Assembly: GCA_003978485.1 (NCBI GenBank)
Contig: QNZF01000028.1
Location: 1-42,706 of the forward strand
Direction of reading: 5' to 3'
Length of the DNA stretch: 42,706 nt
Source: Persephonella sp.
GTDB lineage: Bacteria > Aquificota > Aquificia > Aquificales > Hydrogenothermaceae
The translations under genes and the position numbers were made by a program. Positions 1 to 42,706 of the stretch are shown one piece after another; position 1 is the stretch's first letter, and each line of letters starts with the position of its first letter. Below the pieces are notes generated by a model. That model saw only the letters and a program-made list of their open reading frames with translations. It searched no databases and was not told where the DNA came from.

Positions 1-1
1 A

Positions 2-649
2 AATAAATTTATAAAAAGGAAATCTGTAAAGAAAAAAAAAGTTCCTAAAAAAGTTAAAAAATTATCTAAAGTGGGGAAAGTTAAGAAAAAAACAACAACA
101 AAAAAAATTGTTAAGAAGGTTGTAAAAAAGGAAAAAGTTAATAAAAAAGAAGAGAAGGTTTTAAATGATAACTTAAATAAGACAGATAATAATTTAGCTA
201 AAGCTGAAGATAATACTAATACAACACAAGTTAATAGGAAATTATCTATAAGCAATTTAGCAGGAAAAGAAAGTATATTTGAGCTAGGTAAGAAGGATAA
301 TGTAGAAGAAGAGATTAAAAAGGATGTTGACGTTAGCGAATATATAAGAGAATTAAATAAATATTTAAATAATTTAGCTAGAAGGAAAGATTTATATCCA
401 CCAATGGCTAAAAGATTAAGATTGGAAGGTAGCTTAATAGTAAGATTTAAAATTAATAGAGACGGAACGGTAGATGAAAAGAGTATAAAGATAATTATAA
501 GCAGTGGATATAATGTTTTAGATGAAGGTGCTATCCGTATAATAAAAGAATATGTCCCTAAGTTTGTAAGAAAGTATCATAAATATCCACCAAAGGATAA
601 CTTTATGGTTGAAATACCTATAACATTTGAAATTATTGAGTGGTATTAA
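2..649 (+). CDS. TonB C-terminal-domain protein (energy transducer TonB-like), 5'-truncated by window edge, Lys-rich linker
   Basis: ORF track starts at a GTG at 71, but the frame is open back to nt 2 (NKFIKRKSVKKKKVPKKVKKLSK-V...). C-terminus YPPMAKRLRLEGSLIVRFKINRDGTV...SSGYNVLDEGAIRIIKEY is TonB_C-like. Confidence 0.8.
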   Translation, partial: NKFIKRKSVKKKKVPKKVKKLSKVGKVKKKTTTKKIVKKVVKKEKVNKKEEKVLNDNLNKTDNNLAKAEDNTNTTQVNRKLSISNLAGKESIFELGKKDNVEEEIKKDVDVSEYIRELNKYLNNLARRKDLYPPMAKRLRLEGSLIVRFKINRDGTVDEKSIKIIISSGYNVLDEGAIRIIKEYVPKFVRKYHKYPPKDNFMVEIPITFEIIEWY

Positions 650-740
650 AACTTTAACTTTATGATATATAATCACTTTTTTAATCTATTAATTAATTTA
701 TAATTTGTCTAAATCCTAAGTCTAACAAAGTCAACTATAG

Positions 741-2126
<1,386 letters not shown>

Positions 2127-2152
2127 ATTCTTTTCTCTTTTTTTCTTTTTTT

Positions 2153-2181
2153 ATACTGTAGTATTTTTTATACTGTAGTAT
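2153..2181. repeat. Two tandem copies of the near-palindrome ATACT-GT-AGTAT (17-nt period)
   Basis: ATACTGTAGTAT at 2153-2164 and again at 2170-2181, in the thiC downstream intergenic region. Confidence 0.8.
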
Positions 2182-2366
2182 TAAAGTTTAAATTAACAAT
2201 AAATTTTTTTACCAAAACTGATTTAAAACGCTGATTTAAATTAAAGTTTAATTTACTAAATTTACTAATTTGGAATATATCAGCAATCACCAACAAAATA
2301 ATATAGAGATTTTTAAATCGACTCCAATTTAATAACGAAATTAATCCATTCGTAATTTAAGTTTTA

Positions 2367-2696
2367 TTATCTTTCTAGTAAAAATATCTTTTTAACTTCA
2401 ATCTCACCATTCCACGGAGTAAAGGATTTAACATAGCCTTCCACTTCCACAAACATACCTATAACTTTTTTCAATTCTTCTTTTTTATCTCCAATAACTT
2501 TATAACTTTTTCTACATTTACAATCAGGATTAACTGTTATAAATATATCATCTCCCATTCTTTCCACTAATCCTTCAATTCTAGTATATTCTTTATTAAC
2601 AGTTTTAATATTTTTATCTGTGGCTGAGCAAGAAGTTATAGGATAAACAATAAAGGATAAACCAAATAGTATTAGCGTTAACTTTATGTATTTCAT
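2367..2696 (-). CDS. Small putative lipoprotein/secreted protein, unknown function
   Basis: Signal peptide ending in a lipobox-like TSCSA; 109 aa. Confidence 0.6.
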   Translation of the reverse strand: MKYIKLTLILFGLSFIVYPITSCSATDKNIKTVNKEYTRIEGLVERMGDDIFITVNPDCKCRKSYKVIGDKKEELKKVIGMFVEVEGYVKSFTPWNGEIEVKKIFLLER

Positions 2697-2815
2697 AACT
2701 TCACCTATCTATAAATAATAGTTATTATTAATTTAAACGATTGTTTTTGAATAATCTCGGTCAATAAAAAATCCATTAGAAAATTGATAATAGAATTTTT
2801 AATATAATTAATACG

Positions 2816-3170
2816 ATGAGTAATAGAAATATTTTTAAATATCTTACAAATAAGGAAATAAAAGCTATATTAGAATTAAAAAAGGAAAAAGGAAATTTTA
2901 TATTTAAATCCAAATGCAAAAGTTATATTTTACGGTTCAAAGGCTAAAGGTGATTATAGTAGCGAGAGTGATATAGACCTTTTAGTTGTTATTCCAAATT
3001 TTACTGAAGAATTAAAATATAAAATAATTGATATAGCTACAGAAATAGAGCTAAAGTACGATGTGGTTTTTGGATTAGTTGTTATCAGTAAGGATAAATA
3101 TGAAAACTCAAATCTTTTTAAATCATCTCTTTATTATAAAAACTTAAAATCGGAAGGCATACTCATTTGA
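2816..3170 (+). pseudogene. MNT-type nucleotidyltransferase remnant (frameshifted)
   Basis: ATG at 2816 opens MSNRNIFKYLTNKEIKAILELKKEKGN..., then the homologous frame shifts near nt 2895 to LNPNAKVILYGSKAKGDYSSESDIDLLVVIPNF..., ending TGA 3170. GS(x)AKGD...SDIDLLV is the nucleotidyltransferase signature. Confidence 0.75.
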
Positions 3171-3263
3171 AAGATAATGCTATGTAAACTTAAATCTTTC
3201 AAAAATAAAAATTATTGCTTATTATTAATTAAATAATATGAAAAATTTTAAGGGAGAAGGAAT

Positions 3264-3488
3264 ATGACTAGAGAAGAAGCTATCCAAAAATTATTAGAAA
3301 CCGATGACGATTTCAGAAGCTGGTATGAAGAACACAAAGAGTTAAAATGGAAAGTCCACAAGTTAGAAAAACATTTTCCACCTGACCCTAAACTTGAAGC
3401 AGAGCAAGAAAGACTTAAAATAAGAAAGTTATATTTAAAAGATTTAATGGAAAAAAGAATTAGAGAGTTTTTAGAAAAAGGAGAATAA
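3264..3488 (+). CDS. DUF465/YdcH-like small protein
   Basis: 74 aa; pattern DDDFRSWYEEHKELKWKVHKLE...EQERLKIRKLYLKDLM. Confidence 0.65.
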   Translation: MTREEAIQKLLETDDDFRSWYEEHKELKWKVHKLEKHFPPDPKLEAEQERLKIRKLYLKDLMEKRIREFLEKGE

Positions 3489-3500
3489 ATTTTTAAACCT

Positions 3501-3540
3501 AGGTCGGTAAATTTATATCTTTTGGTTTGCCGACCTTTTA
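3501..3540 (+). terminator. Rho-independent terminator
   Basis: AGGTCGGTAAA ... TTTGCCGACCT (11-bp stem with one G-U) followed by TTTT. Confidence 0.75.
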
Positions 3541-3571
3541 ACCGATATTAAAAAATTAGGCGGAGAGTAAA

Positions 3572-4732
3572 TTGGGAATAAAGTCTGGCGTTGCTAAAGC
3601 TGGTATAAAGCCATCAGGTCAATTAGACATCTTAGTTATGAAGTTTAAACCTTCTGTATATTCTGTTTACCTTACCCAAAATTCATTGGCGGCGGCACCT
3701 GTTATATACGACAGGGAAATTAGGGAAAAACAGAAAAAAATATCAGCTATAGTTGTTAACAGTGGAAATGCGAATGCGGCAACTGGAGAAGAAGGTTTAA
3801 GAAACGCAGAAGAGATGGCAAAAATAGTTGCAGATAAATTTAATATACCGTCAGAAGAGGTATTAGTTTTCTCAACTGGAATAATTGGTGTCCAATTACC
3901 TATGGATAAAGTTAGAAAAGGAATAAACAAAGCTATAGACAATTTACAGGATTGGGATTTAGAGTTATCAGCAAAGGCTATAATGACAACAGACAGTTTT
4001 CCAAAGTATGCTGAAGAAGAAATAAAAGTTAACGGAAAAAGCTTTTTTGTTAAAGGTATATCTAAAGGTGCTGGGATGATACATCCATCTATGGCAACAA
4101 TGCTAGCATATATATTTACGGATGTTAAAATATCAAAACCGCTTTTAGATGAGATAACCAAAGACATCTTAGAAAAAACCTTTAACTCTATTGATGTTGA
4201 CGGATGTGAAAGTACAAATGATAGTGTTTTATTTGTTGCCACAGGTGAAAGTGATATTGAGATAACGGAGGAAAACAAAGATTTACTCGTTAAACCTTTA
4301 TACAGTGTAGCTTTAAAACTGGCTAAAATGATTGTTAAAGATGGTGAAGGTGCAACAAAATTAATTGAGATTGATGTTAGAAATGCAAAATCTAATGAAG
4401 AAGCTAAAAAAATAGGTGAAAGTATAGCTGTATCAAACTTATTTAAAACTGCAATGTTTGGAAACGATCCAAACTGGGGAAGAATACTATCTGCGGTAGG
4501 TCAATTACATTTAGATATAGACTTTTCTAAAGTTAAACTATTTATAGGTGAGTTTTTAATTTATGACGGAAAACCTATAAAGTTTGATAGAAAAAAAGCA
4601 GAGGATTATTTAAAAAGGAATTCAGAAATAAAAATAAAATTAATTTTAAATAGAGGTTCTTCAAACTGGAAATATTACACTTCAGATTTAACTTATAAGT
4701 ATGTTGAAATAAATGCGGAATATACAACTTAA
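3572..4732 (+). CDS. argJ: Bifunctional glutamate N-acetyltransferase/amino-acid acetyltransferase ArgJ (TTG start)
   Basis: Conserved KGAGMIHPSMATMLAYIFTD autoproteolysis region, NSGNANAATG, GNDPNWGRI. Confidence 0.95.
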   Translation: MGIKSGVAKAGIKPSGQLDILVMKFKPSVYSVYLTQNSLAAAPVIYDREIREKQKKISAIVVNSGNANAATGEEGLRNAEEMAKIVADKFNIPSEEVLVFSTGIIGVQLPMDKVRKGINKAIDNLQDWDLELSAKAIMTTDSFPKYAEEEIKVNGKSFFVKGISKGAGMIHPSMATMLAYIFTDVKISKPLLDEITKDILEKTFNSIDVDGCESTNDSVLFVATGESDIEITEENKDLLVKPLYSVALKLAKMIVKDGEGATKLIEIDVRNAKSNEEAKKIGESIAVSNLFKTAMFGNDPNWGRILSAVGQLHLDIDFSKVKLFIGEFLIYDGKPIKFDRKKAEDYLKRNSEIKIKLILNRGSSNWKYYTSDLTYKYVEINAEYTT

Positions 4733-5604
4733 TGTATTACTTTAGTATTTTTCGGGTTTTCTTTAAAATAAGGGAGAGGGTATATATCGACAATCAGTTT
4801 ATTTTTTATTTTATTAAAACTATAGAAGAAAGATTTAAGGTAAAAGTATGCTCATTTAAAAATGGAATATGTAAAGAATGCTATCTTAAAGATATATGCA
4901 TATTTCCCAAATACTTTTTTTACGATTTATGGTACAAAAGACCAAACCTTTTTATTACATCTCCAAAATACTTAATGGAAGAATTGGAAGAAGATAAAAA
5001 ATTTAAAATAGATTTTGTAATGTTAAACGAAGGAGTTGATAGTTTTCGTATATTTTTAGAAGCAATTCAGGGGGTATGTAAAGACCCAAATTTTAAAAAC
5101 CTTATTTATAAAGAAGTCTATGGATACAATATCTTTTCGGATACATTAGAGAAGTTAGACCTTTTAAAACCTTTCCCAAAATATGACATAAATGAGTTCT
5201 TAAATTTAAGGTCAGGAGTTAGAAAAATAAAAATTAAAATTTATCCAACTTTTGTTGATTTTAAATATTCAGATGAACCTAGTAATGATTTTATAAAATT
5301 TTTATTATTTTCTTTATTTTCGGAAAGGGTTAAAAGTTTAACAGGTAAAGATATTTCTTTAACACATTTTTTATCTGAATTAGATTTTAAAGTTTTAAAT
5401 TGGAAAAGTTTTGAATACAAAGATTTTATGATAAATAATGAAATTGAAAAGTTTGATAATCACAAATTTTTTAAAGGGGAATTTTTAATAGAAGGAGATT
5501 TATCACCTATATGGTATGTGTTTGAGTTAGTCCAAACTTTCAGTATCGGTAAACTAACAAATTACGGTTTTGGTAAAGTCAAAATTATAAAGTTTGAAAT
5601 TTAG
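4732..5604 (+). CDS. Cas6-like RAMP protein (solitary; putative pre-crRNA-processing-type endoribonuclease fold)
   Basis: N-terminal cysteine cluster C-x(9)-CxxC-x(5)-C (CSFKNGICKECYLKDICIF). C-terminal GEFLIEGDLSPIWYVFELVQTFSIGKLTNYGFGKVKI resembles the Cas6 C-terminal domain (G.i.y.gdls....l.l....hiGk.t.fGlGk). ATG overlaps argJ stop (TAATG). Confidence 0.7.
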   Translation: MYYFSIFRVFFKIRERVYIDNQFIFYFIKTIEERFKVKVCSFKNGICKECYLKDICIFPKYFFYDLWYKRPNLFITSPKYLMEELEEDKKFKIDFVMLNEGVDSFRIFLEAIQGVCKDPNFKNLIYKEVYGYNIFSDTLEKLDLLKPFPKYDINEFLNLRSGVRKIKIKIYPTFVDFKYSDEPSNDFIKFLLFSLFSERVKSLTGKDISLTHFLSELDFKVLNWKSFEYKDFMINNEIEKFDNHKFFKGEFLIEGDLSPIWYVFELVQTFSIGKLTNYGFGKVKIIKFEI

Positions 5605-5853
5605 CTTAATTTAGCGTCCATTTCGGAATTAAATTTAATGTAAATAATGAAAATTGATAGTAGGTTAAAGTTAAAAAATTATAAAATTATCTAGGCTTAA
5701 ATTAATGTGCTTTTTAATTACCGAATTAAATTTTATTTAACCAGCCAGTTGTAATCGGGTCAAATAAAAGTTTCTAATAAAATTAATAGTTTGTTGAACT
5801 TTAATAAATGATAACTTAATACAAAACAGCTAATCATTTAAAATCTTTTAACG

Positions 5854-7026
5854 TCATTTAATCAAATTCTCTATTACTTCAGGATTTTCCTTTAAGTATA
5901 CTTTTACAGTATCTAAATCATCAAAAGATTTTAATGTATTTATTAAATCTAACAACTTATCCTTAAGTTCTAAATCCTCTTTTAAATACTCCGTTAAGCA
6001 ATTTTTTATAATCTCATCTTCAGACTTAAATATCTCTCCTTTATAATCTAAACTATTTGATGGAAATATAAACATATTTTTCAAGTATAAAATTCTACCG
6101 TTATCAACATCAATATTTTTTTCTTTTAAAAGTTTTAAAACATTATCTTGGGATAACTTTTTAAATTCTCCTTTTAGTATAACTATAGGCTTTTTATCAG
6201 ACGTATCGTTTATTTTTTCTATTTCATTATTAAGTCTATCTAATTCCTCATCTATATTGTTGTCATCTAAAAATCTATATAAAAACCTTCTCCTTTTCTT
6301 TAATTCTATATATCTAATATCTGTTTTATCCAAATTAATATCTACTAAAGCAACAAACTTAGATTTATTTTCTTCATTTTTGTTATAAGCTGTAAACTCT
6401 GTTGAGCCTATATGGACTATGTAAGAGTTATTATCTCTTTTGATAGGTTCTTCCGCTATATGATAATGTCCAATTCCTGTGTAGTTGTATTCTATCGGTA
6501 TTTCTTCATCTAACATTAACTTACTATCTAAAAAGTAAGGATAAAACTCTTGATGTAACATTAAGATTTTGTAATCCTGTTTACTCTTTTCAAGGAGTTT
6601 TTCCAATGCAACCTTTAATCCGTTTAACTTTCTAAGTGCAGTTTTTGGTATATACTTAACACCTATAATGTCTATACCGTTAAACTCTTTCACACCTGAG
6701 TTTATAAGCTTTAAACCGAAATTTTCCAAAATCTGTAAAGGTGATATATCCTTTACACTATTACCCCTGTCGTGATTACCGGGAATACAAAACATAGAAA
6801 TATTTTTATCACTTAATTTTTTCAGTAAGTTTATACTATCAATAATAGTTTTATTTGATGGTCTAGATGTATGGAAGAAGTCCCCTGTATGAATTATAAA
6901 ATCTACATTTTTATTAATAGCAATATCTATAGCTTCGTTGAAAACATCTAAAAAGTCCTGTTCTCTCTCTAATAAGCCGTACTGTCTATATCCTAAATGT
7001 GTATCACTTATATGTAAAAATCTCAT
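5854..7026 (-). CDS. sbcD: SbcD/Mre11-type DNA repair exonuclease (metallophosphoesterase)
   Basis: MRFLHISDTHLGYRQYG, HTGDFFHTSRPS, IPGNHDRG, GHYHIAE. Confidence 0.88.
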   Translation of the reverse strand: MRFLHISDTHLGYRQYGLLEREQDFLDVFNEAIDIAINKNVDFIIHTGDFFHTSRPSNKTIIDSINLLKKLSDKNISMFCIPGNHDRGNSVKDISPLQILENFGLKLINSGVKEFNGIDIIGVKYIPKTALRKLNGLKVALEKLLEKSKQDYKILMLHQEFYPYFLDSKLMLDEEIPIEYNYTGIGHYHIAEEPIKRDNNSYIVHIGSTEFTAYNKNEENKSKFVALVDINLDKTDIRYIELKKRRRFLYRFLDDNNIDEELDRLNNEIEKINDTSDKKPIVILKGEFKKLSQDNVLKLLKEKNIDVDNGRILYLKNMFIFPSNSLDYKGEIFKSEDEIIKNCLTEYLKEDLELKDKLLDLINTLKSFDDLDTVKVYLKENPEVIENLIK

Positions 7027-7233
7027 TTAGCTACTCTTTTTCTCTCCGAATAACTTTTCAAATATGGCATCTGATGGACAAAATCCAGTAAACGCTGATA
7101 GATAAAGCATAAATATCATAAAACCTATTATGAATAAGCTTACAGTTTTCATATCTAATAGAAAGAATAACAATGCTACTAAAAGCATACTACCCATAAC
7201 AAATCTTTGAACTCTCATAGCCTTTTTAGACAT
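7027..7233 (-). CDS. DUF2892/YgaP-like small membrane protein
   Basis: 68 aa, two hydrophobic segments, GFCPSDAIFEKLFG C-terminal motif. Confidence 0.7.
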   Translation of the reverse strand: MSKKAMRVQRFVMGSMLLVALLFFLLDMKTVSLFIIGFMIFMLYLSAFTGFCPSDAIFEKLFGEKKSS

Positions 7234-7326
7234 AACTCATTACTCCTTTTTATATTTTTTAATAATTATAATATCAAACAAAAGCCTTTCTTTTCTTGTA
7301 AAATTTATTCTCTTACAAATTATTAA

Positions 7327-7914
7327 ATGGATAATATGATGGAAAATAAAGATATTATTGATGAAATTATTTTTACGGGAAAAGTTTTATATAAGGAAGG
7401 ATTAGTTAACAGCCATGCAGGTAATATAAGTGTTAGAGATGGAGATTATATATACATTACAAAAACTGGAAAGATGTTAGGTTTTTTAGACAGAGATGAT
7501 ATTGTTAAAGTGCCTGTTTTTGAAGAGAGTGTTTACGATAAAATAGCCTCTAGCGAATTAATAGTCCACAGAGCAATTTATAAAAACTCAGATTATAAGG
7601 CTATAATACACGCCCATCCTGTATATGCAACTGCATTAACATTTTTTTTAGAAGAAAAATTTAGTCCTATAGATAATGAAGGAAAACTTTTTATAAATGA
7701 CGTTCCAATTATAGATGTAATAAATGCCAGTGGTTCTGAAGAGTTAGCCAATAGGCTCGTTAAAGAGTTAAAGAAAAGTAAAAAAAATATTTTTCTTATA
7801 AAGAAACACGGTTCATTTGTTTTCTCTAACAGTCTCAACTATGCTTTAAAATTAACTTCTGACTTAGAGTTTTGTGGAAAAATTTATTATCTTGTAAAGT
7901 TTAAAGATTTGTAA
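7327..7914 (+). CDS. Class II aldolase/adducin family protein
   Basis: NSHAGNISVRDGDYIYITKTG, HAHPVYATAL, KKHGSFVF. Start may be ATG 7327 or the second ATG. Confidence 0.85.
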   Translation: MDNMMENKDIIDEIIFTGKVLYKEGLVNSHAGNISVRDGDYIYITKTGKMLGFLDRDDIVKVPVFEESVYDKIASSELIVHRAIYKNSDYKAIIHAHPVYATALTFFLEEKFSPIDNEGKLFINDVPIIDVINASGSEELANRLVKELKKSKKNIFLIKKHGSFVFSNSLNYALKLTSDLEFCGKIYYLVKFKDL

Positions 7915-8007
7915 ATCCTTATACTAAAGCTATACACAAACTTGATTTAAAAATCTTATTGATTTATATTGAGTAAAAAATTTATTTACTATCGGGAGGA
8001 AGAAAAG

Positions 8008-8103
8008 ATGGAGCCATGGATACCTTTTATAATAGTTCTTATAATGTCTGCAATAACTGCTGGAGCCGCATTCCTAGCTGGAGCATTAAAGAAGGAAGAC
8101 TAA
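8008..8103 (+). CDS. 31-aa single-TM small membrane protein (MEPWIPFIIVLIMSAITAGAAFLAGALKKED)
   Basis: Strong SD (cgggaggaag) before ATG 8008; stop TAA 8101-8103 abuts the TTG start of the next gene; amphipathic ends with one TM helix. Confidence 0.65.
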   Translation: MEPWIPFIIVLIMSAITAGAAFLAGALKKED

Positions 8104-9168
8104 TTGGAGCCTTTTAAACAAGGAAAAATAGGCGATATTTTTTTCTTTTCCTTTCTATTATTCTCATTATTCCTTAGTTATCTTATATTTAGACCTTTTC
8201 TAAAACTGATAATTATATCTGTTTTAATAACTGTTATTCTTTATCCAGTTCAAAAAAGATTATCTAAATATATAAAAAATGAATATCTTTTAGCATTTGT
8301 ATGTACTTTATTAGTTTTCCTTTTTATAATTGTTCCATCAATATTCCTTATTATATTTATAACCAATCAAACATTAATTTTGTATCCCAAATTTATAGGT
8401 TTAGTTTCACAGGGAAATTTATTTGAATACATTCTTAAAAACATTCCTTTTGCAGACAAATTTTCAAAATATTTAGAGAACATTGATAATACAAAAATTA
8501 TCCAGTTTGAAGAAATTATTAAAAGTTATGCAAGTAGTATTTTCAAATTTATTTTAGACCAAAGTAGAATGATACTTTTAAATGTAGCAGTTATAATTGT
8601 AGGTATATTTTTAATGCTGTTACTTATATTTTTTCTATTCAAAGATGGTAAAAAATTTTATTACAAAATTTACAGATTAATTCCCCTATCTGACAAGGAT
8701 AAAAACTTCATAGTTTATAAAACCTATCAAGCTATACAGGGAGTTGTTTTAGGTTCAGTTTTAACAGCAATAGCCCAATCTATACTTGGATTTATAGCTT
8801 ATCTAGTTGCAGGCATAGAATTTAGTATATTTTGGGCATTTTTAACGTTCATAGCATCATTTATACCTATAGGTGGTGCATCTTTAGTATGGGGTCCCTT
8901 AGCAATATACATATTTTTAACGGGTAATATTATAAAAGGAATTCTGTTTACACTTTGGGGAATTGCTGTTATATCCATGGTTGATAACTTTATAAAACCT
9001 TGGGTTATAGGAGATAAAACAGATATACATCCTATAGTCTTATTCTTTGCAATCCTAGGAGGATTAAATCTGTTCGGCTTCCTTGGGATATTTTTAGCTC
9101 CTATAATAGTTGTTATAGTAGATAATCTATTAAAGCTATATCAAGAGCGCTATCACATTTCCGAATAA
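8104..9168 (+). CDS. AI-2E family transporter (PerM/YdiK-like)
   Basis: Multiple TM helices; C-terminal IKPWVIGDKTDIHPIVLFFAILGGLNLFGFLGIFLAPI motif. Confidence 0.88.
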   Translation: MEPFKQGKIGDIFFFSFLLFSLFLSYLIFRPFLKLIIISVLITVILYPVQKRLSKYIKNEYLLAFVCTLLVFLFIIVPSIFLIIFITNQTLILYPKFIGLVSQGNLFEYILKNIPFADKFSKYLENIDNTKIIQFEEIIKSYASSIFKFILDQSRMILLNVAVIIVGIFLMLLLIFFLFKDGKKFYYKIYRLIPLSDKDKNFIVYKTYQAIQGVVLGSVLTAIAQSILGFIAYLVAGIEFSIFWAFLTFIASFIPIGGASLVWGPLAIYIFLTGNIIKGILFTLWGIAVISMVDNFIKPWVIGDKTDIHPIVLFFAILGGLNLFGFLGIFLAPIIVVIVDNLLKLYQERYHISE

Positions 9169-9199
9169 AATCAATGATTTAAAATATATTTATACTTGA

Positions 9200-9319
9200 A
9201 ATCCAATAAAAAAAATATTAAAAATTTATAATAAAGGTAAAGTTTTACTAACCAACGATAAATCATTAGAATTGATATTTAAAAATATGGATATATTGAA
9301 TTTTTCAGGTGTAAAATAA
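9200..9319 (+). pseudogene. Possible C-terminal remnant of a degraded ORF
   Basis: Open 39-codon stretch without plausible start: NPIKKILKIYNKGKVLLTNDKSLELIFKNMDILNFSGVK*; protein-like composition. Confidence 0.3.
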
Positions 9320-9353
9320 ATAAAAAATTTTTATACTAAGGGAGGTTTTCTCT

Positions 9354-10130
9354 ATGGGACAAAATGCAGCAATAAGATGGATTTTATTCTTCTTCTTCCC
9401 GGCGTTGTTCGTTTACGGTTTACTACATATCTATTCGTCTAAACCTGCTCAAGCTAAGAAGGAAGCAGATTTAACGCCTCAGGAAGAAGCTGGAAGGAAA
9501 GTTTATAACAAGTTCTGTGTAGGTTGTCACGGTCCAAATGGTGATGGTCAGACTGAAGCGGCAAAATTCTTTAAAGACAAACCGCCAAACTTCCACACTG
9601 CAGTTTTCAGATGGAAGTCAACACCTGAAGGATGTTTACCTACAGACGAAGATTTTATGAGAATTTTAAATTGGGGACTACCACAAACTCCAATGCCATC
9701 CTTTAAGCTCGTTCCTGAAGTTCAAAAAAGGGCAGTTATAGCTTATATCAAACACTTTGCTAGAGACAAATGGGCTAAAGGGCAACCTGACCCTGAAAAA
9801 TGTCAGTCTGTTTACAAAGATATTAAAAGACCTGCTAATTTCGGTTCTCCTGAAATGATTGAAAGAGGTAAAAACCTATACGCACAAAACTGTACAGCTT
9901 GTCACGGTGAAAAGGGAGAGGGAGATGGACCATTAGCATCAACTTTACCTGTTCCACCTACAGACTTAACATATCCTGTTAGAGCAGAAGGTCCAAAACC
10001 TGAAGACACATTTAGAGTTCTAACTGTAGGATTGGAAGGTTCACCAATGCCATCATTCTCTTATTTATCTGAGGAAGACAGATGGGCATTAGTTTCTTAC
10101 ATTGCTTATTTAATGAATAAAAACAAATAA
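9354..10130 (+). CDS. Membrane-anchored diheme cytochrome c (CcoP heme-domain equivalent)
   Basis: N-terminal TM anchor; two CxxCH motifs (CVGCH, CTACH); directly upstream of ccoN. Confidence 0.9.
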   Translation: MGQNAAIRWILFFFFPALFVYGLLHIYSSKPAQAKKEADLTPQEEAGRKVYNKFCVGCHGPNGDGQTEAAKFFKDKPPNFHTAVFRWKSTPEGCLPTDEDFMRILNWGLPQTPMPSFKLVPEVQKRAVIAYIKHFARDKWAKGQPDPEKCQSVYKDIKRPANFGSPEMIERGKNLYAQNCTACHGEKGEGDGPLASTLPVPPTDLTYPVRAEGPKPEDTFRVLTVGLEGSPMPSFSYLSEEDRWALVSYIAYLMNKNK

Positions 10131-10146
10131 TTAAAGGAGGTTTAAA

Positions 10147-11541
10147 ATGGCTACAAATAGCCAAGAGTTACAAAACCTTGTTAACTATGGGCTAGTTAAA
10201 GCCCATGTTGCTATGGGGTTAGTGTTCTTCATTATCGTTGCTACAATGGGATTTCTCTATTCTCTACAGCTTGATGATATTTATCCATTTGTAGGAATAG
10301 AGTTCTTATCTCCCGGAAGAGTTAGAATGATACACACTGCAGGAGCAGCGTACGGTTTCCTAGTAAACATGTTCACAGGTCTCTTATACTGGGCAGTACC
10401 AAGATTTACTGGATATAGAATTTTAAGTGATAAGCTTGGATGGTTTATGTTCTTCGCATTACAGGCGGCAGTTTTAATAACAGTTATAGGTGTTTTATTC
10501 TTAGGAATGGCTGACAACGTTGAATGGGGAGAAACTCCTTGGTGGTTAGACCCTATAATAGTTTTCTGGTTATTACTACATCTAATGCAATTTGGAGCAC
10601 CTTTATTTAAAGCATCTCAAAGAGGACCTTTATACGTTGCAGGTTGGTATATCTCTGCAATGTTAGTTTGGACACCACTAGTCGTTTTTATGGGTAATAT
10701 GATACCTAGATTTTGGGCTGTAGGTTCTGGTGCAGGAGCAGTCCAATCAACATTTATCCACGACTTAGTTGGATTATACGTTACACCTGTTGCTTGGGGA
10801 TTAATGTATTACTTTGTACCTGTTATTATGAAAAAACCTATGTGGTCACACGGATTATCTTTATTAGGTTTCTGGGGATTAGCATTCTTCTATCCAATGA
10901 ATGGAGTTCACCACTTCTTATGGTCTCCAATACCAATGTTTGCACAGTATTCAGCAGTATTTGCAACTGTTGCAGTTGAGTTTGCAGTTACTTCAGTTTT
11001 AATTAACTTTATGATGACTTTAAGAGGTTCTGCAGAACAGCTAAAATACAATGTTCCATTAAGATATATGTACACAGGAGCTATCTTCTACTGGATTACA
11101 TGTTTCCAATGTGCATTCCACGTTACATTAACATTCCAAAAAGTTATCCACTTCACAGACTGGGTTACTGGACACGCACACCTAATAATGTTCGGTACAT
11201 TCGGATTATGGGTTTTAGGAATGGCTGAATATATCTGGCCTAGATTATTCAGAAAAGAAACTATGTATTCTAAAGGATTATCTGAAGGTGCCTACTGGTT
11301 ATTAATGATAGGTGTTTTATCAATGTTCTTTGACCTAACTGCTGGTGGTTTAGTTCAAGGATTTGACTGGATAGGATTAAACCCTTGGATTGATAGCGTT
11401 AACTTCTCTAAACCATTCTGGTACTTCAGAAGTATAGCTGGAATAATGATGATAACTGGATTATTAATGTACGCGTTAAACTTCTGGAAAACTGCTACTG
11501 CTAAAACTGGATTATCTGCTGAACTAAGAACGGAAACTTAA
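10147..11541 (+). CDS. ccoN: cbb3-type cytochrome c oxidase subunit I
   Basis: RMIHTAGAAYGF, FIHDLVGLYVTPVAWGLMYYFVP, FFYPMNGVHHFLWSPIPMFAQ (Tyr six residues before HH), VIHFTDWVTGHAHLIMFG. Confidence 0.94.
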   Translation: MATNSQELQNLVNYGLVKAHVAMGLVFFIIVATMGFLYSLQLDDIYPFVGIEFLSPGRVRMIHTAGAAYGFLVNMFTGLLYWAVPRFTGYRILSDKLGWFMFFALQAAVLITVIGVLFLGMADNVEWGETPWWLDPIIVFWLLLHLMQFGAPLFKASQRGPLYVAGWYISAMLVWTPLVVFMGNMIPRFWAVGSGAGAVQSTFIHDLVGLYVTPVAWGLMYYFVPVIMKKPMWSHGLSLLGFWGLAFFYPMNGVHHFLWSPIPMFAQYSAVFATVAVEFAVTSVLINFMMTLRGSAEQLKYNVPLRYMYTGAIFYWITCFQCAFHVTLTFQKVIHFTDWVTGHAHLIMFGTFGLWVLGMAEYIWPRLFRKETMYSKGLSEGAYWLLMIGVLSMFFDLTAGGLVQGFDWIGLNPWIDSVNFSKPFWYFRSIAGIMMITGLLMYALNFWKTATAKTGLSAELRTET

Positions 11542-11549
11542 TCAAAGAT

Positions 11550-11588
11550 AAAGGGGAAGGGAGTGTTTTCTCCCTCTTTTTTCCCTTT
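11550..11588 (+). terminator. Intra-operon hairpin/attenuator between ccoN and ccoO
   Basis: GGGAG-tgtttt-CTCCC followed by TCTTTTTT; outer AAAGGG/CCCTTT pairing can extend it. Confidence 0.55.
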
Positions 11589-11624
11589 TACAAAACAATA
11601 AAGGAAGATGGAGGTATATAGATA

Positions 11625-12410
11625 ATGGGTAAGATGGAAAGGTTCGCCTTCGTTGCTTTAGTGGCTGGAATACTATTTTTCCTATTTGCTGACTTCATAT
11701 CTTGGGCATTACCGATGTTCGTTTTAAAGGATATTCCCAAAAAATCAGTTGAAGATTTAGCAGCGGAGGCAATATCTAGAAACTCTACTGCATGGTCAGA
11801 CTTTAAAAAGTTGGCTAGATATTATCCTGAAACATTCAAAAAATTCTGTCAGTATGAAGAAAGCTTCAGCGGAGCTAAAAAAATACCTGAAAGTGAATGT
11901 AAACCAAACGGTAAAACTTTAGCTAAAGCATTAAGAATTGGGCATAGATGGTATGTTGCTGAAGGATGTTGGAACTGCCACTCCCAAATGGTTAGACCTG
12001 TATCTAACGAAACTTTAAGATTTGGTATTCCGGGAGTTTCAAACACAGTTTCGTACCCTTCTGAATATAATAACGAATTACAGGCACCTGTTTTATGGGG
12101 TACAAAAAGAGTTGGACCTGACTTAATAAGGGAAGCTGCTGTTCATAATGTTGGATGGCAGGCAGCACACTTATATAATCCTAAGTACACCTCACCTGGA
12201 ACAAATATGCCACCATACCCATGGTATTACACTAAGGATAGTAAAGGAAACATTGTTCCAAATGAAAGAGGTTTAAGTTTATTAACTTATATAATGTGGT
12301 TAGGTTCTTGGGAAGTTAAACCACCTAAAGATTTTAGAATTAATGTAAAAGCTTCCAACTCTGCTAAAGTAAAAGAAAATACAGAAAAGAATTTTGCAGA
12401 AGCTAAATAA
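11625..12410 (+). CDS. ccoO: cbb3-type cytochrome c oxidase monoheme subunit II
   Basis: EGCWNCHSQMVRPVSNETLRFG motif; N-terminal TM helix. Confidence 0.93.
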   Translation: MGKMERFAFVALVAGILFFLFADFISWALPMFVLKDIPKKSVEDLAAEAISRNSTAWSDFKKLARYYPETFKKFCQYEESFSGAKKIPESECKPNGKTLAKALRIGHRWYVAEGCWNCHSQMVRPVSNETLRFGIPGVSNTVSYPSEYNNELQAPVLWGTKRVGPDLIREAAVHNVGWQAAHLYNPKYTSPGTNMPPYPWYYTKDSKGNIVPNERGLSLLTYIMWLGSWEVKPPKDFRINVKASNSAKVKENTEKNFAEAK

Positions 12411-12429
12411 TTTTAAAATATGGGTTTTT

Positions 12430-12449
12430 GGGATTTCCCTTAAAATCCC
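12430..12449 (+). promoter_or_regulatory. Stem-loop between ccoO and the downstream small gene
   Basis: GGGATTT-ccctta-AAATCCC, 7-bp perfect stem; no U-tract follows. Confidence 0.5.
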
Positions 12450-12468
12450 TTCTTAAAGGAGGTTTAAA

Positions 12469-12765
12469 ATGAGAATTACACAGAAAACAGTTGCTCTTTT
12501 AATCCTGTTTATATTCTTATTTGTAGTAGGGACAATCATTGCAGTTAGAACAGTTGCTTATCTTGAAGCTGGTATGGCAGGTTCTGAATTAAAAGGGTTT
12601 TTAGTTGAAGTTATAGCATATGTAATCAGTTTAACAGGTTGGCTAGCATTATTTATCTATTCATATTTGAAGGGAGATTTTAAAGATATAGAAGGTCCTA
12701 AGTATGAAATTTTAGATTTAGAAGATAAAATTGTAAAAGCCGAAAAAGAAGGAGGTAAATACTAA
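12469..12765 (+). CDS. Small membrane protein of the cbb3 operon with CcoS-like tail
   Basis: Two TM helices then GDFKDIEGPKYEILDLED, similar to CcoS GQFDDLegPa.riL.DD; SD aaaggagg. Confidence 0.6.
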   Translation: MRITQKTVALLILFIFLFVVGTIIAVRTVAYLEAGMAGSELKGFLVEVIAYVISLTGWLALFIYSYLKGDFKDIEGPKYEILDLEDKIVKAEKEGGKY

Positions 12766-12989
12766 TGGCTGGACATTTAGAAAATACAAAAGCAGTAGAT
12801 AAAATTACTTATATGACTGATGCAGTTCCAACTTGGTGGATGTTGTTCTGGATAGGTTATATCTTATTTACAGTAGCTTATATAGTTTTTGACTGGATAC
12901 CTGACTTTTTAGGTTGGATGCAAGTTGTAGGACAAGGTCCTGAAGCTGCTGATAAGTATATCTGGACGAGAGAGTTAATGAGGAATTAA
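12765..12989 (+). CDS. FixP_N/CcoP N-terminal-like membrane peptide without heme domains
   Basis: 74 aa; AVPTWWMLFWIGYILFTVAYIVFDWIPDFLGW resembles the FixP_N N.LPrWW...f..ti.f...Y...P pattern; no CxxCH. Confidence 0.7.
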   Translation: MAGHLENTKAVDKITYMTDAVPTWWMLFWIGYILFTVAYIVFDWIPDFLGWMQVVGQGPEAADKYIWTRELMRN

Positions 12990-13013
12990 TCTTGCATTTC
13001 CTCTCTTTTTTTC
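12980..13013 (+). terminator. Terminator at end of cbb3 operon
   Basis: GAGGAA ... TTCCTC then TCTTTTTTTC; overlaps the 3' end of the last CDS. Confidence 0.5.
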
Positions 13014-13062
13014 TTATAATTATCAACTGTAACCTGTTGTTATCTTAAGTTGCTAATATCCT

Positions 13063-13150
13063 GGAGGGGTGGCCGAGCGGACGAAGGCAGGTGATTTGAA
13101 ATCACCCGAGGGTTAACAGCCCTCCGGGGGTTCGAATCCCTCCCCCTCCG
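13063..13150 (+). tRNA. tRNA-Ser (anticodon TGA)
   Basis: Acceptor GGAGGGG/CCCCTCC, anticodon stem GGTGA-TTTGAAA-TCACC, long variable arm GAGGGttaacaGCCCTC; CCA not encoded. Confidence 0.96.
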
Positions 13151-13173
13151 CTTAATTAAATATTTTCTTTTAT

Positions 13174-13247
13174 GGAGGGTGTAGCTCAGTCGGTAGAGCA
13201 CAAGGTTGTGGCCCTTGGGGTCGCGGGTTCAAGTCCCGTCACCCTCC
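13174..13247 (+). tRNA. tRNA-His (anticodon GTG) with encoded G-1:C73
   Basis: G(-1) GAGGGTG TA GCTC ... CAAGG-TTGTGGC-CCTTG ... CACCCTC C; CCA not encoded. Confidence 0.96.
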
Positions 13248-13323
13248 CTCACAATTTAAATCTAAAATGTATCTATCAACTCAAAAAATTATATAATCTT
13301 TAATCGTTAATCTTATTAACCTT

Positions 13324-14388
13324 ATGAGGTTTAAAATGTTCCTGAACAGGTTAAAAAAGCTCAAAAGTTATAAAACAGAGACAACTCCATGTAAAGTTAA
13401 ATTATCTTCTAATGAGCTCCCATTTGATTTACCAGAAGATTTGAAAGAAAAAATTTCAAAAGAAATAAGAAAAATTCCATTCCAAAGGTATCCTGACCCA
13501 AATATAACTGAGCTAAGGGAAATTTTGGCAGATATTTATGGAGTTAATGAGAATAATCTCGTTTTTGGTAATGGGTCAGATGAATTAATTCAACTTTTAA
13601 TAAACACTATAGGAGATTTAAAAAAACCGATAGCCTATCCTATACCTACATTTCCTATGTATCAAGTTTCCGCTGATACAATTGGAAGGGATAAAGTAGA
13701 GTTTAGATTAAATGAAAATTTTGATTTAGTAAAGGGAGAAATAGATAAAGCATTAGAAAGGAATGTTGACATCATATTTTATGCATCTCCGAACAATCCA
13801 ACTGGGAATAGTTTTAACTCTGATTTAATAAGATATACAGTAGACCAAAATGTTTTTGTGGTCGTCGATGAAGCTTACATAGACTTTTCAGATAAAAAAA
13901 GTTTTTTAAATGAAGCTTTGAATGAAGATAATTTAGTCGTTTTAAGAACAATGTCTAAAATTGGTTTAGCAAGTATAAGATTGGGAGTTTTAATAGCTAG
14001 AGAAGATATAGCTATGGAAATAAATAAAGGAAGACTTCCATTTAACATAACTTATCCTACACAGGTGATTGCTAAAGTTGTTTTGACAGAAGGATTAGAT
14101 ATTATAAGAGAAAATATAAATAGGATTAAAATTGAAAGGGATAAATTAATAAATGAGTTATCTAAAATTAATGAAATAAAAGTTTATCCATCTGATGCAA
14201 ACTTTATTTTAATAAAAACTCCTAACGGTGATTTAATCCACAGAAAATTGATAGAAAAAGGTGTATTAGTTAGAAATATGTCCCATATTCCATATATGGA
14301 AAATTGTTTAAGAGTATCTATAGGTAAACCTGAGGAAAATGAAATATTTATTGAAAGTTTAAGGGAAGTTATAAAGGAGAATTTTTAA
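13324..14388 (+). CDS. hisC: Histidinol-phosphate aminotransferase
   Basis: KLSSNELPFDLP, RYPDPNITELRE, NPTGN, RTMSKIGLASIRLG. Confidence 0.93.
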   Translation: MRFKMFLNRLKKLKSYKTETTPCKVKLSSNELPFDLPEDLKEKISKEIRKIPFQRYPDPNITELREILADIYGVNENNLVFGNGSDELIQLLINTIGDLKKPIAYPIPTFPMYQVSADTIGRDKVEFRLNENFDLVKGEIDKALERNVDIIFYASPNNPTGNSFNSDLIRYTVDQNVFVVVDEAYIDFSDKKSFLNEALNEDNLVVLRTMSKIGLASIRLGVLIAREDIAMEINKGRLPFNITYPTQVIAKVVLTEGLDIIRENINRIKIERDKLINELSKINEIKVYPSDANFILIKTPNGDLIHRKLIEKGVLVRNMSHIPYMENCLRVSIGKPEENEIFIESLREVIKENF

Positions 14389-14463
14389 GAAATTAATACT
14401 TTAACCTGATTTGGTTTATTATATATTCTAAATACTTAATTTTATTATGGAGGAGTTTTATTT

Positions 14464-15429
14464 ATGAAACTAAAGAAAATATTAACAACCGCTGTAAGTT
14501 TATCTTTAGCTATATCCTTAGTAAGCTCATGTAATGAAGAAAGTAAAAAAGGAAAAGCAGAGGCAGAGCCTACTCCAAAATCTGTAAATGCTGGAGAATG
14601 TTTACCTGCCAGTATGGTAAGTAAAGATAAAGTTAAACAAGCCTTATCTATGTTCGGAAATTTAGAAGTTGTAAAAATTGATAAATCCCCAATAAATGGT
14701 CTATACAAAGTAATAATAAAAGCTGGTGGAAGATATGCAGTTGTATATTTAGATTGTAAGCTACAGTATGCAATTATAGGTAGTATGATAGATATACAGT
14801 CTAAAAGAGATTTAACTAGAGAAACTATGGTTAAGTATCAATTAGAAGCTCAAAAAGAAAAGTTAGAACTGTTAAAGAAAAAATTAGGAGAGAAAAAGTT
14901 TGAAGAATTAAAGAAAGTATTAGGTAGTAATATTGCCCAACTTATGGTTGTTGATTTGAAAAACATACCTAAAGAAGGAACTATAATTTATGGAAATCCA
15001 GATGCAAAATACACAGTTTATGTAATATCAGACCCTGAATGTCCATTCTGTGCTAAATTACACGAAAGTATAAAAGAAATTGTTAAAAAAGATAAAGATG
15101 TTAAATTTGAAATTATATTATTTCCTTTACCATTCCATCCATATGCGAAAGGTATAGCGGAGAATATAGCTAGCCAATCAAGTATGGAAAAGAGAAGAGA
15201 AATTCTAGATAAAAGTTTTCAGGCAGTATCTAAAAGGGATAGCTCTACTTTATCTGAACTAAGTAAAGGGAATGAAAAAGGAGAGAAAATAATATCTGAA
15301 CATAAAGCTTTTGCTAAATCTGTAAATCTAAGGGGGACACCTATGATTATATTCCCTGAAGGAATTGCTATAGGTGGTGCTATACCAACAGATTTACTAT
15401 ATAAAATGATAGAAGTATTAAAGAAATAA
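14464..15429 (+). CDS. DsbC/DsbG-like thioredoxin-fold lipoprotein
   Basis: Lipobox SLVSSCNEE; SDPECPFCAKLHESIKEI; RGTPMIIFPEG. Confidence 0.85.
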   Translation: MKLKKILTTAVSLSLAISLVSSCNEESKKGKAEAEPTPKSVNAGECLPASMVSKDKVKQALSMFGNLEVVKIDKSPINGLYKVIIKAGGRYAVVYLDCKLQYAIIGSMIDIQSKRDLTRETMVKYQLEAQKEKLELLKKKLGEKKFEELKKVLGSNIAQLMVVDLKNIPKEGTIIYGNPDAKYTVYVISDPECPFCAKLHESIKEIVKKDKDVKFEIILFPLPFHPYAKGIAENIASQSSMEKRREILDKSFQAVSKRDSSTLSELSKGNEKGEKIISEHKAFAKSVNLRGTPMIIFPEGIAIGGAIPTDLLYKMIEVLKK

Positions 15430-15434
15430 TAATT

Positions 15435-15459
15435 CTAGCCTTTTGGCTCTTTCTTTTTT
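15435..15459 (+). terminator. Weak putative terminator
   Basis: TAGCCttttGGCTCtttctttttttg: 4-bp AGCC/GGCT stem followed by a T-rich tract. Confidence 0.35.
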
Positions 15460-15464
15460 TGAAA

Positions 15465-16274
15465 ATGAAACAGAAAGTTTTAGAAGTTAAAAATTTAACC
15501 GTTATCTATAAAGAAGAAAACAGAGAAAAAATAATTTTAAATGGTATATCCTTTAATATCTATACAAATGAAATTTTAGCATTTATAGGAAAATCAGGTT
15601 CTGGAAAAAGTATCACCTGTTTCTCCATTTTAGGTCTTTTAAATAAAAATTTTTTAATTGATGGAGAAATATATCTGTATGATGACAATAAAAAAATAAA
15701 TCTTTTGAACTTAACTGAAAAAGAGTTGAGGGAGATTAGAGGAAACAAAGTATCTATGATATTTCAAGAACCGTCCACAGCGTTAAATCCAATAATAACA
15801 GTTGGGGAACAAATTGTTGATACAATTTTAGCCCATAGAAAAGATATTTCAAAGGAAGATGCAAAAACATTAGCCTTAAAGGTAATGAAAGAAGCTCAAA
15901 TTCCTGATGTTGAAAAGAGATTTAATCAGTATCCATTTGAGTTGTCAGGAGGTTTAAAACAAAGAGTAGCTATTGCTATGGCTATTGTAAACTCTCCTAA
16001 AGTTTTACTTGCTGATGAGCCTACCACAGCTTTAGATATAACAGTATCTGCATACATACTAAGATTATTTTTAAGACTTAAGGAAAGGTTAGACTTGGGA
16101 ATACTGTTAATAACTCATGATTTCGGTGTAGTTGCTGAAGTGGCTGACAGAGTAATAGTTCTTAAAGATGGTGAGATTGTTGAGGAAGGGAATGTATTTC
16201 AAATCTTTAACACTCCTAAATCTGAATACACAAAGGAGTTATTAAAATCTAGAATTTTACTTTCTAAAGTTTAA
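15465..16274 (+). CDS. ABC transporter ATP-binding protein (oligopeptide/nickel DppD-like)
   Basis: Walker A GKSGSGKS, signature LSGGLKQR, Walker B VLLADEPT; ATG 15465 is preferable to TTG 15459. Confidence 0.88.
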   Translation: MKQKVLEVKNLTVIYKEENREKIILNGISFNIYTNEILAFIGKSGSGKSITCFSILGLLNKNFLIDGEIYLYDDNKKINLLNLTEKELREIRGNKVSMIFQEPSTALNPIITVGEQIVDTILAHRKDISKEDAKTLALKVMKEAQIPDVEKRFNQYPFELSGGLKQRVAIAMAIVNSPKVLLADEPTTALDITVSAYILRLFLRLKERLDLGILLITHDFGVVAEVADRVIVLKDGEIVEEGNVFQIFNTPKSEYTKELLKSRILLSKV

Positions 16275-16315
16275 ATATTTAATAATAAAATTTTAAATTC
16301 TTAATTACATTTAAC

Positions 16316-16337
16316 TAATATACCAACTTGTATATTA
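16316..16337. promoter_or_regulatory. Perfect 8-bp inverted repeat overlapping the putative infA -35
   Basis: TAATATAC-caactt-GTATATTA. Confidence 0.5.
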
Positions 16338-16355
16338 AAAAGAGTGTATTATAAT
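16328..16355 (+). promoter_or_regulatory. Putative sigma-70-type promoter for infA
   Basis: TTGTAT - 16 nt - TATAAT; infA ATG lies about 34 nt downstream. Confidence 0.55.
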
Positions 16356-16388
16356 ACTAAAATAACAATTTATTCAAAAGGAGTAAGT

Positions 16389-16637
16389 ATGGGAAAAAAG
16401 AAGAAAAAAGCTTCTAGTGGAAAAAAAGAAGAAGCTATTGTTGTTGAAGGTGAAGTTATAGAAGCTTTACCTAACGCACATTTTAAAGTTAAATTAGACA
16501 ATTCTGATCATGTGGTCTTAGCCCATGTTTCAGGGAAGATGAAACTACATTTTATAAGAATACTTCCCGGAGATAGGGTAAGAGTAGAATTATCTCCATA
16601 TGATTTAACAAAAGGAAGAATTGTTTTCAGACTATAA
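16389..16637 (+). CDS. infA: Translation initiation factor IF-1 with Lys-rich N-terminal extension
   Basis: [67 protein letters not shown]-track start 16344 falls in the promoter, so ATG 16389 is preferred. Confidence 0.94.
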
Positions 16638-16788
16638 TTTTTCCTTCAAACTAAATTTGTTTGTCTACCTATCTTTATTATCGTTATATTTTAAAATTGG
16701 GAGAAAACATATTATAATATTATTTTGTTTTATACTGTTTAATGAATTTTAAATTTTCTTCGTATAGAACAAATGGAGGTTTTTAATA

Positions 16789-16902
16789 ATGAAGGTAAGA
16801 GCATCTGTAAAAAAGAGATGTGAAAAATGTAGAATAATTAGAAGGAAAGGTAAAGTAATGGTTATTTGTGAAAATCCTAAACATAAACAAAGACAAGGTT
16901 AA
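16789..16902 (+). CDS. rpmJ: 50S ribosomal protein L36
   Basis: [37 protein letters not shown]; missed by ORF length cutoff. Confidence 0.97.
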
Positions 16903-16914
16903 GGAGGTTTTTAA

Positions 16915-17277
16915 ATGGCTCGTATTGCAGGTGTAGATTTACCAGACAGAAAAAGGTTAGAAATAGCTTTAACTTATATCTACGGAATTGGTAAGACTAG
17001 AGCAAAAGAAATTTTAGAAAAAACTGGTATTGATGGTATGAAAAGAGTTGGTGAACTTACACCAGATGAGTTGAATACTATAAGAAAGTTTATAGAGCAG
17101 AACTACAAAGTTGAAGGTGATTTAAGAAGAGAAGTTGCAGTTAACATAAAAAAACTTATGGACATAGGTTGTTATAGGGGAATTAGACATAGGTTAGGTT
17201 TACCTGTTAGAGGTCAAAGAACAAAAACTAATGCTAGAACTAGAAGAAAAGCTACAGGAAGAATTAAGAAAAAATAG
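16915..17277 (+). CDS. rpsM: 30S ribosomal protein S13
   Basis: [50 protein letters not shown]. Confidence 0.98.
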
Positions 17278-17297
17278 GTTAGGAGGATTTTGGAAAT

Positions 17298-17690
17298 ATG
17301 GCAAGAAGAAAAAAAGGTGGTAAGAAAAAAGTTAAAAGAACTGTTCCTTATGGAATTGCACATATTCAGGCAACTTTTAATAACACAATCATAACAATAA
17401 CTGATAAGGAAGGTAATGTTTTAACCTGGGCTTCAGGTGGAACGGAAGGATTTAAAGGTACAAGAAAATCAACTCCTTATGCAGCACAGAAAGCTGCGGA
17501 GAAAGCGGCAAAAAGGGCAATAGATGAATTTGGAATGAAAGATGTTGAAGTTTGGGTAAAAGGACCAGGTGCTGGAAGAGAAACTGCTATAAAAACTATT
17601 CAGGCGGCAGGTTTAAATGTTAAGGTAATAAAGGATGTTACTCCTATACCTCACAACGGTTGTAGACCACCAGCTAAAAGGAGGGTTTAA
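17298..17690 (+). CDS. rpsK: 30S ribosomal protein S11
   Basis: [36 protein letters not shown]. Confidence 0.98.
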
Positions 17691-17693
17691 TCT

Positions 17694-18323
17694 ATGGGTA
17701 GATATTTAGGTCCATTAACAAGAGTTAGCAGAAGATTGGGTGTATTTGTTGGAGGAAGTTTAAAAGCTTTTAATAAAAGAAACTTTCCACCGGGACAACA
17801 CGGTAGAACTCAAGGTAGAAAGAGAAAACTTTCTGATTATGCAATCCGTCTTCAAGAAAAACAGAAATTAAGATATTTATACGGTGGTTTAAGGGAAGGA
17901 CAGTTTAAAAGATATTTTGACGAAGCGGCAAGAATTGCAGGTAATAAAGGTGGAAATACAGGGGAAATATTATTACAACTTTTAGAGAGAAGACTTGATA
18001 ATGTTGTTTATAGACTAGGATTTGCAAAAACTAGAAGACAGGCTAGACAAATGGTTGTACATGGACACTTCTTAGTTAATGGCAGAAGAGTTAACAAACC
18101 TGCCTATCAGGTGGATGTTGGAGATGTTATAGAATTAAGGGAAAAAAGTAAAAACTCTCCAGTATTTAAAGAGAATTTAGAAAATAAAGACCTTAGAACT
18201 GTTCCAGAGTGGTTAGAATTAGATAAAGAAAACTTTAAAGGTAGAGTTGTAGCATTACCTGAAAAAGTTGAGTTAGAGATACCTGTAGACGTTCAGCTAA
18301 TTATTGAGTACTACTCTGGATAA
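17694..18323 (+). CDS. rpsD: 30S ribosomal protein S4
   Basis: MGRYLGPLTRVSRRLG; RRLDNVVYRLGFAKTRRQARQMVVHGH. Confidence 0.98.
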   Translation: MGRYLGPLTRVSRRLGVFVGGSLKAFNKRNFPPGQHGRTQGRKRKLSDYAIRLQEKQKLRYLYGGLREGQFKRYFDEAARIAGNKGGNTGEILLQLLERRLDNVVYRLGFAKTRRQARQMVVHGHFLVNGRRVNKPAYQVDVGDVIELREKSKNSPVFKENLENKDLRTVPEWLELDKENFKGRVVALPEKVELEIPVDVQLIIEYYSG

Positions 18324-18349
18324 ACTAAATAAAGGAGGGAAAACTACCT

Positions 18350-19324
18350 ATGCCCTTTTTAGATTTCAAATTTCCCGAAAAGATATACTGGGATGAAGGA
18401 ACAAAAACAGATAAATTCGGAAGATTGTATGTAGAGCCTTTGGAGAGAGGTTACGGAATAACAATAGGCAATGCATTAAGAAGAGTTTTGCTATCATCTT
18501 TAGAAAGTGGAGCTATAACATATGTGAGAATACAAAATGTAGCACATGAATTTACCACAATAGATGGTGTTATAGAAGATGTATCAGAAATAGTTTTAAA
18601 TTTAAAACAGATAAAATTTAAAATGGATGAGAATATAGAAAGTGATTACGCTATCCTTGAATTTCAAGGACCTGGAGAAATAAAAGCTAAAGATATAAAA
18701 TTACCACCGGGGATAGAGGTAGTTAATCCAGATATACATATTGCAACAGTCGATGGAAATGTTGAAATAAAAATGGAGTTTAAAATAGAAAAAGGTAGGG
18801 GGTATGTTACAGTAGAGGAAATGGAGAAGCCTACAACTATCGGTTGGATACCTATAGATACTGCATTCTCTCCAATAAAAAGATGTACTTATAAAGTAGA
18901 GCCAAAGAGGGTAGAAGAAAAAACTTACGAAAGATTAATATTAGAATTTGAAACGGACGGAACAATAACTCCAGATGATGCTTTAAAAAAGGCTGTTGGA
19001 TTGTTGGTAAGACATTTTGAACTTTTATTAAATCCTACAATTATGAAAGTTGATGTCATTAAGAAAACTCAACCTGAAAGTATAACGGCTAAACTTGAGG
19101 CAGATAAGTTATCTCTAGCCATTGAAGAACTTGAAATATCCTCCCGTGCAACTAACACATTGAAAAAATTAGGTATAGAAACGATAGGTGATTTGGTAAA
19201 GAAAACTGAAGAGGATTTAAAAGAAGCTAAAAGTATAGGAAGAAAAGCTTTAAAAGAAATTAAAGAAGCTTTAGCGGAGTTAGGTTTATCTTTAGCACCA
19301 TCTCCAAATAAAAAGGAACAGTAA
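18350..19324 (+). CDS. rpoA: DNA-directed RNA polymerase alpha subunit
   Basis: FGRLYVEPLERGYGITIGNALRRVLLSSLESGAIT; alphaCTD LGIETIGDLVKKTEEDLKEAKSIGRKALKEI. Confidence 0.98.
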   Translation: MPFLDFKFPEKIYWDEGTKTDKFGRLYVEPLERGYGITIGNALRRVLLSSLESGAITYVRIQNVAHEFTTIDGVIEDVSEIVLNLKQIKFKMDENIESDYAILEFQGPGEIKAKDIKLPPGIEVVNPDIHIATVDGNVEIKMEFKIEKGRGYVTVEEMEKPTTIGWIPIDTAFSPIKRCTYKVEPKRVEEKTYERLILEFETDGTITPDDALKKAVGLLVRHFELLLNPTIMKVDVIKKTQPESITAKLEADKLSLAIEELEISSRATNTLKKLGIETIGDLVKKTEEDLKEAKSIGRKALKEIKEALAELGLSLAPSPNKKEQ

Positions 19325-19342
19325 GGAGGTTGAAAGTAGGCA

Positions 19343-19720
19343 ATGAGACATAAAGTTAAAACTAAAAGTTTCAGCAGACCAAAGGAACAGAGAGAAGCTT
19401 TGTTTGTTAACTTAGCTTGTGAGCTTATAGAACATGGAAGGATAGAAACAACTTTAGCAAAAGCCAAATATTTGAGACCATTTGTAGAAAAGTTAATAAC
19501 TTTAGCAAAAAAACAAACAATTCACTCAAGAAGATTATTAAACTCTAGATTGAAAGGTAATACAAAGATAGCAACTAAACTTTTTAAAGAGATAGCTCCT
19601 TTATACAAGGATAGAAACGGCGGTTATACAAGGATTTATAAACTGGACAAGAGAAGAAGGGGAGATGACGCAGAACTTGCTATAATAGAGTTAGTAGATT
19701 ATCCATTTGAAAAAGAATAA
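19343..19720 (+). CDS. rplQ: 50S ribosomal protein L17
   Basis: MRHKVKTKSFSRPKEQREALFVNLACELIEHGRIETTLAKAK. Confidence 0.97.
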   Translation: MRHKVKTKSFSRPKEQREALFVNLACELIEHGRIETTLAKAKYLRPFVEKLITLAKKQTIHSRRLLNSRLKGNTKIATKLFKEIAPLYKDRNGGYTRIYKLDKRRRGDDAELAIIELVDYPFEKE

Positions 19721-19722
19721 GA

Positions 19723-20022
19723 ATGTTTATAATAGCTAATTTTTTAGATGCTCTGTCCACTATTGTGGACTTTGTCCTCTCTATTTATATGTGGATAATT
19801 TTAATATCTGCAGTTTTATCTTGGGTTAATCCTGACCCATACAATCCTATTGTAAGAACAATCAGGTCTTTGACTGAACCGGTTTATTCTAAAATAAGAA
19901 GATTTATTCCAACAGTTTATGGAAATATAGATTTTGCACCTGTTATAGTTCTCTTAATAATAATGTTTTTAAAAATTTTCTTGGTAAAAACACTACACCA
20001 ATTGGCTTCTAAACTTTACTAA
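19723..20022 (+). CDS. YggT family membrane protein
   Basis: SAVLSWVNPDPYNPIVRTIRSLTEPVYSKIRRFIP; IDFAPVIVLLII. Confidence 0.88.
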   Translation: MFIIANFLDALSTIVDFVLSIYMWIILISAVLSWVNPDPYNPIVRTIRSLTEPVYSKIRRFIPTVYGNIDFAPVIVLLIIMFLKIFLVKTLHQLASKLY

Positions 20023-20044
20023 TAAGGTATGAGGTATTATAAAA

Positions 20045-21163
20045 TTGAATTTGGATGCTATTTTAATAGAGGCTTTAAAGAGAAAGGCTTCTGATATACA
20101 TTTAAAGGTAAATTCTCCACCTATAATAAGGGTTAGTAGACATATAGAAAAATTACCTTTAAAACCTTTAACAGTTGATAATATACTTTCATTTGTTAAG
20201 CAGGTTGTAAAAAGCCAAAAAAAACTTCAAGAGCTTGTTGAGAATGGTGAATTAGATATTTCTTATTCAATACCTAAAGTTAGCAGATTTAGAGTTAATA
20301 TATACAGACAGAGGGGTACATACGCTTTTGCTTTCAGAGTATTAAAAAATAAAATACCTAAAATAGAAGAACTTAATTTACCTTTAAAACTAAAAGAAAT
20401 AGCCTTAGAGCCAAGAGGTTTAGTTTTAGTAACTGGTCCCACCGGTTCAGGTAAATCTACCACATTAGCATCAATGATAGATTACAGAAATGAAAATGTT
20501 AACGACGTAATTATTACTATAGAAGACCCTATTGAGTATATCTATCAAGATAAAAAATGTTATATTGTCCAAAGGGAGATAGGTTTGGATACAAACAGTT
20601 TTTCTTCAGCTTTAAGGGCGGCATTAAGGGAAGACCCTGATGTTATACTCGTTGGAGAGATGAGAGACTTAGAAACTATAGAGATAGCTTTAAGAGCTGC
20701 AGAAACAGGACACTTAGTTTTTTCAACTTTACATACACAAGATGCTAAGGACACATTAAACAGAATTATAGATATGTTCCCTGCAGAAGAGCAAAACCAT
20801 ATAAGAATAATGTTAGCTTCAACTTTGAAGGCAGTAATATCTCAAAGATTGATACCACGGAAAGATGGCAAGGGTGTTATACCTGCAATAGAAATATTGA
20901 TAAATGTAGGTGCTATATATGATGCCTTAATGGATGCGGATAAATTTGATGAAATTCCAGAGTTAATGGAAAAGGGAAGAAAACAGTATGGAACACAAAC
21001 ATTTGACCAAGCAATATATGATTTATATATGAATGAGTTGATAGATTATGAAAATGCTTTAAAATACGCAACAAATCCTGCAGATTTAGAATTAAAAATA
21101 AAAGGTATATCTACAGGCGATGATGAAGAGTTTGATTTTGGATTTAATCCAGATGGACATTAA
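20045..21163 (+). CDS. Type IV pilus twitching motility PilT-like ATPase
   Basis: ASDIHLKVNSPP, TGPTGSGKSTTLASMID, AALREDPDVILVGEMRDLETIEIALRAAETGHLVFSTLHT. Confidence 0.92.
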   Translation: MNLDAILIEALKRKASDIHLKVNSPPIIRVSRHIEKLPLKPLTVDNILSFVKQVVKSQKKLQELVENGELDISYSIPKVSRFRVNIYRQRGTYAFAFRVLKNKIPKIEELNLPLKLKEIALEPRGLVLVTGPTGSGKSTTLASMIDYRNENVNDVIITIEDPIEYIYQDKKCYIVQREIGLDTNSFSSALRAALREDPDVILVGEMRDLETIEIALRAAETGHLVFSTLHTQDAKDTLNRIIDMFPAEEQNHIRIMLASTLKAVISQRLIPRKDGKGVIPAIEILINVGAIYDALMDADKFDEIPELMEKGRKQYGTQTFDQAIYDLYMNELIDYENALKYATNPADLELKIKGISTGDDEEFDFGFNPDGH

Positions 21164-21915
21164 ACACAAACATCTTTTATAAGAATAGGACAATTTTCCA
21201 GATAATCGTAAAGTTTGTATATATCTGTCTCATTTTTTACAAAATAAATCCTTCCGCCAAATTTATTGCCCATCCTTTTTAAAGGAGTAATTCTTAAATA
21301 TTTATTCTTAATAGCTAAGTATCCAGTTGTGTAATTATCTTCATCAGATATACAATACTCGGCGATAATGTTCTCATTTAGTAAATTTTTAGTGGAAATA
21401 GCTAAAGCGTCTAAAGTTCTCTCTGTATAACCTAATTTTTGTAATTTTTTTAATATATTTTCCCTACCAATAAAGTCTATGTTTCTAGTTCTAATTCCTC
21501 TATATTTATTTAACTCTATTCTCTCTCCTTTTTGATTAACAATCATTGCACCTCGCATATTCTCTCCATTTGGGGAAGCTCCATTATGAATTAAATCTAT
21601 CAAATGCTTTAAATCTCTTTTATCAATACCTGTAATATCTTTTAGAATATTTAAAACATATCTATTTGCTTCTTTATAATCGTTAAATTTAATATCTTCT
21701 ATACATAAGGTTTTTTCCACTACAATAGGTTTTAATTTTAACTTTTCAATTTTTATAGATATAAAATCTGCTTCATTCCGTCTAACTTTTTTTAGTATTT
21801 TTAAAACTGTTTCATCTATTTTATTCTCTTCAACAATCCTTTCTGCACCTGAGATATGTAAACCTTCTTTAGAAGAACGGGCTTTGATAGAAAATAATTT
21901 TGAAAAATCCAGCAT
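21160..21915 (-). CDS. bioW: 6-carboxyhexanoate--CoA ligase (pimeloyl-CoA synthetase) BioW
   Basis: GLHISGAERIV, GASPNGENMRGAMIV, YRGIRTRNIDF, RVYF-like GGRIYFVKN; length about 250 aa. Confidence 0.85.
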   Translation of the reverse strand: MLDFSKLFSIKARSSKEGLHISGAERIVEENKIDETVLKILKKVRRNEADFISIKIEKLKLKPIVVEKTLCIEDIKFNDYKEANRYVLNILKDITGIDKRDLKHLIDLIHNGASPNGENMRGAMIVNQKGERIELNKYRGIRTRNIDFIGRENILKKLQKLGYTERTLDALAISTKNLLNENIIAEYCISDEDNYTTGYLAIKNKYLRITPLKRMGNKFGGRIYFVKNETDIYKLYDYLENCPILIKDVCV

Positions 21916-22044
21916 TTTTTAAACCGATAAAAAGTTCTTCTAATAATATTTAACTAAAAAATCCTATACAATCAAATAACTAGCGAATGCTAACCTTATT
22001 TAAAACAAGTTAAAATTTTTTAAAGATTTATAAGGAGCAAAAAA

Positions 22045-23376
22045 ATGTTTAACAGAAAAAAAATTAGTATGTTAACAGATTTATACGAGCTTACTATGGC
22101 TTACGTTTACTTTAAAACAAATGAAAATGGAAGAGCTGTTTTCAATTTTTATATCAGACCTACAGAAAAGAGAAATTTTTTTATATTTGCAGGATTGTAT
22201 GAACTTATAAAAAATATCCTAGAGATGAAATTTTATGATGAAGATATAGAATATTTAAAGAGCTTAAACAAATTTTCAGATGATTTTTTGGATTATTTAA
22301 AAAAGTTTAGATTTTCAGGTAATCTTTTTGCAGTTGATGAAGGAAGTATAGTTTTTCCAAATGAACCTCTAGTCCAGATAGAAGCACCTTTAGTAGAAGC
22401 ACAGATTATAGAAACATTTTTAATAAATAGTTTACAGCTTCCAATACTTATTGCTACAAAATCAGCTAGATGCTATACAGTTGCAAATAACAAAATATTA
22501 GTTGATTTCTCTTTAAGAAGAACTCAAGGATTTGATGCAGGTTTGAAAGTTGCCTACTCATCTTATATAGCAGGTTTTAATGGAACATCAAATATACTTG
22601 CTGGAGAACTTTATAAGATACCTGTATTTGGGACTATGGCACACTCTTTCATATTAGCATACGGAGATGAAGAGAAAGCTTTCAAAGAGTTTGCAAAACT
22701 TTATCCAAATGATACGGTTTTTTTAGTTGATACATTTAATACAGTTGAAGGTATAAAAAGGGCAGTTAAGGTTATAAAGGAGTTAGGTCTCAATAAACTT
22801 AAAGGAATAAGAATAGACAGTGGAGATTTGGTTGAACTGTCTAAAATAGGTAGGGAAATATTAGACATGGAAGGTTTTAAAGACAGTATTATTTTTGTAA
22901 GTGGTGGATTAAATGAGTATAAGATTGAAAAATTATTAAGGGAAGGGGCTAAAATTGATGGATTTGGAGTTGGAACTGAGTTAGGAGTATCTGCAGACTT
23001 ACCTTATTTAGACTGTGTTTACAAATTGGCAGAGTATAGAGGTAAACCAATAGCCAAATTTAGTAAAAATAAAACGACTTTCCCATATAAAAAACAGATT
23101 TACAGAGTTTATAGGGATGGATACATACATCAGGATACAGTTAGTCATTTTGATGAAAAACTGGAAGGAGAACCTTTAGTGAAACAGTTTATAAAAGATG
23201 GTAAATTGGTGGGAGACATACCGTCCATATCTAAGATAAGAGATTTCACTTTATCCCAAATAGAAACTTTACCACCTAACCTAAAAGACCTAAATAATTA
23301 TCATAAATTTTTACCTACGTTTACCCCTAAAATAATAAAAACAATAGAAGAGTTAAAGAAAAAGTATTTAAGTTAA
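22045..23376 (+). CDS. pncB: Nicotinate phosphoribosyltransferase
   Basis: LTDLYELTMAYVYF; DFSLRRTQGFDAGLKVAYSSYIAGFNGTSN; GTMAHSFILAYGDE; GIRIDSGDL. Confidence 0.94.
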   Translation: MFNRKKISMLTDLYELTMAYVYFKTNENGRAVFNFYIRPTEKRNFFIFAGLYELIKNILEMKFYDEDIEYLKSLNKFSDDFLDYLKKFRFSGNLFAVDEGSIVFPNEPLVQIEAPLVEAQIIETFLINSLQLPILIATKSARCYTVANNKILVDFSLRRTQGFDAGLKVAYSSYIAGFNGTSNILAGELYKIPVFGTMAHSFILAYGDEEKAFKEFAKLYPNDTVFLVDTFNTVEGIKRAVKVIKELGLNKLKGIRIDSGDLVELSKIGREILDMEGFKDSIIFVSGGLNEYKIEKLLREGAKIDGFGVGTELGVSADLPYLDCVYKLAEYRGKPIAKFSKNKTTFPYKKQIYRVYRDGYIHQDTVSHFDEKLEGEPLVKQFIKDGKLVGDIPSISKIRDFTLSQIETLPPNLKDLNNYHKFLPTFTPKIIKTIEELKKKYLS

Positions 23377-23437
23377 GTTTTTCACTTATTTTTCATTAAT
23401 TAAACTAAAAGTTATTATTATGTAAAGTTTAGAAAGG

Positions 23438-23893
23438 TTAAATTACCTCTTTAACCTCTATAAGTTCTTCAAGTTCTTCTATGTCCAGTTCTTCTTCATT
23501 TTCCTTTTTTATTTTTTCTAAAATACTTTTTGAAACGTATATTGGAGAATTACATCTCAAGGCTATATTTATAGCATCACTTGGTCTTGCATCAATATTA
23601 AATATCTCTCCATTTAGTCTTATTTCTATGTTTGCATAAAAAATTCCATCTTTCATATCAGAAATAACTATCCTATTTACAGCAACGTTTAAAGTGTCAA
23701 GGATATTTCTTACAAGGTCATAAGTTAAAGGTCTAGGTTTTTTTACTTTTTCCAACTCTAGGGCTATAGAATTTCCTTCAAAATTACCAATTCTTAAAGG
23801 AAGTATATCGTTTGTTTCTTTACCTTTTAAAACTAAAATTGGCATTTGGGTAAAAGGGTCTACAGTAATCCCTTTTACATACATTTCAATCAT
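23438..23893 (-). CDS. Bifunctional nuclease family protein (DUF151)
   Basis: LPLRIGNFEGNSIALELE; RPLTYDLVRNIL; IDARPSDAINIALR. Confidence 0.88.
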   Translation of the reverse strand: MIEMYVKGITVDPFTQMPILVLKGKETNDILPLRIGNFEGNSIALELEKVKKPRPLTYDLVRNILDTLNVAVNRIVISDMKDGIFYANIEIRLNGEIFNIDARPSDAINIALRCNSPIYVSKSILEKIKKENEEELDIEELEELIEVKEVI

Positions 23894-23909
23894 TTTTCAC
23901 AGCCTCCTA

Positions 23910-25217
23910 TTATTTTATTAATACTCCCTCTAAAGAGTATCTGTTTGCCTTCGTAATTCTAGTTAACACAAGTTTACCTAATAAAGTATTCCTTCCTTCA
24001 AAATAAACAAGTTTATTCGTCCTTGTCCTACCAACCAGTTTTCCGTCCTTTTCCTCCTCAACTAAAACTTCAACCTCTTTATTTTCATAAGCTAAATTTT
24101 TCTTAAATGATATTTCCTTTTGAAGTTGTATTAAATCGTTTAATCTTTTACTTATCTCTTTTGGGTCTTCAGTCTGTTCCATCTCTGCGGCAGGAGTACC
24201 CGGTCTGGGAGAGTATTTGAATGAGAATACTTGGTCATACTCAACTTCTTTTAATACCTTTATCGTTTCCAAATAATCCTCATATGTTTCACCGGGGAAA
24301 CCTACAATTATATCTGTTGATAAAGCTATATTAGGTATATACTTCTTTAATAGCTCTATCTTTTCTAAATACTCTTTCTGGGTGTATCCCCTGTCCATTG
24401 CTTTTAAAATTCTGTCTGAACCTGCCTGTATAGGTAAGTGTAGATACTCGCAAACCTGTGGAATATCAGCCATAGCTTTTATTATATCTTCATCTAAATC
24501 TCTCGGATGCCCTGTTGTAAATCTTATCCTTTCAACACCTTCCACATTCGCAACTGCATACAACAACTCCCAAAACTTAACATCTCCCAAATCTTTACCG
24601 TAAGCTGTAACATTTTGACCTAATAGATGTATCTCCTTAACTCCATCATCAACTAACTCTTTAACTTCCCGTAAAATATCTCCTAATCTTCTACTTCTTT
24701 CTTTACCTCTCGTATATGGCACTATACAGTAGGTGCACTTTTTATCACAACCTCTTATAACTGTAAGGTAAGCAGTGTATTTGTTTTCCCTAACAGTCGG
24801 ATATTTATCTAACTCTGTTTCCCTTTCATCTATCTCTTCCAAAATCTCAACAGCTTTATTTCCCTTTAGAGCCTCATCTAAAAGTTGAGGTAAATGGTGT
24901 ATATTTGTAGTTCCGAAAACCATATCTAAATATGGTGCTTTCTGCAATAACTCATATCCAGCCCTTTGGGCTAAACAACCACAAACACCTATAACAGCAT
25001 TCGGATTTTTCTTTTTAACCTTTTTAAACTCACCTAATGCAGATAAAACCTTTTGGTCTGGTTTCTCCCTTACTGAACAGGTATTAACAAGTATTACATC
25101 TGCCTCTTCCCAATTTGTAGTTGGCTCATAACCGAGATGTTTTAATATCCCAGCCATCTTTTGACTGTCGTTAACATTCATCTGACAACCAAATGTTTTT
25201 ATATAAAACTTCTTCAT
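23910..25217 (-). CDS. miaB: tRNA-2-methylthio-N6-dimethylallyladenosine synthase MiaB
   Basis: FYIKTFGCQMNVNDSQKM; RGCDKKCTYCIVPYTRGKERSR; TRAM domain C-terminus. Confidence 0.96.
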   Translation of the reverse strand: MKKFYIKTFGCQMNVNDSQKMAGILKHLGYEPTTNWEEADVILVNTCSVREKPDQKVLSALGEFKKVKKKNPNAVIGVCGCLAQRAGYELLQKAPYLDMVFGTTNIHHLPQLLDEALKGNKAVEILEEIDERETELDKYPTVRENKYTAYLTVIRGCDKKCTYCIVPYTRGKERSRRLGDILREVKELVDDGVKEIHLLGQNVTAYGKDLGDVKFWELLYAVANVEGVERIRFTTGHPRDLDEDIIKAMADIPQVCEYLHLPIQAGSDRILKAMDRGYTQKEYLEKIELLKKYIPNIALSTDIIVGFPGETYEDYLETIKVLKEVEYDQVFSFKYSPRPGTPAAEMEQTEDPKEISKRLNDLIQLQKEISFKKNLAYENKEVEVLVEEEKDGKLVGRTRTNKLVYFEGRNTLLGKLVLTRITKANRYSLEGVLIK

Positions 25218-25312
25218 TTAAACAACCCCATTTTATTTATTCCTTTCAAAACTTTTTAAGATATATGAAATTTAAAAAATTTTCTGTGATGTTTGTTATT
25301 ACTTTAGAATTA

Positions 25313-26119
25313 TTAAGATAACTTATCAACAATTTCCGATAAAGACTTTACAATTAAATCAGGTTTAAAATCTTCTGTAATATCTTTTACCTTATACTTA
25401 CCTGTAGTTATAAATATAGTGAAAATACCCATATCTTTAAATGGTTTTAAATCTGTAAATAAATCATCACTTACTATTCCTAATTTATTCTTAGGGGTAT
25501 CTTTAAAATATTCAAAAAGCTTTTTATTATACTCATCACTATTTTTTCCAAAATGGATATAATCTTTTTTAGTTGCATTACTAAACATACTGGCTACAGA
25601 ACCTACACCGGGAAAGAGTAAACCGTCGTCATCTTTTGTAATAAGATTTTTATTTAAAGCTAAAATTTCGGCATTATTCTCTTTTATTGATGTGGTGGCA
25701 ATCTTCATCTTTTCAAAATTAAAATCTTTATCCTGTCCAATAACGACTGCTTTAACTTCTGTTGAGTTTTTTACAGTAAAACCTTCTGATATAAAGAAGC
25801 TTTTTAATTCTTCTGAACCTATTACAAATAGTTCTTTTAAATCTTTTTTTCTTAAATAATCCGGAATAACTAACAAAGGAGTTATTATCTCATCTTTATC
25901 TATTTTGATACCGTTTTTATTTAATTTCTTTACAAGGTTATCAGGAGTGTAAAGGGAGTTGTTAGTTGCAATTTTAAACTTAATATTTTTTTTCCTTAAA
26001 AAACTTATAAAATCTTGACTGTCTGGAAAAGGTGTTAAGGCTTTATCTTTAGTCAAAACACCGTCTAAGTCTATTATTAAACCTTTTATATCCATTTCTA
26101 ACCAAGTTATCTTTATCAT
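25313..26119 (-). CDS. HAD-superfamily (IIA subfamily) hydrolase
   Basis: GLIIDLDGVLTKD; FKIATNNS; GIVSDDLFTDLKPFKDMGIFTIFITTG. Confidence 0.85.
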   Translation of the reverse strand: MIKITWLEMDIKGLIIDLDGVLTKDKALTPFPDSQDFISFLRKKNIKFKIATNNSLYTPDNLVKKLNKNGIKIDKDEIITPLLVIPDYLRKKDLKELFVIGSEELKSFFISEGFTVKNSTEVKAVVIGQDKDFNFEKMKIATTSIKENNAEILALNKNLITKDDDGLLFPGVGSVASMFSNATKKDYIHFGKNSDEYNKKLFEYFKDTPKNKLGIVSDDLFTDLKPFKDMGIFTIFITTGKYKVKDITEDFKPDLIVKSLSEIVDKLS

Positions 26120-26224
26120 TTTATTTTTTAATTATATCCAAATTTTTAAAACATATATATCTCAAAGAATTTTTGGTTAAAATAACTAAGGTTAAAAGTT
26201 TAAATTATTGGGAGATAAGCTTTA

Positions 26225-27604
26225 ATGTTTGATAAGATAGGTAAATCTAAATTTTCTAAGTTTGTTTTAATAATAACTACCTTTGCATTTGTTGGAACTG
26301 GATTAGTAGCAATAATTTTATACAAACTGTTTTATGGTGTTTCTGGTGCTATAGAAATCAACGGAGAAAGTATAACATTTGCAGAAATTAATTTTAGGGC
26401 TAGTCAGTTAAAGGCAAAGCTAGAGGCACAAGGTGTAGACACAACTACATCTAGAAGATTAGATAAAGATATTTTAAAAATGGCAGTATTACAGGCTATA
26501 AATGATGAATTGTTATATCAGGAGGCAGAAAGGGAAGGTATAACTGCAACAAAGAAGGAAGTAGAAAAGTATATCTTAGATATGGATATTTTTAAGGAAA
26601 ATGGTAAGTTCTCTCAGGAAAGATATATACAGTTTTTACAAAACTACGGAATATCTTCTCAAGTTTTTGAAGAGTTAATCAGAAAGAAAGTTTCTATATC
26701 TCATCTTTTCAGTTATATAGATTTGGGAATGTATATAACAGATGAAGAGGTTAAGGCTTTATCATTTATTAGAAATGTTTTACTAACAGGTAAAGCTTTA
26801 GTTATAAATGTAGGAAATGGTATAAATGTATCTGAAAAGGAGTTAAAAAATTATTACGAAAAAAATAAAGATAAATACAAAGTAAAAGAAGGTAAGAAAA
26901 TAGTTATTTTTAAAGTTGATGTAGAAAAGTTAGGGAAAGATGAAGCTAATAGAAAAGCTAAAGAAATATATACTGCTTTAAAGAATAATCAGGAGATAAA
27001 AGATAAATCGGTGGAAGTTTACTTTAAAGGTATTTACAAAGAAAAAAGTTTATCTGAAAAATTAAATAAAGAACTAGCTAAACTTGGCAAAGATAAGAAT
27101 ATATTTTTCTTAAAAACAGACAAAGAGATATTTATAGGGAAGTATTTAGGGGAAGGTTATAGCTATAAAAAGTTTGATGAGATTAAAGACAGTTTAAAAG
27201 AAGAGTTAATATTAAATAAAAAGAAAAGTATTGCAGAAAAAATTTATAAAGATTTATCTAATGAGATTAAAACAAAAAGTTTAGAAGATATAGCCAGCAA
27301 ATATTCAGAAAATATAGCCGATTTTAAAGATAAAGGTATTACCTATTTTATAAATCAGTTTGGTATAAATCCTATAAATTTAGAAAAAATTGTGTCTAAA
27401 GGTAAACATATTCTAAATTTAGGAGACAGAATAGTTATTCTAGATATTACAGCCGTTAAACTTGGAGAGTTAAAAGGTATAAGTATGGCTAAGATGTTTG
27501 TTAACGGTTTAAAACAGCAGGCTATAATCCAGATGTATATAGATAAACTTAAGGAAAATGCAGATATAAAGATAAATCCTATATTAAAGGAAAAATTAAA
27601 CTGA
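26225..27604 (+). CDS. SurA/PpiD-like periplasmic folding factor (SurA_N domain)
   Basis: N-terminal TM; INGESITFAEINFRASQLKAKLE...; ELLYQEAEREGITATKKEVEKYI. Confidence 0.82.
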   Translation: MFDKIGKSKFSKFVLIITTFAFVGTGLVAIILYKLFYGVSGAIEINGESITFAEINFRASQLKAKLEAQGVDTTTSRRLDKDILKMAVLQAINDELLYQEAEREGITATKKEVEKYILDMDIFKENGKFSQERYIQFLQNYGISSQVFEELIRKKVSISHLFSYIDLGMYITDEEVKALSFIRNVLLTGKALVINVGNGINVSEKELKNYYEKNKDKYKVKEGKKIVIFKVDVEKLGKDEANRKAKEIYTALKNNQEIKDKSVEVYFKGIYKEKSLSEKLNKELAKLGKDKNIFFLKTDKEIFIGKYLGEGYSYKKFDEIKDSLKEELILNKKKSIAEKIYKDLSNEIKTKSLEDIASKYSENIADFKDKGITYFINQFGINPINLEKIVSKGKHILNLGDRIVILDITAVKLGELKGISMAKMFVNGLKQQAIIQMYIDKLKENADIKINPILKEKLN

Positions 27605-28068
27605 TGGAAAGGACACCTTATTCATACGAATTTCTCTGGCATCAAATAAATTATGGTTATGAAAATATAAGGAAGAAAAAGTATAGGAAACTTTTAGATA
27701 AATTTTTGACAAATGATGAGTTAAAAACTAAATTTAATAAAGTAAAAGATAAGAAAGTGAGAAAGTATGAAGGTGGTAAGTTAGAAAAGGTGGCTTCTGT
27801 TTTAGGTCTGGCTTTATGTATGTATGACAACTATCCCGAAATAGATATAGATTTACTGTTAACGGCTATAATTTTGTATGGATTTAGTAGTTTATACACA
27901 AAGCGAGAATTTTACGAAAAGATAAAAGATTATCCAGAGGTAATTCCTTTTATTTACAGAAAAAAGAGAAAAAAACCAGTTCTAGAGATTTTAATTTTTG
28001 ATGATTTATTAAAAATAGATGATAAGATTACAAAGTATATACAAAAAAGGAGAGAAAAGAATGGTTGA
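27604..28068 (+). CDS. HD-domain-like protein with degenerate metal ligands (putative pseudoenzyme)
   Basis: KYEGGKLEKVASVLGLALCMYDNYPEIDIDLLLTAIILYGFSSLY matches the spacing of YhaM-type HD domains (GGLLEHt..V......yp.id.DLLlagaiLHDiGK), with EH->EK and HD->YG. Confidence 0.55.
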   Translation: MERTPYSYEFLWHQINYGYENIRKKKYRKLLDKFLTNDELKTKFNKVKDKKVRKYEGGKLEKVASVLGLALCMYDNYPEIDIDLLLTAIILYGFSSLYTKREFYEKIKDYPEVIPFIYRKKRKKPVLEILIFDDLLKIDDKITKYIQKRREKNG

Positions 28069-28837
28069 AGAAGGAAGAGTTATTTATCAAGACGGTAATC
28101 ACTTTAACTTTTTACTGGAAGACTTCGGTCATGGAGAGATGGTGCAAGCTAACGTTCATATGATTGTTGACGATGGAAAGGGAATTATACTTGACCCGGG
28201 AGGACATAAAGTTTTTAAACATCTATTAACTGAAGTAGGTTCTCTAATAGGTTTAAACAATTTAGAGTATATATTTCTATCCCACCAAGACCCAGATATA
28301 GTTGCCGCTATAAACGGATGGTTAATGACAACTAAGGCGATAGCCATAACACCTAAATTATGGTTAAGATTTATTCCCCACTTTGGAGTGGATAGATTTG
28401 TTATAGATAGAATAAAAGGATTAAGTGATAGAGGTGGAACAATAAAACTAGGTAATTCTAAACTCTATATAATCCCTGCACACTTTTTACACTCACCGGG
28501 GAACTTTCAGATATACGACCCTGTATCAAAAACTTTATACTCTGGAGACTTAGGAGCATCTTTAGGACAGGATTATATGTTTGTGAAGGATTTTTCAAAC
28601 CACATAAAGTATATGGAGCCTTTCCACAGAAGATATATTCCTTGTAATAAAGCTTTAAAAATGTGGATAAATATGGTTAGAGATTTAGACATTGAAACCA
28701 TAGCACCACAGCATGGAGCAATAATGAAAGGTAAAGAAATTGTTAAACAGTTTTTAGACTGGTTAGAAGATTTAGAGTGTGGTTTAGATATTATGGAACC
28801 GTTATATAAAATAACAGATAAGGAATTGGAGTTTTAA
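28061..28837 (+). CDS. MBL-fold di-iron oxygen-binding (ODP/FprA-type) protein
   Basis: LSHQDPDIVAAINGW, AHFLHSPGNFQIYDPVSKTLYSGDLGASL, IAPQHGAIM; ATG 28061 with RBS-like aggagag; overlaps upstream ORF by 8 nt. Confidence 0.85.
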   Translation: MVEEGRVIYQDGNHFNFLLEDFGHGEMVQANVHMIVDDGKGIILDPGGHKVFKHLLTEVGSLIGLNNLEYIFLSHQDPDIVAAINGWLMTTKAIAITPKLWLRFIPHFGVDRFVIDRIKGLSDRGGTIKLGNSKLYIIPAHFLHSPGNFQIYDPVSKTLYSGDLGASLGQDYMFVKDFSNHIKYMEPFHRRYIPCNKALKMWINMVRDLDIETIAPQHGAIMKGKEIVKQFLDWLEDLECGLDIMEPLYKITDKELEF

Positions 28838-28838
28838 A

Positions 28839-29729
28839 CTGGAAGTACAACATTATCCTGTCTTACACAGGGAAGTATTACAATTTTTTAAGGAAAGTAT
28901 AAATGAGGGTATCATAGTAGATGCCACCGTAGGAGGTGGTGGTCATTCTTCTATCCTTTTAGAAAATATCAAAGACATATATATCGTAGGGATAGATAAG
29001 GACGATTTTGCTTTAAATATTGCAGAGGATAGACTAAAAAAATTCAAAAATAGATATACACTTATAAAAGGTTCATTTAAAGACATAGATAAAATACTTC
29101 ACGACTTAAATATACAAAAAGTCAATGGTTTTATTTTTGATTTTGGAGTATCTATGTTCCAATTAAAATTTGAAAGAGGCTTTTCATTCCAAAGGGAAGA
29201 GCCGCTTGATATGAGAATGGACACATCACAGGATTTAACAGCCTATTATGTTGTTAATTACTATCCATTAGAAAGGCTTGAAAAGATTTTAAAGGATTAC
29301 GGAGAGGAAAGATTTTACAAAAAGATTGCAAAAAAGATTGTTGAAAGTAGAAAGAAAAAAAAGATAGAAACGACTAAAGAGTTGGCAAATTTAGTTTATT
29401 ATACCTATCCTAAACCTTTAAGATATAAAAGAATACATCCAGCAACAAAAACATTTCAGGCTATAAGAATAGAGGTAAACGGGGAATTGGAAGAAATAGA
29501 GGGAGCTATACCTAAAGCTATAGATTTATTGGAAAGTGGGGGAATAATACAGGCTATTTCGTTCCACTCTTTAGAGGACAGGATTGTAAAAAATGTATTT
29601 AAAGAGGCTAAAAAGTTAAAGAAATTGGAAATTTTGACGAAAAAGCCTATAATACCTAAAGAAGAGGAAATATTAGAAAATCCAGCTTCCAGAAGTGCAA
29701 AATTAAGAGTAGGTAAGAGGTTAGGTTAG
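28839..29729 (+). CDS. rsmH: 16S rRNA (cytosine(1402)-N(4))-methyltransferase RsmH, apparent CTG start
   Basis: In-frame translation from CTG 28839: (M)EVQHYPVLHREVLQFFKESINEGIIVDATVGGGGHSSILLENIKDIYIVGIDKDDFAL...DFGVSMFQLKFERGFSFQREEPLDMRMD. ORF track begins only at internal ATG 29154. Confidence 0.9.
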   Translation: MEVQHYPVLHREVLQFFKESINEGIIVDATVGGGGHSSILLENIKDIYIVGIDKDDFALNIAEDRLKKFKNRYTLIKGSFKDIDKILHDLNIQKVNGFIFDFGVSMFQLKFERGFSFQREEPLDMRMDTSQDLTAYYVVNYYPLERLEKILKDYGEERFYKKIAKKIVESRKKKKIETTKELANLVYYTYPKPLRYKRIHPATKTFQAIRIEVNGELEEIEGAIPKAIDLLESGGIIQAISFHSLEDRIVKNVFKEAKKLKKLEILTKKPIIPKEEEILENPASRSAKLRVGKRLG

Positions 29730-30044
29730 ATGTTTTTAAAACTAAAAAATATTTTGGTAGACATAAAGTTAGAGTTAGGTATATTTTTCCAATTTTTACC
29801 TGCTTTAGTGTCTGTTTTAATAATAGGTTTTCTTATAACATTATACAGTTATCATTATATGAAGTTAGAAAAAAATATAGCTAAAAAGAACCAAAATATT
29901 ATCAGATTACAAACTGAGATAGTAAGCTTACAGGAAGAAAAGGCAGAATTAACTTCTCCAAAGAAAGTTGGAGAGAGGGCAAGAAAATATTTACAGATGG
30001 ATGCTGTTAATCTGGATAAAGTTAAATTTTTAATTAATGAATGA
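29730..30044 (+). CDS. FtsL/DivIC-like cell division protein
   Basis: One TM helix plus coiled coil, between rsmH and ftsI. Confidence 0.7.
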   Translation: MFLKLKNILVDIKLELGIFFQFLPALVSVLIIGFLITLYSYHYMKLEKNIAKKNQNIIRLQTEIVSLQEEKAELTSPKKVGERARKYLQMDAVNLDKVKFLINE

Positions 30045-31752
30045 AAAAAGAGTTTTCTTTGTTTCCATTTTTCTCGTAATTGGTTTTACAGTAGTAATCT
30101 TTAGATTAATACAACTTCAAACTACAGATAGAAAAATCCTAGAAGATTTAATAAAAAGGCAGTATATAAAAGAAAAAGAGATAATCCTACCTAGAGGAAC
30201 TATCTATGATAGTAACGGAAAAATACTAGCCATAAGTATTCCTAAAATGACTGTTTTTGCTATTCCAAAATACATAAAAAACAAAGAAAAAGTGGCAGAA
30301 GAATTATCAAAAGTTTTAAAAATATCTAAAGAAGCTATCCTAAAAAAATTAAACACACAGAAAAACTATACAGTAATATCAAATAATATTGACAGTTCGT
30401 TAAAAGAAAAAATTGAAAATATACGACGTAAACTGAAGGAGTGGAATATAGGGATAACAGAAAATCCTAAAAGGTTTTATCCATTTAAAGATTTAGCAGG
30501 TTCAACTATAGGCTTTGTTAATAAATTCACAGGTAAAGGAGCAGGAGGTTTAGAGTACAAGTATAACGACATACTAGGTGGTGGTGTAAAGAAAGTAAGG
30601 TATATTGTTGACGCTACAGGGAAACCGTTGTACGTGATAGATGATAAAAAGGAGTTATCAAAAAGTAAGGATATAAAACTTTCTATAGACAGTAATATAC
30701 AGTATATAGTTGAAGAAGTTTTAGATAAGTACGTAAAATTAAGAAAACCTAAAGGTGCTTTAATTCTAATCGTTGATGTTAAGACAGGGGATATTGTAGC
30801 TAACGCAACCTATCCGAATTATGACCCTAATAGATACTGGAAATTTAAAACTAGAAAAAATATAACCTTTCAAAATGCTTATGAGGTAGGTTCTCTTGCA
30901 AAACCTTTTGTTTTGGCAGAAGCTATAGAGAGTAGGAATATAGATTTAGATAAAAAATATTTCTGTGAGTGGGGAAGAATTGTTATAGATGGAGTAAAAA
31001 TTAAAGACCATACACCATTTGGAGAGTTATCTGTTAAAGACATAATTGTCCACTCATCAAACATAGGGATAATAAAGATAGCTTTAGAGGAAGACCCGAA
31101 AAAACTTTATGATATATTTTTTAAACTTGGTTTTGGTAAATCAACCAAGACTTTTCCCGGTGAAGCCAGCGGAAAACTAAAAAGGGAGTATCAACCTGTT
31201 AACGTAGCCTATCTATCAATAGGACAGTCTTGGATAGCAACACCTATACAGGTAGCTATGGCCTACACTACAATAGCAAACGGTGGGCTACTTTTAAAAC
31301 CTCGTATACTGAAAGAAATTGTAGATAAAAAGGATGGAGAAATAGAAAAGACAAAATCTGTTATTATAAGAAGAGTTTTTAAAAAAGAAACAACCGATAT
31401 ACTAAAGAAAGTGTTAATAGAAGTTGTTGAAAGAGGAACAGCTAAAAGGGGGAAATCTAAGTATTACACCATTGCTGGAAAAACAGGAACAGCCCAAAAG
31501 TATGACCCAAAACTTAAGAAATTATCAGATGAAAAGTATTACACTTGGTTTGCAGGATTTTTCCCTGCCAAAAACCCGAGATATACAATAGTAATACTGT
31601 TTGATGAACCTAAAAAGATAGATGAAAAGGAAAAGATTGGAGGAGGAACTGTTTCTGCCCCAGTGCTAAGGGATATTGTTGATAGGATAATGTTTTATAA
31701 AAAAATTAAACCAGATAAAATTAAAATTGAAAATAAAAGTTTAGGAGATTAG
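30037..31752 (+). CDS. ftsI: Penicillin-binding protein 2/FtsI transpeptidase
   Basis: RGTIYDSNGKILA; SLAKPFVLAEAIE; VHSSNIG; AGKTGTAQK. Confidence 0.92.
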   Translation: MNEKRVFFVSIFLVIGFTVVIFRLIQLQTTDRKILEDLIKRQYIKEKEIILPRGTIYDSNGKILAISIPKMTVFAIPKYIKNKEKVAEELSKVLKISKEAILKKLNTQKNYTVISNNIDSSLKEKIENIRRKLKEWNIGITENPKRFYPFKDLAGSTIGFVNKFTGKGAGGLEYKYNDILGGGVKKVRYIVDATGKPLYVIDDKKELSKSKDIKLSIDSNIQYIVEEVLDKYVKLRKPKGALILIVDVKTGDIVANATYPNYDPNRYWKFKTRKNITFQNAYEVGSLAKPFVLAEAIESRNIDLDKKYFCEWGRIVIDGVKIKDHTPFGELSVKDIIVHSSNIGIIKIALEEDPKKLYDIFFKLGFGKSTKTFPGEASGKLKREYQPVNVAYLSIGQSWIATPIQVAMAYTTIANGGLLLKPRILKEIVDKKDGEIEKTKSVIIRRVFKKETTDILKKVLIEVVERGTAKRGKSKYYTIAGKTGTAQKYDPKLKKLSDEKYYTWFAGFFPAKNPRYTIVILFDEPKKIDEKEKIGGGTVSAPVLRDIVDRIMFYKKIKPDKIKIENKSLGD

Positions 31753-31753
31753 T

Positions 31754-32962
31754 TTGAAAGTTTCAATAGTAATAACAGGTTCTGAGTTTGTGTATGGGAT
31801 AAAGGAAGAAAAAAATAGTAGATATATAGCTCAAAAATGTTTAGAGAGAGGATTAGACGTTAACGGAATAGGAATAGTTGGAGACAATCTATATAATCTA
31901 CAGTACTACATAAAAATGGCTTTAGACAAATCAGATATTGTTATACTGTCCGGAGGATTAGGAGCCACAGAGGATGATTTAACTAGAGAGGCAATATCTG
32001 AGGCTATAGGAGTTCCACTTATATACCATAAAGATTGGCTGGAAAGATTAAAGAAATATTACCATAAAAAGGGTGAGAGTATAGATGAGAGAAGAAAAAG
32101 TATGGCAAAAATACCTTATGGAGCTGTCATTGTAGAAAACCCAATCGGTAGAGCTGTAGGCTTTATAAAAGTTTTAGAGGATGTTAACAAGGTTATTGTT
32201 GCTTTACCGGGAGTACCTTCAGAAATGAAGGTAATGTTAGAGATTGTGTTTGAAAAATTAAATCTTAAAGAGAAAAGAAGGAAAATAAGTATAGTTAGAA
32301 CATTTGGTTTAACTGAACTAGAAGTTGACAGTATTTTTAGAAATATAAATATAAAGGGAGAGTATATACTTAACACATCTCCAAAAGGAGTTGATATATT
32401 TTTAATTGACAATTTGGAAGAGAATTTGAAGATAAAGGAAAAAATTTTAAAAGATAGATTAAAAAAATATATATATGCTTTTGGTAATGTGGAAATGGAA
32501 GAAGTTGTAGGAAAACTTTTAAGGGAAAAGGGTTTAACTTTAGCAACTGCCGAGTCTTCAACTGGAGGTCTAATCTCTTCCAGAGTTATAAACGTTCCCG
32601 GTTCTTCAGCATATATGAAAGGAGGTATAGTTGCTTACTCTAATGAGATTAAAGAAAAGATTTTAGGTGTTAAAGAGGAAATATTAAAAAAATTTGGAGC
32701 TGTTAGCGAAGAAACGGCTAAAGAGATGGTATTAGGTGTAAGAAAACTGTTTAATACTGATATTGCTTTAAGTGATACAGGTATAGCTGGACCAACAGGT
32801 GCAACACCAACAAAACCTTTAGGATTACATTATATAGGATTTTATAATAATGGAGTTGTGGAAGTACATAAAGTTATACAAAAAGGAGAAAGGAACGACA
32901 AAAGATTATATATATCACAGTATGGATTAAACCTAATAAGATTATCTTTAACAGAAAGTTAA
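31754..32962 (+). CDS. cinA: CinA family nicotinamide-nucleotide amidohydrolase/competence-damage protein
   Basis: ILSGGLGATEDDLTREAISEA; LPGVPSEMKVM; TAESSTGGLISSRVINVPGSSAYMKGGIVAYSNEIKE. Confidence 0.93.
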   Translation: MKVSIVITGSEFVYGIKEEKNSRYIAQKCLERGLDVNGIGIVGDNLYNLQYYIKMALDKSDIVILSGGLGATEDDLTREAISEAIGVPLIYHKDWLERLKKYYHKKGESIDERRKSMAKIPYGAVIVENPIGRAVGFIKVLEDVNKVIVALPGVPSEMKVMLEIVFEKLNLKEKRRKISIVRTFGLTELEVDSIFRNINIKGEYILNTSPKGVDIFLIDNLEENLKIKEKILKDRLKKYIYAFGNVEMEEVVGKLLREKGLTLATAESSTGGLISSRVINVPGSSAYMKGGIVAYSNEIKEKILGVKEEILKKFGAVSEETAKEMVLGVRKLFNTDIALSDTGIAGPTGATPTKPLGLHYIGFYNNGVVEVHKVIQKGERNDKRLYISQYGLNLIRLSLTES

Positions 32963-33279
32963 CCAATAGTATCCATATGTTTATTGTAGTCCTCTAACTG
33001 TTTCTTTAATTTTTTTAGTCTTTCCTCAATTGCATTTATTTTATTTTGGATAATTTTTTTATCCTTAGGATTATGGGTATTCTCTAATTTTGCATTAAGT
33101 TTAGCCAAATCTTCTTCTAAAGCACTAATTTCTGATATTAACTCTAATCTTATATCAGATGTTTCTATACCATTTCTATTTAAATCATTTTCTGTAAGAT
33201 AGACCTGATAACTAAAAACTGGAAATGATATAACCAAAAACAGAAAAAAAATTTTTAAAGAAAACTTGAAAAAATCCAT
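32959..33279 (-). CDS. Exported coiled-coil protein, unknown function
   Basis: Signal peptide then heptad-like region; 106 aa; 4-nt convergent overlap with cinA. Confidence 0.55.
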   Translation of the reverse strand: MDFFKFSLKIFFLFLVISFPVFSYQVYLTENDLNRNGIETSDIRLELISEISALEEDLAKLNAKLENTHNPKDKKIIQNKINAIEERLKKLKKQLEDYNKHMDTIG

Positions 33280-33473
33280 AATTAAAAACCCCCTTTGATT
33301 TATATTGAGTGTGTAAGAGATTAACTTATGCTAATATTAATATTTATATTAATTTTGTACATTTTTACAATAGCAATTATAATATTTTAATAAATCATAA
33401 AAAATTGAAATAAAATCAAAATAACATTAATTATTTTAATTAAATAACTTCATTTAGAGGTAAAAGTTTGAAA

Positions 33474-35297
33474 ATGAAACTTAAAAGCTTTTTAATCTTC
33501 TTTTCATTACTTCTATTTTATATTTCTGCAAAGGCAGGAGAAACTGATTATAAGAAATGTTACGACCTCTTTGAACAAAATAGATACTCCCAAAGTTATC
33601 AGTGCTTTAATAGTATATCTAAAAACTCTATCTATTACCCCCATTCTCTCTATTACAGAACTATAATTAAAATAAAACTGGGAAGAATAAAACCTTCAGA
33701 TTTTGATGAGTTAATTAAATATAGAAACTATGCCTTAACACATTATGCATTTTTTGCAGGTATCAGATATTTTAAGAGAAAAGGAGATTATCAAACAGCT
33801 TTAAAACTGGCAGATTTAACTGATTATAGAGCACTTTTAGAGGAAGAGGCGCCTGTTCTGTTAAAACTAAAGGAAGATATTTACAGTTATTATGGACAGA
33901 CTGAAAAGGCTAAAAGAATGGAAAAAATCTTAGCTAATGAGTATGCCACATCTATACCTGGTATGAGAGCTTTTTTTAAAAATATAAATTATGTGTCAGA
34001 AAATAAAAAATTAGAAACTATAAGAAAACTTGTAAGAAATAATAGATATAAAGATGTTTTAAGGATAGCACCTTATTTAAAAAATAAATATAAAAAATAT
34101 TATTATCTAGCTTTAGCTTATATAAAACTACGCAAATATAAAAAAGCTTGGTCTTATATAAACTACTTCCCTAAAACATCTGATACCTTTGGACAATTAA
34201 TTTATATAATGTATAAAAGAAGACCAAAAGAGGCAAGTAATTATATAAAGTTACTACATAAAGTTGGTAATAATAAGTATGCTTCTAAAATAGCTTTAGA
34301 TGTAATGACTAAACTTTTTTATAAAGGAAAGTACTATAAAATAAATACATATGCATCGTATGTTAGACATCCTGATTACATAAGTGAGAAACATTTTTTA
34401 TTAGGTTTACTTGAGTATAAAGTGGGCAATTTTGAAAATGCAGCAGATGAGTTTAAAACGGCAGCAAAATATAAAAATAAGGATAAATCTAAAATATACT
34501 ACTGGCTACATCTTACGCATAAAATACTCCTAGATGACGATTTATCAAAATATTATCTAATAAAAGCCGCTTCCTATAATAATCCATTCAGTTTTTACTC
34601 TATATACTCAAAGAAAAAACTAAACGTCAAAAAAACATTTTTAGATATAAAGAGCAAAGATTTAAATCTACCTTTAGATGAAGTTTTAACGTTTATATAC
34701 AAATTGAAACAGATAGGTATGTATAAAGATGCATATGCTGAAGCAAACTATTACTACAGAAGAGCTTACACTTTACGGGATAAACTAAGACTACACCAGG
34801 TATTCCCTGAGTTAACCACCAGAGAGTTTTATAAGAAAAAATACAGAGATTTAAAAATGTATGGATTTTCATTTCCAAGACCTTTCCAATATATAACAAA
34901 TGAAGATATTGTTTACGCAATAATGAGACAGGAAAGTTTATTCTATCCTTACGCAGTTTCCCGTTCAAATGCTATAGGACTAATGCAGATTATGCCAAAA
35001 ACTGGTAAATGGATAGCTATGAAACTAGGAGACAAAGATTTTGATGTTGAAGACCTGTTTATTCCAGAAATAAATATAAGATACGGTAGATGGTACATTA
35101 ATAGATTGTTAAGAATGTTTAAAGGTAATCTGTTCTACGCTATAGCTTCGTATAACAGTGGTCCCCGTAATGTAAAAAAGTTTTTGAAAAAGAATAGAAT
35201 AAGAGATGTTGCTGAGTTTGTAGAATTTTATCCTTTTGCAGAAACAAGGAATTATGTAAAACAGGTTTATATAAATTATGTATATTACAGTGAGTAA
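33474..35297 (+). CDS. Soluble lytic murein transglycosylase (Slt-like, TPR-rich N-terminal region)
   Basis: AIMRQESLFYPYAVSRSNAIGLMQIMPKTGKWIA...NIRYGRWYINRLL...AIASYNSGPRNV; ATG 33474 or TTG 33468. Confidence 0.9.
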   Translation: MKLKSFLIFFSLLLFYISAKAGETDYKKCYDLFEQNRYSQSYQCFNSISKNSIYYPHSLYYRTIIKIKLGRIKPSDFDELIKYRNYALTHYAFFAGIRYFKRKGDYQTALKLADLTDYRALLEEEAPVLLKLKEDIYSYYGQTEKAKRMEKILANEYATSIPGMRAFFKNINYVSENKKLETIRKLVRNNRYKDVLRIAPYLKNKYKKYYYLALAYIKLRKYKKAWSYINYFPKTSDTFGQLIYIMYKRRPKEASNYIKLLHKVGNNKYASKIALDVMTKLFYKGKYYKINTYASYVRHPDYISEKHFLLGLLEYKVGNFENAADEFKTAAKYKNKDKSKIYYWLHLTHKILLDDDLSKYYLIKAASYNNPFSFYSIYSKKKLNVKKTFLDIKSKDLNLPLDEVLTFIYKLKQIGMYKDAYAEANYYYRRAYTLRDKLRLHQVFPELTTREFYKKKYRDLKMYGFSFPRPFQYITNEDIVYAIMRQESLFYPYAVSRSNAIGLMQIMPKTGKWIAMKLGDKDFDVEDLFIPEINIRYGRWYINRLLRMFKGNLFYAIASYNSGPRNVKKFLKKNRIRDVAEFVEFYPFAETRNYVKQVYINYVYYSE

Positions 35298-35307
35298 AGG
35301 ATAAGTT

Positions 35308-36522
35308 TTGAGAGACAAACTAAAAAATATAGATTTTAGAGAAGTATATATATATCTTCTTATACTCTCAGCCTTTATCTCTATATCTATTTTTGAGATT
35401 TTAGTTGTTATAGGACTTTTAGTCTTAATATATGATTTTTTCAAAAGGAGAATAAATTTAGGAGCTTTAAGTAAACCATTACTACTCTACTCATCAGTTG
35501 CATTATTATCAACTTCTTTGTTTAATCCAAAATTAATTAACAAAGGGTTAGAACAGGGATTATTCCAAATTTTATACTTCTTTAAGTTAAACAATATAAA
35601 GGAAATTGTATTAAGGATTAATTATATCTTTATAGCAATATCAATAATTCTTATACCGATAGTTATATACAAATATATCAAAACAGGTTTACCTGCGCCT
35701 GTATGGGGTGGGGTTTTTGAAGTAGGTCAGTTTTACTCAATGTTTTCTATTACATCCTTTTTATTGGCTTTATTTTTTTATAAAAAAGGAAACAAACTTT
35801 TAAGCTTTATATTCTTTATATTAACTTTCCTATTTATAGGAATGGTCTTTTTCACACATAGAAGAACAGCAATTTTAGGTTTGATTATAATCTTTTACTT
35901 AACTTTGATTGTTTTATACAGGAATAGGATAATAAACAAAATTATATTCTGGAGTGTTAATATACTGCTAATAATATCTGTATCAATAGGCTATTGGTAT
36001 CTATCAAAAACTGACACTAGATTTATTTTATTGAACGAAGTTATAACAGGAAAAAAACATATTGATAAAGATTTGTTAAACTCTGAAGTTTTAAACATTA
36101 TATCTTCAAATAGAGTAGCAATTTTCAAAGACGCTATTTTTATAATAAAAAAAGATATAGAAGAAAAAAATATAGTAAATCTAGTTATAGGACACGGTAT
36201 AAATTCCGGAAGTTATCTACCACATAAATACTCACCCTATGATTATGGAAAATATGAAAGTATATTTATTATCTCTGAGTTTATAGAAATTGGTTTGTTA
36301 GGCGTGTTGGCAGAGTTATGGTTAATATTTGTAGCTTTTAAGACTTTTCTAAAGATAAGAATAATAACCGAAGAAGACATATACGCTTTATCTTTGTTTA
36401 CACCTCTTTTAATACATCTAGTTGGGATAGCTTTTACATTCTTTTGGGACGCTTTACTACCTTTATACTTACTTTTATTTAAAATAGCTGAGTATTACTT
36501 TTATAGAATTGATTTTGATTAA
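35308..36522 (+). CDS. O-antigen ligase/polymerase-like membrane protein
   Basis: Polytopic; large periplasmic loop; FFTHRRTAILGLIIIF; VIGHGINSGS. Confidence 0.75.
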   Translation: MRDKLKNIDFREVYIYLLILSAFISISIFEILVVIGLLVLIYDFFKRRINLGALSKPLLLYSSVALLSTSLFNPKLINKGLEQGLFQILYFFKLNNIKEIVLRINYIFIAISIILIPIVIYKYIKTGLPAPVWGGVFEVGQFYSMFSITSFLLALFFYKKGNKLLSFIFFILTFLFIGMVFFTHRRTAILGLIIIFYLTLIVLYRNRIINKIIFWSVNILLIISVSIGYWYLSKTDTRFILLNEVITGKKHIDKDLLNSEVLNIISSNRVAIFKDAIFIIKKDIEEKNIVNLVIGHGINSGSYLPHKYSPYDYGKYESIFIISEFIEIGLLGVLAELWLIFVAFKTFLKIRIITEEDIYALSLFTPLLIHLVGIAFTFFWDALLPLYLLLFKIAEYYFYRIDFD

Positions 36523-36525
36523 ATA

Positions 36526-37368
36526 TTACGACAATCCTAATGCTTTTTTCATTATATCAATTGGGGCTTTTTTTCCTGTCCATATCTCAAAAGATTTAGC
36601 ACCTTGATACAATAACATAGGATAACCATCCTGCCATTTACAACCTTTTTTTATAGCTATTTCTATTAAAGGAGTTTTTTTATAAACAATATCCACAACT
36701 GTATGTTTTTCCTTTAATAGATTGTAGTCAAATAGCCAAGGGTCACCTTCCTTCAAGCCTACAGGTGTGGTATTAACAATTATATCTGCCTCATTTATAA
36801 ATTTTCCTATATCTTTTTGAGGAATTATTTTTATGATGTCTTCAATAAATCTGTTTAAAGTTTTAAAATCTTCCACAATTTTTTTTGCCCTTTCTAATGT
36901 TCTGTTAGCTAAAAATATTTTATTAACACCTTCCTTAATTAATGAATATATCACTCCCCTTGAAGCTCCACCTGCACCTATAATTAAAATCTTTTTTTCT
37001 ATTAAATCTTTCTCTATTTCTTTTAATCCTGTAATAAAGCCGTAGGCATCTGTGTTGTATCCTATTAGATAACCGTCCATATTTTTTACAGTATTTACAG
37101 CTTTAATATATTTAACTTCATCTGATAACTCATCTAGATATTTAATTGCTTCCTCTTTGTGTGGGATTGTTATATTTATTCCTTTTATATTTAAAACTTT
37201 TAAGCTTTTTATTCCTTCTTCCAATCTGGAAGGTTCAACTTCAAAAGGTATGTACACTGAGTTTAAATTGTAAAATGAAAAAGCTGGATTTTGAAAAACG
37301 GGAGATTTTGAATGTTTAACAGGATAACCGAATATTCCGTATACTTCAGTTTCACCGTTAATTAACAT
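36526..37368 (-). CDS. aroE: Shikimate dehydrogenase
   Basis: YGIFGYPVKHSKSPVFQN; NITIPHKEEAI; IGAGGASRGVIYSL. Confidence 0.94.
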   Translation of the reverse strand: MLINGETEVYGIFGYPVKHSKSPVFQNPAFSFYNLNSVYIPFEVEPSRLEEGIKSLKVLNIKGINITIPHKEEAIKYLDELSDEVKYIKAVNTVKNMDGYLIGYNTDAYGFITGLKEIEKDLIEKKILIIGAGGASRGVIYSLIKEGVNKIFLANRTLERAKKIVEDFKTLNRFIEDIIKIIPQKDIGKFINEADIIVNTTPVGLKEGDPWLFDYNLLKEKHTVVDIVYKKTPLIEIAIKKGCKWQDGYPMLLYQGAKSFEIWTGKKAPIDIMKKALGLS

Positions 37369-37370
37369 TC

Positions 37371-37640
37371 CTAAATCCTGCGATGAATATCAAATTTGTG
37401 TTGACCTATATAAACTGTTTTTACCCAAGGTAATAAATGTTTTAATGTTGCGATAATAACATCATTCATAGTTATTTCAGGGACTGGACATGTACTGCAA
37501 CTTCCTAACAACTCCAGATAAACAATATTACCATCCACTTTTATAAGTTTAATATTCCCTTGGTCTAAAGCTAAAGCTGGTCTAATTTTTTCTAAAACGG
37601 CTTCAACTTCATTCTCCCTAAGTTTAACATCTTCAACCAT
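37371..37640 (-). CDS. NifU C-terminal-domain (Nfu-type) Fe-S scaffold protein
   Basis: VEAVLEKIRPALALDQGNIKLIKVDG...LLGSCSTCPVPEITMNDVI. Confidence 0.9.
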   Translation of the reverse strand: MVEDVKLRENEVEAVLEKIRPALALDQGNIKLIKVDGNIVYLELLGSCSTCPVPEITMNDVIIATLKHLLPWVKTVYIGQHKFDIHRRI

Positions 37641-37657
37641 TTTCTTTACCTCTAAAG

Positions 37658-37888
37658 TTATTCTTTATTTTCAATTAATTTAGAGAGTTTATCTAATACT
37701 TCTTTTCTCTTTTTTGTATCAAAATCTAAAACATTAAATGCACCTTTCAATGATAATCTATTTAAAACTATATCTTCCAATCTATTTTCATAAAAAAATT
37801 TAAAATACTCTTTTATTAAATCTTCTGTTTCTGGATAATGTTCCAAAAGTAAACTTATTTTTGTATCTTCACTGACTTTAAACTTCAC
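37658..37888 (-). CDS. DUF1858-like small protein
   Basis: 76 aa; TKISLLLEHYPETEDLIKEYF ... LSLKGAFNVLDFDTKKRKEVLDKLSKLI. Confidence 0.55.
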   Translation of the reverse strand: MKFKVSEDTKISLLLEHYPETEDLIKEYFKFFYENRLEDIVLNRLSLKGAFNVLDFDTKKRKEVLDKLSKLIENKE

Positions 37889-37903
37889 TTTTAACCTACC
37901 TAC

Positions 37904-38152
37904 CTAATCCTGAGTTTTTTTTACATAAAAAATTAATAATCCATCTTCATCTTTATAACCTAAAAACTCATTTCCCGTTGCTTCACACCAAGCCGGAACA
38001 TCCTGTATAGCTCCTTCATCATCAGCTAACAGCTCTATAATTTGTCCTTTTTTAGCACCTTTTACAACCTTTGCTAGTTCTGTTATAGGTATAGGGCAGT
38101 AAGTACCTGTTGCATCGTGTGTTATATCAGGTTTTATATTATCTATAGACAT
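37904..38152 (-). CDS. TusA/SirA family sulfur carrier protein
   Basis: DATGTYCPIPITELAKVVKGAKKGQIIELLADDEGAIQDVPAWCEATGNEFLG. Confidence 0.9.
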   Translation of the reverse strand: MSIDNIKPDITHDATGTYCPIPITELAKVVKGAKKGQIIELLADDEGAIQDVPAWCEATGNEFLGYKDEDGLLIFYVKKTQD

Positions 38153-38218
38153 AAAAATCCCCTCCTTACTATCTTAGTAAAATATTATAATAATTTTAAA
38201 GTATAAGATAATAACTTT

Positions 38219-39262
38219 TTAAACCCTCAAACTTTCTATATACTCATCAACAGGTCTTTTACCTACAACCACACCTTCTTTACCATCTGGAGATGTGTAT
38301 TTAACCTTTATTTGATTATTTTCATCTGTCTTTGAGTATCTGGCAATAAGATTGGCAATTTCTTTTATCTCCTCTTCAGTTAATTCTCTATTATTTAAAG
38401 GTTTTACTATTGCAACAGCTCCTTTACCTATAGGTTCAAAGAAGCAATATCTATTTTTAAAACCTCTTAAAAAATTTCCTTCTCCTTCATTCCTGGATAT
38501 TATTACTTTAGTTTTTGTTTTTAATCTAAAATGTCTACCTGTTGTTAGAAGTGTTAAATCATCTCTTGTAATACTTCCTTCAACTGATATACTTTCCTTA
38601 TACTTTCTGGCAAAGTTTTCATCTGTTAAATAGCAACATCCTCCTGCTGGTTGTTCGTACTCATCTATTCCTAATTCTTTAGCTAACTCTATCTGTCTTT
38701 TTCTACTTCTACCTGATATACCTTCCAGTTTATTTCTGTCTATCCAACCTTTAATTTCTGGTATTGTTGGCGGTAGCAATTTTGCAGATAAAGGTTTAAC
38801 AACTAAACCTTCTACACCTGCTTCTCTTTCTATTATTTTCATAGCTTGCAGATGTTGGCTCATAGGTCTTTGGTTTAGGACTTCCCCTGATACAATAAAA
38901 TGTGCTCCTATTTTTTCCATTATCTCTTTTGCTTTTTTATACATAAAAGCTCTACAATCTATACAGGGATTTATGTTAGCTCCATAACCGTATTTTGGAT
39001 TTTGTATTATGTGGAAGTATTCTTCAGATATATCAACTATTTCTATTGGAAATTTATATTTTGCTGCGTACTTTAACGCTGGATTTATATAATGCGTACC
39101 ATCAGATTTTTTTTCTCCTCTTCTTCTTTTAGTTTCAGTTATACAAAAACCTGTATAAAAATGGAGGGCTAAAACATCAATACCTTGCTTTTGTATTAGT
39201 TTTATTGCAAGTGTACTGTCTAGCCCCCCAGAGTATAGTGCAACAGCCTTTATTTTCCCCAT
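38219..39262 (-). CDS. ThiI/MnmA-like PP-loop tRNA thiolation-type protein with C-terminal NFACT-R-like domain
   Basis: ALYSGGLDSTLAIKLI PP-loop; NPCIDCRAFM; GEVLNQRPMSQ; KPLSAKLLPPTIPE; PAGGCCYLTDENFARK. Confidence 0.85.
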   Translation of the reverse strand: MGKIKAVALYSGGLDSTLAIKLIQKQGIDVLALHFYTGFCITETKRRRGEKKSDGTHYINPALKYAAKYKFPIEIVDISEEYFHIIQNPKYGYGANINPCIDCRAFMYKKAKEIMEKIGAHFIVSGEVLNQRPMSQHLQAMKIIEREAGVEGLVVKPLSAKLLPPTIPEIKGWIDRNKLEGISGRSRKRQIELAKELGIDEYEQPAGGCCYLTDENFARKYKESISVEGSITRDDLTLLTTGRHFRLKTKTKVIISRNEGEGNFLRGFKNRYCFFEPIGKGAVAIVKPLNNRELTEEEIKEIANLIARYSKTDENNQIKVKYTSPDGKEGVVVGKRPVDEYIESLRV

Positions 39263-39481
39263 TTATCCACATAAACCTTCTTTTTTTGCCTGTTCTAAAA
39301 TCTCTGTTAAGTGTATATCCCTTTCATTGTCCGGGTCATTTTCTGGAGATATACACATACCACAACCTGTCCCAGCCTCTGTTTTTTCCATAATACTATC
39401 TATATCACAAGCTCCATTTTTTATTGCTTCCATTATTTCATCTAAGGTAATTCCCATACATTGACACACCTCAATAGACAT
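39263..39481 (-). CDS. BFD-like [2Fe-2S]-binding protein
   Basis: VCQCMGITLDEIMEAIKNGACDIDSIMEKTEAGTGCGMC. Confidence 0.88.
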   Translation of the reverse strand: MSIEVCQCMGITLDEIMEAIKNGACDIDSIMEKTEAGTGCGMCISPENDPDNERDIHLTEILEQAKKEGLCG

Positions 39482-39499
39482 AGGAAATACCTCCTTTAA

Positions 39500-39961
39500 T
39501 TACCCTATATGCTCTAAGTTAACACTTTCTTCCTCGTGGTCTTCTTCAACACAATCAGGTATTTTATTTGCCTCTTCTACTCTACCTTGCTTCAATAAAT
39601 AATCTTTTATAGCTACGTGTAATGTTTCTAAGCCTAAGTTAGTACAGTGAATTTTTTGTGGTGGTAATCCTCCTAACTCTTCAAATATATCTTTATAAGT
39701 TAGGTTTAAAGCGTAATCTATAGGTTTTCCTTTTACCATTTCTGTTAACATAGAAGAAACTGCAATTGCAGAACCACATCCAAATGTTTTAAATTTAACA
39801 TCTTCTATTACATCGTTTTCTTTATTTACTTTTATTGTAAATAGCATTGCATCTCCACATGATGGATTTCCACATTGACCATATCCATCAGGATTTGGTA
39901 TTTCCCCTAAATTTCTTGGGTTCATAAAGTGATCCATTACCTTTTCGTTATATTCAAACAT
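39500..39961 (-). CDS. iscU: IscU/NifU-N-type Fe-S scaffold protein
   Basis: YNEKVMDHFMNPRNLGEIPNPDGYGQCGNPSCGDAMLFTIKV; KTFGCGSAIAVSSMLTEM; HCTNLGLETL. Confidence 0.94.
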   Translation of the reverse strand: MFEYNEKVMDHFMNPRNLGEIPNPDGYGQCGNPSCGDAMLFTIKVNKENDVIEDVKFKTFGCGSAIAVSSMLTEMVKGKPIDYALNLTYKDIFEELGGLPPQKIHCTNLGLETLHVAIKDYLLKQGRVEEANKIPDCVEEDHEEESVNLEHIG

Positions 39962-40101
39962 TATTTATTACCTCCTGTTTTTATACAAAAAATATATTAT
40001 TAGATTGTAAGAATAACTTAAATTTTATAAGGAAATTGCTCAATGAGTAAAATCATAGGTGTTCTGAGATTTTATAAAACTGTTAAAAACTGATAATTAA
40101 A

Positions 40102-40177
40102 TGGTGGGCCCGGGAGGACTCGAACCTCCGACCGGACGGTTATGAGCCGTCTGCTCTGCCAACTGAGCTACGAGCCC
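40102..40177 (-). tRNA. tRNA-Met (anticodon CAT, elongator-type; CCA encoded)
   Basis: Reverse complement GGGCTCGTAGCTCAGTTGGCAGAGCAGACGGCTCATAACCGTCCGGTCGGAGGTTCGAGTCCTCCCGGGCCCACCA. Confidence 0.95.
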
Positions 40178-40319
40178 ATAAGCGAATATTTAATATATAT
40201 AAACTTATTTTTATTGTCAAGTTTTTGTATTACTTCAATTTAAGGTAGACAGTTACTTGTAAAAAATTTTAACATATTAAATTATCTTTACAATCTTAAC
40301 TATATTTATAGGGAAGAAA

Positions 40320-41111
40320 ATGAAAAATGTAAAAGATTTTATTAAAGCTAAAAAAGAGAATAAAAAAATAACAATGATTTCAACTTATGATTACTGGTCT
40401 GCTTTGATTTGTGAAGAAGCTGGAATTGATTGTATTTTAGTTGGAGATAGCCTTGGAATGGTTATTCAAGGACAAGATACAACTTTACCTGTTAGCTTAG
40501 ACGATATGATTTATCACTCTAAAGCTGTTAGGAGAGGTGCAAAGAATACTTTTATCGTTGTAGATATGCCTTTTTTAAGTTATCAGATAAATGAAGAGGA
40601 TGCTCTTAAAAATGCAGGTAGAATAATGAAAGAAACTGGCGTTAACGCTGTTAAGCTTGAGGGAGGAGAAGAAATTTTAAAAACAGTAGAGAAATTAATA
40701 AATGCAGGCATTCCTGTAATGGGACATTTAGGACTAACTCCCCAATCTGTTCATGCGTTAGGTGGTTATAAGGTTCAGGGTAAAAGCAGGGACGAACAAG
40801 AAAGAATAAAAAAGAATGCTAAATTATTACAGGAAGCAGGAGTTTTTTCTATTGTTCTTGAAGCAGTTCCGCAAAACTTAGCCAAGGAAATAACAGATAT
40901 GTTAGATATTCCAGTTATAGGTATTGGTGCTGGAAAGGAAACGGATGGTCAAGTTCTGGTATTCCACGATTTATTAGGATTTTTTGATAAATCTCCTAAG
41001 TTTGTTAAAAGATACCTTGAAGGCAAAAAGTTATTTAAAGATGCATTAATTCAGTTTTCAAAAGAAGTAAAGGAAGGAATATTTCCTGACGAAGAACACA
41101 CTTATTTGTGA
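40320..41111 (+). CDS. panB: 3-methyl-2-oxobutanoate hydroxymethyltransferase
   Basis: MISTYDYWSALICEEAGIDCILVGDSLGMVIQGQDTTLPVSLDDMIYH; GHLGLTPQSVHALGGYKVQG. Confidence 0.96.
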   Translation: MKNVKDFIKAKKENKKITMISTYDYWSALICEEAGIDCILVGDSLGMVIQGQDTTLPVSLDDMIYHSKAVRRGAKNTFIVVDMPFLSYQINEEDALKNAGRIMKETGVNAVKLEGGEEILKTVEKLINAGIPVMGHLGLTPQSVHALGGYKVQGKSRDEQERIKKNAKLLQEAGVFSIVLEAVPQNLAKEITDMLDIPVIGIGAGKETDGQVLVFHDLLGFFDKSPKFVKRYLEGKKLFKDALIQFSKEVKEGIFPDEEHTYL

Positions 41112-41187
41112 AAATTAAAATTTGCCAGTTTACATAATTTGTTTTATATTCTTTAGATAGTTGAATTTACTTTAAGGGGTTATTCTA

Positions 41188-41688
41188 ATGAAGAAAACTT
41201 TACTTTCCTTTTTACTAATTGGATTTTTAGTTTTAAGTTATTCTTACTCATTTGCTCAAAAAATTGGTTATGTTGACCTTAACTATATACTAAATAAGTC
41301 TAAGATTGGTCAGAAGTACACATCCCAATTGAAACCTAAACTGAAAAAGGCAGAACAACAGATTAGAAGTATTGAAGTTAAGTTAAAGAAATTAAATAAT
41401 GAGTTAAACTCATCTCTTCTAAGTAAAGAAGTTAAACAGCAAAAATTTACTGAGTACAGAAATCTTTTACAGAAAAGACAGGAAATATTTATGAAATTTC
41501 AAAAGGAAAAAATGAAAGCTGAACAAACTTTATTGAAGAAAATAGGTGGTGTAATAAAAGAGTATGCTGAAAAGAATAAATTTGACCTAATTTTAACTGG
41601 TAATTTTCAAAATGGTGTTTTGTTTATAGGAGATAAAATAAATATAACAAAGGATGTTTTAAACTACATTAATAAAAAATTAAAATAA
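41188..41688 (+). CDS. Skp/OmpH-like periplasmic chaperone
   Basis: Signal peptide; KIGYVDLNYILNKSKIGQKYTSQLKPKLKKAEQQIRS; coiled coil. Confidence 0.85.
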   Translation: MKKTLLSFLLIGFLVLSYSYSFAQKIGYVDLNYILNKSKIGQKYTSQLKPKLKKAEQQIRSIEVKLKKLNNELNSSLLSKEVKQQKFTEYRNLLQKRQEIFMKFQKEKMKAEQTLLKKIGGVIKEYAEKNKFDLILTGNFQNGVLFIGDKINITKDVLNYINKKLK

Positions 41689-41698
41689 TTCTTTTTTC

Positions 41699-41941
41699 TT
41701 ACTTTTTTAATACAAATTCTTTGCTGTAAACGTATCTTATCAAGATATAATTTATCAGTTTATTTAATTTATTGTCTTTCTTTTCAATTTTTAATTTTTT
41801 TAAAGCTTGTATTACTAAAGATTTAGGGATTATTCCTAATAAAAATCCACCAATAATTAAGAAAGGAATACCGGGAAGGATAGGAAGTATAATCCCGGCA
41901 ATTCCTAGAATTATAAAAAATATTCCGTAAAAAAACTTCAT
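41699..41941 (-). CDS. DUF454-like/PGPGW-like small membrane protein
   Basis: FIILGIAGIILPILPGIPFLIIGGFLLGI; 80 aa. Confidence 0.55.
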   Translation of the reverse strand: MKFFYGIFFIILGIAGIILPILPGIPFLIIGGFLLGIIPKSLVIQALKKLKIEKKDNKLNKLINYILIRYVYSKEFVLKK

Positions 41942-41952
41942 TTTGTTATCCT

Positions 41953-42456
41953 TTATTTTTTCCTTGCTACTTTTTCAGCCCATTTTATAATTTCTTCTTC
42001 AGGAATATTTAAATTATGCTCTTCAACATATTCTTTTAAATAATTAACTATTTTGTCAAATTTTGCTAACGCTCTACCCTTATCTGGAGTTGGGTCTTTT
42101 ACTAAACCGTAAATCTGTCTACCTTCATGCCATTCAGGTAAATATTCCGTAATAGGTAAGCCTTCTTCCGTTGTAAAAAGTAAACAGTGGCAGTATTTAA
42201 ATATTTGCATTTCATCACAGGCACAAATCCATCTTCTTCTTTTAACCTCTTCCTCTTTATTTGGATAGAAATTACAAGGGCAAAGTGGTTTACCTAATTC
42301 CTGAACATGTTTAGCTAAGCCTAATATAACTGCTTCTCTAGCCTCTTCATTAGGGTTAACGACAGTCCCTGTTTTTTTTGCAAAGTTATTAGCGAAATTT
42401 CTCATCTTATCTAAAATTTCAGGTTTTACATTCTGTTCCATTTCTAATTCCTCCAA
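41953..42456 (-). CDS. Ferredoxin-thioredoxin reductase catalytic (beta)-type protein
   Basis: CPC-X16-CAC-X8-CHC (CPCNFYPNKEEEVKRRRWICACDEMQIFKYCHCLLF), FTR spacing with central Pro replaced by Ala. Confidence 0.88.
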   Translation of the reverse strand: MEELEMEQNVKPEILDKMRNFANNFAKKTGTVVNPNEEAREAVILGLAKHVQELGKPLCPCNFYPNKEEEVKRRRWICACDEMQIFKYCHCLLFTTEEGLPITEYLPEWHEGRQIYGLVKDPTPDKGRALAKFDKIVNYLKEYVEEHNLNIPEEEIIKWAEKVARKK

Positions 42457-42706
42457 ATTTTTTAAAAATAGAATAGTTTATTAAAATTAAAAATTAAATA
42501 ATAAATCTCATTAATCTGTTTCTTTTATCAGGTTGAAAATTAAAAAATTTAAATTAACACAGTTTTTATTTTAGCCTATTGTAAATAAATTCAGTAAACC
42601 AAACTTCCTAATTAGCACTACATTGTATTAATTGAAGATTTTTTTAATTGGAAAAATTTATATTTAGATAAGCATTTCTACAAGCTATATTAAAATTTTC
42701 ATTTAA

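Follow-up and report, generated by a model that had tools for sequence, protein, structure and literature searches.

The locus described here raises the question of why a gene resembling cas6 lies directly behind the biosynthetic gene argJ, and whether its product still serves a CRISPR system. The window, i.e., the whole stretch of DNA that was analysed (42,706 b), is an entire contig of a MAG from a hot-spring bacterium of the Hydrogenothermaceae (1.16 Mb, 78.6% complete; hereafter G000). An earlier note, made from the sequence alone, had described the gene as a solitary member of the Cas6/RAMP family and had left three options for it, namely that it serves an array elsewhere in trans, that it is a leftover, or that it has been repurposed.

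The protein encoded by the open frame matched the PADLOC Cas6 model (E=1.7e-12), and a profile-profile comparison with 20 relatives from other genera gave a probability of 99.2%. Pfam PF10040, the profile that the earlier note had proposed as a check, gave a divided result, scoring the window protein below threshold (19.6 bits; cut-off, 25) and its 56%-identical sister above it (28.7 bits), and an NCBIfam search with the window protein returned nothing relevant. The AlphaFold2 model (pLDDT 80.6, pTM 0.82; residues 230-242 poorly modelled and poorly aligned) resembled Cas6 crystal structures: ranks 1-30 of a Foldseek search against the PDB were without exception occupied by Cas6, alone or as a fusion (best E 3.4e-10), with 3ufc, a 'Cas6-related gene', at rank 28, TM-scores (query) to Cas6 structures were ~0.4-0.6, and two RRM/ferredoxin-like domains were present. 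The window protein and a CRISPR-linked relative had the same top Foldseek match, the Cas6 domain of the Cas6-RT-Cas1 fusion from Marinomonas mediterranea (6dd5), a domain that differs from the window protein in belonging to a type III-B system and shares 12% identity with it. The glycine-rich loop before the last strand reads GKLTNYGFGKV, and its three glycines are invariant in 25/25 sequences (22 family sequences and 3 outgroup Cas6 proteins). By homology and predicted fold, i.e., the double RRM fold, glycine loop and Cys4 cluster, the window protein is a member of the Cas6 group, in keeping with the earlier note, which had recognised both the N-terminal cysteine cluster and the C-terminal Gly-rich RAMP motif (Table 1). 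Chance resemblance to Cas6 was ruled out by the PADLOC profile, profile-profile and fold matches.

Table 1. Features of the argJ-cas6-like locus (positions in the window).
Feature	Position	Strand	Evidence
argJ, upstream partner	3572..4732	+	Pfam ArgJ 454 bits; stop/ATG one-base overlap; sister gap 11 nt
Cas6-group RAMP protein, 290 aa, diverged	4732..5604	+	ORF; PADLOC Cas6; PF10040 sub-cutoff; AlphaFold2; Foldseek
Helix-1 segment, residues 20-37, relatives' PxxGSxxRGxxGxxL lost	4789..4842	+	residue comparison with relatives
Four-cysteine cluster C40, C47, C50, C56, retained	4849..4899	+	invariant in 22/22 family sequences and 3 outgroup Cas6
Segment aligned to relatives' RxSxRxxxxM, residues 240-245, lost; model confidence low	5449..5466	+	alignment, model
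C-terminal glycine-rich RAMP loop G273...G279-F-G281, retained	5548..5574	+	family and outgroup alignment

No CRISPR array was found in the window, and none of its 47 other ORFs matched a PADLOC Cas model, as had been claimed from the letters alone. A normal cas operon next door was likewise rejected, there being none in the window, which is the whole contig, and the contig of the sister gene holding other genes. When the scan was extended to the genome, array searches gave nothing above control level in G000; the absence of cas genes did not hold, as other contigs carry Cas10b, Cmr1, Cmr3, Cmr4 and Cmr5 (type III-B) and Csm5 with Csx1 (type III-A). Since these genes sit at contig ends, where they are cut off (L089:1-2612, L090:4686-7175, L091:8313-10987), the type III operons and any arrays have been split by the assembly. 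Cas1 was not found in G000, nor was a second Cas6 when searched for with PF10040, the canonical Cas6 of the same-genus genome G031 and the family Cas6 profile. Something must process the crRNAs of G000, since type III effector genes are present and its assembly yielded no further Cas6, and the effector genes on other contigs make a role in trans possible.

The identity of argJ is secure, and its stop overlaps the ATG of the cas6-like gene by one base (TAATG), as first read in the sequence. In a second MAG of the genus (G032, 97% complete), a 56%-identical copy starts 11 nt after argJ, so that the linkage, for which a check in relatives had been suggested, is kept in 2/2 genus genomes having argJ; the G031 assembly is without argJ. 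Among 33 argJ loci elsewhere in the family, G032 included, only that of G032 has a cas6-like gene after argJ; the genes following argJ in the other 32, named from their N-terminal sequences, were 2-isopropylmalate-synthase-like, a LysR-type regulator, or unrelated. The other neighbours, upstream and downstream, differ between G000 and G032, and argJ is the sole conserved partner seen. We infer that the cas6-like gene is co-transcribed with argJ, and the two are probably translationally coupled. A promoter and terminator scan of positions 3200-6000 was uninformative on the operon, with sites no more numerous than in shuffles. There were no cas genes and no array beside the sister gene on its 9.6 kb contig. 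Elsewhere, G032 carries cas4-cas1-cas2 (Cas1 identified by profile; Cas4 and Cas2 by reading adjacent ORFs), a Cmr6 gene lying where a contig ends, and an ordinary Cas6b distinct from the argJ-linked protein (231 bits). The Cas6b gene (L123:601-1413) is itself solitary, adjoining a toxin-antitoxin-like pair and a truD-like gene on a 3 kb contig with no array. In G031, an array and Cas10 accompany that genome's own Cas6.

Homologs occur in 26/41 Hydrogenothermaceae genomes, one in each. The CRISPR-linked Cas6 of the family (CRISPR system precrRNA processing endoribonuclease RAMP protein Cas6; PADLOC PDLC01477) resembles the window protein in length, fold, Cys4 cluster and C-terminal glycine loop. 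However, it is only ~23% identical to that protein and in most cases has arrays and Calp/Csm operons as neighbours, whereas the window gene stands behind argJ without arrays or cas neighbours. Relatives from other genera were mostly near CRISPR repeats (14/20, same stretch) or type III and Calp genes. Since the relatives in G016 and G034 are also found among ordinary genes (metabolic genes in G034, locus L037) with their signature intact, a solitary position alone is not special. Several CRISPR-linked relatives adjoin a SAVED-Lon protease (CalpL-like) operon (L035:5285-8936, L036, L038, L044, L045), an arrangement reportedly found in published type III Calp systems.

Comparison of residues set the argJ-linked pair apart from these relatives. 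Sixty-six columns are invariant in the 20 relatives; the pair has kept 16 of them, and 44 are lost in both copies. Those kept are mainly the columns of the Cys4 cluster and the glycine loop, plus a few structural positions, while those lost include PxxGSxxRGxxGxxL of helix 1, several glycines and lysines, and RxSxRxxxxM. The two motifs are kept in the 20 relatives and largely in the 3 outgroups, and are absent from both argJ-linked copies. Since most of the lost positions are also conserved in the Cas6 of Allochromatium and Deinococcus plasmids, the change took place on the argJ-linked side. Net charge is low as well, at +4 and +2 in the pair vs +11 to +21 in the relatives. The subfamily has no invariant histidine, and the usual histidine test for Cas6 is therefore not applicable to it. 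Cas6 catalytic residues are poorly conserved and vary strongly between subfamilies (PMC3150331); losing the signature of one subfamily is thus not proof of inactivity, and for these two reasons the loss of activity is something that we infer.

The repeats of the relatives have a common pattern, CCCGN{4,10}RGGGNATTG, which was found in the stretch around the gene in the 14 relatives noted above and was absent from the incomplete assemblies of the three genomes of the genus, G000, G031 and G032. Tandem ATTGMRAS or TTGAAAS repeat ends were present in G000 and G032 at control-level counts only. The tandem search works for those repeat endings, since it recovered the arrays of G031 and G033. The MAGs are incomplete, CRISPR arrays assemble badly, and the searches for arrays presupposed particular repeat endings, so that G000 and G032 may contain arrays that are unassembled or built from different repeats.

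One of the explanations that we weighed is that the gene is slowly decaying, a leftover of a Cas6 whose array was lost. The copies in the two species have diverged by 36% in nucleotides and both are intact, with pN 0.275, pS 0.694 and dN/dS ~0.18 (dS near saturation), and 0/2000 neutral simulations to the same divergence were stop-free (mean, 19.6 stops). The cas6-like gene is maintained by purifying selection, and a pseudogene is disfavoured by both the dN/dS and the simulations. The protein does evolve faster than ArgJ (dN 0.343 vs 0.102; argJ dN/dS 0.086 in the same two genomes), and the lost signature and the failure to find an array would also suit decay; however, given the intact copies and the selection on them, we consider a leftover improbable. 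We give similarly little credence to an old, separate Cas6 lineage that was gained by transfer, not derived from the family's own Cas6, and is active on its own terms. Within the phylum, the window protein finds its best matches among the Cas6 proteins of the family itself, each genome has exactly one of the two types (argJ-linked or family Cas6), and no close relative outside the genus was found in the genome contig collection (own patterns), viral contigs, plasmids or the rest of the phylum. What speaks for transfer is the stem branch, saturated at ~9 changes per site, a length on a par with the distance to other phyla, when the argJ stem is only 0.38. With saturation on the Cas6 stem, and with an outgroup that joins within the family at low support, the tree cannot separate fast divergence from transfer.

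The main rival is that the protein is the working Cas6 of G000, acting in trans on an unassembled array and feeding the III-A and III-B systems, its altered sequence matching a new repeat. Trans-acting Cas6 is ordinary, and this explanation gains from the type III genes of G000, from the lack of any other Cas6 found there, from the intact Cas6 among metabolic genes in G034 and from the purifying selection. It has to contend with a protein that has lost positive charge and most of the conserved residues, with the lack of an array above control level in either argJ-linked genome, and with the separate Cas6b that G032 keeps, and we regard it as possible, if doubtful. The residue loss, the absent repeat and the G032 Cas6b tilt the balance, short of proof, toward a changed function. 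Our preferred reading, to which we assign a rough probability of 0.48, is that of a diverged Cas6-group protein, out of CRISPR loci, which would no longer cleave the ancestral repeat and would bind a new RNA target. A Cas6-group protein would have left the CRISPR loci and come to follow argJ in this genus, its expression becoming tied to that of argJ by co-transcription and translational coupling. Basic and catalytic-type residues that are conserved in the CRISPR-linked relatives have been lost, and ancestral pre-crRNA cleavage would presumably be abolished, while RNA binding would continue, redirected to the new target. RNA binding without ancestral cleavage appears to be the most likely mechanism. 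Since the subfamily signature was tested for and not found, we do not file the protein as a working pre-crRNA Cas6. A more specific proposal is that this Cas6 has been recruited to a cellular task other than CRISPR: produced together with ArgJ, it would bind a housekeeping RNA, possibly also a metal, and perhaps regulate arginine synthesis or RNA processing. This seems to us unlikely. Among the three options of the earlier note, then, the leftover is disfavoured, action in trans is possible, and repurposing is favoured, though unproven.

A known case of a Cas6 fold that may bind RNA but not cleave it is the non-catalytic Cas6 of Pyrococcus species (compare 3ufc above), although that protein is of a different subfamily from the window protein and is not in a biosynthetic operon. 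Cas4 and Cas1 are also known outside CRISPR loci. A search of openly accessible papers for inactive or stand-alone Cas6 found no direct precedent. A Cas6 that is conserved, under selection and located behind a biosynthetic gene, and that lacks the RNA-handling residues of its relatives, would be a naturally occurring case in which to ask whether proteins that process crRNA are reused as general RNA-binding proteins, and would caution that the label 'pre-crRNA processing endoribonuclease' may be given to such genes in genome annotation without justification.

Two minor observations concern the remainder of the window. The other 47 ORFs gave PADLOC matches to the mad3, mad8, PDC-S10 and PglW models, which probably reflect generic enzyme domains, not defence systems. 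Upstream of argJ, at 2816-3170, lies a broken nucleotidyltransferase-like (MNT) frame, the N-terminal part of which stops early, with the remainder in another frame.
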